Below, one piece after another: positions 1-45,302 of a stretch of DNA of 45,302 bases (position 1 is its first letter; every line of letters begins with the position of its first letter). The DNA lies in NCBI GenBank assembly GCA_021732845.1, contig JAKFUF010000075.1, positions 1 to 45,302 on the forward strand, written 5' to 3'. Below the pieces are notes generated by a model. It was not told the DNA's origin. It was given only the letters and a program-made list of their open reading frames with translations, and did not search any database. The position numbers and the translations under genes were made by a program. This DNA comes from Planctomycetaceae bacterium (GTDB lineage: Bacteria > Planctomycetota > Planctomycetia > Planctomycetales > Planctomycetaceae).

Positions 1-131
1 CCCATATGCCCACCGCCGCTGTGCCCACCGCCGCTGTGCCCGCCACCGTGATGTTGTGCCTGAAGCGGGGTCTGCGCAAGCGTCAAGGCGAGCGTCGCGG
101 CGAGTGCGAACGAAATTCGAGACTTCGACAT
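1..131 (-). CDS. Secreted His/Gly-rich protein, N-terminal part only (runs off the left edge)
   Basis: The minus strand opens with ATG at 129-131 and stays open to the window edge (43 codons). The first 26 residues form a clear Sec signal peptide: MSKSR, then a hydrophobic stretch (ISFALAATLALTLA), then a likely cleavage after PLQA-Q. The mature start is QHHGGGHSGGGHSGGGHMG, a GGGHS repeat that could bind metal. An AAGGA ribosome-binding site lies about 8 nt upstream of the ATG. The repeat makes the DNA periodic here. The rest of the protein is outside the window, so no family can be given. The start and signal peptide are seen directly; metal binding is inference. Confidence 0.7.
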   Translation of the reverse strand, partial: MSKSRISFALAATLALTLAQTPLQAQHHGGGHSGGGHSGGGHM

Positions 132-405
132 GGTGCGTCCTTTGACACAGGCATGGGGGACTTCACGTGCAATTATACACCGTTCCGATTTGATGCATGG
201 ACGGCGGGGCCATGCCCAAGCGCTCAAGCAGATCGGCCATTCCTCGTCAGACACGGAGCCGGACCGGGAATTCGCGATTTTTTGCCCATCGACGCAGAAC
301 GGCAGCGATCGCAAGATTGCGAAGAATTAATAACGCGAGGCGGGCGACGGAGAGCCGCCCCCATGGCCACATGGGAACGACACGTTGGCACCAGCTCGCG
401 CAGAG

Positions 406-1470
406 TCACTCGCGCCACAATTTCTTCAGCGGCACCACCGCCCCGCTTTGGGCTTTGCTGTCCTCCGCCGCCTGCATGACAGCGAAGATCTCCAGCGTTT
501 CTTCGGCACTGACCGGCGGCGGGCCGCCCTTCAGGAACTTGGCGATCTCGATCGCCAGACCTTCGTACCCCACGTACTTGTCGTCGGTCGGGACCACCCC
601 CTTGACCGGGACGCCATGCCCATAGATTCCCGCCGTCGAGACCCCCTTGTCGCCAAACACCGTGGCACTGTATTTCACCGCTCCATCCTTGATGCCGCGG
701 TACGTCGCCAGCCGGCCGTCCTTCCAGACCAGCGTCATCGATTCGGCGGTGGGGGTCGAAGTGCAGGAAACGGTGGCGACGCCCGGCCCCATGATCGTGT
801 ACAGCGTTTCAATGCTGTGCAGCGGCCGTGTGAACTTGTCGGCCTCCGGCGCGTTGACGGCGTAGCCACCGTAGACATCGCAGCCGAGGACGCGGCCGAC
901 TTCCGGGTGGTTCCGCATGCCGCTGAATCCGGTGCTGTAACGGTGCTGCGAACTGCTCCAGCAGGGCGTCTTGGTTTCCTGCGACAGTTTGAGAATCGCC
1001 ACGGCATCGGCCGGATTCGAAGCCAAAGGCCGGCTGATGAACAGCCGCTTGCCAGCCTTGAGCACGGCCGTCGCCTGCGGCAGATGCAGCCGGCCGTCCA
1101 TGCTGTAGATCATCACGGCGTCGCACCGCTTCAGCAGCTCGTCGACGGAATCGACCATCTCAATCGGCGGGACCGCGTCCTTGGGATCCTTGGGACTCTG
1201 GTACATCTGCAGCAACTGCTTCTTCCACTGGCTGACCAGATTCGCGCTGTCGGGATAGTCGTCGCTGCCAATGGGGTACGCCGCCACGACGCGCACGCCT
1301 TCAAACACTCCTTCCGCATGCGGGCGGTTGAGGAACTCGGTGTAAGCCACGGAACCGAAGTTGTCGATCCCCAGAATCCCCACCTTCACCGGCTCGGCGG
1401 CACGCGTTGCTGCGGTGATGCTGAAGACTGCCCACAGACACAGAATCGACCAGATCAGACGCCGTTGCAT
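406..1470 (-). CDS. Secreted Gfo/Idh/MocA-like oxidoreductase family protein
   Basis: A 354-residue protein with a Sec signal peptide (MQRRLIWSILCLWAVFSITAATRA, cleavage near residue 24) followed by an N-terminal Rossmann-like NAD(P)-binding domain (VKVGILGIDNFG, about residues 28-40). The region around residues 110-150 (CDAVMIYSMDGRLHLPQA, LKAGKRLFISRPLA) matches the usual Gfo/Idh/MocA layout, where a conserved EKP is often found; here the position reads SRP, so the classical lysine is missing. The glycine-rich loop is also atypical. Planctomycetes have many exported members of this family, usually of unknown sugar-derivative substrate. An AAGGA motif precedes the ATG. A redox role is therefore uncertain; a non-catalytic or divergent member is possible. 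Confidence 0.75.
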   Translation of the reverse strand: MQRRLIWSILCLWAVFSITAATRAAEPVKVGILGIDNFGSVAYTEFLNRPHAEGVFEGVRVVAAYPIGSDDYPDSANLVSQWKKQLLQMYQSPKDPKDAVPPIEMVDSVDELLKRCDAVMIYSMDGRLHLPQATAVLKAGKRLFISRPLASNPADAVAILKLSQETKTPCWSSSQHRYSTGFSGMRNHPEVGRVLGCDVYGGYAVNAPEADKFTRPLHSIETLYTIMGPGVATVSCTSTPTAESMTLVWKDGRLATYRGIKDGAVKYSATVFGDKGVSTAGIYGHGVPVKGVVPTDDKYVGYEGLAIEIAKFLKGGPPPVSAEETLEIFAVMQAAEDSKAQSGAVVPLKKLWRE

Positions 1471-1600
1471 GCGAGAATCCTTGAGAGTGCTGGTTGATGG
1501 TAGGGAGAATGGTCATGACGAGGGGCGGACGGATCGTCCTGCGGAATTTCACATTTGACGTGTCCGACAAAAGTCCATGATCTGATTTTGACGCAACTTC

Positions 1601-1704
1601 AGATTTCAGATTTCAAGTTGCCTTGCCGCGACATCACGCCTTCTGGGCGAGAATTACGCATTTCGTGGCTGTGAAATTTGAAATTTGAGATTTGAAATTG
1701 CCTT
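1601..1704. repeat. AT-rich intergenic repeat pair (GATTTnAAnTTGCCTT type)
   Basis: Between the Gfo/Idh gene and the MFS gene the sequence turns AT-rich and periodic. A 16-nt segment at 1609-1624 (GATTTCAAGTTGCCTT) recurs at 1689-1704 with two differences, and each copy is preceded by further short ATTTCA/ATTTGA units. The spacer between them (about 1625-1672) is ordinary sequence. It carries no plausible gene. It looks like a dispersed intergenic repeat family; copies elsewhere in the genome cannot be seen from here. Confidence 0.55.
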
Positions 1705-1737
1705 CGTTTTCGCGTGCGGCGATTGGCGATCTTGATG

Positions 1738-3081
1738 TCAGTCCGCCGGCCCTGCCGAGGGCGGGGCATTTTCATTCGGCAGTTCCGGCAGGAGCCACGC
1801 GACAAGCGCCGCGGGAACGAAGAGGAATCCAGCGTAGAACATCGCCAGCCGGCTGTCGCCGACCTTGGTGAACAGTCCGAAGAAGACGATGCCAACCGCG
1901 GAGGCGATGCGGCCGATGTTGTAGCAGAACCCCGCGCCGGTGGTCCGCAGCAGCGTGGGGAACAGCGGCGGCAGGTACATGGTAAACAGCGCGAACACCC
2001 CCTGGCAGAGGCTGATGCAGATCAGACCGTTCCGCAGTTCCGCATGATCCCGTGGCTCACTGTAGGTGAGGGTCATCGACAGGAAGTACCCAATGCACAG
2101 CAGGGCAATCGCCCGGCGGTATCCAATGAACCGGGCGATCAAAGCCGCGATGAAGTTCCCCACGATCGAAACCAACATCACCAGCCAGCCCGTCTGCACC
2201 ACGAGCACATCAATCGCATCCTTGCTCAAGCCCTCCGCCTTGGCCAGACTGCGAAGCTGCTGCAAGTACCAAAAGGCGAATGCCCAATGGGCGGAAAGCG
2301 CCAGGGCGCAGACGGTCAGCGTCAACAGGGTGATCCGCCGGACCGGCCCGCGAAACAGGTCGGCAAAATCAGTGCCACTGCGCCTCTCGCCCACCTCCAG
2401 CACTGGGTTCGGCTGGCGGGCCTGCTCCCACTCCTCGGTTTCAGGAACGGCATAGCGGATCCACAGGGTGAGGAACGCTGGCAGCACCCCCACCAGAAAG
2501 ATATACCGCGGCGGCAGGGTGTGCAGCATCAAATGCGCCAGTCCCGCGAGCATGAACCCCAGGTTGACTCCGGTCTGCAGCACGGCCGCCATCCATGGCC
2601 GCCAGCGGCGCGGCCAGGTCTCCGACAGCAGCGCCGCCCCCACCGCCCATTCGCCGCCGATCCCCAGCGCGGCCAGAAAGCGGAAGATCATCAACTGCCA
2701 CCAGGTCTGGGCAAAAAACGAGAGGCCGGTGAACAGGGCGTAAGTGAGGATGGTGAGATTCAGCGCGCGGCTGCGGCCGAGCTTGTCGGCCACGCGGCCG
2801 AAGAAGCCACCACCCAGCGCCCAGCCGACCATGAAGGCCGCCTGGATCCAGGAAGAATAGTAGCTGACGCGCGGATCGTTTTGATCGTTGGCTCCCACCA
2901 GTTCCACGACGAACGGCGTGGCCACCAGCACATACAACTGAATGTCCAGTCCGTCGAACAGCCAGCCGAGCCACGCGGCGATGCCAGACTTCCACTGGTG
3001 CGCCGACAGATCCCGCAGATGGACTGCTTCGGGCATTCCAGCAGCGCGCGACGGCGCGGGGGAGGCAGGTTCATTGTCCAT
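1738..3081 (-). CDS. MFS transporter (12 transmembrane segments)
   Basis: About 447 residues from the ATG at 3081 (MDNEPASP). The frame is open further upstream, but that part (about 60 residues) is hydrophilic, unlike a transporter N-terminus, and would run into the divergent gene at 3246. The body shows a major facilitator layout: a first helix with WLGWLFDGLDIQLY, then the loop motif between helices 2 and 3 (GRVADKLGRSRAL), then GGEWAVGAALLSETWP typical of the sugar/organic-acid:H+ symporter branch, and a second half with RFIGYRRAIALL. The substrate cannot be assigned. The gene is monocistronic and reads away from the small gene at 3246. Confidence 0.85.
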   Translation of the reverse strand: MDNEPASPAPSRAAGMPEAVHLRDLSAHQWKSGIAAWLGWLFDGLDIQLYVLVATPFVVELVGANDQNDPRVSYYSSWIQAAFMVGWALGGGFFGRVADKLGRSRALNLTILTYALFTGLSFFAQTWWQLMIFRFLAALGIGGEWAVGAALLSETWPRRWRPWMAAVLQTGVNLGFMLAGLAHLMLHTLPPRYIFLVGVLPAFLTLWIRYAVPETEEWEQARQPNPVLEVGERRSGTDFADLFRGPVRRITLLTLTVCALALSAHWAFAFWYLQQLRSLAKAEGLSKDAIDVLVVQTGWLVMLVSIVGNFIAALIARFIGYRRAIALLCIGYFLSMTLTYSEPRDHAELRNGLICISLCQGVFALFTMYLPPLFPTLLRTTGAGFCYNIGRIASAVGIVFFGLFTKVGDSRLAMFYAGFLFVPAALVAWLLPELPNENAPPSAGPAD

Positions 3082-3245
3082 CAGGGCTGGCCGTGTGCGG
3101 TTTGGACCGGGGATCGAATTGTCCTTCCCCCTTGGCGGGGACGACATACAATATCGCTTGGACCAAAGGTTTGATAATGAGTTTTCCACCCGCCCCGGCT
3201 GTTCCCACCTGCATTGAAAATGCGTCATCACGGACAAGGCCGACC

Positions 3246-3566
3246 ATGACGCACCCGGCACTGACCGAACTGCTGCTGCACCTGCGCTCCACGACCGGCA
3301 TCCAACTCCATGTTCAGCCTTCTCCCGCAGCCGACCAGTTGGTGCTGCAGGTCGGGGATCAACCGGATGCCGTGGTGGGGATCACGCTCCGCGATGAGCG
3401 TCCGTCGTATCGCGTCTCGTATCCCAAATTGATCATCAAGCGCAGCGGCGACCAGCTGGTCGATTGTGTGCAGGCCGACGATGTGCTGATCGGTGGTGTG
3501 ATCTGGATCGTGAAACAACTCGCGAAGCATGGCATGGTGGTTCCCGAGAGCGTGGACAGACCCTGA
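3246..3566 (+). CDS. Small conserved-looking hypothetical protein
   Basis: A 106-residue soluble protein beginning MTHPALTELLLHLR. I chose the ATG at 3246 because an AAGG motif lies about 8 nt upstream and the preceding codons look non-coding. It has a regular alternation of strands (GIQLHVQPS, QLVLQVGDQ, AVVGITLRDE, SYRVSYPKLII) and ends in a helix (GVIWIVKQLAKHGM), suggesting a compact alpha/beta fold. I recognise no family. It is divergent from the MFS gene with a 164-bp gap that would hold both promoters. Confidence 0.5.
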   Translation: MTHPALTELLLHLRSTTGIQLHVQPSPAADQLVLQVGDQPDAVVGITLRDERPSYRVSYPKLIIKRSGDQLVDCVQADDVLIGGVIWIVKQLAKHGMVVPESVDRP

Positions 3567-3654
3567 AAAGCCGCATTCAATGCGCGAGCCGGAGTCTGTG
3601 CAAAACTCCAGCCGTTTCAAAATCTGAATTTCTGCTGACCCCGCAGGAATATGA

Positions 3655-3684
3655 ACCGCAGGGGACGCAGAGAGCCGCAGAGGA
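3655..3684. repeat. Three 10-bp units of a CCGCAGAGGA-type repeat
   Basis: Three consecutive decamers, accgcagggg, acgcagagag and ccgcagagga, lie in the 140-bp space between the small gene and the end of the DUF1552 gene. Short degenerate decamer arrays of this kind recur in intergenic DNA of planctomycetes and other environmental bacteria. No function is implied. Confidence 0.5.
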
Positions 3685-3708
3685 AAACCGAGGATCATCC
3701 GCAGCTGC

Positions 3709-5013
3709 TCAGGTTTTGAAATCCAGTCCGGTCAGCGTCCCGGTACTCGACCCGAACTGATCCTGTTCGATTCCCAAGCGCTGCAGCATGCTCACATAGA
3801 GGTTGCTCAGCGGCGGGCCGTTGTCGGGATTGAACGCCAGGTGCTGGCCATGGCGGAAGCCACCGCCGGCGAGCAGAACGGGCAGGTTTCTGGTCGAATG
3901 CGTGCCGGCGTTGCCCAGGTTGCTGCTGAAGAACACCGTGGTGCGGTCCAGCAGCGTTTCACCCTGTTCGGTGGTGGACTTCAGTTTTTGGAGCAGTTCC
4001 TGCACGGTCTTCATCAGTTCCAACTCCACCTTCATCAACTGCGCGATCTTGGCGGGATCCTGCCCATGGTGGGACAGGTCGTGGTGCCCCAGCGCGACCC
4101 CCGGAATCGGCGGCACGAGGCTGGTTCCAAGCAGCAGCAGCGTGATGAGCCGCGTGGAATCGGTCTGCAGGGCCAGGTGGATCAGGTCAAACATCAGCCG
4201 GTTCTTGCCAATAAAGTCCGCCGGGTTGAGGTTGTTCTGCGGCGGTTTGGCGTCAACCTTCGGTTTGGGCTTTTTGGACCATTGTTCGGCCGTGACCATG
4301 CGTTGTTCGAGTTCGCGGACGCTGGTGAAGTACTCGTCGAGTTTTTCCCGGTCGCGCATTCCCAGAGAGGGTTGCAGTTTTCGGGCTCGTTCACGAACCG
4401 CGTCCAGCACGCTTTGCCCGTCACTCAGCCGTCTGGCCTGGGCCTCGACTTCGTCCGGACGGCCTTCCAGGAACAGGCGGGCGAAGACTGTCGCCGGGAA
4501 GATGTCTGGCGGCACCAGCGCGCCGCTGCGAGTCCAGGACAGCCCGAACCCTTCGGCGGACAGCGACAACGCGGGAACGCGCGTCAGTCCGCCGATCCGC
4601 TCGGCAGCCCACTGATCCAGGGAGATGCTGTTCCGAAACCCCGCCCGCAGTTCCGGGTGTGGAGCCGCCGTGAGAAAACTGTAAATCGAGTCGTGGCTCG
4701 ACCCCACATCTGGATGCGACAACCCCGAAATGACCGTGAAGTCGTCGCGCAGCTCCTTCAGTGGCTCAAGGTACGGCGAGAGTTCATAGTCCTTGCCCGC
4801 AGCTTTGGGAAAGAAGTACGGCGGATGAACGCTCAATGGCGAGCAAATGCAGACCATCCGCCGCGGAGTGGCCTCCACTTCGCCAGCCCGCATCCGTGGC
4901 TGCAAGCCTTCCAAAAAGGGGAGAGCCACGGTCACTCCGGCGGCCCGCAGAAAGTGACGCCGTGACAGGTGCGGCGCGGACTGAGAGGCGGACTCGGAGT
5001 GGGCGGGTTTCAT
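3709..5013 (-). CDS. DUF1552 family protein with Tat signal
   Basis: About 434 residues from the ATG at 5013 (MKPAHSES). A twin-arginine signal (SRRHFLRAAGVTVALPFLEG, about residues 17-36) implies folded export across the cytoplasmic membrane. The mature part has the family features PRRMVCICSPLSVHPPYFFPK, then FTVISGLSHPDVGSSHDS, and GVALGHHDLSHHGQDPAK with its cluster of histidines. The family has no proven reaction. In planctomycetes it almost always sits beside a DUF1592 protein, as here (6001-8472), so the two probably work on one task in the periplasm-like space. The frame continues upstream of the chosen ATG, but the Tat signal would then be too far from the N-terminus. Confidence 0.85.
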   Translation of the reverse strand: MKPAHSESASQSAPHLSRRHFLRAAGVTVALPFLEGLQPRMRAGEVEATPRRMVCICSPLSVHPPYFFPKAAGKDYELSPYLEPLKELRDDFTVISGLSHPDVGSSHDSIYSFLTAAPHPELRAGFRNSISLDQWAAERIGGLTRVPALSLSAEGFGLSWTRSGALVPPDIFPATVFARLFLEGRPDEVEAQARRLSDGQSVLDAVRERARKLQPSLGMRDREKLDEYFTSVRELEQRMVTAEQWSKKPKPKVDAKPPQNNLNPADFIGKNRLMFDLIHLALQTDSTRLITLLLLGTSLVPPIPGVALGHHDLSHHGQDPAKIAQLMKVELELMKTVQELLQKLKSTTEQGETLLDRTTVFFSSNLGNAGTHSTRNLPVLLAGGGFRHGQHLAFNPDNGPPLSNLYVSMLQRLGIEQDQFGSSTGTLTGLDFKT

Positions 5014-5092
5014 AGTCGGTCCCGGCAGTGAAGCTGACGACTCTGGGAATTCAGGAATGCGACGAAAGTAACGGGCGGTTGAATTAACAGTA

Positions 5093-5827
5093 TTAGGGCC
5101 CGCAACCGATTGTGGATGAAACTGTGTATTCGACCGATCTCTCGACACGCCCGATCCACAACTCTACCACGACGACAAGCTGTCGCACCCCATCAGGGAA
5201 CATGAGCCGGTCCGTCAGTTCGAATACATCGTTAGTGCCCTCGCCAGATGAACTCAATTCTTGAGTCTCGATCGGCTGGCCGTTCTCGTCCTCGAAACGG
5301 AATCTGCAGACATCCCGCAGTTGCTGTTCATTTGCCTGCCGATGGAACTCGATTTCGAGCCCGCCATCGCCGTACTCGGACTGTTCCACCGACACGACCA
5401 TGAATTCCAGCCCACAGACTTTCGCCGTAGCCCCGGGTTTCGCTTCTACGACGGTCGACCGATGCGTCTCAGCACCCTCGGCAGTGGACAGCAAGATCCG
5501 ACCGGAAGCCGAAATTTGGCAGGCCGTCGCGGAGGGTGGAACTCGACCGTGAATCTCAAATAACCCAGCCTTGTGGTCTGTCGCCGGACCAACGGCTGAG
5601 TCTCCTCCTCCTTCTTGCAATAGGTTGCGGCCAGTGTCATCGCTCAAGGTAAACAACTCTGATTGGCCGGAATCTGTCCATATGCCAGTCACCAGTCGGT
5701 TCGTGGCGGTCACGATCACCGAGAGGCGGACGCCGGCTTCCTCGGGCCAAGGGCCAGCGAATTCGGCGTACTTGGATGACACAACGGAGAGCCGCGCTGG
5801 ATTGAAGAGAAACTCAATACGATTCAC
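5093..5827 (-). CDS. Hypothetical protein between the DUF1592 and DUF1552 genes
   Basis: A 244-residue protein starting with GTG at 5827 (MNRIEFLFNPARLSVVSSKYAEFAGPWPEE), with AAGGA about 9 nt upstream. There is no signal peptide or membrane segment. It looks beta-rich, with two similar-sized halves that each contain charged strands (RLSVIVTATNRLVTGIWTD; FMVVSVEQSEYGDGGLEIEF), and it ends in a cysteine-containing IGCGP. I do not recognise a family. Its codon use resembles the neighbours. It splits a pair usually found adjacent, so it is either an insertion or a lineage-specific operon member. The 173-bp gap upstream contains no convincing gene. Confidence 0.6.
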   Translation of the reverse strand: MNRIEFLFNPARLSVVSSKYAEFAGPWPEEAGVRLSVIVTATNRLVTGIWTDSGQSELFTLSDDTGRNLLQEGGGDSAVGPATDHKAGLFEIHGRVPPSATACQISASGRILLSTAEGAETHRSTVVEAKPGATAKVCGLEFMVVSVEQSEYGDGGLEIEFHRQANEQQLRDVCRFRFEDENGQPIETQELSSSGEGTNDVFELTDRLMFPDGVRQLVVVVELWIGRVERSVEYTVSSTIGCGP

Positions 5828-6000
5828 TGGCTTGGTCCTTGCAGCTAAACCTTCGCACGATACCGATCCCGCCTAACAACAAGATGGATTTCATCACCCG
5901 TGTCGCAGTGTCAGTTGATGATTCGTGAAATTCGTAAGATTCTTGGTTAACTTTCTGACCGTTCAATTCAAGCACGGTTTGCCGGACCTTGGCGGCGAAG

Positions 6001-8472
6001 TCACTTTGTCCGAAACAACTCGCTTTGAACGATTTCATGGATCAGCGTGCGAAAGCCATAGTTCTGGGCGCGGACACGCGCGACCAACGCGTCGATCTGG
6101 GTTTGGTCCGCCGCGTCGGGAGCCGCGCCGGTGGCGTAGGTTATCAGCTTGATCGCCAGGGCGCGGGCGATCTGGTCCTGATCGGCCAGCAGCAGTGCCT
6201 TGAGGTCGTCGATGTTGCTGAACCGGCGGCCGTCAGGCAGCACGTCTCCGGGTTCGACCGGCTTCCCGGACAGGTAGGGCATGCGCCGGCCATCCACGGT
6301 GACGGGCTTTCCATTGCCGCTGGTGCGGTAGTTCTCGCGCCAGCCCCCGATGACATCGAAACTCTCCAGGGCGAATCCGGGTGGGTCGATCTGCGCGTGG
6401 CAACTCGCACAGGATTCAATCTCGCGATGCTTGGCCAACTGCTCCCGAACGGTCGTGGCTCCGCGAATGTCGGGCTCCAGCGCCGAGACATTGTCAGGCG
6501 GGTTGGGAGGCCGCTGCCCCAGGATCCGTTCCAGCACCCAGACACCACGGGTGACCGGCGAGGTGCTTGTTCCGTTGGCCGTCACCTTCAGCACACTGGC
6601 CATGGTCAATAGGCCGCCCCGGTGGCTGTCCGGCGGCAGCGGGATCTTGCGAAACTCCCAGCCGTCGACGCCGGGAATGCCGTAGTGCATTGCCAGCCTC
6701 CCGTTCAGCATGGCGAAATCGGAGCTGACGAAGTTGGTCAGGCTCAGGTCGTTCTTCAACACCTCTTCGAAGAACAGGTTGGTCTCGCGAAGCATCGACG
6801 CCTTGAGCATGTCGTCGAACTCGGGGTACAGGATGTGGCTTGGCAGCGTGGCATCAATCTCGCGGAGTCCGAGCCACTGGCTGACGAAGTTCTCCGTGAA
6901 CGCCGTGGCTTTGGAGTCCTGGATCATCCGTTCGACCTGCTGGCGCAGCGTCGCGGGCTCTCCGAGCTTCTTCTGATCGGCGAGTGCCAGCAGTTCTGCG
7001 TCGGGCATTGTGCTCCACAGGAAGTACGACAGCCGGCTGGCGAGGGCGAAATCGTCGAGAGGACCCGGCACTTCACGGAGGAACAGGAACTCCGGAGAGA
7101 TCATCACGGCGCTGAGAGCCACGCGCACGGCACTTTCAAACGAGCGCTGTTCGGCCAGTTTGGCTTTGACCAGTTCCAGAAAAGGCTGCACATCCTCATC
7201 CGTCACCGCGCGGCGAAACGCGCGCTGGGTGAAGTTCCGCAGGATCCGTTCTGCGTCGTCCAGCGGCGACTCGGACACGACCTCCACCCGCTGGCTCTGG
7301 TTGTAAAGGGGAGCCGGCTTCTGCGGCAAGTCGCCGAAGATGCGGCGGTGGCTTTCCGGCGGCCAAGTGTCATTCAGTGGCCCCTCCACGTCGATCCACT
7401 GAACCGCCAGGCCGGGGCCTTTCCATTCTTTCGCCCCTGCTTTATGGACATGCTGCGCCGCCGCCAGCCCATAGGGCAACAGCCGGATCGTATTCCGCGC
7501 TTCCAGTGGGCGAATGAACTCCGTGACCGCCGGCGTATCGGCGGGAGCGTCGAAATATCCCACCAGATTCGTTCTCCCCGTCATCAGCATCAGCCCGGCA
7601 TCGAGCCGGTAGGTGACCGGTTTTCCAGCACTTTGATGACCGCTGGCCGAAATGCGAAAGCGGTACTGGCCCCGGTCCGGCGGGTAGAACTGGTTCAATT
7701 GGAGGCTCTGCCAGGGTGACGACGTCAAGGAGACCACGTCGTCCTCCCGCACGAGATACACATCTTCGCTGGGCTTCTTGACCGTGCGTTCGTCGTGGAT
7801 CCGATACCGCTGCTTGATGACCCGTGGCTGCGGTCCGTTGGCGATCGCCAGGCTGAGTGCCTTGTCGGCCGCTTCCAGATACCGTTCCATCAAGAACGAC
7901 GATGTATGCAGCGCCTCGCCGACGTTGTCGAAGCCACCGGCCGAAGCATCGGGCGGAAGCAGGTCTTGCAGATACGTTTCCACTCCCAGCAGGTCGCGGA
8001 CGGTGTTTTCATACTCGACCCGGTTCAACCGCCGCAGGACCACCCGGCCTTCCGCTGCGCGCCGCGCGGCATCGGCAGCCACGAACTGTGCGGCGATCCA
8101 TTCCTGAATGGACTGCAATTCTTCCTCAGCGGGCCGGGGTTCACCCTTCGGCGGCATCGTGCCGGCCTTGAGATGTTTCAGCAGTTTTTCCCAAGAGCTA
8201 CGGATGGCCGGCGGGGTCATGTCCGCCGAGAGCCCACCGATCCGAAAGTCACGTTTGGGCGTGTCGTCGCCGTGACAGTCCACACAGTATTTGGCGAACA
8301 CCGGGCGGATCTTCTGCTCGTAATCCTTGGTGGCTGATGGAGCTTCGAGGGGGGCGGCGTGGCTCTGGCCGGACGTGAGCCACACGCTCAGCAACATCGC
8401 CCCGAAGAGGGCTGATGCTCTCGGACTGGCCTGTGTCAAAGTGAGCGTTGGCAATGATTCTCCGCTGGCCAT
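6001..8472 (-). CDS. DUF1592 protein with planctomycete cytochrome c motifs
   Basis: About 823 residues from the ATG at 8472, chosen because it gives a normal signal peptide (ASALFGAMLLSVWLTSGQSHA). Domains in order: a PSCyt1-type haem motif (YCVDCH), DUF1587 (LRRLNRVEYENTVRDLLGVE), a carbohydrate-binding-like middle region, DUF1595 (ILRNFTQRAFRRAVTDEDV), DUF1592 (LASRLSYFLWSTMPDAELL), DUF1588 with a second haem motif (CASCH), and DUF1585 at the C-terminus (ALAIKLITYATG). Both CxxCH haem-binding sites are intact. The protein is exported and probably transfers electrons in the planctomycete periplasm; the substrate is unknown. It is the first gene of the leftward set that ends with DUF1552. 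Confidence 0.9.
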   Translation of the reverse strand: MASGESLPTLTLTQASPRASALFGAMLLSVWLTSGQSHAAPLEAPSATKDYEQKIRPVFAKYCVDCHGDDTPKRDFRIGGLSADMTPPAIRSSWEKLLKHLKAGTMPPKGEPRPAEEELQSIQEWIAAQFVAADAARRAAEGRVVLRRLNRVEYENTVRDLLGVETYLQDLLPPDASAGGFDNVGEALHTSSFLMERYLEAADKALSLAIANGPQPRVIKQRYRIHDERTVKKPSEDVYLVREDDVVSLTSSPWQSLQLNQFYPPDRGQYRFRISASGHQSAGKPVTYRLDAGLMLMTGRTNLVGYFDAPADTPAVTEFIRPLEARNTIRLLPYGLAAAQHVHKAGAKEWKGPGLAVQWIDVEGPLNDTWPPESHRRIFGDLPQKPAPLYNQSQRVEVVSESPLDDAERILRNFTQRAFRRAVTDEDVQPFLELVKAKLAEQRSFESAVRVALSAVMISPEFLFLREVPGPLDDFALASRLSYFLWSTMPDAELLALADQKKLGEPATLRQQVERMIQDSKATAFTENFVSQWLGLREIDATLPSHILYPEFDDMLKASMLRETNLFFEEVLKNDLSLTNFVSSDFAMLNGRLAMHYGIPGVDGWEFRKIPLPPDSHRGGLLTMASVLKVTANGTSTSPVTRGVWVLERILGQRPPNPPDNVSALEPDIRGATTVREQLAKHREIESCASCHAQIDPPGFALESFDVIGGWRENYRTSGNGKPVTVDGRRMPYLSGKPVEPGDVLPDGRRFSNIDDLKALLLADQDQIARALAIKLITYATGAAPDAADQTQIDALVARVRAQNYGFRTLIHEIVQSELFRTK

Positions 8473-8766
8473 GAGAAATCCCTGAGCGCATCCCGGAACA
8501 GCCGAATCGGTTTCGACGATTGTGGCCTCGGTGTGCTGAAAGATGCAAGCAGCCGCGTGATCCGTGTGGGCCACTTTTTAATGGCTCATCACCCGACGCG
8601 TCAGTGGCCAGGTGTCCGTCGGTTGTGAAGTTGCACGCTTTCGACACGCCCTCCAAAAACGATCGGGGCGAGCGGTGGTCGTTGGTCGTTCGCTGGTGTT
8701 GGCAAGGCCGAAATTTGCTTTGTACGATTCGGGCCAGCTCTTCCCACCTCGCACCGAGATCCGCTC

Positions 8767-9231
8767 ATGTCGCACGCAGCATTGATTGACGAGTATCTGG
8801 CCGGTCCCGCCGCGCTGCGCGCGGCCGTGGCTGGAATGTCGCGTGAACAGCAGATGGCGCGGCCCATGGCGGGCAAGTGGAGCACGCTGGAAGTGGTTTG
8901 CCACCTGGCCGATTTCGAACCGATCTACGCCGAACGGATCAAGCGGGTGATCGTTCAGCCCGAAGCGAAGTTCTACAGCGGCGACCCCAACCTGTTCGCG
9001 AAACTGGCGTACGAGAGCCGTGACCTGGACGAAGAGTTGGCGGTCGTCGAGTTCACCCGCCGACAGTTGGGCAGGATTCTACGGACATTGGACGAAGCCG
9101 ATTTCCAGCGGCAGGGAGTCCACAGCGAAGCTGGTCCGATGAGCATCGAAAAGCTGCTGCGGAGCGTGACCACCCACATCACGCATCACCTGCCGTTCAT
9201 CGCGGAGAAACGGCAGGTGATGGGGGTGTAG
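8767..9231 (+). CDS. DinB-like four-helix metalloprotein
   Basis: A 154-residue soluble protein of the DinB/YfiT-like superfamily, four-helix-bundle proteins that often act as metal-dependent thiol S-transferases. The signature W-S-x-x-E-V-V-C-H-L-A-D (about residues 38-49) provides the first metal-binding histidine (H46), and THITHHLPFI near the C-terminus provides the other two. The family's full length is present. The ATG at 8767 overlaps no other gene and the neighbour at 9325 is convergent. The substrate is unknown. Confidence 0.85.
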   Translation: MSHAALIDEYLAGPAALRAAVAGMSREQQMARPMAGKWSTLEVVCHLADFEPIYAERIKRVIVQPEAKFYSGDPNLFAKLAYESRDLDEELAVVEFTRRQLGRILRTLDEADFQRQGVHSEAGPMSIEKLLRSVTTHITHHLPFIAEKRQVMGV

Positions 9232-9324
9232 GCAAAAGCCTTTGCATGCCTGAGGGGGAAACCGTCCGACGCAACCACTGGCAGCGAGCTGACCAGTGAC
9301 ACCCGGCGCAGTGCATAACTTTCC

Positions 9325-10413
9325 TCAGCGCATCATCACCTGCGCCGGGTTGATCGCCTGATACTTGCCTTTGTTCGCCGTGATCTCGAACGCCTGTGGG
9401 ACCGATTCAATCCCCTGCAGGATGTGGCGGATGGTCGGCTTGAGCTTCACCCGCCCGGTGGCGACCAATCTAACGGTGTGCTGGAGGTGGGCCTGGGTGC
9501 TGATGTCGGGGAACAGGTAGCGGAGGCTGCGCTCGCGGAGCAGGTCGACATCGAGTTGCAGCGGCCCACCGAACCACGAGACGCCAATCACCTTGCCGCC
9601 AGACCGTACGGCGTTGATCGCCTGCAGCAGCGTCTGGTGTCCGGCCAGGCCCTGTTTGGGGCTGCCCCCGGCGCATTCGAAGACAATGTCCGCGCCATTG
9701 CCGCCGGTGAGTTCCCGGATCGTGGCCACCACGTCACAGGACTTGGCGTTGAGGGCATGATCGGCCCCCAGTTCGAGAGACACCTGGCAGGCCTCATCGC
9801 GAACATCGACGGTGATCACCATCCCCGCCCCGCTGAGCCGCGCGATCTGCAGGCATTCCAGCCCCATGCTGCCCTGGCCCAAAATGACCACCGTGTCGGC
9901 GATCTGAATCTGTGCCGTCTCGACGGCGGCGACGCTGTCGCTCAACGACTGCAGGCAGGCCCCTTCGCTGTCGGAAATCCGATCGTCCACCTTCACCAGC
10001 GAAATTTCGGGCAGGATGGCCACCTCCGAGAAGCAGCCGGGCAGATCAAAGCCGATGACCGGCCCCTTGCGGCAGAGGTTGCCGCGTTCGCTGTTGCACT
10101 GCGGGCAGTTGCCGCAGGGGAGCTTGGCCCGCGCAGCCACACGGTCGCCCGGTTTGAAGTTGGTGACGCCGGCACCGACCTCCACGATTCGCGCACAGAA
10201 CTCATGGCCGAACAACTGCACCGGGGCTTCCGTCTCCAACCGCCGCTTCACGCGGTCGTACGCCAGCGTCGGGATGCCAAACGCCAGTTGGGCCTCGGTC
10301 ACGCTGGGCTGCACGCACAGGGGCTCGACCAGCACATGCCGTGGCTTACACTCCGGCATGCCAATCTCTTCGAGCCGCATGTCGCCAAACCCATGAAACC
10401 GCCAGGCCTTCAT
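9325..10413 (-). CDS. Zinc-type alcohol dehydrogenase-like (MDR) protein
   Basis: A 362-residue medium-chain dehydrogenase/reductase. The N-terminal catalytic domain has the zinc-ligand region FGHEFCARIVEVG (about residues 68-80) and a structural zinc cluster C-G-N-C-P-Q-C-x7-C (about residues 99-113). The NAD(P) fold follows (VVILGQGSMGLECLQIARLSGA, about 175-196) with an aspartate at the end of strand 2 (VITVDVRDE), suggesting NAD preference. The first zinc ligand is a cysteine in LCVQPSVTEAQ rather than the usual CGxD context, so the active site is somewhat unusual. The substrate is unknown. Confidence 0.88.
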   Translation of the reverse strand: MKAWRFHGFGDMRLEEIGMPECKPRHVLVEPLCVQPSVTEAQLAFGIPTLAYDRVKRRLETEAPVQLFGHEFCARIVEVGAGVTNFKPGDRVAARAKLPCGNCPQCNSERGNLCRKGPVIGFDLPGCFSEVAILPEISLVKVDDRISDSEGACLQSLSDSVAAVETAQIQIADTVVILGQGSMGLECLQIARLSGAGMVITVDVRDEACQVSLELGADHALNAKSCDVVATIRELTGGNGADIVFECAGGSPKQGLAGHQTLLQAINAVRSGGKVIGVSWFGGPLQLDVDLLRERSLRYLFPDISTQAHLQHTVRLVATGRVKLKPTIRHILQGIESVPQAFEITANKGKYQAINPAQVMMR

Positions 10414-10500
10414 CGCAGGAATCTCTCGTGTGGGGATGTAAATCGCAAAACTTTACGGGGAGGGCGTGATCCAGTGCCTCCAGCTCTCAAAAAGAATCCA

Positions 10501-10635
10501 ATTCGCGTCCCTTCGCGTTCATTCGCGTTTCCACCCGGTGAAACAGCTCGACTGCCGCCCCAAGGTTTCGCATGGCCGGATCAATAGCAACTGCTTCCAA
10601 GTTCTGACCGCGAATGAACGCGAAGAGACGCGAAT
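10501..10635. repeat. Long inverted repeat of the CGCGAATGAACGCGAA family
   Basis: The arm at 10501-10527 is the reverse complement of 10609-10635 over 27 bp with one mismatch; the inner 16 bp (10512-10527 against 10609-10624, CGCGAATGAACGCGAA) are perfect. The 81-bp spacer is unrelated. The region 10414-10853 between the dehydrogenase and hydrolase genes holds no credible gene, and beyond this repeat I see nothing in it. It resembles the family at 12369-12460 in design. Confidence 0.8.
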
Positions 10636-10853
10636 GACACTGAATTCGGTGGTGACAAAGTTCGCTGGCAGATCACCTTTGGGTTCATGCCGATCGCAGT
10701 CCCGGGCCATAATACGCCGAAGTGAGGCTGCGATCAGGGACTTGGTCAGTGTGTCTTACACCGTTTTGCCGACTTCCGCACCACCGAGAACCACGCGTTC
10801 GTAGTGCAAAGGCCCGTTCACCTCCGAGATTAACTCGGTGGGGTCTCAAAAAC

Positions 10854-12197
10854 TCACGGCTTCGGAGCCGACTTCAGCCCCACGGTGTTGATCGCGATGA
10901 CCCGGTACTGGTGCGTCTTCCCGGCCTCGGCAGTGGTGTCGGTGAACTGCATCAGCACCAGTGGCTGCGAGGGCGTGTCGCTGTACTGCAGGTTCTGGAA
11001 GACCGGGCGTCCGAAGGGGTTCTTACTTTGTTCCGGCAGCTTGGCGATTTGTTGACCGTCGCGCTCAATGATGAACCCAGCCAGCCCGCTCTCCAGATCG
11101 GCATCCGCCTCCCACGTCAACTTGTTGCCGTTGACCTGCAGGTTGGTCGGTGCGGGTGGCACGGTCGTGTCGGTCACGGCGGTGTCTTTGACGTACTGGA
11201 CATACGCATTGGCCAGAGCCTCGTTGGGCAGCCAGACCGAATTCTCAAGCTCACCCTTGAACTGGTCCGCCGGCACTGGCACACCAATTTCTCCAGTGCC
11301 CAGGTAGAGCGGGGCGACCCGGGCTTCATTGGGCGGCATTGTTTTCTGCGGTTCGCCGTTTTTGGCGGGCAGCCGGGCGGAGAGGCAGGCGTCGAGCCAC
11401 GGGATGGCCATGTAGCGTTGATTGCCGCATTCGTGGGCGCTCAACGGGTCGGCGGTAACGGCGAGCAGGCCGCCTTTCGCCCGCAGTGCCTTATAAAACT
11501 TCTCGACGCCGGGCCAGACTCCCGAGAACCGCCCGTCCTTCACTGTCACGCCCTCCTGCGTGCCGAGGTTGCACATCACGGGCACTTGATAGACGGCGTC
11601 GGCCACCTGGTACGCGGCAGGGTTCGTGGGTGTCCCCATCAGCGGGGGGACGCCGGAGCGGAGCCACGCGGCAGCGACGCGGTCGGGGTGCAAAATCACC
11701 ATGCCGCCTGCCCAATGCCCGCCGCCGCTGTGTCCCCACAAGGCCCACGGCACGGTCGCGAGTTCGGGGTGCCCTGATTTCTCCGCCAGGTCAGCGAGCG
11801 CCTTTTGAAAGGTCACATCCGAGCCGTTTCGGGCATCGCACCAAAGCTGACAGTTCGCCTTCTCTGACTGTTCGTAAACGGGCGACAGCAGCGCGCAGCC
11901 ATGCTTTTTCGCCAGCGCCTGCCAGTGCAGGTCGAAGGCACCCGTCTGTCCCGATTTGCACGAACCTTCGCCGCAGCCATGCTGATGGACGACAACTCCG
12001 CGCAGCGTCTTCAGGCCAGGCGGTACCCACACGGTGTAGTTTGCCGGAAAGGCCAGCTCCCCCTTCTCGGCCGACGCTTCATACCGCACCCGATAATACG
12101 GGGACTCCACCGGCAACGCGGTGTCATACGGTGCCTGCTGGGCGAACGCCGTTCCGGAGAGGGCCAGGAGGGCACAACAGACGATCAACTGTCGCAT
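10854..12197 (-). CDS. Secreted alpha/beta hydrolase with C-terminal Fn3-like domain
   Basis: About 447 residues from the ATG at 12197, which gives a clean signal peptide ([21 protein letters not shown]). The hydrolase fold runs from about residue 35: [11 protein letters not shown] would hold the oxyanion loop, and [13 protein letters not shown] carries the GxSxG nucleophile elbow. Acid and histidine candidates lie in the region ending [14 protein letters not shown]. After a linker ([14 protein letters not shown], about residue 335) comes a beta-sandwich resembling fibronectin type III ([29 protein letters not shown] ... [12 protein letters not shown]). The architecture resembles polyhydroxyalkanoate-depolymerase and feruloyl-esterase relatives; the substrate is unknown. 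The frame runs upstream of this ATG, but only by non-signal-like sequence. Confidence 0.8.
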
Positions 12198-12368
12198 GGG
12201 CGGGACCTGTTGGTCTGGGGTTTTTTGGGGTGAGCGAACAGCTTGCGCTGGGGCGATTCTCTGAGGGAGAATATCAACTCGAATGTGCCTGCACCACAGG
12301 CGCGGGACAACGGCATCTCCATCGTCGAGCTGCCAACGAAATCGCACATAGATGAGAGAATTAATTTT

Positions 12369-12460
12369 AACCACGAATCTCACGAATAACACGAATCAAG
12401 ACTTTGCCGCGAAAAGCCGTGCGGTTTTGGCATGAAGCCCTATTCGTGTTATTCGTGGTT
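12369..12460. repeat. Inverted repeat of the CACGAATAACACGAAT family
   Basis: The 16 bp at 12381-12396 are perfectly complementary to 12442-12457, and a further arm AACCACGAAT at 12369-12378 matches 12451-12460, giving alternative pairings around a 45-bp spacer. It lies in the roughly 340-bp space upstream of the hydrolase gene, between it and the methyltransferase remnant; that space has no other feature I can support. Repeats of this wording are widespread in planctomycete intergenic DNA. Confidence 0.8.
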
Positions 12461-12540
12461 TCTCCTTTCTGTCCATATACAATGAATCTCTGTTCTGGTG
12501 GAAATGCACGAGATTCATACTCACCGCGTGGAGCCTGATG

Positions 12541-12822
12541 TCAGCGATAGCCAACCATCAACAGCCTGCGGAACGGAAAGAAAAACGGCGACGCATCCGG
12601 GAACCGGGCGGCAACTTCATCGCGAAATTCCGCCACAAACTGCTGGAACCGATCCGACGGCAGCTGCTTCGCGTAGGTCGTGAGGGCGGCACCGCGATAC
12701 CACTCGACGAGATGATCTCTCAATGGCAGCAGATACGGGTAAACCTGCAGCCGGACGTGCTGCTCCGCATGCCCCAGTTCTTGCATCGGGTGGCCTCCGA
12801 CGATTGCTACGTTTTCATCCAT
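12541..12822 (-). pseudogene. C-terminal remnant of a trans-aconitate-type methyltransferase
   Basis: An open frame of 93 residues from ATG at 12822. Residues from about 20 (AEQHVRLQVY) to the end (LVEWYRGAALTTYAKQLP ... FPDASPFFFPFRRLLMVGYR) match what I know of the last third of trans-aconitate 2-methyltransferases and close relatives (LVEWxRGTxLTxYxxxLP, then FPFRRLFxVA). The SAM-binding Rossmann domain, which should precede it, is missing: upstream lies an unrelated gene that overlaps it by 8 bp. So this is a truncated gene, unlikely to bind SAM. It may still be translated by coupling to the gene upstream. The homology is by recognition, not by search. Confidence 0.65.
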
Positions 12823-13288
12823 AGTAACAGGTGAAAACTCCAAGCTGTTTCTCGACCGCCAGGCCGCACAATTCCTTGAGGGAATTGGCGGCATCCATGG
12901 TTAGCAATTCGCGGCACTCGTACTCACTCGTACCGTGGAACTCGATGACGGCGCTGGCCCAGCGCTGAATGAGGTCTGAGCCTACATGCATTCCCGCAAT
13001 CGCCTCGACGGCCACCTGACTAAAGGCCATAACCCACGGCCCCTCTTCTTCACTGACAGTTGCGACGAGATCAACCTGACCAACCGCCTCCACGGGGTCC
13101 ATTTCGTCCCCCTCGGCGCAGCCTGCCAGAATGTTGAACTCGTCCTGGCCAATGCCATCAAGAGTGTGAAGGCGGGGCATCTTCGACTCGATCCTCTGCT
13201 GGAGTTCTTCGTCCTGCTCTTCCATCGCGGCTGCCCATTTTCGAATCATGGACCGAGAACACACGAAGTAGTCAAACAGTTGCGACAT
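12815..13288 (-). CDS. Hypothetical acidic protein
   Basis: A 157-residue soluble protein (MSQLFDYFVCSRSMIRKWAAAMEEQDEEL ... EKQLGVFTCYYG) with ATG at 13288 and a GGGAG motif just upstream. It is acidic and mostly helical, with an internal hydrophobic stretch (AFSQVAVEAIAGMHV) too short and polar to be a membrane segment. I recognise no family. Its stop codon (12815-12817) lies inside the start region of the methyltransferase remnant, so the two would be translationally coupled. Its arrival may have cut the methyltransferase gene. Confidence 0.6.
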   Translation of the reverse strand: MSQLFDYFVCSRSMIRKWAAAMEEQDEELQQRIESKMPRLHTLDGIGQDEFNILAGCAEGDEMDPVEAVGQVDLVATVSEEEGPWVMAFSQVAVEAIAGMHVGSDLIQRWASAVIEFHGTSEYECRELLTMDAANSLKELCGLAVEKQLGVFTCYYG

Positions 13289-13319
13289 TCTCGAACTCCC
13301 AGCTGTCGCGCTCTACGTC

Positions 13320-14666
13320 CTACAACAATTCCCGCAACACCTGCCCATCCGACAGCGGGATCGGCCGGCCGTCGGTCGTCAGATAAGTGGTGGCATGCGG
13401 GTCGTAGCCAAGGGCGGCGAACACGGTGGCGTGCAGGTCGGCGGGGGTGACGGGGCGGAGTTTGGGGACTCCGCCGATCTTGTCGGACTCGCCAACGACC
13501 TGGCCGGCGCGGATGCCGCCGCCGGCCATCACCACGGTGTAACATTGCGGCCAGTGGTCGCGGCCGATGTCCTTGTTGATGATCGGCGTGCGGCCGAAGT
13601 CGCCCATCCAGATCACGAGGGTGCTGTCCAGCAGGCCCCGCTCTGTCAAATCGTCCAGCAGCGCGACGAACGCCTGTTCCATCGGCGGCACGAGGCGGTT
13701 TTTGAGCGTCTTGAAATTGTCCTTGTGGGTGTCCCAGGTGATGCTCGGCCCGTTGACGGTGGTGACGAACCGCACGCCCCGCTCGACGAGGCGGCGGGCG
13801 AGCAGGTGCGACTGACCCCACGAGTGCCGGCCATAACGGTCGCGCACCGCCTGTGGCTCAAGCGACAGGTTGAACGCCTCACCCGCGGTTTGCGAAGTGA
13901 CCATCGACAGCGCCTTGGCCTGGCTCACGCCAAAGTCGCGGATGGCATCGGCCTCCAGGTCGCACCCGGCGGCGTCCAACTGGCCCAACAGGTTTTTGCG
14001 GGACTGTGCCCGCGCATCATCCACGCCCGGCACCGGCCCCATGTCGGGCAGTTTGAAGTCCGGCTGGTTGGGATCGGTGTTGAGCACCAGCGGATCGAAA
14101 CGCGTGCCCAGGCAGCCACCGTACTGGCCGGGGGTGAGGTACTTCGTGCTGTCGCAGTGCGGCGCGGGGGTGATCACATACGGCGGGAGCGGGTCGTTGT
14201 AGCCGTCGCGCTGGGCGAGCCACCCGGTCAATGTGCCGAAGCAGGGGAAGTCGGTGCGGCTGGGGTTGATCAGCGTGCTGTCGATGGGGTACGGCCGCCC
14301 CACCGTCGACCAATACATCCCGGCGTTGTGGCTCGACTGCCGATGATGCACCGAGCGGATCACCGCCAGTTTGTCGGCCCGCAGCGCCAACTTGGGCAGC
14401 AGCTCAGTGAATTGAACGCCCGGGACATTCGTATCAATTGGCTGAAAGATGCTGCGAACGGTGTCGCTGGCCAGAGGCTTCGGATCCAGGAGGTCGATGT
14501 GGCTGGGAGCGCCGCCATTGAAGATGAGGATGACCGACTTCGCCTTCGCGGAAGCCACGGGCGCGGCCAGCATCGGTGCCGTCCCGCTGAGCCCCAGCAC
14601 TCCCATCCCGAGGGCACTTTGCAGAGCCGTCCGCCGTGAAAGACGCGTTGAGCGGTGTCGGTCCAT
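13320..14666 (-). CDS. DUF1501 family protein with Tat signal
   Basis: A 448-residue protein with a twin-arginine signal (RLSRRTALQSALGMGVLGLSG) and the DUF1501 core: SVILIFNGGAPSHIDLLDPKP, then HHRQSSHNAGMYWSTVG, then DSTLVIWMGDFGRTP and GRDHWPQCYTVVMAGGGIRAGQVVG. The fold is related to the alkaline phosphatase/sulfatase superfamily (metal-binding D and H residues visible), but no reaction is established. A strong GAGGAG ribosome-binding site precedes the ATG at 14666. DUF1501 genes usually follow a PSD1/cytochrome partner gene; here that partner is absent and the neighbour upstream is the giant FG-GAP gene's 3' end. Confidence 0.9.
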   Translation of the reverse strand: MDRHRSTRLSRRTALQSALGMGVLGLSGTAPMLAAPVASAKAKSVILIFNGGAPSHIDLLDPKPLASDTVRSIFQPIDTNVPGVQFTELLPKLALRADKLAVIRSVHHRQSSHNAGMYWSTVGRPYPIDSTLINPSRTDFPCFGTLTGWLAQRDGYNDPLPPYVITPAPHCDSTKYLTPGQYGGCLGTRFDPLVLNTDPNQPDFKLPDMGPVPGVDDARAQSRKNLLGQLDAAGCDLEADAIRDFGVSQAKALSMVTSQTAGEAFNLSLEPQAVRDRYGRHSWGQSHLLARRLVERGVRFVTTVNGPSITWDTHKDNFKTLKNRLVPPMEQAFVALLDDLTERGLLDSTLVIWMGDFGRTPIINKDIGRDHWPQCYTVVMAGGGIRAGQVVGESDKIGGVPKLRPVTPADLHATVFAALGYDPHATTYLTTDGRPIPLSDGQVLRELL

Positions 14667-14812
14667 CTCAACTCCTCGGGGTTGGCATAATGCGGTGCCG
14701 CAGGTTGCTCATACAAACGAATTGGCATTCATTGATGTGTGTGCATTGTAAGCCACAGTGGCATTGGTCGCAACGGGAACTCGGCCGAGGAATTTCGCAG
14801 AGAGTGACTCGC

Positions 14813-17800
14813 CTACTTTGTTACGGCCGCCGCAGCCACGGCGCTGGGGGCGGCCGTCGGTCCCCGCCGCTGCGTGTGGCTCGCGCTCCCGTTTGCCGCC
14901 CCGCTGGCCGGTTCGGCTTGTGGCTCGGGGTCGCTCGCATTTTTGGCTTCGGTGCCGGTCTTGGCAGGCTTACGGGCGGAACCTGTGCCAGGTTCCGGGG
15001 CCGGGGGCTGTGGCTTGTCCGCGGGGGCTTTCTTGGCGTCGGTGGGCAGAAAGACGCTGTCCAGCAGCCATTCCATCAGTTCCGTCGCCAACGGAGCGGC
15101 ATTGGACTGAGTGGCTGCATCTCCTTCCAACAACCGGCGAACCAGGTTTTCCAGGGACTTCAGCCCCTGCGAGAGCAGGGTGGCCGGCCTTGAGCCCGCG
15201 GCTGGCATTTCGATACGGGTGCCGGCGCGCTCGCCGGAGGCCACAACAGTACTCAGAGTCCGCAGCGAGGCGATGGCGACCAGCGACGACAGGGAAGAGA
15301 GCGAAAGCCCCGCGCCCAACCCGCCGCTGGAAGCTGCGAGCACGTTCGCGGCAATGCTGCCATTGTCAAACGCCGACCGTCCGGCAATGTTGGGATTGTT
15401 GGCGAGACCGCCGAAGTCCAGGAAGACAGAGGTCGTCCCCTTGAACAGCGTGTCGGCAATCGTCACGCCGCGGGTGTTGGCGGCGGAAATGAGGTTGATT
15501 CCGGCCAGGAAGGAGCCCGTGCCTGTTCCCTGAAACTGCACGTTGAGCGACGAAGCCGTGGCATTGGGAATGATCAGCAGTTCGACCGCGCCATCGCCCG
15601 AGTAGCGCGTGCGGCTGCCATATTCGACCACCAGCCCCTCGGCTTTGGTGAACCCCGCCTGACGGCCTTCACCGTCGGTCTGGATGAAGTCGACCGGGTC
15701 GGTCCAGAGCAGCTCCGACGGGCTGACAAACTGGTCGATCCCGCCCATCATGTTGATGTAGGCGTTGACGATGATCTGGTTGATCGCCGCCGCGATTTCC
15801 TGGCGGCTGCGGTCAGTCCGCGTCGACTCCTGGACGATCGCCTCCACCAGCACCTGATAGAGGAACCGCAACTGTTCAGGGGTGACCCCGGCCCCGGGTT
15901 GGGGCGTGGGGTCGGCGACGGCCACACTGATCCGCAGGTTGTACTGGCCGCGGAGGCCGGTGGGGGGCGTGGTCCCCGGAATGGCGGTGGCGACCTTGAT
16001 GAAATAGGTCTGGCCGGCCACCACGTCGAACTGCACCTGCGCGGTGTTTTGCAGCGTCCGGTCGTGGGCGATGCGGGTGTTGTTGATGTCAAAGGCATCC
16101 ACGATCAGCGGCAGCGCCGAGGTCAGGTTGACCGTGGCCCGACCGGAGAACTGGGCCGTGAACTGCTGATAGTCCTGGTCACCGGTGTTATCAATGCTTC
16201 CGCTGAACCCTGCTCCCGCCTGTCCGTTCTCCTGTGGCTGCAAAGGCACGGTCACCGCGTCCCTCGACACGTCGCCTTCGCGGTCCGTCGGCAGGGCGTC
16301 GGTGAGAAATTCCAGCGCCCAGTCGCCCGAGGTGACGCCGAATCCATAGACCTTGATGTAGTAGGCCTGGCCGGCAATTACATTGAAGCGAACGCGGCTG
16401 ATGTCCGTGCCCTGAAAGTCGTCGTTGGTGGTGATCAACTGGCCGGTCGGTCCGCCGGGCTGCAGGACCTCCAGATAGGCATCCAGGATGCTGTCCAGGC
16501 CCGACCGGGCGCGGCCCAGCACCTGGGTGACGGTCAACTGGCCCGTGACCGGAGCCACGAACCGCAGGAAGTCGGTATCGAAGGCAGTGTCGATGGTGGT
16601 GGTGCGTTGACTGGGCGCGTCATTGGAGAGGAACAGATTGCCCCGTCCGGCCGCGAGGTCACGCGAGATGTCGTAGGCGTCCAGAAATTCGTTGCTGATT
16701 TCGTCGACGATGTAGTTAATCGTGAGAATGTAATTGCCCGTCGTGGTTCCAACGGCGGCGCTGCGAATGAAGAACATCCGCCCCGTCTCGACATTGAACC
16801 GCACGGTGGCGGTGCGCTGGCCGCCGATGTTGCTGTCCAGGGCGACCAGGTTGCCGACCTCATCGTATATGAACAGGCCGCTGCCGAAGTCGTCCGACGT
16901 TTGGATGACTTCGACAACCCCGGAGCGCTGCGCGACGAACGAGTAAAAGTCGCGGTCGCGCGGGGTGTCTACTGTTCCAAAAACCGTCGTCGTTGTGGTC
17001 TGCCCCGTCTGGGGAGTTGTCAGCACGATCGGCTGGGAGGTCGCGGTGCTGTCGGGAATATCAGCAATGGTGCGCTGGTAACTGGCTGAAGCACCGCTGA
17101 CATTCAGGGAGTTGCCCGCCAGATCGAAGACAGGCGAGTCACCCTGCAGGCTCACCTGCAGCGTTCCGATTCCCGTGACGCCGCTGAACACCACACGATA
17201 TTGCGTTTGACTGTCCGCGATCACCAGCATGTTGGCGAACGCCACATTGCCGGTTGTCTGCACCACGAAGGCACTGTTGGTGACTCCCACGACCGGCTCG
17301 TCAAACACGACGGTGAACGTCAGCGTGCTGGCCGATGTGGTGGTGGCTACGGGGTCCGTCGGCAGAATTGACACATCGTTCGGGGCAGTCTGGTCGATCG
17401 TGTGCGCGTCACCGGTGAACTGCGTGGCGGTAGTGTTGAGCAGCACGTTGATCCGGTCCGGACCGTTGTGCGAGGAGACGACATCCGGCAACCCGTCGTT
17501 GTTCAAGTCCGAGGTCGCCGCGGCGAAGGTCGCGCCGTCCGTGGTCAGGAACACTCTCAGAATGAATGTTCCGTCGCCCTGCCCCACCAGGATCGAGGGG
17601 ACCGCCGCCAGGTTGGGCGAAATGATATCGAGCGTGCCGTCACCATTCACATCCGCCACGACGGCCGTTGTGGGGAATGGGCCCGCATTGGTGGATTCCG
17701 CGAAGTCAAACTCGCGGCCGGCCAGGCCACGCAGGACGCTGACCGTGCCGTCGGTGATATTGGACACCAGCAGGTCGAGAATGCCGTCATTGTTGAAGTC

Positions 17801-20800
17801 TGCCACGGCAGACGCCTGCCCCCCCCGACCGGCGAGCAGCGTGACCTGCGGCAGAAACGTGCCGTCGCCATTGCCGAACAGGACGCTCAGGTTGTCCGCC
17901 CCGCGGTTCCCCACGAACAGGTCTTGGACTCCATCGCCGTCGAGGTCGGCAACCACCACCGTTTCGGGGCCGAGATTCGTCCCGGCAGTCGTCTGCGGGG
18001 CAAAGGTCCCATCACCGTTCCCCAGCAGAATGCTGACATTCATGCTGGCCTGATTGGTCACCACGATGTCGCGGAAGCCATCGCCGTTCAGGTCGGCCAC
18101 GGCCACTGAATAGGGCCGGGAGCCGACCGCCAGCATGGTCTGCGCCTGGAATGTTCCATTTCCATTTCCCAGCAAGACGCCCACCGAGTCGCTGCCGGTG
18201 TTGGCCACGACCAGATCGAGGTTGCCGTCCTCGTTCACATCCGCCAGGGCGGTGGTGCGCGGATTCAGTCCGGTGGAGAAGCGGGTTTCGCTGCCAAATC
18301 CGCCGGCACCGTCATTGAACCGCACGCTGACGCTGGCGTCGTTCAAATTCGCCGTGACCACGTCGTCAAAGCCGTCGCCGTTCAGATCACCCAGCGAGCT
18401 GAAAACAGTCACGGTGCCCGATGTGTAAACCTGGGCGGGTGCGAACGTCGGTGTCGCGGCGACGATGTTGCCCGAGGCATCCTTGATCGAGGAGTTGTAC
18501 TTGAGCGCCAGGGCGACGGTGCCGTCGCCGATCACGTCGGTGATGATGACGGTATAGGTTGAGCCACCGGTCCCGAGAACTTGAATCGCGCCGGCCGTGA
18601 CTGATCCAGTGGTCACCAGCGTGAAATCGTCTTCAGTGACGCCAAAGACGTTCTCGCTGAAAGAGACGGTGTAGCTCAGCGAATTGCCATTGGTGAGCGC
18701 CGGGCTGTTGCGCGTGATGGACTGAATGCTGGGAGGCATGCGGTCGATGGCGTAGATCTCGCCCAGCCTGTCGCCCGTGGCGTTGTTGATCAGGACACTG
18801 ACACTGTTGCCACTGGAATTGGACGTGGCGATGTCGACCCGGCCATCGCCGTTCATGTCGACGGCGGTCAGCCCACGCGGATTGGGACCGGTGGAGAAGC
18901 TGCCCTGGGAGGTAAACGTGCCATCTCCGTTGTTGAAGAACACACTCAGCGAATCGCTGAAGTAATTGGCGGCGACGATGTCTTCCAGGCCATCGCCATT
19001 GATGTCCTTCGCGAGCACGGCATAGGGAAGGTCGCCGACCGGGAGAGTCTGCGCGGATCCGAAGGTGCCCCCATCGCCAAAAAACGCCGATACGGTGTCG
19101 TCATCACCGTTGCTCACCACGACATCGACGTGCCCGTCGTCGTCAAAGTCCGCGACAGCAATGGACGTTGGGGCATTTCCCGACCCAAAGCCGAGGGGAG
19201 TGTTGAACGTCCCATCGCCAACGGCCGTCATCACACTGAAGCCGCCGTTGGTGAAGTTGGCCGAAAAAACGTCGAGGAAGCCGTCCTCGTTGAAGTCGGC
19301 GAGGGCGATGGAGAAGGTCGCCCCGCCGCTGGCGAAATTGACCGGAGTCAGGAAGGTTCCCGTACCGGTCCCCATCAGCACCGAAAACGTACCGTCAAAG
19401 TTGCCAGTCACCACATCGAGAATGTCGTCAAAATTCAGGTCTGCCACGGCCACCGAAAACGGCTGCAGGCCTGCCACCGACGAGAGGGCCGCCTGAAATG
19501 TGCCATCACCATTTCCCAGGAAGACGTTGATGGTGCTGGATGATGTGGCCGCCACAATCAGGTCGAGATGTCCGTCGTTGTTGACGTCGCCTGTCGTGAC
19601 TGAAAATGGCTCGTTTTCGGTGGTCAGGTCGGGCTGAATGGCGAACGTCCCGTCACCGTTGCCAAGCAGCACGGTGATGCTGTTGCTGGCCGACGACGCA
19701 CCGGCAAGATCGGCGATACCGTCCTCGTTGAAGTCACCCGTGGCGACAGACCGGCCAGCCGATCCCGTGGCATGGTTCACTGGCGCGGCATAGGACACCG
19801 AGCGGCTCGAACTGACGAGCGCGTTGCCCGACAGGTCGCGGATGCTGTTGTCATCGACCAGGTTCAGTTGAACCGTTCCGTCACCCGAGATCCCGGAGAG
19901 CGCGACCCGGTACTGGCTGGCGCTGATTTGGATGACCCGCACCTGGCCGACCGTAAGACTGCCGGTTGTGGTCGTCGTAAAATCGCTCGCGTCGACACCC
20001 GTCACATCCTCGGTGAACGAGACGTTGTAGTACACCGTGGCTCGATTCGTGGCGCTTGTGGGCGGCTCGCCACGGGAAATGGATGCCACGTACGGGGAGA
20101 TCTGAACAACCGTGTACGGATGAAATCCTGTGGTGGTTCCATCCTTCGCATTGAGCTGCACGTTGACTGTGTTCGTCGACTGATTCACCGTGATGACATC
20201 GTCCCGTCCATCTCCGTTGAGGTCGAAGTCCTTGGCGGATGTCGGGGAATTCCCCACGGAAAAAATCTGCGGGCCGCCGAACAGGATTTCTCCGTTCGTG
20301 ACGAGCGCCGTGATGGAGTTTTGGCTCGGACTGCTGGTGACCAGATCAGCAATTCCGTCCCCGTTGAGGTCGCCCGAACTGATGGAGTACGGATTGGCGT
20401 CGACGGGGTAGTCGCTGCGGCTGAAGGTTCCGCTCCCGCCGTTGAACAGAACCGTCACGACACCGCCGGTGTAGCTCGTCGTGGCCACTTCCGGCATGCC
20501 ATCGCCGTTCAAGTCCAGCACGCGCATGGCGGTTGGCGAGCCTGCCACCGCGAACGAGATGGGGGTTTGAAACGTGCCGTCACCATTGCCGCGGAGCAGG
20601 CTGACATCATTCGAGCCCGTGTTCACGACCACCAGGTCGACGAGGCCGTCCGCGTCGATGTTGGCGATGGCTACCCCGTGGGGTGATGTCCCGGTGGCGA
20701 AGGCCGCCTGCGCGCCAAACGTGCCATCCCCATTGTTCAAGAACACACCGACGGTGTTGGAAGACGCATTCGCCACGACGAGGTCCGCGAACCCATCGCC

Positions 20801-21622
20801 ATTCACGTCGCCAGCCGTGACGGCCCGCGGTGCCGTGCCTGTCGTGTACTCGACTTCATTCTGAAATGTCGCATCGCCATTGTTGAGGTAGACCCTCAAA
20901 ATGGAGTTGTCGCCGTTGACCTGCGCGAGATCCAGAAAGCCATCGCTGTTGAAGTCACGGATCGCAATGGAATCCGGCCCGGCAAAGCCCGAACTGCCGG
21001 TGTTGCCGCTGCCGACTCCGTAACCTGTCGCAAAACTGCCGTCTCCATTGCCCAGCAGGATGTTCAAATTGTTGTTGTATTGGTAGGCCACCACCAGATC
21101 CGGGCGGCCATCGCCGTTCAGATCGCCGACAGCCAGCGCGAAGGCATTGCTCGCCGTCGTGTAAGTCTGCGGGGCCTGCAAAGACACTCCCAGATTGCCA
21201 TCCACCAACGCCAAACCGGACAGGTTGCGGATGCTGTCGTTGTCGACCAGTTTCAGGCCGAGCGTGCCATTGCCGGTGATTCCAGAGACGGTGACAAAAT
21301 AATTGATATTGTCGGTGGTGCCAAAATCGATTGTCGTGGCTTGAACCGTTCCCGTCCCCACAGCCACAAAGTCATCGGCGGTCACTCCCGTCACCGCTTC
21401 GCTGAAAACAACCTTAAAATCGACCGTGTCGGCGCTCGTGACCTGCGCCTGGAGCCGGTCGATCGAGTCGACAAACGGATTCCCCGCCAACAATGCCCGT
21501 TGTTCAAGGGCCTCGATCCGCACCGTCGAACGTCCGCGACGACGCTGGGGAGAACTCGGCTCGGAGAAAACCTTGGTCGACAGCAGCCGCTCTATAAATT
21601 GGCGAAAAGTTTGAAAACGCAT
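14813..21622 (-). CDS. Giant exported protein: 3 x 7 FG-GAP repeats, Ig-like and PPC domains
   Basis: A 2269-residue protein. The N-terminus carries the planctomycete extracellular leader (RIEALEQRALLAGNP, about residues 35-50). Then an Ig-like domain of the FSEAVTGVxxxDF type (about 54-150) precedes seven FG-GAP/VCBS repeats (about 155-500); the same pair recurs at about 505-960 and 962-1412, each again with seven repeats. A fourth Ig-like domain (about 1414-1515) leads into three pre-peptidase C-terminal-type beta domains (about 1519, 1644, 1777), a helical segment (about 1912) and a Pro/Ala/Lys-rich low-complexity tail. Nearly every repeat has a DxNxDG calcium-binding loop, as in integrin propellers. 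It is probably a surface or secreted adhesion protein. The tail lacks a known anchor motif. Confidence 0.9.
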   Translation of the reverse strand: MRFQTFRQFIERLLSTKVFSEPSSPQRRRGRSTVRIEALEQRALLAGNPFVDSIDRLQAQVTSADTVDFKVVFSEAVTGVTADDFVAVGTGTVQATTIDFGTTDNINYFVTVSGITGNGTLGLKLVDNDSIRNLSGLALVDGNLGVSLQAPQTYTTASNAFALAVGDLNGDGRPDLVVAYQYNNNLNILLGNGDGSFATGYGVGSGNTGSSGFAGPDSIAIRDFNSDGFLDLAQVNGDNSILRVYLNNGDATFQNEVEYTTGTAPRAVTAGDVNGDGFADLVVANASSNTVGVFLNNGDGTFGAQAAFATGTSPHGVAIANIDADGLVDLVVVNTGSNDVSLLRGNGDGTFQTPISFAVAGSPTAMRVLDLNGDGMPEVATTSYTGGVVTVLFNGGSGTFSRSDYPVDANPYSISSGDLNGDGIADLVTSSPSQNSITALVTNGEILFGGPQIFSVGNSPTSAKDFDLNGDGRDDVITVNQSTNTVNVQLNAKDGTTTGFHPYTVVQISPYVASISRGEPPTSATNRATVYYNVSFTEDVTGVDASDFTTTTTGSLTVGQVRVIQISASQYRVALSGISGDGTVQLNLVDDNSIRDLSGNALVSSSRSVSYAAPVNHATGSAGRSVATGDFNEDGIADLAGASSASNSITVLLGNGDGTFAIQPDLTTENEPFSVTTGDVNNDGHLDLIVAATSSSTINVFLGNGDGTFQAALSSVAGLQPFSVAVADLNFDDILDVVTGNFDGTFSVLMGTGTGTFLTPVNFASGGATFSIALADFNEDGFLDVFSANFTNGGFSVMTAVGDGTFNTPLGFGSGNAPTSIAVADFDDDGHVDVVVSNGDDDTVSAFFGDGGTFGSAQTLPVGDLPYAVLAKDINGDGLEDIVAANYFSDSLSVFFNNGDGTFTSQGSFSTGPNPRGLTAVDMNGDGRVDIATSNSSGNSVSVLINNATGDRLGEIYAIDRMPPSIQSITRNSPALTNGNSLSYTVSFSENVFGVTEDDFTLVTTGSVTAGAIQVLGTGGSTYTVIITDVIGDGTVALALKYNSSIKDASGNIVAATPTFAPAQVYTSGTVTVFSSLGDLNGDGFDDVVTANLNDASVSVRFNDGAGGFGSETRFSTGLNPRTTALADVNEDGNLDLVVANTGSDSVGVLLGNGNGTFQAQTMLAVGSRPYSVAVADLNGDGFRDIVVTNQASMNVSILLGNGDGTFAPQTTAGTNLGPETVVVADLDGDGVQDLFVGNRGADNLSVLFGNGDGTFLPQVTLLAGRGGQASAVADFNNDGILDLLVSNITDGTVSVLRGLAGREFDFAESTNAGPFPTTAVVADVNGDGTLDIISPNLAAVPSILVGQGDGTFILRVFLTTDGATFAAATSDLNNDGLPDVVSSHNGPDRINVLLNTTATQFTGDAHTIDQTAPNDVSILPTDPVATTTSASTLTFTVVFDEPVVGVTNSAFVVQTTGNVAFANMLVIADSQTQYRVVFSGVTGIGTLQVSLQGDSPVFDLAGNSLNVSGASASYQRTIADIPDSTATSQPIVLTTPQTGQTTTTTVFGTVDTPRDRDFYSFVAQRSGVVEVIQTSDDFGSGLFIYDEVGNLVALDSNIGGQRTATVRFNVETGRMFFIRSAAVGTTTGNYILTINYIVDEISNEFLDAYDISRDLAAGRGNLFLSNDAPSQRTTTIDTAFDTDFLRFVAPVTGQLTVTQVLGRARSGLDSILDAYLEVLQPGGPTGQLITTNDDFQGTDISRVRFNVIAGQAYYIKVYGFGVTSGDWALEFLTDALPTDREGDVSRDAVTVPLQPQENGQAGAGFSGSIDNTGDQDYQQFTAQFSGRATVNLTSALPLIVDAFDINNTRIAHDRTLQNTAQVQFDVVAGQTYFIKVATAIPGTTPPTGLRGQYNLRISVAVADPTPQPGAGVTPEQLRFLYQVLVEAIVQESTRTDRSRQEIAAAINQIIVNAYINMMGGIDQFVSPSELLWTDPVDFIQTDGEGRQAGFTKAEGLVVEYGSRTRYSGDGAVELLIIPNATASSLNVQFQGTGTGSFLAGINLISAANTRGVTIADTLFKGTTSVFLDFGGLANNPNIAGRSAFDNGSIAANVLAASSGGLGAGLSLSSLSSLVAIASLRTLSTVVASGERAGTRIEMPAAGSRPATLLSQGLKSLENLVRRLLEGDAATQSNAAPLATELMEWLLDSVFLPTDAKKAPADKPQPPAPEPGTGSARKPAKTGTEAKNASDPEPQAEPASGAANGSASHTQRRGPTAAPSAVAAAAVTK

Positions 21623-22182
21623 CAGTCGAGTTCTCTCAAAGACTCAGGCGACGTGCGATGTTCTGCGCGGCGTTATCAGGGTGACGTCACTGGTCGTCAC
21701 TTTGAGGTGGCGTTGTGACCACAGGCCTGCGACTTCGCCAACAATTCCAAGTTCGGCGCGCCAGCAACGATCGACCCCACCTAACGCGAGGACCAAGGCA
21801 CCACAATCGTAACTTCGTTCAGGGTGGTGGTCACCAACTATTTTTGTTCCGACCGTCACACGAATGCAGATGATTCAGCGGATCATTCAACCGCACGAAC
21901 TTTCACGCCGCAATTACGTGCGAGAGATCCGGTGCGGCAAGCTCAGCTCCTTGCAAAAGCAAACCGTGCGCCAATTCACCAAAGAGGAGGCAACTTCATA
22001 TCCTACACGTCCATTGAGAGAATCGACAACTCTTGTACCGACTCTCGTGCAAAGTCGGCAAAGCCATTGCAAACAGCCGAAACTGCCAGCCCAGTGCCAC
22101 TTCCAGGCTCCGCCTAGGCCCGTTCAGGGGATCGTCGAGTAGGCGGCGCGAGAATTTGGGAGAAGAGAACTGCTCGTTGGGC
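21623..22182. other. Intergenic region upstream of the giant gene and tRNA-Gly
   Basis: About 560 bp between the divergent giant gene and the tRNA-Gly promoter. Short open frames exist on both strands but none has a ribosome-binding site, protein-like composition or a recognisable family. The promoter of the giant gene must be here, but I could not single it out. Confidence 0.5.
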
Positions 22183-22210
22183 TTGAAACCGAACCAAGCT
22201 CCCCTATAAT
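22183..22210 (+). promoter_or_regulatory. Sigma-70-type promoter of tRNA-Gly (and perhaps trigger factor)
   Basis: TTGAAA at 22183-22188 and a perfect TATAAT at 22205-22210, separated by 16 bp, lie 31 bp upstream of tRNA-Gly. Because no terminator is visible between the tRNA and trigger factor, the transcript could continue into tig. Confidence 0.65.
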
Positions 22211-22240
22211 CCCTCTCTCTTGCGGGATGCATTCCGCATC

Positions 22241-22312
22241 GCGGGCGTAGCTCAGTGGTAGAGCACCACGTTGCCAACGTGGACGTCGTGGGTTCAAGTC
22301 CCATCGCCCGCT
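22241..22312 (+). tRNA. tRNA-Gly (GCC)
   Basis: A complete cloverleaf of 72 nt: acceptor GCGGGCG/CGCCCGC, D-stem GCTC/GAGC, anticodon stem CCACG/CGTGG with loop TTGCCAA (anticodon GCC at 22273-22275), variable loop ACGTC, T-stem GTGGG/CCCAT (one G-T pair) with loop TTCAAGT, discriminator T. CCA is not encoded. It lies 60 bp upstream of the trigger factor gene on the same strand. Confidence 0.96.
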
Positions 22313-22372
22313 CTTCAGTTTCCACGGCTTGACACTATCGCCGTCACTTTTGATAAACGCAGACAGACCAGC

Positions 22373-23887
22373 ATGAGCGACCACGATCACGATGCAGCGC
22401 ACGATCACGACCACGCGCATGATCATGATCACAGTCACGATCATGGACACGACCACTCTCACGATGCCCCCACGGGCGAGGTTGCGGCGCGGCACAAGTT
22501 GTCGCAGCAGTTTGAGGTGACCGATTCTGGCCCCTGCCGCAAGCACGTGAAAGTTCGCATTCCCCAGTCTGACATCTCGTTATTCCGTGAACAGGCGATT
22601 GGCGAATACCTGCGAATGGCCGTCGTTCCCGGATTCCGGCCCGGTCGGGTGCCACGGTCGCTCGTCGAAAAGCGGTTCCGCAAGGAAGTTGCCGGCCAGT
22701 TGCGACAGCAGTTGTTGATGGAAAGCTTGGAGCAGGTGGCCACCGACGCCAACCTCGACGCCATCAATGAGCCTGCGCTGGATGTCGAAGCCCTAGAGGT
22801 TCCTGCGGAAGGCGATTTTGCCTACGAATTCGACGTCGAAGTCCGTCCCGTCTTCGATCTGCCGAGTTACCGCGGCCTGAACATTCAGCGGCCGGTGCGC
22901 GAGATTACCGATGCTGATGTCAACGCCTATCGCGACCGCTACTTGGAGCAGTTCGGGACGCTGACCCCCATCGACGAGCCAGCCCAGGCTGGAGATTTCG
23001 TCGTCGCCGACATTCGGTTTGCTGCCAATGGGGCTGAGGTCAACCGCATCTCCGCACAGCGGATGCGCGTTCGTCCCATTTTGCGGTTCCAAGATGCCGA
23101 GGTCACAGGCTTTGCCGAGTTGATGACTGGCGTCACTCCAGGGCAATCGCGAACCGCCTCGACCACGGTTTCGCTGGAAGCTCCAAACATCGAGCTGCGG
23201 GGCGAAAAGGTCGAGATCCACTTCGAAGTTCAGGATGTCCTGCGGCTCAAAACGCCTGAACTGTCTGGTGACTTCCTCTCTCAGATCGGCGTGGATGACG
23301 CTGCCCAGCTCGACGAAGAGGTTCGCAGCGTCCTCAGGAATCAACTGGAACTGGAGCAGCGGCAGGCTGTTCGCCGCCAAGTTCTGGAAAAGATCACCGA
23401 GTCCGCCAGTTGGGAACTGCCCGAGTCGCTGGTGACCCGCCAGGTTTCCAACGCCCGTATGCGCGACTTGCTGGAAATGCAGGAGGCTGGCTACACCGAC
23501 GAGCAGATTCGCGAGCGCGACAATGCGATGCTGCACAATCGCGTATCCGCCACCCGCCAGGCGCTGAAGGAACACTTCGTTCTGGACCGCATCGCCACCG
23601 ACGAAAAACTCGAAGTCACGCCGGCTGATATTGAAGATCAGATCAGCCGCATGGCCCGCCAGCGCGGCGAATCTGCCCGTAAGATTCGCGCGCGAATGGA
23701 GAAGCAGGGCCTGATGGAGAATCTTCACGCCCAGGTTCTGGAACAGCTCGCAGTCGACCTCGTGGTGTCCAGTGCTGTTTTTGAAGACGTGCCGGCTGCG
23801 GATGAGCCACAGGCTCAGGTCGAGGCCATTTCCCGGTCGGTCTGCGGTGCCGCAGAAGCCATCCCGGTGCCTGCCACCACGGCTTAG
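22373..23887 (+). CDS. tig: Trigger factor with His/Asp-rich N-terminal extension
   Basis: A 504-residue ribosome-associated chaperone that meets nascent chains at the exit tunnel. The ribosome-docking signature is present as VVPGFRPGRVPRSLVEKRF (about residues 85-103), followed by a PPIase-like middle domain (GDFVVADIRFA ... VEIHFEVQDV) and the helical C-terminal arms (ISRMARQRGESARKIRARMEKQGLMENLHAQVLEQLAVD). Before the docking domain, residues 3-31 contain 13 histidines and 10 aspartates in alternation, an extension absent from the usual protein of about 430 residues. The ATG at 22373 is the first in frame after the tRNA; an upstream start would run through the tRNA. It leads the tig-clpP1-clpP2 group. 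Confidence 0.93.
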   Translation: MSDHDHDAAHDHDHAHDHDHSHDHGHDHSHDAPTGEVAARHKLSQQFEVTDSGPCRKHVKVRIPQSDISLFREQAIGEYLRMAVVPGFRPGRVPRSLVEKRFRKEVAGQLRQQLLMESLEQVATDANLDAINEPALDVEALEVPAEGDFAYEFDVEVRPVFDLPSYRGLNIQRPVREITDADVNAYRDRYLEQFGTLTPIDEPAQAGDFVVADIRFAANGAEVNRISAQRMRVRPILRFQDAEVTGFAELMTGVTPGQSRTASTTVSLEAPNIELRGEKVEIHFEVQDVLRLKTPELSGDFLSQIGVDDAAQLDEEVRSVLRNQLELEQRQAVRRQVLEKITESASWELPESLVTRQVSNARMRDLLEMQEAGYTDEQIRERDNAMLHNRVSATRQALKEHFVLDRIATDEKLEVTPADIEDQISRMARQRGESARKIRARMEKQGLMENLHAQVLEQLAVDLVVSSAVFEDVPAADEPQAQVEAISRSVCGAAEAIPVPATTA

Positions 23888-23931
23888 TTTCCGTTCGTTG
23901 TGTGGCAGGACTTAAATCGCCTTGGTGCGGC

Positions 23932-24115
23932 CTGACCAGTGAGCGAGGAACCCCGACAGCGGATGAAGAGGGGGCGTAAGCCACCCATCCGCGCCAGGGG
24001 TTCCGCAGCGAGCAGAACTGACCAGTGAGCAAGGAACCCCGACAGCGGATGTAGAAGGGGGGCGTAAGCCACCCATCCGTGCCAAGGGTTCCGCAGCGAG
24101 CAGAACTGACCAGTG
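23932..24115. repeat. Tandem 86/88-bp structured repeat, 2.1 copies
   Basis: Units at 23932-24017 and 24018-24105, with a third start (CTGACCAGTG) at 24106-24115. Each unit folds on the plus strand into one nested hairpin: GGAACCCC pairs with GGGGTTCC, GCGGAT with ATCCGC, GGG with CCC, and GGC with GCC around a GTAA (GNRA-type) tetraloop. Differences between units fall in loops, or give a G-U pair in the inner stem and one mismatch in the outer stem. It lies in the 406-bp space between tig and clpP1, where I see no gene. Confidence 0.85.
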
Positions 24116-24165
24116 CAAATTTTCCACCGTGCCTCCCCCCTCGCGCGTATAATGTGGGAGCGTGG

Positions 24166-24194
24166 TTGACAGGATTCAGGCTCACGGATAGAGA
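24166..24194 (+). promoter_or_regulatory. Possible promoter of the clpP1-clpP2 operon
   Basis: A perfect TTGACA at 24166-24171 is followed after 17 bp by TAGAGA (24189-24194), about 100 bp before clpP1. A perfect TATAAT also lies at 24148-24153 but has no good -35 element. Which of the two is used, if either, cannot be told from the sequence. Confidence 0.35.
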
Positions 24195-24293
24195 TACGCT
24201 GGCACGCTGAGAACTTGAACCGCGCCAGTGCCGATACGACTTGGCACCCACCGAATGCGGCTGCCGGTCGCATGAACATCAATTGAGGCTAGT

Positions 24294-24908
24294 ATGAATG
24301 ACCCCCGGTCTGCCCTCGTGTCTCCCATGGCTCAACGCTCGCGCGATTATGCGCGGCAGCGGCAGATGACGCTGGGGGACCTGCTCCTCGAAAATCGGAT
24401 CATCTTCCTCGACGGCGAGATTCACGACGGCAGCGCCAACCTGATCGTCATGAAGCTGTTGTTCCTGCAGTCCGAGAACCGCAACCAGGATATTCACCTG
24501 TATGTGAATTCCCCGGGCGGCTCGGTCACCGCGACGCTGGCCATCTACGACACGATGCGGTTTTTGGACTGCCCCATCGCCACGTACTGCGTTGGCCTCG
24601 CCGCCAGCGGTGGTGCCGTGGTTCTGGCTGGCGGCACAAAGGGTAAGCGGTTCGCCTTGCCGCACTCGAAAATGATGATCCACCAGCCGTTTGGACAGGT
24701 AGGCGGGCAGGTCTCAGACATCGAGATTCAGGCTCGTGAAATTCTGGAAACTCGTCATACGCTCAACAAAATCCTGGCTGAGCATACGGGCCAGCCATTG
24801 GATGTCATTGCCCGGGACACCGAGCGTGACTTCTACCTGCACGCGAACGCCGCCAAGGAATACGGACTCGTCGACGAGGTTCTCGTCAAGCCGACCCCGG
24901 CTGCCTGA
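24294..24908 (+). CDS. clpP: ATP-dependent Clp protease proteolytic subunit, paralogue 1
   Basis: A 204-residue ClpP. The catalytic serine is in [11 protein letters not shown], the histidine in MMIHQP and the aspartate in [22 protein letters not shown]. The oxyanion-forming NSPGGS motif is present. The serine motif AASGGA departs from the usual ASSMGA found in the second copy. It would form a tetradecameric peptidase chamber, alone or mixed with the second ClpP, and would be fed by ClpX/ClpA-type ATPases, none of which is in this window. GAGG lies 5 nt before the ATG. Located directly after trigger factor, a common bacterial order. Confidence 0.95.
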
Positions 24909-24979
24909 GTGCGTCTTCTCGTCCGTGCCTGTGTTCGCTCTCCCCTCCTCCTCCTCCTCGCCCTGGTGACTGGCCTGCC

Positions 24980-25591
24980 ATGTCTGTCCTGATTCCGTAC
25001 GTGATTGAAAAGAGCGGCCGCGAAGAACGGGCGATGGACATCTACAGTCGCCTGCTCAAAGACCGGATTATTTTCCTCGGCACGCAGGTCAACGATGTGG
25101 TGGCCAACGCGATCGTGGCTCAACTGCTGTTCCTGCAGTTCGAGGACGACAAGGCCGACGTCCATCTGTATATCAACTCGCCGGGAGGATCGGTCTCGGC
25201 AGGGTTGGCGATTTACGATACGATGCAGTTCATCAAGCCGGATGTGGCAACGTACGTGATCGGTCAGGCCTCCAGCATGGGGGCGCTGCTGCTCACCGCC
25301 GGAGCCAAAGGCAAACGCAATGGACTGCCGCACAGCCGCATCATGATCCACCAGCCGCTGGCGGGCATGGAAGGCACGGCGACTGACTTGGAGATTCATG
25401 CGAAGGAAGTGATTCGCATGAAGCGGATGCTCAACGAGATTCTGCTGAAACACACCGGACAATCGCTCGACAAGATCAACAAGGACACCGACCGCGACAA
25501 TTTCATGTCCGCTGAGGAAGCCAAGTCGTACGGGCTCATCGACAACGTCTTGGAACGTCTTCCCGCACTCCCGCAACCACCCGCCGCCTAA
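24980..25591 (+). CDS. clpP: ATP-dependent Clp protease proteolytic subunit, paralogue 2
   Basis: A 203-residue ClpP with canonical motifs: INSPGGS, the nucleophile in [11 protein letters not shown], histidine in IMIHQP, aspartate in [22 protein letters not shown]. It starts 71 bp after clpP1 and is probably in the same transcript. It is closer to the standard bacterial ClpP than the first copy, so this one is likely the main housekeeping subunit. A short Pro/Ala tail ends both paralogues. No strong ribosome-binding site is visible before its ATG. Confidence 0.95.
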
Positions 25592-25612
25592 GCTTTTCGC
25601 AAGGAAGCGAAC

Positions 25613-26443
25613 ATGCGTCTCTGCCGGACATGGATGTCCGTACTCGCGATGCTCGGGGTCTGCTCGATGGCACCCCTTGTCGGTGGCTGCGCGGGACGCG
25701 GCGAACTCGAGTCGGTCGAGTCGGAACTTCGCCAGCGCGAGGACATGATCACCGAGCTGGAAACCCGGCTGGCCGAAATGCGGACGGAAGACAAGGTCTC
25801 CAAGGGAGAGATTCAAGCCCTTCGTGACCAACTCTCTTCGCGTGGCTCAGCCACGCTGGTGGCCGAACAGGCCGCTGTTCTCCAAAAGGTGGAGAAAGTC
25901 GCCTTCCATTCCTTGCTGACCAGCGGAAAGAACACCGACGACGTGCGCGAAACCGACGAAGTCCTGTCCGTCCTGCTGATGCCCTTGGACGGCGATGGTG
26001 ACCTCGTCAAACTGCCCGGTGGCGTCGAGTTGGAACTGCTGGACCTGGCACTGCCTCAGGACCAGCAGCGGATTGGCAGGTGGACATTCACGATGGAGGA
26101 GGCCCGGAGCCACTGGCACCGTGGCTTGACCGCCGCTGGCTACCTGTTTGACGATCTGAAATGGGACCGCGCTCCGGTCTCGCGAGATGTCACCATCCAC
26201 GGCCGCCTGATCGCTCCCGATGGCCGGCAGTTCGACACGACGTCGCAGGTCGTGCTGAAGGTGGACAAGAATTCCCAGTCGAATCTGGCCAATGGACCAG
26301 CGACACCACTGCCAGACGCCAAGCCACCAGTTCGGACCACGGTTCATTCGACGACCAGCGGCCCCGGCCGACAGACAGTCACACCGATCCCAACAACAAC
26401 GTCAGACCGTTTCCCAGTCAACGAAATTCCACAACGCCGTTGA
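25613..26443 (+). CDS. Putative lipoprotein with coiled coil
   Basis: A 276-residue protein with a lipoprotein signal (MRLCRTWMSVLAMLGVCSMAPLVGGC; lipobox LVGGC, lipidated C26). A coiled coil follows (ELESVESELRQREDMITELETRLAEMRTE, about residues 31-60, and on to about 80), then a globular domain with strands (GVELELLDLALP, RIGRWTFTMEEA, DVTIHGRLIAPDGRQFDTTSQVVLKV), and a Pro/Thr-rich tail. It is 21 bp downstream of clpP2 with a good AAGGAAG ribosome-binding site, so probably cotranscribed. Its role is unknown; attachment of the coiled coil to a membrane suggests a structural or tethering function. I know no exact family. Confidence 0.7.
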   Translation: MRLCRTWMSVLAMLGVCSMAPLVGGCAGRGELESVESELRQREDMITELETRLAEMRTEDKVSKGEIQALRDQLSSRGSATLVAEQAAVLQKVEKVAFHSLLTSGKNTDDVRETDEVLSVLLMPLDGDGDLVKLPGGVELELLDLALPQDQQRIGRWTFTMEEARSHWHRGLTAAGYLFDDLKWDRAPVSRDVTIHGRLIAPDGRQFDTTSQVVLKVDKNSQSNLANGPATPLPDAKPPVRTTVHSTTSGPGRQTVTPIPTTTSDRFPVNEIPQRR

Positions 26444-26469
26444 CCGCAGCCCTTCGTACCACATACACT
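26440..26469 (+). promoter_or_regulatory. Possible promoter of tRNA-Pro
   Basis: TTGACC (26440-26445) and TACACT (26464-26469) with an 18-bp spacer lie just before tRNA-Pro. The -35 element overlaps the stop codon of the lipoprotein gene. Confidence 0.45.
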
Positions 26470-26478
26470 GCTCCCTCT

Positions 26479-26553
26479 CGGGGTGTAGCTCAGCTTGGCT
26501 AGAGCGCCTGGTTTGGGACCAGGAAGTCGCAGGTTCAAATCCTGTCACCCCGA
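26479..26553 (+). tRNA. tRNA-Pro (UGG)
   Basis: A 75-nt cloverleaf: acceptor CGGGGTG/CACCCCG, D-arm GCTC...GAGC, anticodon stem CCTGG/CCAGG with loop TTTGGGA (anticodon TGG at 26514-26516), T-arm GCAGG TTCAAAT CCTGT, discriminator A. CCA is not encoded. The 3' part, from the T-loop on, is also the end of the serine recombinase gene on the other strand, marking it as the probable integration site. Confidence 0.96.
26531..26553. other. Probable attachment site (attL) in the 3' end of tRNA-Pro
   Basis: The recombinase stop codon (minus-strand TGA, 26535-26537) falls in the T-loop of tRNA-Pro, and element genes extend to the right. The tRNA is intact, as expected when an element integrates at a tRNA 3' end and restores it. 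The exact crossover point cannot be read without the attR copy, which lies beyond the window. Confidence 0.5.
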
Positions 26554-28040
26554 CTCGACTGGATTGAAGGCCGTTTGGCGAGCTCGTCAAACGGCCTTCT
26601 CTTTTCCAGTTCAAGAGTTACGTCACCGACCACTCGGTTCAAAGATACCACTTCGAGAATTCGCCTTTTTTCCAGCATGTTTGAATCCCGCCAGATTTTC
26701 GGGATTTTTTGCGAAAACTCGAAGACCGCGAGCGCAGCCCGAACGTCCGTTGGTTCGACTGCAACGACCTTGGCCAGCGAGTCCTCGATCACGGCCAATT
26801 CGTCCCGCAGACTGGCCCGTTTGGCGTCGAATGTGGGCTCGTCGATCGCTCCAGCCAAGAACGCGTTCAAGAGCCGATCGTTCATCGCGGTCAGCTCGCT
26901 CCGCCGTTTCGTCTGGGCACTTCGCTGGTTCCGAAACAAGCCTGTGATGTCCGTGAAAGCGCTCCGCAGCGCACCCCGGAACCACTCGACGGTTTCCTCG
27001 TCGGGCAGCTTGAAACTGGAGAGGTCTGCCACAATAGCGTCTTCGAGGTCTTCCGCACGCCACCGCACGGTGGGGTGATCGTCATCAGGAAAGTTGTTCG
27101 CGCAACGGTAATAATCGTGGACCCGCACGCCGCCACCTTTCAGCTTTCGATTGATCCGTTCGCCCGTGATGAACGCCCCGCAATGTTTACATGTGAAGAG
27201 ACCGCCTGATAGCGGGACCAAGACCTGAGGTCGAACACGGCGATTCTTTCCATTCAGAATGTCCTGGCAGGCCAGAAACGTCGCGTGATCGATTAACGGC
27301 TGGTGCCGGCCCTGATAATGGTTGCCGCCACGTCGAATTTCGCCAACGTAGAACCGGTTATTGAGGATGTACGATACCGCCGTCCGGTGAAACATCGGAT
27401 GCGATTTCTGATATGTGTACCCTTCATCGCGCATCCTCTCGCAGAGCAAATCAAAGGTGTACCGGCCGGAAGAGTACAGCTCAAAGATCCGAAGCACGGC
27501 CTTGGATGTTTCGGGATGGGGCTGGAGGGGTTCGTTCCGATTATCTTTCACATTCATGTAGCCGTAGGGTGCCAACCCGTGTTGCCACCCTTGCTTGGCC
27601 CGCTCATCGATTCCCTTGAGTACCTCGGTTCGCAGGTTGTCGCTGTAGTACTGTGCCACGGCCGCCATCACGTTGAAGGATAGCGCCCCAGCCGGGCCGG
27701 GGCCGAACTGGTTCTCAACGAACGCCAGCGAGACCCCGTACTTATCTTCCAATTCCTGCATCCGCACGGCATCCCGCATGTTGCGGCAGACGCGGTCAAG
27801 TTTGTGGCTGAGAATGGCCCGCAGGTTCTCCCGCTTGGCGTTGGCTTTCACCCAATCAACCATCTGGTTGAAGACGCATCGCTCGGCTCCGCGCTTGGCG
27901 GACTCGGCGACCAAGAACTCACGGACGATTGTCCAACCGTTCTTCTGTGCCCGCTCGCGCGTGGCCCGTAACTGGGCATCAATCGAATAGCCCTCGCGTT
28001 GCTCGCGCGACGACACGCGAGCCCAGATCACAACATTCAT
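26535..28040 (-). CDS. Large serine recombinase (integrase)
   Basis: A 501-residue site-specific recombinase that would integrate and, with a directionality factor, excise the element. The catalytic N-terminal resolvase domain starts WARVSSREQREGYSIDAQL, with the nucleophile serine at about residues 10-11 and the conserved LSHKLDRVCRNMRDA region. A recombinase domain follows (GIDERAKQGWQHGLAPYGYM), then a zinc ribbon (CKHCGAFITGE ... YYRCAN, about residues 283-312) and a coiled-coil C-terminus. AAAGGAA precedes the ATG, which overlaps the upstream ORF by ATGA. Its last codons read through part of tRNA-Pro. Tyrosine integrases are commoner at tRNA sites, so this is less usual. Confidence 0.93.
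   Translation of the reverse strand: MNVVIWARVSSREQREGYSIDAQLRATRERAQKNGWTIVREFLVAESAKRGAERCVFNQMVDWVKANAKRENLRAILSHKLDRVCRNMRDAVRMQELEDKYGVSLAFVENQFGPGPAGALSFNVMAAVAQYYSDNLRTEVLKGIDERAKQGWQHGLAPYGYMNVKDNRNEPLQPHPETSKAVLRIFELYSSGRYTFDLLCERMRDEGYTYQKSHPMFHRTAVSYILNNRFYVGEIRRGGNHYQGRHQPLIDHATFLACQDILNGKNRRVRPQVLVPLSGGLFTCKHCGAFITGERINRKLKGGGVRVHDYYRCANNFPDDDHPTVRWRAEDLEDAIVADLSSFKLPDEETVEWFRGALRSAFTDITGLFRNQRSAQTKRRSELTAMNDRLLNAFLAGAIDEPTFDAKRASLRDELAVIEDSLAKVVAVEPTDVRAALAVFEFSQKIPKIWRDSNMLEKRRILEVVSLNRVVGDVTLELEKRRPFDELAKRPSIQSSRGDRI
26567..26605 (+). terminator. Terminator-like hairpin after tRNA-Pro, inside the recombinase gene
   Basis: AAGGCCGTTTG (26567-26577) and CAAACGGCCTT (26588-26598) form a perfect 11-bp stem, extendable by three pairs (one G-T) to an AGCT tetraloop, and are followed by CTCTTTT. 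On the plus strand it sits 14 nt after tRNA-Pro. On the minus strand the same bases encode the RRPFDELAKRP region of the recombinase. Confidence 0.7.
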
Positions 28041-28303
28041 ACTTCGTTCCTTTCCAACAGCATTTCAGCGAACCGTTTGACGTTGTGGAGAATCTCGATG
28101 GCCTCATCCACCGCGACCGCCCGCCCGTACCGGACCGACCAGAGCCGCTGGGTTTCGGCGATCAATTCGTCCGAAACCCAGGCCAGCGACAACGGTCGGC
28201 GGATCGGTATTGGCACACACAGTCCTGGCTCATCCGGCGACAGGAATCCAGTCATGTCGCGGTTGTCACTCGATGATTTCGAGGGAGTGAGGGCTCGAGT
28301 CAT
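28037..28303 (-). CDS. Small helical protein coupled to the serine recombinase
   Basis: An 88-residue protein (MTRALTPSKSSSDNRDM ... LLERNEV). The first half is disordered-looking; the second half (WVSDELIAETQRLWSVRYGRAVAVDEAIEILHNVKRFAEMLL) is an amphipathic helical region. It overlaps the regulator upstream by ATGA (28300-28303) and the recombinase downstream by ATGA (28037-28040), with a strong GAGGAGG ribosome-binding site. The position invites the guess that it helps or directs the recombinase, for example as a directionality factor, but no family is recognised and this is only inference from position. Confidence 0.65.
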   Translation of the reverse strand: MTRALTPSKSSSDNRDMTGFLSPDEPGLCVPIPIRRPLSLAWVSDELIAETQRLWSVRYGRAVAVDEAIEILHNVKRFAEMLLERNEV

Positions 28304-28815
28304 GCCACCTCCTCGCCACCGAGACCGGCCTTTACGAATCGTTCGCGAATTGCCTCCACGGCCTCGTTGACCGTCCGTCGTCCGATCCCGAGTTCCCGCG
28401 CGATCGACGTGGCGGTGTGACCTTCCGAAAGCATCTGACCGACTTGTTGTTCAAACGCCGGCAAGTCGGCCATCAGGGACGTGACATCGAGCGTGGTGTT
28501 GCTCGCCTCGCAAACACTCTCAGTCGCCAGTTCGTCACCGGGCGGCAGCATCGCCCCGCAGCGCTCGACCATGTCCTGATAACGCTGCTGTGTCCGCAGC
28601 CACTGCTTGAGCCGTAGATCGATCACGCCAATGAGAATCGTCGACTCACTGGCCCCGTTTGTCTTGTCGGGGTCCGGCATGAACTCCAACAGATACAGCG
28701 CGACTTCTTGTACCGCGTCTTCCAGGTCATGCCGCTTGATACCGAATCGCACCGCTCGGCTGCGAATCAGATCCAGTTTCTCATTGATCGTCAGTTCGTT
28801 TCGTGCCTTGTCCAT
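28300..28815 (-). CDS. Sigma-70-like transcription regulator (element-encoded)
   Basis: A 171-residue protein with an ECF-like layout: a region-2-like N-terminal part with RHDLEDAVQEVALYLLEFMP (about residues 29-48; compare the D-x-x-Q-E core of sigma region 2) and a region-4-like C-terminal helix-turn-helix (SEGHTATSIARELGIGRRTVNEAVEAIRERF, about 129-160). It would direct RNA polymerase or act as a DNA-binding regulator. A GAGGAG motif precedes the ATG. It is first in the leftward operon that ends with the recombinase, and it faces the similar protein at 29217 across a palindrome-rich control region. Confidence 0.7.
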   Translation of the reverse strand: MDKARNELTINEKLDLIRSRAVRFGIKRHDLEDAVQEVALYLLEFMPDPDKTNGASESTILIGVIDLRLKQWLRTQQRYQDMVERCGAMLPPGDELATESVCEASNTTLDVTSLMADLPAFEQQVGQMLSEGHTATSIARELGIGRRTVNEAVEAIRERFVKAGLGGEEVA

Positions 28816-28889
28816 CTCACATTTCTCCTCTTACCGAGTTGCCTGGCCAACAATGTGCTGACCACGGTGAGGGAGTTTCCGGGGAGATC

Positions 28890-29035
28890 GGGGACACGAT
28901 CTCTACGCGCCGGCATTGGGGACAGAAGGTCACATTGGTCCGAGATTGCCGCCACATTGGCGATTGGGGACACAAGGTGAACGCAATATTGCGCCCATAT
29001 TGGGGACATGTCCCCAATGTGGAATCCAATGTGAC
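28890..29035. promoter_or_regulatory. Divergent control region with palindrome and repeated half-sites
   Basis: Within the 400-bp gap between the two sigma-like genes: a perfect 20-bp palindrome ATTGGGGACATGTCCCCAAT (28999-29018); further ATTGGGGACA half-sites at 28915-28924 and 28963-28972 and GGGGACA at 28890-28896; CACATTGG at 28931-28938 and 28953-28960, and its complement CCAATGTG at 29014-29021 and 29026-29033. GTCACATTGG (28929-28938) pairs with CCAATGTGAC (29026-29035). These look like operators of a lysogeny-type switch. No exact promoters could be assigned and the rest of the gap shows no gene. Confidence 0.75.
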
Positions 29036-29216
29036 TTTCAGAAAACCTGCGCATCTGATCTGGCGAGCGGCAAATAACTTTATGTAAGCCGCGTGTCGCT
29101 CACTGCGACGACCAGGGCACGAAACTGACCCGCTGGCGGGCGTCACATGCTGATGACGCTCCTCGCGAGTGCTCATTGCGTTGCGGCAGAACATTCCTCA
29201 TCCGTTTGGAGGCTGT

Positions 29217-29768
29217 ATGCCGCAATCCCCGTTTGGGCACCCGCACGCCCAGGGAAAGTGTTACGCGACCTGGTACGTCAAAAAGAAAGCCCGCGAACTC
29301 ACCGGCCATTTTGGATTCACCTCATCCGACCGGGATGACCTTGAGCAATCGCTGTTCGTTTCGCTGATGGAGCGTTGGCCCAAGTTCCACGCCGACGAAT
29401 GCACCCCTCAAGAGTTCATCTCGTGGGCCATTGGTCGGGGCGTCGCAGACCTGATTCGCGAGCGTCAGCAACGCAACGCGGCCGAGCCGACCGAGGGGTT
29501 GCCGCTGGAAGAGTTATTCAAAGATGAAGACGAACAACTGCCGACGGGTTGCGTGCAGGCGGACCACGTTCCGTCAGTGGAACTATCGCTCGATGTTGAG
29601 CACATCCTGTCTCGCCTCCCGTCGGAAATCCAAGACACCGCTCGTCGGCTGATGGAAGGCAATGTGTGCCAGGTCGCCCGCCAGACCGGCCTGTCACGTC
29701 GGACGATCCGCGACCGAGCACGAATCATCCGTGAGGCCTTTGAGGCTGCCGGTTACGGGGCGGCCTGA
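29217..29768 (+). CDS. Second sigma-70-like transcription regulator (element-encoded)
   Basis: About 183 residues from ATG at 29217, selected because GGAGG lies 7 nt upstream; the longer frame from 29169 lacks such a site. Region-2-like part: YVKKKARELTGHFGFTSSDRDDLEQSLFVSLMERWPKF (about residues 20-57), then FISWAIGRGVADLIRERQQ. The C-terminal helix-turn-helix (LMEGNVCQVARQTGLSRRTIRDRARIIREAFEAAGYG) resembles that of the leftward regulator (RRTVNEAVEAIRERFVKAGLG), so the two are probably paralogues. It leads the rightward replication genes and may switch them on. Confidence 0.7.
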   Translation: MPQSPFGHPHAQGKCYATWYVKKKARELTGHFGFTSSDRDDLEQSLFVSLMERWPKFHADECTPQEFISWAIGRGVADLIRERQQRNAAEPTEGLPLEELFKDEDEQLPTGCVQADHVPSVELSLDVEHILSRLPSEIQDTARRLMEGNVCQVARQTGLSRRTIRDRARIIREAFEAAGYGAA

Positions 29769-29816
29769 TTCCGTCCCTATTCATTCAACCACCCACTCCC
29801 AACACGAGGATGTTTT

Positions 29817-30578
29817 ATGGAATTGATGAGTCGCATTCAGACTGGCAGGCAGGTCGCACCCAGGCGGGTGATGGTCTACGGCGTCCACGGCATTGGAAAA
29901 TCGACCTTCGGGGCAATGGCTCCCGCCCCGATTTTCATCCAGACCGAGGACGGGCTCGGCAACCTCGACTGTGCCAGGTTCCCCCTGGCGGAAGCGTTCG
30001 ATGACGTGATGACCGCGATCATGTCGCTGTATTCGGAATCCCATGACTTCAAGTCGGTGGTGATCGATTCGCTCGATTGGCTCGAACGCCTGATCTGGGC
30101 CAGGGTGGTTCGTGATCGCGGCCCCCAGAACAAGACCAAGGTCGACAACATCGAGGACTTCGGCTTCGCCCGGGGCTACACCTACGCCCTCGACTATTGG
30201 AAGGAAGTTCTCGACGGCCTGAACGCCCTCCGCAACGAACGCGGGATGATGATCGTCCTCATTGCGCATGCCAAGATCGAACGGTTTGAGAACCCGGAGA
30301 CCGATGCCTACGACCGGTACTCACCGCGTCTCCACAAGCATGCATCCGCGTTGGTGCAGGAGTGGTGCGACGAGGTGCTGTTCGCGACCTACAAGGTCCA
30401 CACGAAACAGACGGAAGAAGGGTTCGACAAGACCCGCACCCGCGGCATCGGCACCGGGGATCGCATTCTGCGAACGACCGAACGTCCGGCCCACATGGCG
30501 AAAAACCGCCTGAATCTGCCCGAAGAGATGTCGCTCGATTTCCGGGCGTATGCCGAGCACCTCGGGCAAGCCGCCTGA
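29817..30578 (+). CDS. RecA-like P-loop ATPase (Sak4-like phage recombination protein)
   Basis: A 253-residue single-domain ATPase. Walker A is GVHGIGKST (about residues 22-30); the Walker B strand is FKSVVIDSLDWLE (about 78-90); a further strand MMIVLIAHAKIERF matches the RecA/Rad51 core region with a conserved polar residue at the strand end. Size and layout fit the Sak4 group of phage single-strand annealing/recombination ATPases, which act with an SSB-type partner. The next gene encodes such a candidate. GAGGA lies upstream of the ATG. Confidence 0.85.
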   Translation: MELMSRIQTGRQVAPRRVMVYGVHGIGKSTFGAMAPAPIFIQTEDGLGNLDCARFPLAEAFDDVMTAIMSLYSESHDFKSVVIDSLDWLERLIWARVVRDRGPQNKTKVDNIEDFGFARGYTYALDYWKEVLDGLNALRNERGMMIVLIAHAKIERFENPETDAYDRYSPRLHKHASALVQEWCDEVLFATYKVHTKQTEEGFDKTRTRGIGTGDRILRTTERPAHMAKNRLNLPEEMSLDFRAYAEHLGQAA

Positions 30579-30654
30579 TTCGTCGCACCCGTTGACCGAC
30601 CGCACTCCCGTTGCGCCCTGACACAACCTTCATCCTCACACCAAGGACTTTCAC

Positions 30655-31134
30655 ATGGCTGACCTGCGTGGGTTTGACGCGCAAACCGTCGAACCGAATG
30701 ACTCGTTCGATCCGATTCCGAACGGCGACTACCTGTGCATCATCACGGCGTCGGAGATGAAACCGACCAAAGCTGGCGACGGTGCGTACCTCGAACTCGA
30801 ACTGGAAGTGCTGGACGGTCCGTACAAAGGGCGGAAGCTCTGGGACCGGCTCAATCTCAACAACGCCAATGACACGGCCGTCAAGATCGCCAAGGGAACA
30901 CTGTCGGCCATCTGCCGGGCGGTCGGCGTCCTGCTACCCAAGGACAGCTGCGAGCTCCACTACCTGCCAATGCTGGTGAAGGTCGCCTGCAAAAAGCGGG
31001 ACGACAGTGATGAACTCACCAATTCGGTGAAGGGCTATAAGAAGCGTGAAGGGGCCGCCTCGTCTCCGGTGATTGCGACTGCGCCCGTCGCCGGAACGGC
31101 CAAGCCGGCAAGTCCGCCGTGGAAGCGGACGTGA
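30655..31134 (+). CDS. DUF669 family protein (phage ssDNA-binding-like)
   Basis: A 159-residue protein with the DUF669 pattern: DSFDPIPNGDYLCIITASEMKPTKAGDGAYLELELEVLDGPYKGRKLWDRLNLNN, an OB-like series of strands, then AKGTLSAICRAVGV. The last 30 residues are Ala/Pro/Ser-rich with a terminal PPWKRT, similar in style to the tails of single-strand-binding proteins. DUF669 proteins are typically found beside phage recombination ATPases, as here, and may serve as the SSB partner. AAGGA precedes the ATG. Confidence 0.88.
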   Translation: MADLRGFDAQTVEPNDSFDPIPNGDYLCIITASEMKPTKAGDGAYLELELEVLDGPYKGRKLWDRLNLNNANDTAVKIAKGTLSAICRAVGVLLPKDSCELHYLPMLVKVACKKRDDSDELTNSVKGYKKREGAASSPVIATAPVAGTAKPASPPWKRT

Positions 31135-31157
31135 TCCCGTCGCCTGGGGACATCTCT

Positions 31158-31709
31158 ATGTCCTTCCCTCACAGGACGACGGTTGCGGTAGCCCCGCTTT
31201 GGTTTGTGCTGCCGTTCCCGCCGAGCGTCAACCGGTATTACCGGCATGTGGGCTATCGCACGCTCCTCAGCCGCGAGGGTCGAGAGTACCGCACTGCGGT
31301 CTGCACTCTCCTCGCGGGGCGGGTCGGTCAGCCTCTTTCTGGCCATCTTGAAGTTCAACTCGATCTGTATCCCCCCGATGCGCGGCGTCGTGACTTCGAC
31401 AATTTTCAAAAGGGAATCTGGGATGCGCTCCAACACGCCGGTGTGTACCTCGACGACAGCCAGATCAAACGGGCGGTGATCGAGATGCACAAGCCCAATC
31501 GCCAGCCCCGCGCCGAGGTGAGTATCGGTTCGTTCATCCCTCACATCGAAGAAGAGCCACCATGCCCAGCATCGTTCACCAGCATGAAATCGACGTGCCC
31601 GACCGAGTCGATCCCGATGACGAAGACTTCGATCTCGAAGAACTCTTCAAGGTCACGTCGCCCGAAGGGACTGAAGAGGTCTACTCCCCTGACGAAGCGT
31701 GTGACCTGA
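31158..31709 (+). CDS. RusA-type Holliday-junction resolvase with C-terminal overrun
   Basis: About 183 residues from ATG at 31158; a GTG at 31119 or 31131 is possible. RusA features are clear: LPFPPSVNRYYRHVG, then YPPDARRRDFDNFQKGIWDALQHAGVYLDDSQI with the clustered aspartates of the metal site, and a final VIEMHKPN. The domain is complete near codon 135 (SFIPHIEEE). The frame then continues 48 codons with low-quality sequence (CPASFTSMKST ... KRVT), overlapping the next gene by 148 nt. At that junction the next gene's ATG (31562) is followed by C, where A would give an ATGA overlap and stop RusA normally. Confidence 0.82.
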   Translation: MSFPHRTTVAVAPLWFVLPFPPSVNRYYRHVGYRTLLSREGREYRTAVCTLLAGRVGQPLSGHLEVQLDLYPPDARRRDFDNFQKGIWDALQHAGVYLDDSQIKRAVIEMHKPNRQPRAEVSIGSFIPHIEEEPPCPASFTSMKSTCPTESIPMTKTSISKNSSRSRRPKGLKRSTPLTKRVT

Positions 31710-31807
31710 TTCTCGATCTCGTCGAACAGCAGTTCTGGGAGTGGTTCGACGATCCCGCGTGCCCGCGCCGCTTCAAACCCCGCGTCAAAGTCTATGAGGT
31801 CTGTTGA
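31562..31807 (+). CDS. Small acidic hypothetical protein
   Basis: An 81-residue very acidic protein (DVPDRVDPDDEDFDLEELFK, then SPDEACDLILDLVEQQFWEWFDD), ending in a basic strand (RRFKPRVKVYEV). The start overlaps the RusA frame, and the stop overlaps the helicase start by TTGA (31804-31807). The pattern is phage-like, and the order between RusA and the helicase suggests a replication accessory role, but no family is recognised. It is supported by coupling on its 3' side and by protein-like composition, while the overlapping RusA tail looks like read-through. Confidence 0.65.
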   Translation: MPSIVHQHEIDVPDRVDPDDEDFDLEELFKVTSPEGTEEVYSPDEACDLILDLVEQQFWEWFDDPACPRRFKPRVKVYEVC

Positions 31808-33492
31808 TCGTGCTCACCCTTCGCCCCTACCAACAGCAGGCCGTTGATGCGGTGTACCAGCACCTGCGGGTCCGCGACGACAACCCGGTCGTCGTGATCC
31901 CGACCGGTGGCGGTAAGACCCCGGTGATGGCGACGATCTGCCGTGACGCAGTGCAGACGTGGAACGGCCGCGTGTTGATCCTGGCCCACGTCAAGGAATT
32001 GCTGCAGCAATCGGTCGACAAGCTGAAGCAGGTCTGTTCCGACTTGCCGGTGGGGGTCTATTCCGCCGGCCTCAAGCGGCGCGACACGGAGCATGCCGTG
32101 ATCGTGGCCGGCATCCAGTCCATTTACAAACGGGCGTGCGAACTCGATGCGTTTGACCTCATTCTCGTTGACGAATGCCACCTCATTCCCGCCGACGGCG
32201 AAGGGATGTATCGGCAGTTCCTGTCCGAGACGCGGGTGCTCAACCCGCAGGTCCGCGTCGTTGGTTTCACTGCCACCCCGTTTCGACTGGATGCCGGCCC
32301 GATCTGTCGCGATGACCATTTCCTCAATGCCGTCTGTTACGAGGTCGGCGTTCGACAACTGATCGCCGACGGCTTTCTGTCGCCCCTGATCTCGAAGGCC
32401 GGGATCGCCAAGACGGATACCAGTCAATTGCATGTCCGTGCTGGTGAATTCGTCGCCAGCGAAGTGGAAGCGGCGATGGATGACGCCGCGCTGGTCGAGG
32501 CGGCCTGCGCCGAAATCGCCGAGGTCACGCGCGATCGGCAATCGGTTCTGATCTTCGCCAGCGGCGTGCAACATGGTCGCCATGTTTGCCAAGTACTGGC
32601 CGAAAAGCATGGGATTGACTGCGGGTTTGTCTGTGGAGAGACACCGGACTGTGAACGCGACGAGTTGCTGGCCCGTTTCCGAGGCGAACAGCGCGGCCTG
32701 TTCCAACACACCCCGATTAAGTACCTCTGCAACGTCAACGTGCTAACGACGGGGTTCGATGCTCCGAACGTGGACTGCGTGGTGCTGCTGCGACCGACGC
32801 TCTCCCCCGGTCTGTATTACCAGATGGTGGGACGCGGGTTCCGGCTGCATTCCGGCAAGCCGAATTGCCTCGTGCTCGACTACGGCGGCAACGTGCTGCG
32901 GCATGGGCCGGTTGACCAATTGCAAGTCGTTGAGAAACGTGGTGACGGGACCGGCGAGGCCCCCGCCAAGGAATGCCCGGCGTGTCGGGCGCTGATCGCT
33001 CCGGCGTATTCGAACTGCCCACTGTGCGGTCACGAATTCCCGCCGCCAGAGCGGAAGAAGTATGAATCTCAGGCATCAAAGGCGGGTGTGCTTTCCGGCG
33101 AGGTGACCGACTGCGAATACGAAGTGCGCGATATCACGTTCAGCGTCCATACGAAGAAGGATGCGGATGAGTCGGTACCGAAAACTCTCCGCGTCGATTA
33201 CCGCCTCGGCCTCGATTACTGGGTCAGCGAATGGATTTGTTTTGAACACACCGGGTGGGCACGGCGCAAAGCCGAGCAATGGTGGAAAGCCCGCTCCCCT
33301 GATCCTCCACCTGATACCGCCCAGGAAGCGGCAGACCTGGCCAACTGCGGCGCATTGGCTCACACCGAGGTCGTGACGGTGCGTTCCGTCTCCGGTGAAA
33401 AGTTCGAGCGGATCATCAGCTGCAAACTGGGTCCAAAGCCGGAGCCGAGTGTGCTGCACGCTGCGATTGACCTCGACGATGTCCCGTTCTGA
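31804..33492 (+). CDS. Superfamily 2 DEAD/DEAH-type helicase with zinc cluster
   Basis: A 562-residue ATP-dependent nucleic-acid helicase starting with TTG at 31804 (MIVLTLRPYQQQAVDAV, a Q-motif-like RPYQ). Motif I is IPTGGGKT (about residues 32-39), motif II VDECHLIP (about 121-128), motif III GFTATP (about 155-160), motif VI QMVGRGFRLHSG (about 340). After the core, four cysteines (CPACRALIAPAYSNCPLC, about 391-408) form a zinc ribbon, and a C-terminal domain of about 140 residues follows. It would unwind DNA during element replication or recombination. Resembles phage-type SSL2/COG1061 helicases. Confidence 0.92.
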   Translation: MIVLTLRPYQQQAVDAVYQHLRVRDDNPVVVIPTGGGKTPVMATICRDAVQTWNGRVLILAHVKELLQQSVDKLKQVCSDLPVGVYSAGLKRRDTEHAVIVAGIQSIYKRACELDAFDLILVDECHLIPADGEGMYRQFLSETRVLNPQVRVVGFTATPFRLDAGPICRDDHFLNAVCYEVGVRQLIADGFLSPLISKAGIAKTDTSQLHVRAGEFVASEVEAAMDDAALVEAACAEIAEVTRDRQSVLIFASGVQHGRHVCQVLAEKHGIDCGFVCGETPDCERDELLARFRGEQRGLFQHTPIKYLCNVNVLTTGFDAPNVDCVVLLRPTLSPGLYYQMVGRGFRLHSGKPNCLVLDYGGNVLRHGPVDQLQVVEKRGDGTGEAPAKECPACRALIAPAYSNCPLCGHEFPPPERKKYESQASKAGVLSGEVTDCEYEVRDITFSVHTKKDADESVPKTLRVDYRLGLDYWVSEWICFEHTGWARRKAEQWWKARSPDPPPDTAQEAADLANCGALAHTEVVTVRSVSGEKFERIISCKLGPKPEPSVLHAAIDLDDVPF

Positions 33493-33503
33493 GAAAGCCC
33501 AAC

Positions 33504-33737
33504 ATGAAACGACCAACAGTGAGATGTCCAACAGAGGATACCAAACGACTGCCGGAGTTATGTGCTCTCCTGGGAGTTCAAGTTCCGACGACGATCAAAG
33601 AACGCGTACTGCTCTCCGACTTGATCCGAGTGATCTTTGACGTTGATGACGAGACGTGGTGGGCGGATCGCCCGCTGGAATGGGATGTCATGCAACAGAT
33701 TCGAGCAACTCACGCACAGATTGAAGCGAAAGGCTGA
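33504..33737 (+). CDS. Small hypothetical protein
   Basis: A 77-residue protein (MKRPTVRCPTEDTKRLPELCALLGV ... THAQIEAKG) 11 bp after the helicase. It has a helical central part and a Trp-rich acidic stretch (VDDETWWADRPLEWDVM). It is separated from the next gene by only 3 bp, so it belongs to the same operon. I recognise no family. Confidence 0.6.
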   Translation: MKRPTVRCPTEDTKRLPELCALLGVQVPTTIKERVLLSDLIRVIFDVDDETWWADRPLEWDVMQQIRATHAQIEAKG

Positions 33738-33740
33738 ATC

Positions 33741-34421
33741 TTGGCCAGAGTGTTGATCATCGGCGATACGCATTGTCCCGGAATGCGGACCGGTTACGTC
33801 GACTTCCTGAAACGCGTCGCCGACAGCTACTCCGTGACTCGCGTGGTTCATATCGGCGATCTCGTGGACTGGGCTTCGATCTCTTATCACGAGAAAAGCC
33901 CGAGTTTGCGGAACGCCACGCTGGAGTACGCCCGCGCCAGGCGGCAGGTTGCATCACTGAATCGAGCGTTCCCCAAGGCCGACTGGCTGATCGGGAACCA
34001 CGATGCCCTCACCGAACGACAGGCTGTCACCGCCGGACTGCCGCCCGAGCTGCTTCGCGACTATGCCGACATGTGGAACGTGGATTGGGCGATCCATCCC
34101 CGGTTCACCAAGCTGCTGATCGATGGCGTGATTTACTCGCATGGTGACAGCGGTCGCGGCGGACAAGACGCCGCGTTCCAGCAGGCCAGAGATAATTTTC
34201 GTTCGACTGTCATTGGCCATTTTCACAACCAGGCGGGTGTTCGCTGGTGGGCCAATCCCGAGTTCCGGGTCTTCGGCCTCTCCGCAGGCTGTGGAATTGA
34301 CGCGAGCCGCATGCAGTTCGAGTACGGCCGCAAGTTCGCTCACAAACCCCTGCTTGGCTGCGGCATCGTCATTGGTGGACGCCAAGCCTACTTCGAACCG
34401 TGGCTGCTCCCCAGCCGGTAA
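33741..34421 (+). CDS. Calcineurin-like metallophosphoesterase
   Basis: A 226-residue protein starting with TTG at 33741 (MARVLIIGDTHCPG). The five phosphoesterase motifs are present: GDTH (about residues 8-11), GDLVD (about 39-43), GNHD (about 85-88), SHGD (about 133-136) and GHFH (about 159-162), so a two-metal site should form. In phage replication operons such enzymes act on nucleotides or DNA ends, but which one cannot be told. It lies 3 bp after the previous stop. Confidence 0.88.
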   Translation: MARVLIIGDTHCPGMRTGYVDFLKRVADSYSVTRVVHIGDLVDWASISYHEKSPSLRNATLEYARARRQVASLNRAFPKADWLIGNHDALTERQAVTAGLPPELLRDYADMWNVDWAIHPRFTKLLIDGVIYSHGDSGRGGQDAAFQQARDNFRSTVIGHFHNQAGVRWWANPEFRVFGLSAGCGIDASRMQFEYGRKFAHKPLLGCGIVIGGRQAYFEPWLLPSR

Positions 34422-34453
34422 CCGTTCACACTTCTTTCTTCGAGGACCAACGC

Positions 34454-34873
34454 ATGATGATCACTTTGACTGTTCTGAAACCACAGCGCGTCACCGAACG
34501 GCGCACGGCGACGGAACCGCGACCGCTCATGATTTACATCGCGGCCCCGTACTCAGAACCCGATCCCGCCGTGAATACGCATGGTGTGCTCCGGATCGCC
34601 GATGCCCTGCTGGAAAACGGATTCACGCCCGTGATTCCGCATCTCAACATTCTGTGGCACCTGTTCTCGCCCAAACCGTATGAAACCTGGCTCGAATATG
34701 ACCGCGAACTGCTCGCTCGCTGTGACGCCGTGTTGCGGGTGCCGGGATTTTCCATCGGTGCCGGCCGCGAAACGCGATTCGCCCGGAGTTTGAACATTCC
34801 AGTCATCCATTCGCAATCTTGTTCGCCGGACGATTGCGTTGAGGCCGTCCACGAATGGCTGATGTCGCCATGA
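34454..34873 (+). CDS. DUF4406 protein (nucleoside 2-deoxyribosyltransferase-like fold)
   Basis: About 139 residues from the ATG at 34454, preceded by CGAGGA. The family opening is clear: MIYIAAPYSEPDPAVNTHGVLRIADALLENGFTPVIPHLN, then RELLARCDAVLRVPGFSIGAGRETRFARSLNIPVI. It has the Rossmann-like shape of nucleoside 2-deoxyribosyltransferases, including the S-x-G-x-x-x-E segment near the end. The biochemical activity of DUF4406 members is not established. Its stop overlaps the next gene's start by ATGA (34870-34873), tying it to a dATP/dGTP-diphosphohydrolase-like protein. Confidence 0.8.
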   Translation: MMITLTVLKPQRVTERRTATEPRPLMIYIAAPYSEPDPAVNTHGVLRIADALLENGFTPVIPHLNILWHLFSPKPYETWLEYDRELLARCDAVLRVPGFSIGAGRETRFARSLNIPVIHSQSCSPDDCVEAVHEWLMSP

Positions 34874-35445
34874 AGTGCGCTCGATGCGGGTGCGACTTTG
34901 TATCCGCCGATTCCATCGGGTGCACTTTCGATCTCTGCCAGGGCTGTTGGGAAACCGGGTGCTCGTTGAGTTGGTGGGCACTCGTCACGGTATTGGGCTT
35001 GGACAACGAGAGGTCCGTAATGACCGAACGAGATCTGCCACGCATCTTTGTCCCGGATTCTGAGAGCGAGAATCCGAAAGACCGAATTGGCGAAACCAAG
35101 CCGCCGCTGCACCTCATCCCCCCTGCGGCCGAGATCCTCGAAGCGGTGGTCATGGGACTCGGCGCTCGCAAGTACGGGCCGTTCAATTGGAGATCGGCCA
35201 AGGTTCGGGCAACGGTCTACGTCGCGGCGGCGAAGCGTCACCTGGCTCAGTGGCTCGATGGCGTTGACGACGACATCGAGAGCGGTGTTTCGCACCTGGC
35301 CCATGCCCGCGCCTGCTTGGGCATTCTGCTCGACGCCCAGGCGACGGGCAACGTGATCGATGATCGGCCCCCCAAAGGACCGGCATCCGCATTGATTGTC
35401 CAGCACACTCAGAATGTTCCACTGGCCCAGGATTCGAGGCAGTAA
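34870..35445 (+). CDS. Zinc ribbon plus dATP/dGTP diphosphohydrolase N-terminal-like domain
   Basis: A 191-residue protein. The start (MKCARCGCDF) was chosen because its ATG overlaps the previous stop (ATGA). The first 40 residues have CARC, a further C and CQGC, which look like a zinc ribbon. The rest matches the dATP/dGTP diphosphohydrolase N-terminal (DUF5664-type) domain: ENPKDRIGETKPPLHLIPPAAEILEAVVMGLGARKYGPFNWR, then AAAKRHLAQWLDGVDDDIESGVSHLAHARACLGILLDAQ, with the acidic metal-binding E/D residues and His. It would hydrolyse purine deoxynucleotides. No PurZ is present, so a diaminopurine genome is not supported. Confidence 0.78.
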   Translation: MKCARCGCDFVSADSIGCTFDLCQGCWETGCSLSWWALVTVLGLDNERSVMTERDLPRIFVPDSESENPKDRIGETKPPLHLIPPAAEILEAVVMGLGARKYGPFNWRSAKVRATVYVAAAKRHLAQWLDGVDDDIESGVSHLAHARACLGILLDAQATGNVIDDRPPKGPASALIVQHTQNVPLAQDSRQ

Positions 35446-35450
35446 TAGCC

Positions 35451-37757
35451 GTGGTGACCCAAACGGAGATGAGGTCCACAGTTCCCCTCGAAGCCGCACG
35501 CGAATACGTGCGACGCGGCTGGAGCGTTGTGCCCGTACCATTCAAGCAGAAGCGACCGGTCCTCAAGGAATGGGAACAACTTCGGCTGGCCGAGTCCGAT
35601 CTCGACCAATACTTCGACCAGCCCGCGAACGTGGGTCTGATTCTCGGCGAGCCATCGCACGGTTTGGTCGACGTCGATCTCGACTGTGTCGAAGCCCGAG
35701 CCATCGCTGCGAACTACCTGCCGCCAACGCCGGCCAAGACGGGACGGGCCACGGCCACCGATTCGCATTGGTGGTATTACGCCGTCGGTGCGAAGACAGT
35801 TCAGCATCGTGATCCCGTCACAAAGCAGATGATTGTCGAGTTGAGGTCGACTGGCGGACAGACGGTCGTGGGCCCGAGCATTCATCCGACCGGTCAACCG
35901 TATGATGTTCTGCGTGGTGAACCGGCGGTTGTCCCTGCCGAGATGCTGACTTCGTGCGTTGAAGAGTTGGCCAAGCGGGTGATTGAACTGCGGCATGGCG
36001 ATCAGCCAACGGCAGCAGTTCGAAATCGGAACCCACAAGCGGTTGATCGACATCGCGTTGATTCCCCGAGCGACATCGAACGCCGCGCCCTGGCGTACCT
36101 CGACAAGCTTCCGCCGGCAATCAGTGGCAATGGGGGACATGCGGCCACGTATGCTGCGGCGACGGTCCTCGTTCATGGGTTCGAGATCGATCCCGACCGG
36201 GCTTTGTCGCTGCTACTCGATCACTTCAACCCCAGGTGCGAACCACCGTGGTCGGAGAAGGAACTTCGGCACAAAGTCACCAGTGCCGCAACGAAGCCAC
36301 ACAGCCAATCACGCGGTTGGCTACTCAATGAACAACGCGAACCCTCGCCTGATTCCGTCGTTGATATCTCGGCACTGGTCGGACAGGCCGCTGAAACCAC
36401 GCTGTCACCGCGAATCGAAGTCATCAACGATGATAGACCAATCGAGCCGTCCACCGCTGATCCCGGTCCGATTCCTGATGACCTACTGCACGTTCCAGGC
36501 TTCGTTGATGACGTGACCGAGTTCACATTAGCGACGGCCCCGTATCCGAATCGTCCGTTGGCGTTCGTGGGGGCAATCGCTCTGCTCGGGACGCTCACTG
36601 GCCGCAAAGTCCGCGAACCAGGGAACGTTCGCACGAACGTGCAGATTCTGGCGCTGGCGAGTTCCGGCGTCGGGAAGGACTGGCCGCGCAAGGTCAACGC
36701 GAGCGTTCTGCTCCATGCTGAGGAAACCCGCAAACTCGCAGGCAAATCGGCGAGCGGCGAAGGGATCGAAGACCGCCTGATCGGTCATCCGATCATTCTC
36801 AAACAGGATGACGAGATCGACACGCTATTCGAGAACATGCGGGACAACAAAGAGGCTCGGTATCGCAATCAGTTCGGCATGCTGCTCGAACTGTATGGGG
36901 AAGCTGGCGGCTGGCGAGCGATCCGCGATCGCGCTGGCGAGAAATCGGGCCTGATCTATCAGCCGCACCTGGTTCTGTTCGGAACGACAACACCGGGTGA
37001 GTTCTACGCATCGCTGTCCGGCAAGATGCTCAACAAAGGGCTGCTCGCTCGACTTATCACCGTCGAAGCGGGCGAGCGTGGTCGTCGTAAACGTGCCGAT
37101 TGGCGTGATCCGCCAGAGTCGATCATCGCCATCGCCAAACAGTGGTCGACCTTTTGGCCTCCCGGCTGGGGCAACCTCAGCGACGAATCGTGCGGGCAAG
37201 CAACGCCGCTCGTCGTTCCCCTCACGGACGATGCGCAACGAGCGCTCGATGCGTTTGCGGATCGCTGCGACGATGCCTACCGCGACTCCGCGAAGAGGGG
37301 CAACGAACCCGTCATGGCGATCTGGGCACGCGCCGTCGAAAAAGCCACGCAACTGGCGTTGATCTATGCCTGTTCCAAACACGGCATCACGCCGGTGATC
37401 GAGCATCCTGCCGTTACCTGGGCAAGCGGCTTCGTTGAGCACACGATCCGCCGCACGATCCATATGCTCGGACGACATTTCCACGAAAGCGAATTCGAGC
37501 AGAAATGTCAGCAAGTCATCGAGACGTTGACCATGTGGCAGCGCGAACATGGCATTGAATGGATGCCCTCTCGCGACATCGCCCGCAAGCATCGCTGGCC
37601 TCAGAAAGAACACGATGCAATCCGCGAAACCCTCGCCGTCCAGGAGCGGATCGAGACGGCATTCATGAAGCCTGACGGAGCGGGGCGGCCCAAGCACGTC
37701 TGCCGTCTATTCTGTCCCGACACGGAATTCTGTCCAAAAGCGGTGCGCACGGATTGA
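35451..37757 (+). CDS. Primase-polymerase/helicase-like replication protein
   Basis: A 768-residue replication protein. The N-terminal prim-pol domain has DVDLDC (D74, D76; metal site), a histidine in DSHWWY and ELRSTGGQTVVGPSIHPTG. A primase C-terminal-like part follows (ALAYLDKLPPAISGNGGHAATYAAATVLVHGFEI ... EKELRHKVTSA). From about residue 340 comes a DUF3987-like ATPase domain; its P-loop reads ASSGVGKDWPRK (about 402-413), with D where S/T is usual. The start is GTG at 35451 or 35454, with ATG at 35469 also possible. It would both prime and help unwind. The 3' end already contains two copies of the nonamer found downstream. Confidence 0.85.
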   Translation: MVTQTEMRSTVPLEAAREYVRRGWSVVPVPFKQKRPVLKEWEQLRLAESDLDQYFDQPANVGLILGEPSHGLVDVDLDCVEARAIAANYLPPTPAKTGRATATDSHWWYYAVGAKTVQHRDPVTKQMIVELRSTGGQTVVGPSIHPTGQPYDVLRGEPAVVPAEMLTSCVEELAKRVIELRHGDQPTAAVRNRNPQAVDRHRVDSPSDIERRALAYLDKLPPAISGNGGHAATYAAATVLVHGFEIDPDRALSLLLDHFNPRCEPPWSEKELRHKVTSAATKPHSQSRGWLLNEQREPSPDSVVDISALVGQAAETTLSPRIEVINDDRPIEPSTADPGPIPDDLLHVPGFVDDVTEFTLATAPYPNRPLAFVGAIALLGTLTGRKVREPGNVRTNVQILALASSGVGKDWPRKVNASVLLHAEETRKLAGKSASGEGIEDRLIGHPIILKQDDEIDTLFENMRDNKEARYRNQFGMLLELYGEAGGWRAIRDRAGEKSGLIYQPHLVLFGTTTPGEFYASLSGKMLNKGLLARLITVEAGERGRRKRADWRDPPESIIAIAKQWSTFWPPGWGNLSDESCGQATPLVVPLTDDAQRALDAFADRCDDAYRDSAKRGNEPVMAIWARAVEKATQLALIYACSKHGITPVIEHPAVTWASGFVEHTIRRTIHMLGRHFHESEFEQKCQQVIETLTMWQREHGIEWMPSRDIARKHRWPQKEHDAIRETLAVQERIETAFMKPDGAGRPKHVCRLFCPDTEFCPKAVRTD

Positions 37758-37974
37758 GGCCGAAAATCGGATTCTGTCCACGGACAGAATCAATTTTGTC
37801 CGAAGAATTCGGGACAGAATTCGGGTGACGCAATCAGCGGAAAAACAAGGAGTTAGAGAAGGAGAGAGAGAGAGAAATGAATTCTGTCCATTCTGTCCAT
37901 GCCCCTTCTCTCTCCCCTCTTTCTGCTCCTGACTTTGTACCGGCGAGTGTGATCAACGGACAGAAGGACAGAAT
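37709..37974. repeat. Iteron-like cluster of ATTCTGTCC nonamers (possible replication origin)
   Basis: ATTCTGTCC occurs at 37709-37717, 37727-37735, 37771-37779, 37881-37889 and 37890-37898, and its complement GGACAGAAT at 37782-37790, 37812-37820 and 37966-37974, plus near-copies at about 37793 and 37958. Sites 37771-37790 make a palindrome with a 2-bp centre. The tandem pair at 37881 is flanked by GAGAGAGAA (37868-37876) and TTCTCTCTC (37906-37914), in a purine/pyrimidine-rich tract. Adjacent to a primase gene and in the longest gene-free stretch of the element, this suggests an origin. Confidence 0.7.
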
Positions 37975-38002
37975 TCAATTCGACGCGATTGCACCCTGGT
38001 GA

Positions 38003-38209
38003 CCGACTGGTGCGGTCAGTTCCGACAACGAGCCACATGAGGCCACCACGATCGCCCACGTTTGCGCGTATGGCGTTCGTGTTCGAGCGCCGAACGGTTC
38101 GTCCGGTCGTCGTTTGAACGCCACTGAAGCCCAGCGGGTGGCCCACAACGCGATCACGACTTACGTCGAGAGCCGTCATAGGTACTCCCGACGCCATAAG
38201 GCTTTGTGA
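38003..38209 (+). other. Open frame of 68 codons without a start codon
   Basis: After a TGA at 38000-38002, a frame stays open to a TGA at 38207-38209. Its product looks protein-like (EATTIAHVCAYGVRVRAP, then RLNATEAQRVAHNAI), but the first possible starts are an internal TTG and GTG far downstream. It may be the end of a broken gene, or be reached by frameshift, or be chance. Otherwise the gap 37758-38273 holds only the nonamer cluster. Confidence 0.25.
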
Positions 38210-38250
38210 CGCCATTGGGAACCGTCGCCGTCTACCACAGACTTTCTTTC

Positions 38251-38258
38251 CTGTACAG
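38251..38258. promoter_or_regulatory. Small palindrome before the Phd-like gene
   Basis: CTGTACAG at 38251-38258 lies 15 bp before the ATG of the Phd-like gene, in a TTTCC...GAAAA context. Antitoxins often autorepress from such sites. Short palindromes occur by chance, so the support is weak. Confidence 0.25.
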
Positions 38259-38273
38259 AAAATGTAACTCCCC

Positions 38274-38516
38274 ATGCCCTCGGATGTTGAGACGCTCAAC
38301 GAACTGGAAGTCGGCGTCACGGAACTGCGGGACTCGCTGGGGTTCACCATCCGCCACGTTGCCCAATCCGGCGTTCCGGTCGTTGTCCGGCGCTACCGAC
38401 GGACGGACGTGATCCTGGTCCCGCTGACCGAATGGCGGCGGCTCAAGCAGTTGGAAGCCGAGATCGGCGGGCCAGACCCTTTCGAATTCGACGAGGACGA
38501 ATCTGACGCCGAGTGA
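38274..38516 (+). CDS. Phd/YefM-like antitoxin-type small protein (no toxin partner seen)
   Basis: An 80-residue protein (MPSDVETLNELEV). The stretch NELEVGVTELRDSLGFTIRHVAQSGVPVVVRRYRRTDVILVPLTEWRRLKQLEAEI follows the Phd/YefM pattern of helix, then SGxPVVV strand, then a strand carrying the VPLxEWRRL ending that in antitoxins leads to the toxin-binding region; here an acidic tail (FEFDEDESDAE) takes its place. No toxin-like gene is next to it; the neighbours are the nonamer cluster and a methyltransferase. It could be a regulator, or an antitoxin against a host toxin. Call by fold pattern only. Confidence 0.6.
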   Translation: MPSDVETLNELEVGVTELRDSLGFTIRHVAQSGVPVVVRRYRRTDVILVPLTEWRRLKQLEAEIGGPDPFEFDEDESDAE

Positions 38517-38584
38517 TCCCTCAGGTTGCCGCCTGAATGCCTTACCCAAAACGACAAAACCGCCACCAACCCGGAGAGCCACAC

Positions 38585-39898
38585 ATGCAGATCGAAACCT
38601 GGCCTATCGACCGTCCGCAACCGTATGACAAAAACCCTCGACTGAATGACGATGCCGTCGACGTCGTCGCACGCTCGATTCAGGAGTTCGGTTTCCGACA
38701 GCCGATTGTGGTCGATGAAGACGGTGTGGTCATCATTGGCCACACGCGGCTCAAGGCCGCCAAGAAGCTCGGGCTGACCGAAGTCCCAGTGCATGTCGCC
38801 CGCGGGTTGTCGCCGGAGAAGGTCAAGGCGCTGCGCATCGCGGACAACAAAACCGCCGAACTCGCCGAGTGGAACCTGGAACTGCTGCCGATCGAACTGG
38901 CTGAGCTGCAAGGGATGGACTTCGATCTGGGATTGCTCGGGTTCGATCAGGATGAGTTGGCCAAGCTGCTCGATCCCGGTGCCCAGGACGGACTCTGCGA
39001 TCCCGACGAGATTCCATTGCCACCCGATGAAGCGATCACCAAGCCGGGTGACCTGTGGATTCTCGGTGAGCATCGGCTGCTTTGCGGCGACAGCAGCAAG
39101 CCTGCAGACCTCGACCGCTTGCTGGATGGCCAGCCGATTCATCTTTGTAACACCGATCCGCCATACAACGTAAAGGTTGAACCGCGCAGCAACAACGCTA
39201 TCGCGGCGGGTCTGTCATCGTTCCAGGGGACCACGCATCATCAGTCGATGGACGTGGCTCGACATCCCGAGAAGTCAAAACCCACGCAGAAGAAGTTGCG
39301 AGCCAAGGACCGCCCGCTGGCCAACGACTTCGTGTCGGACGAGGAGTTCGACCGGCTACTCGACGCCTGGTTCGGCAACATCGCCCGCGTGCTGGTCCCA
39401 GGTCGGGGGTTCTACATCTGGGGCGGGTATGCCAACTGTGCGAACTACCCGCCGTTCCTCAAGAAACACGGGTTGTACTTCTCCCAATCCATCATCTGGG
39501 ATAAGCAGCATCCCGTCCTCACAAGAAAAGATTTTATGGGCGCTCACGAATGGTGCTTTTATGGATGGAAGGAAGGGGCGGCGCACCAATACCTCGGCCC
39601 GAATAACGCGACCGACCTGTGGCACATCAAGAAGGTGAACCCGCAGAGCATGGTCCACCTGACCGAGAAGCCGGTCGAACTGGCCGTGCGGGCGATGCAG
39701 TACTCATCCCGGACCGGCGAAAACGTCCTCGATCTCTTCGGCGGCAGTGGCTCAACCCTGATCGCCGCGCAGCAAACCGGTCGGCGGGCGTTCCTGATGG
39801 AACTCGATCAATTGTACTGCGACGTGATTGTCCAACGGTACGAACAGTTCACAGGGCAGAAGGCGGAACGCATTGCCGTTGCCAAGATCGCCGCGTGA
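38585..39898 (+). CDS. ParB-N domain/DNA methyltransferase fusion
   Basis: About 437 residues from ATG at 38585 (MQIETWPIDRP), preceded by GGAGAG; the upstream in-frame ATG at 38537 gives residues outside the domain. The ParB-like nuclease domain comes first (PYDKNPRLNDDAVDVVARSIQEFGFRQPIVVDEDGVVIIGHTRLKAAKKLG). The methyltransferase follows: catalytic TDPPYNV (about residue 190) before the SAM-binding DLFGGSGST (about residue 382), the beta-class order, for an amino-methylated adenine or N4-cytosine. It probably protects the element's DNA or modifies it during packaging. No restriction endonuclease is nearby. Confidence 0.9.
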   Translation: MQIETWPIDRPQPYDKNPRLNDDAVDVVARSIQEFGFRQPIVVDEDGVVIIGHTRLKAAKKLGLTEVPVHVARGLSPEKVKALRIADNKTAELAEWNLELLPIELAELQGMDFDLGLLGFDQDELAKLLDPGAQDGLCDPDEIPLPPDEAITKPGDLWILGEHRLLCGDSSKPADLDRLLDGQPIHLCNTDPPYNVKVEPRSNNAIAAGLSSFQGTTHHQSMDVARHPEKSKPTQKKLRAKDRPLANDFVSDEEFDRLLDAWFGNIARVLVPGRGFYIWGGYANCANYPPFLKKHGLYFSQSIIWDKQHPVLTRKDFMGAHEWCFYGWKEGAAHQYLGPNNATDLWHIKKVNPQSMVHLTEKPVELAVRAMQYSSRTGENVLDLFGGSGSTLIAAQQTGRRAFLMELDQLYCDVIVQRYEQFTGQKAERIAVAKIAA

Positions 39899-39970
39899 CC
39901 GGCCCACCGTTTCGCCCCCGTTGGCCCACGTTGCGAAGGAGGCAGGACGTTGAAGAAACCTACGACCAAC

Positions 39971-40002
39971 GAGAAAACGCCCGCACGTTACGAACGTGGG
40001 GC
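39971..40002 (-). terminator. Terminator-like hairpin, copy 1
   Basis: On the minus strand GCCC-CACGTT pairs with AACGTG-GGGC (one bulged C), loop CGT, followed by GTTTTC. It lies 23 bp after the stop of the 40025-40279 gene and so ends the minus-strand block. Its 21-bp 5' half (39969-39989) is repeated exactly at 40590-40610. Confidence 0.65.
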
Positions 40003-40024
40003 GTCGGGGCGGAACCCCGTGGCG

Positions 40025-40279
40025 CTAGGCCGGGTTGCGGCGGGCCTGCCATTCCGCCTCGCGGGCCAGCATTTGGTTGTGCCATTTCATCATGTCGATC
40101 TCATCCGTGGTCGCGGGGCGGATCGTCCTGATCTCGATCGGTACATCTCGCCCCAGTCGTTCGCGGAGATCGGCGTAGAGGTCATGCAACGCGGCGTGGC
40201 CAGCAACGCGGGCGGCCGTTTCGTCAGCGGCATCGACCAGGACGTAGCGGGCCAGCGTGGCGACGTAGAACGTGATCAT
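40025..40279 (-). CDS. Small hypothetical protein
   Basis: An 84-residue protein (MITFYVATLARYVLVDAADETAARVAGH) with an opening strand-helix, a polar middle (LGRDVPIEIRTIRPATTDE) and a basic helical end (HNQMLAREAEWQARRNP). AGGAG lies 8 nt before the ATG. It is the last gene of the leftward block and precedes the first terminator-like hairpin. No family recognised. Confidence 0.65.
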   Translation of the reverse strand: MITFYVATLARYVLVDAADETAARVAGHAALHDLYADLRERLGRDVPIEIRTIRPATTDEIDMMKWHNQMLAREAEWQARRNPA

Positions 40280-40300
40280 GGTTGTGCTCCTGGGGTGTGG

Positions 40301-40489
40301 CTATCGCTGCGAAAAGTAGTCGGACAGTTGCCGGTAGGCATCCGCGACATTGATCGTGAACTCGGCCGTCCATTTCTGAATCTGCTGCTTGGCCTCGCGG
40401 TAACTCGCCAGCACGACCGCATCGTGGCCGTTGCCGTCGTCGTCCATCACGCACATCAGGTCGTCGATAATCTCAATCGTATGGGGCAT
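40301..40489 (-). CDS. Small hypothetical protein
   Basis: A 62-residue protein (MPHTIEIIDDLMCVMDDDGNGHDAVVLASY ... LSDYFSQR). An acidic, strand-rich front is followed by a helix (REAKQQIQKWTAEFTINVADAYRQLSDYF). AGGAG lies 7 nt before the ATG and the next gene begins 21 bp after its stop. Too short for a family call; the ribosome-binding site is the main support. Confidence 0.6.
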   Translation of the reverse strand: MPHTIEIIDDLMCVMDDDGNGHDAVVLASYREAKQQIQKWTAEFTINVADAYRQLSDYFSQR

Positions 40490-40591
40490 CGTTTATCTCC
40501 TGGGGTTCGATCTGGCCCGGCACCGCGCCGGACGTCATCACTACATGAGCCACACCACGGACAAAACATCAAGCGATGTTCTTGGTCCCAC

Positions 40592-40623
40592 GAGAAAACG
40601 CCCGCACGTTGGTCGCGTGGGGC
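40592..40623 (-). terminator. Terminator-like hairpin, copy 2
   Basis: On the minus strand GCCC-CACG pairs with CGTG-GGGC (one bulged C) with loop CGACCAA, then GTTTTC. It lies 32 bp after the stop of the 40655-40942 gene. The half containing GTTTTC is identical over 21 bp to copy 1; the loop and the other arm differ. Confidence 0.6.
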
Positions 40624-40654
40624 GTCGCCGGGAAAGTCCCGGTTCATTCGATTG

Positions 40655-40942
40655 TCATTCGCCGGGTTGGTAGATCGTTCCGCACCCGGTGCAGTGGACC
40701 GATTCGTCGTCGTCCTGCCAGACCAACCGGTCGGCGTTTCGTTCGCCGCAGTTCGGGCAGGCCTCGGTTGTGGCGACGTGGTTTGCCACGGGCGGGTCGA
40801 GTTGGTCGGCCACCGCCAGCAGCGTTTCGAGGAGGTCGTTGGCATCGATGCGGTTGGAGCGGCGACCCTCTTCGAGGGCGTTCTCCAGCCGCAAGGCGAC
40901 CACGCGGAAGGCGTCGGCGATCTTGAATTCGGGGGTTGTCAT
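40655..40942 (-). CDS. Small zinc-ribbon protein
   Basis: A 95-residue protein (MTTPEFKIADAFRVVALRLENAL). The front is helical; the end has CPNCGERNADRLVWQDDDESVHCTGCGTIYQP, two CxxC knuckles giving a standard four-cysteine zinc ribbon, likely nucleic-acid or protein binding. GAGGTG precedes the ATG, only 9 bp after the HARE-HTH gene's stop, so the two share a transcript. Confidence 0.7.
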   Translation of the reverse strand: MTTPEFKIADAFRVVALRLENALEEGRRSNRIDANDLLETLLAVADQLDPPVANHVATTEACPNCGERNADRLVWQDDDESVHCTGCGTIYQPGE

Positions 40943-40951
40943 GTTGGCACC

Positions 40952-41467
40952 TCAAATCTTGAAGAGTTCGGAGACCGCTTTGGGACCGGGCGTTCCGTCC
41001 GCGATCTCGGCGTCGCCCGCTTTCTTTTTGGTGGTCTTCTTGACCGTGCCCTTCGCGGTGGGCTTGGCCGGGGCGCTGGTCCCCGTCCCGAGCGCGAAGT
41101 GCCCGCGTTCGGTTTTGGTGAACCGGGCCTCAGCCCCCTTGGTCTGGATCTCGCGCAAAATGGCGGCGTACAGCGTGGCCTGCGGGGTCTTGCCTCCGGG
41201 GCTGGTCCAGTACCCCTTCGCGGCCATCGCGTCGATCATCACCTTCGAGGTCAGCGGCTCACCCGCTTCCGCCAGCACCTTCGCCGCCGCGTCGAGGGCG
41301 CTCAGCTTGCCGGGATCCTTTTCCTTGACAGTCTTCTTCACCTTTGCGGGCTTGGCGTCGGCCGACGTTTCGACCTTCGTCTTGGCGGCCTGAGCGTCCG
41401 CCTTCTTCACCGGTGTCTTCTTCGCGGCCTTGGCCTGGGGCTTCGTCGTGGTCTTCTTCGTTGACAT
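40952..41467 (-). CDS. Histone-H1-like, Lys/Ala-rich protein with HARE-HTH domain
   Basis: About 171 residues from ATG at 41467, preceded by AAGGAG; the upstream extension of the frame lacks such a site. Residues 1-55 are Lys/Ala/Pro repeats (KAAKKTPVKKADAQAAKTK) like the H1 tail. A winged-helix HARE-HTH-type domain follows (LSALDAAAKVLAEAGEPLTSKVMIDAMAAKGYWTSPGGKTPQATLYAAILREI, then RFTKTERGHFALG), then a second basic tail. It should bind DNA without strong sequence choice. Planctomycetes also encode such proteins, so it may mimic a host chromatin protein. Confidence 0.82.
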   Translation of the reverse strand: MSTKKTTTKPQAKAAKKTPVKKADAQAAKTKVETSADAKPAKVKKTVKEKDPGKLSALDAAAKVLAEAGEPLTSKVMIDAMAAKGYWTSPGGKTPQATLYAAILREIQTKGAEARFTKTERGHFALGTGTSAPAKPTAKGTVKKTTKKKAGDAEIADGTPGPKAVSELFKI

Positions 41468-41529
41468 GGTTCGTCTCCTTAGGAAACAGGGGTCCAGAAA
41501 CAAAATCAGCCGACCACATGGTCGGCTGG

Positions 41530-41754
41530 TTACTCACCACGCAGGATTCTGCGTCGGGCGTCGCGGGCTTTGTCCAAGGCCCGCGACGCCAATTCGATGG
41601 CGAACACCAAGGCGTCCGCCGCCTCGGCGTCTTCGCATTCGATGGCCAATAGGTCGTTGATCTGCTTTCGCAATTTCATCTGCAGGGCGTGCAGCGTCCG
41701 CAAGGCGGCACAGTTCAGGTCTCGGGGCTGTTCGTCGTGGTTGGCGTTCATCAT
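41530..41754 (-). CDS. Small helical hypothetical protein
   Basis: A 74-residue protein (MMNANHDEQPRDLNCAALRTLHALQMKLRKQINDLLAIECEDAEAADALVFAIELASRALDKARDARRRILRGE), helical throughout and highly charged. AAAGGA precedes its ATG. First gene of the leftward block and thus closest to its likely promoter in the 41755-41867 gap. No family recognised. Confidence 0.65.
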   Translation of the reverse strand: MMNANHDEQPRDLNCAALRTLHALQMKLRKQINDLLAIECEDAEAADALVFAIELASRALDKARDARRRILRGE

Positions 41755-41867
41755 CCGTCCTTTCGTTGTTCGAATCGTCGTGGCGACATGACATCAGTTA
41801 CCTCAGGTGCGAAACGACATCCACTCCGTTCCGCAGCAATTTCTCCAGAATTCAGCAGGTTTCTCGC

Positions 41868-42071
41868 ATGGCAGACGATGGCCGGATCAACCCCCTGGCA
41901 CTGGCGATTCCCGACGCAGCAAAGCTGTTGTCGAAGGCGGGTGGGCGTGTGATCCGGCCCGACCAGATCGAGGCGGATCTCGCAGCCGGTGCGCCGGCAA
42001 ACGGAGACGGGACGATCAACCTCGTGAACTATGCCGCCTGGTTGGCGCAGGAGCGTGACCGTGGCAATTGA
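41868..42071 (+). CDS. Small DNA-binding-like protein, possible small terminase
   Basis: A 67-residue protein from ATG at 41868 (MADDGRINPLALAIPDAAKLLSKAGGRVI). Its end (GTINLVNYAAWLAQERDRGN) parallels a stretch near the start of the next protein (HIDLVRYAAWLAWERHN). The pattern of a short helical N-terminus, a loop with GDG and a final YAAWLA helix occurs in both. The stop overlaps the start of the terminase. By position it may be the small terminase subunit; function is inferred. Confidence 0.6.
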   Translation: MADDGRINPLALAIPDAAKLLSKAGGRVIRPDQIEADLAAGAPANGDGTINLVNYAAWLAQERDRGN

Positions 42072-44379
42072 CCCCCGACAGCTCAAGCCCAGTGAACTGG
42101 TCCGGCTCCTGAACTCAACGCCGTTGGGCGAGGTGACGAGCGAGCGGCAGTTGTACCGCGACCGCCAGCGGGCCGGGTTTCGCATTGGCGATGGCAAGCA
42201 CATTGACCTGGTGCGATACGCCGCGTGGCTAGCGTGGGAGCGGCACAACCCGAAGCCCACTCAGCCGACGGAATCGTATGAGCAGCACAAGGACCGGGCC
42301 GCACGGCGCAGCGCCGACCTCTCTGCGTCTGGTCGTGACATCGGCACTCTGCCGGTGATCGCTGATCCGCAACGACGGACCAAGGCCGCCACCAACTTCC
42401 AATACTTCTGCGAAGCGTACTTCCCGCAGTCGTTTCACCTGGCATGGTCGCCGGACCATTTGAAGGTGCTGCGAAAGATCGAGCAGGCTGTGCTGCAGGG
42501 CGGGTTGTTCGCGATGGCCATGCCACGCGGCAGCGGCAAGACGACGATCTGCGAATGCGTCTGTATTTGGGCGGTGCTGAATGGCCATCGCGAGTTCGTG
42601 TGTTTGATCGGTTCGGATGAGGGGCATGCGATGGACATGCTTGAATCGATCAAGACGGAACTCGACGCCAACGAACTGCTGCTGGCCGACTATCCCGAGG
42701 TCTGCCAGCCGATCCAATCGCTGGATGGAATTGCCAACCGTTGCAACGGTCAGTTGTATCTCGGCGAGCGAACCCACATCGGTTGGACCGCCAAATATGT
42801 CGTGCTGCCGACGCTGCAACCCAAGGGATGGACTGCTGATGAATCGTTCCAGCCACTTGTGAGACCGGATGGTCGAGCGCTGGCCAGCGGGGCGATCATC
42901 AAGGTCGCGGGGATCACGGGTCGCATTCGCGGGATGAAGTTCAAACGGCCGGATGGCAAGAGCGTTCGCCCCTCTCTGGTCGTTCTCGACGATCCACAGA
43001 CCGACGAATCAGCGCGTTCCATCTCGCAGTGCCAGCAACGGGAAAGCATTCTTGCCGGGGCAGTGCTTGGTTTGGCCGGTCCCGGACAAAAGATCTCCGG
43101 GATCATGCCCTGTACGGTGATCCGTCCCGGCGACATGGCTGATCGAATTCTGAATCGGGATCATCACCCCTCGTGGCAAGGGGAACGAACCAAGATGGTC
43201 TATTCGTTTCCCACCGACATCAAACTGTGGGATCGCTACGCCGAGATTCGAGCCGAAGGACTGCGAAACGAAGATGGCGGCCGGGCGGCGACCGAGTTCT
43301 ATCGCCAGCGCCAGGACGCGATGGATGCCGGTGCGAAGATTGCCTGGCCGGTGCGATTCAACCATGACGAACTGTCCGCCATCCAGCATGCGATGAATCT
43401 CAAGCTGCAGGACGAAGCGGCGTTCTGGGCGGAATACCAGAACGAACCGCTGCCCGAGGTGCAGGCCGACGAAAACGAACTGACCGCCGACCAGATCGCC
43501 GCCAAGTTGAATGGGTTGCCGAAGGGACGGATACCACTCGGTTGCCAGCATCTGACGATGTTCATTGACGTGCAGCAGAAGTTGTTGTTCTACGTCGTAT
43601 GTGCCTGGGCCGAAGAATTCAGCGGCGCGATCCTGGAGTACGGCGCGTGGCCCGATCCGCAACAGGCGTATTTCTCGCTCCGGGATGCGACCAGGTCGCT
43701 GTCTTCGGTCACACCAGGAACTGGCCTCGAAGGAGCCATCTATGCGGGGTTGCAGGCTCTCACCGAACGCCAACTGGCCCGCGAATGGCAGCGTGAAGAC
43801 GGCGCGTCCCTCCGCATCGAACGTTGCCTAATCGACGCGAACTGGGGAACATCAACCGACGTGGTCTATCAATTCTGCCGCCAGTCTCCGCACGCGGCGC
43901 TGTTGCTCCCCAGCCACGGGCGGTTCGTCGGAGCGTCGAGCCTGCCGTTCGCCGACTACAAGCGGCGGCCCGGAGATCGGGTGGGCCTCAACTGGCGGAT
44001 TCCCAGCGTCATGGGAAAACGTGCCGTCCGCCACGTCTCGTTCGACACGAACTTCTGGAAGTCCTTTGTGTTCACGCGACTGGCGGTGGCGATGGCCGAC
44101 AAGGGATCGCTCGCACTCTTTGGTCAGAAGCCAGAACCGCACCGGCTCTTCGCCGAACACCTAACAGCTGAGTACCGCGTTCGGACCGAAGGGCGCGGTC
44201 GGACGGTCGACGAATGGAAGCCCCGTCCCGGCCAGCCCGACAACCATTGGCTGGACGGATTGGTCGGTTGTGCTGTCGGCGCATCGATCCTGGGAGTGAC
44301 TCTGATGGCGGATGAAACGGGAGCCAACGGCGCAAGGTCGGGTCGGATCAAACTCTCCGAGTTGCGACGTCGCCGGTGA
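42061..44379 (+). CDS. Phage terminase large subunit with N-terminal YAAWLA domain
   Basis: About 772 residues starting with GTG at 42061, overlapping the previous gene by 11 bp. The first 65 residues resemble the preceding small protein. The packaging ATPase follows: Walker A AMPRGSGKTTICE (about residues 152-164), Walker B SLVVLDDPQT (about 304-313). The nuclease part has FIDVQQKLLFYVVCAWAEE and IERCLIDANWGTSTDVV, with acidic metal ligands, and the end DNHWLDGLVGCAVGASIL is typical of GpA-like terminases. It would cut and translocate DNA into the capsid. Confidence 0.88.
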   Translation: MAIDPRQLKPSELVRLLNSTPLGEVTSERQLYRDRQRAGFRIGDGKHIDLVRYAAWLAWERHNPKPTQPTESYEQHKDRAARRSADLSASGRDIGTLPVIADPQRRTKAATNFQYFCEAYFPQSFHLAWSPDHLKVLRKIEQAVLQGGLFAMAMPRGSGKTTICECVCIWAVLNGHREFVCLIGSDEGHAMDMLESIKTELDANELLLADYPEVCQPIQSLDGIANRCNGQLYLGERTHIGWTAKYVVLPTLQPKGWTADESFQPLVRPDGRALASGAIIKVAGITGRIRGMKFKRPDGKSVRPSLVVLDDPQTDESARSISQCQQRESILAGAVLGLAGPGQKISGIMPCTVIRPGDMADRILNRDHHPSWQGERTKMVYSFPTDIKLWDRYAEIRAEGLRNEDGGRAATEFYRQRQDAMDAGAKIAWPVRFNHDELSAIQHAMNLKLQDEAAFWAEYQNEPLPEVQADENELTADQIAAKLNGLPKGRIPLGCQHLTMFIDVQQKLLFYVVCAWAEEFSGAILEYGAWPDPQQAYFSLRDATRSLSSVTPGTGLEGAIYAGLQALTERQLAREWQREDGASLRIERCLIDANWGTSTDVVYQFCRQSPHAALLLPSHGRFVGASSLPFADYKRRPGDRVGLNWRIPSVMGKRAVRHVSFDTNFWKSFVFTRLAVAMADKGSLALFGQKPEPHRLFAEHLTAEYRVRTEGRGRTVDEWKPRPGQPDNHWLDGLVGCAVGASILGVTLMADETGANGARSGRIKLSELRRRR

Positions 44380-44489
44380 CCACACTATTTCCAAAAACGT
44401 GTTCAGATTTGGAACCATTTTTCGTTTTCGTCACGTAAGTATATTTATAGAGGGACTTCATTTCACACTGGAAAATCGGCCTCACTGAC
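44380..44489. other. AT-rich gap before head genes
   Basis: 110 bp between terminase and the next gene; the stretch around 44401-44460 is the most AT-rich in this part of the element (ATATTTATAG at 44451-44460), and might hold a late promoter. No clear -35 element is visible. Confidence 0.35.
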
Positions 44490-44690
44490 ATGCCGGACCA
44501 GCCGCTCGACCAGTCGATTCGCGAGAACGCGCAGGGGCCTGCTGAGGCTCATGGCGACTCGGGTGGTATGAAGCAGCACCCCCTGAAGGACCAGATCGAG
44601 GTGGATCGCTTTCTCGCCTCGAAGCAGGCCGTGAAGTCGAAATCACGCGGCGTGCGGTTCACCAAGATTGCTCCGCCAGGCGCTGCCTAG
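44490..44690 (+). CDS. Small protein between terminase and portal (head-joining type)
   Basis: A 66-residue protein (MPDQPLDQSIRENAQGPAEAHGDSGG). The second half (LKDQIEVDRFLASKQAVKSKSRGVRFTKIAPPGA) follows a pattern common for small phage proteins located between large terminase and a lambda-type portal (helix with D/E-xx-DRFLA, then RGVRFTKIxPPG). In lambda this position is held by gpW, the head-tail joining protein. The match is by position and pattern, not by known homology. Confidence 0.65.
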   Translation: MPDQPLDQSIRENAQGPAEAHGDSGGMKQHPLKDQIEVDRFLASKQAVKSKSRGVRFTKIAPPGAA

Positions 44691-44758
44691 CGCCGGCGTC
44701 TTCTACATTCGCGGATTTTTGCTTCCGCGACTCTCACTCCAAACGGAGGCACGGTCCC

Positions 44759-45302
44759 TTGCTGGGCTGGCTGCGTCAACTATTGCCGTCGCGTTCGCCT
44801 GCTCGATCATCGGCAGTGGGCAAGACTCTGCGATTGATCCACGCCCGTTACGACGCGGCGGTAACAAATAATGAGAATCGACGGCACTGGGCCAACGCCG
44901 ACAACCTGTCGGCCAACGCCGCCAACAGTCCCCTGGTGCGCCGGCTGTTACGGAACCGCGCTCGTTACGAAGTGGCGAACAACAGTTATGCGCGGGGCAT
45001 CGTCCTGACGCTGGCGAACGATGTGATTGGTACTGGTCCGCGATTGCAGATGCTGACCGAGGATGCCGAGGCAAACCGGCTCATCGAACGGGAATGGATG
45101 GCCTGGTCGCGTGCCATCGGGTTGCCCGAAAGGCTACGGACGATGCGGATGGCCCGTGCCTCCGATGGCGAAGGATTTTCGGTCCTGACGAGTAACCCAA
45201 GCTTGCCCACTCCGGTGCAGCTTGACCTGCGGCTCATCGAAGCGGACCAGGTCGCAACGCCAATCTTGCAATTCGATCTGGCCAACGCTGTCGATGGCGT
45301 CG
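44759..45302 (+). CDS. Phage portal protein, lambda family (partial, runs off right edge)
   Basis: The frame is open from TTG at 44759 to the edge (181 codons). GGAGG at 44745-44749, 9 nt before the TTG, decides the start. The product shows the lambda-portal N-terminus: ANADNLSANAANSPLVRRLLRNRARYEVANNSYARGIVLTLANDVIGTGPRLQM, then MARASDGEGFSVLTSNP and LDLRLIEADQV. The portal forms the ring through which terminase drives DNA. The remaining two thirds are outside the window. Confidence 0.9.
   Translation, partial: MLGWLRQLLPSRSPARSSAVGKTLRLIHARYDAAVTNNENRRHWANADNLSANAANSPLVRRLLRNRARYEVANNSYARGIVLTLANDVIGTGPRLQMLTEDAEANRLIEREWMAWSRAIGLPERLRTMRMARASDGEGFSVLTSNPSLPTPVQLDLRLIEADQVATPILQFDLANAVDGV

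Follow-up and report, generated by a model that had tools for sequence, protein, structure and literature searches.

We identified a cluster of nonamer repeats at the 3′ end of a primase-helicase gene in a contig of 45,302 bases that belongs to a 9.25-Mb genome (this contig, at its full length, is referred to as the window). The segment at 37.70–37.98 kb is very probably an iteron origin of replication that is read by the C-terminal winged helix of the primase-helicase itself. An iteron origin fits best because the place of the cluster is conserved among relatives, the repeat word covaries with the winged helix, and proven origins are built alike. The same three lines of evidence support the first-pass annotation, which had suggested an iteron origin adjoining its initiator.

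The region 37709–37974 (266 bases) contains eight exact and two one-mismatch copies of the nonamer ATTCTGTCC (Table 1), in agreement with the about ten copies in 266 bp that had been noted previously. As also described, the cluster starts inside the 3′ end of the primase gene, the first two copies preceding the stop codon (37755–37757), and the palindromic pair, the tandem pair and a purine/pyrimidine inverted repeat around the latter were all found. The palindromic pair (37770–37779/37782–37791) has 10-bp arms and a 2-nt gap, and the purine/pyrimidine repeat (37859–37873/37907–37921, 80% match, including two 9-bp cores with 100% match) encloses the tandem pair at 37881–37898. No exact copy of ATTCTGTCC was found elsewhere in the window, and ten other one-mismatch sites were scattered over it at approximately the number expected by chance (mean 8.79, sd 3.15 in whole-window shuffles). 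A 9-mer scan from −60 to +400 of the primase stop yielded nine non-overlapping copies compared to at most four in 20 dinucleotide shuffles, and same-orientation ATTCTGTCC pairs with no more than 30 bases between them (three matches) occurred in this region alone in the 9.25-Mb genome.

Table 1. Positions of the proposed origin, its initiator gene and neighbouring genes in the window
Feature	Position	Strand	Evidence or remark
Primase-helicase gene (Prim-Pol PF09250 + DUF3987 PF13148 + C-terminal winged helix), proposed initiator	35451..37757	+	Translation; Pfam; PHROGs DNA primase
Winged-helix coding part, residues 681–753	37491..37709	+	AF2 model; structural matches; covariation peak
Proposed specificity positions 707–718	37569–37604	+	Covariation
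Iteron ATTCTGTCC	37709..37717	+	Exact; within primase ORF
Iteron	37727..37735	+	Exact; within primase ORF
Iteron, palindrome left half	37771..37779	+	Exact
Iteron, palindrome right half	37782..37790	-	Exact
Iteron, one mismatch (ATTTTGTCC)	37793..37801	+	
Iteron	37812..37820	-	Exact
A+T/purine-rich spacer between two iteron sets, candidate unwinding region	37821..37873	.	AT 0.53–0.60 in 40-base windows
Stem-loop	37874..37981	.	Arms 37874–37898 and 37958–37981; loop 37899–37957 (59 nt)
Iteron, tandem pair, 5′ stem arm	37881..37889	+	Exact
Iteron, tandem pair, 5′ stem arm	37890..37898	+	Exact
Iteron, one mismatch (CTTCTGTCC), 3′ stem arm	37958..37966	-	
Iteron, 3′ stem arm	37966..37974	-	Exact
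Phd/YefM-like ORF, neighbour, not favoured as reader	38274..38516	+	Below Pfam cut-off
ParB-N + N6/N4 methyltransferase, not favoured as reader	38537..39898	+	Neighbour in many related loci

A further and stronger structure, absent from the earlier annotation, is a hairpin in which the tandem pair makes up one arm and the inverted copies at 37958–37974 the other. Its score was 20 compared to at most 10 in five shuffles, and the DNA fold of the window draws the same stem, although the fold energy lies within the usual range (z −1.36). Averaged over 37 loci, the AT content is ∼0.40 within the gene and climbs to 0.58 at +100 to +160. Thus, several copies of a short repeat lie beside the initiator gene and an AT-rich region adjoins them, two features by which iteron origins are recognised.

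The proposed reader has a Prim-Pol domain followed by DUF3987, which is predicted to be a helicase (excerpt of PMC5862659). The AlphaFold2 model of residues 629–768 is a winged helix (pLDDT 91) with helices at residues 707–713 and 718–730. No Foldseek match had an E value of 0.001 or better; a second structural comparison found winged-helix matches at the fold level (the highest Z was 10.7, with an rmsd of 1.5 over 66 residues), and the origin-binding domain of phage P4 was not among its best 50 rows, which excludes nothing. An hmmsearch of PDB chains detected RPC6 (E 4e-5); the remaining matches listed were almost all calmodulins, which were taken as chance.

We further examined the occurrence of such clusters in relatives, which were sampled in the family (a match in 29 of 170 genomes at E 1e-30), in an evenly drawn sample of the phylum (39 of 392 genomes at E 1e-40) and in viral contigs (3 loci). 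Removal of 24 overlapping or repeated loci by name and of 5 duplicates gave 81 loci, 9 of which were dropped (no stop in the stretch, or a region of <250 bases), and 72 were usable. 9-mers were counted de novo from −60 to +400 of the primase stop, with 20 shuffles per comparison. A locus-specific 9-mer with six or more copies was present at 40 of the 72 primase loci and in none of 72 coding controls; the other 32 primase loci had fewer than six copies of any 9-mer around the stop, and six or more copies occurred in 5 of 63 next downstream segments. The words of relatives include CTTTTGTCC, CTTTTCTCC, ATTTCTGCC, TCTTTCACC, AATCCGTCA and ACCTATTGC. A search for the nonamer in relatives had been proposed earlier, with its absence from the same position counted towards refutation. 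ATTCTGTCC itself is missing from most relatives, and another word often occupies its place, which makes absence of the nonamer misleading as a refutation. In the clade of the window (the window, L043, L042, L008, L041 and L006), the spacing is also kept, with 43–44 bases from the forward copy to the palindrome, 11 within the palindromic pair, 8–9 within the tandem pair and ∼75 further to the inverted pair.

These counts also bear on the idea that the repeats are chance or low-complexity sequence without function. Some loci do have purine/pyrimidine-rich words and tracts, and 9-mer counts at 21 of the 72 loci were not above shuffles. However, counts at 51 loci exceeded all 20 shuffles, coding controls lacked such clusters, and both the place and, in the window's clade, the spacing are conserved, so that this explanation, already disfavoured, has a practically negligible probability. 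Among relatives in eight phages and one bacterial plasmid, Sphingomonas phage Kharn had a cluster of 6 copies and Spartinivicinus plasmid pC one of 9, and Loktanella phage pCB2051-A had a hairpin without iterons. The other six phage records had neither a cluster nor a strong hairpin.

Hairpins scoring 14 or more were found at 35 of the 40 iteron loci compared to 11 of 72 coding controls, 31 of these 35 had an iteron in both arms, and loop lengths ranged from 20 to 101 across loci. Long inverted repeats of changing sequence in many loci would also be expected of a structured RNA, such as a riboregulator or terminator, in which pairing is kept while the letters drift. We consider this very improbable, since many of the copies are direct repeats and the word follows a domain of DNA-binding type. 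In addition, stem mismatches (7 G·T versus 11 A·C and 36 other) showed no one-strand G-U bias, and an Rfam search of 37300–38600 produced no family at or above its gathering score and only sub-threshold microRNA models, which lay on the GAGA/CTCT tract.

Which protein tracks the word was analysed after leaving out 13 loci that by eye were P4-type, truncated or odd, and 3 further loci in alignment A1. With identity of the primase body (residues 330–670) controlled, word similarity correlated with identity at residues 691–750 (partial r 0.536; 37 loci, 666 pairs), a value reached in none of 2000 permutations, which ignore phylogeny. The partial r was 0.52 for residues 701–745 and did not exceed 0.11 for any 45-residue window within residues 11–670. 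Single-column peaks were at positions 707 (0.54), 708 (0.46), 711 (0.55) and 718 (0.42), compared to background columns 400–670 with sd 0.065 and a maximum of 0.225. Pairs with body identity below 0.45 showed no correlation (−0.02, 394 pairs). The C-terminus and the iterons adjoin on the DNA, and joint inheritance therefore adds to the correlation. As judged from these sequences, the co-evolution signal of word and winged helix appears unusually clear, and residues around 707–718 of the winged helix probably set the repeat word.

The neighbouring genes behave differently. The first-pass annotation had offered, as an alternative, a dense operator cluster, for which the Phd-like protein is a candidate reader; more generally, the repeats might be sites for a regulator (Phd-like, ParB-methylase or other) of the downstream operon. 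A dense array of sites, both direct and inverted, ahead of the small Phd-like gene would suit such a role, and origins and operators can overlap. However, the Phd-like gene was found in only 3 of 86 loci searched (the window, L006 and L044), many of which have short flanks, and its copies are ∼80% identical beside three different words, which argues against the claim. Nor can the word be predicted from the identity of the ParB-methylase (r 0.05, compared to 0.69 for the C-terminus; 184 pairs, 20 loci, with the longest matched piece per locus, ∼40 residues for L007 and L068). At methylase identity of 80% or more there were 20 pairs, 17 with different words and 3 sharing one; five of these pairs rest on ∼40-residue fragments, and once they are set aside the words differ in 14 of 15. 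With the word following the primase winged helix instead, an operator cluster is improbable.

The covariation would equally be expected if the winged helix read the repeats for autoregulation of the primase or for copy-number control (an incompatibility determinant) and replication started elsewhere. In phage P4, a second set of iterons plays such a copy-number/incompatibility role. However, no second exact cluster exists in the window, and the origins of pRN1 and SaPI/PICI, as described in the excerpts cited below, also lie directly after the initiator gene; we assign this possibility a low probability and favour an origin at the repeats themselves.

Comparison of closely related loci showed that primases 90–97% identical in the body can differ jointly in winged helix and word. 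For example, L045 and L046 share 97% of the body and 36% of the C-terminus, and have the unrelated words AATCCGTCA and TCTTTCACC; two pairs, each within one genome, show the same pattern (L079/L100, body 91%, C-terminus 26%; L010/L046, body 90%, C-terminus 32%). DNA homology ends 163–262 bases upstream of the stop codon, at a point that falls inside the winged helix or at its beginning. It resumes past the repeats in some pairs, including L033/L083 (+264/+305, 79% over 883 bases), L079/L100 (+553/+290, 81% over 401 bases) and L017/L045 (+270/+636, 89% over 196 bases). Nine pairs were tested by rule and three of them showed a resumption of this kind; five further pairs were left out because their flanks were too short. 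Compatibility between co-resident elements may be the selective cause of this turnover. Of 16 same-genome pairs, 14 had 0–2 cross hits, and the pairs in G260 and G513 shared a weak word. Six or more copies were present on both sides in five of the 16 pairs, none of which shared a word. The identical copies L051 (from the genome of L050) and L099 (from that of L081) had been removed as duplicates beforehand, which weakened this test.

In the mechanism that we propose, the primase-helicase would bind the nonamers as iterons via its C-terminal winged helix, with residues around 707–718 specifying the word. The two iteron sets would enclose the A+T/purine-rich stretch, the second set serving as stem-loop arms; the bound protein would load the DUF3987 helicase, the strands would open, and the Prim-Pol domain would then prime. 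Reader and repeats would form one cassette that is changed or exchanged as a unit, giving each element a private origin.

A residue-to-base relationship was visible in part. In 72 aligned rows, Arg-Asp at 708–709 was accompanied by a TGTCC word in 14 of 15 rows and TGTCC was present in none of the 57 others, although 9 of the 14 rows were found via the word and rows are not independent; without 13 motif-first rows, the counts are 5 and 1 with Arg-Asp and 0 and 53 without. The Arg-Asp exception, L087, has the word TGTGTCACA. L007 has His-Leu at these positions and the word CTTTTCTCC, and L042 has Leu-Leu and ATTTCTGCC. His-707 occurred in all 11 rows whose word has TTCAC/GTGAA, and 7 of 18 His-707 rows lacked TTCAC. 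L100 has the word AATCCGTCA though its helix is only partly L010-like. The code is thus not one-to-one.

Viral contigs were also searched by repeat word alone. The AATCCGTCA inverted-pair scan gave 24 stretches and four clusters, all four behind primases with an L010-type helix (L272 was judged from a C-terminal fragment). With the CTTTTGTCC tandem, 18 stretches and ten clusters were detected, six of them behind family primases, all Y-R-D or K-R-D; the other four had no family primase within the stretch examined. The ATTCTGTCC pair scan gave at least 120 stretches and at least 29 clusters, and among the matches listed 5 of 29 clusters were behind family primases, all S-R-D. L252 in the CTTTTGTCC scan is the contig of L041, and L136 in the ATTCTGTCC scan that of L043. 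Of the S-R-D primases with ATTCTGTCC among the matches listed, four shared ∼26% identity with the closest member of a set of ten reference primases. Other ATTCTGTCC clusters among the matches listed include L191, after a D5-type primase, and several that are 12-bp tandem repeats.

Comparisons with known origins draw on excerpts of the cited papers. In SaPI/PICI elements, iterons lie immediately 3′ of the helicase/primase initiator gene, the Rep C-terminal domain recognises them, an AT-rich region lies between two iteron sets, and cloned pri-rep-ori segments replicate (PMC7581432, PMC6092414). The window similarly has iterons directly 3′ of the initiator gene, in two sets around an AT-rich region. 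However, it encodes a Prim-Pol + DUF3987 protein, not a Rep of the DUF927 or D5/Primase_Cterm type; the element, from a planctomycete, carries a terminase large subunit, and its iterons extend into the initiator gene and make stem-loop arms. The essential origin of pRN1 is a stem-loop after the Prim-Pol gene, with a 21-nt stem of variable sequence but conserved structure and a 58-nt loop; its binding motifs are “not yet identified” and no iterons are reported by its authors in the excerpted text (PMC4234260). The window has a comparable stem (∼20–25) and loop (59) 3′ of a gene for a protein that, like that of pRN1, has a Prim-Pol domain and a C-terminal winged helix. No sequence homology was detected between this winged helix and the pRN1 C-terminus (one 13-column match). 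The pRN1 helicase is of SF3/D5 type, matching D5_N, DUF5906 and Pox_D5, whereas Pfam found none of these in the window primase, only Prim-Pol and DUF3987. Because of its DUF3987 helicase, the window system lies outside both the SaPI/PICI and pRN1 types by protein.

Phage P4 alpha is a primase-helicase whose C-terminal winged helix binds origin repeats (PMC4234260). The likeness to the window primase, which has a predicted C-terminal winged helix, is at the fold level; the P4 primase is of TOPRIM type, in contrast to the window primase, in which Pfam found Prim-Pol and no TOPRIM domain. In SCCmec, the C-terminal domain of the Cch2 helicase binds repeats downstream of its operon, a putative origin, but the primase is separate, there are three 5-nt iterons and the region is highly similar between elements (PMC7581432). 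Close geminivirus replicons have different iterons recognised by the cognate Rep, an unrelated rolling-circle protein of another virus class (PMC12548392), and the PLE satellite has an unrelated RepA_N initiator (PMC7145576). The window system is best read as combining a SaPI/PICI- and P4-like iteron origin with a pRN1-like stem-loop; no published description of such a system was found in the mostly non-subscription literature searched.

The pRN1 hairpin, when recomputed, contained TGTCCA twice per arm at a spacing of 9 bases, and the plasmid has no other copy; the stem arm carries a 9-bp-spaced TGTCC pair (TTATGTCC ATAGTGTCC). The window tandem matches this arm in 15 of 18 letters, which equals the best of 30 whole-plasmid shuffles and is suggestive only. 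In pIT3, all seven TGTCCA copies lie 63–225 bases after the Rep stop, and nine copies of TGTCCATCG within one mismatch were found (shuffle maximum 3); pORA1 has eight copies of another word (shuffle maximum 5). 9-mer copy counts were not above shuffles in pRN1, pRN2, pHEN7 and pSSVx, and were above by one in pDL10.

A broader reading, which we put forward tentatively and at somewhat less than even confidence, would join these observations. Prim-Pol/DUF3987 replicons would carry at their 3′ end an exchangeable specificity cassette of reader helix and iteron-armed stem-loop, with a code at residues 707–709 (S-R-D for ATTCTGTCC, Y/K-R-D for CTTTTGTCC, Y-H-L for CTTTTCTCC, Y-L-L for ATTTCTGCC, and His-707 for TTCAC). 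Words would turn over because elements residing in the same cell must avoid having a common origin, and pRN1 and pIT3 would follow the same plan, their TGTCC repeats being the binding motif missing from the pRN1 work.

For a family of planctomycete phages and mobile elements that are so far uncharacterised, the analysis predicts the origin, the initiator and the binding word, and it joins two origin types described separately, SaPI/PICI iterons and the pRN1 stem-loop. The loci also supply dozens of natural winged-helix/word pairs for testing a DNA-recognition code, and suggest a concrete explanation, itself open to test, for how close relatives among such elements can coexist in the same cell.

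Judging from its gene content, the contig is probably a phage or prophage. Its genes include a terminase large subunit, a ResIII/DEAD helicase, a metallophosphoesterase, a dATP/dGTP diphosphohydrolase and a ParB-methyltransferase in addition to the Prim-Pol/DUF3987 protein. The ends of the window showed no terminal overlap with 15–30 letters. Five relatives of the primase were present in named genomes, all in Planctomycetaceae or Planctomycetota MAGs. Cumulative GC skew had a shallow minimum at 39–40 kb, ∼2 kb past the repeat region.

Repeat arrays and stem-loops were also found next to replication genes outside planctomycetes. The archaeal plasmid pIT3 (L125) contains nine copies of TGTCCATCG (no more than one mismatch) past the Rep stop, and by sequence these copies clearly form an array of iterons in this plasmid, which encodes a Prim-Pol protein. 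In Loktanella phage pCB2051-A (L118), the region after the primase stop had no iterons and was occupied by a long hairpin with 41-base arms and a 64-nt loop, which scored 35 compared to at most 13 in five shuffles. This structure resembles the stem-loop origin that follows the Prim-Pol gene of the archaeal plasmid pRN1, here in a phage from another phylum.

Among planctomycete elements, repeat clusters or hairpins were also present 3' of genes for other Prim-Pol-containing primases, classed as P4-type by eye (L096, L097, L098, L105, L108 and L052); examples of the repeated words include TGGAACGCG (10 copies) and ACTGTCGCG. Separately, six stretches (L157, L158, L161, L171, L189 and L207) shared an array of a recurring ATTCTGTCC-like word with 10–11 base spacing and flanking inverted copies, often adjoining an ORF of 250–370 residues, with no primase of the P0001 family (relatives of the window's primase-helicase) inside the stretch. 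These arrays perhaps represent another replicon type. Clusters of ATTCTGTCC-like words were also observed 3' of a large ORF in L191, where Pfam identified this ORF as a D5-type primase-helicase, and in the same layout in L225.

Coordinates of repeats, hairpin and genes
Feature	Stretch	Position
TGTCCATCG array	pIT3 (L125)	45-255 bases past Rep stop
Hairpin	pCB2051-A (L118)	74-219 bases past primase stop
ATTCTGTCC-like cluster	L191	6844
ATTCTGTCC-like cluster	L225	6593
Second primase	L056 (G000 contig C225)	7111-8966
Lone ATTCTGTCCCATTCTGTCC pair	L004 (G067)	1501-1519
Large ORF	Window	14813-21622
ParB-N/methyltransferase fusion	Window	38537-39898

A second primase, 74% identical, was encoded in the same genome (G000), the similarity stopping near the contig end. 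A lone ATTCTGTCCCATTCTGTCC pair was detected in G067, a genome of the bacterial family searched in which P0001 matched no primase. For the large window ORF (2269 residues), the sole hit was a PHROG of unknown function, matched weakly. Finally, a gene fusing ParB-N and N6/N4-methyltransferase domains was located 3' of the candidate origin region and at homologous places in many related loci, and its products were often >80% identical between loci whose primase C-termini differ.
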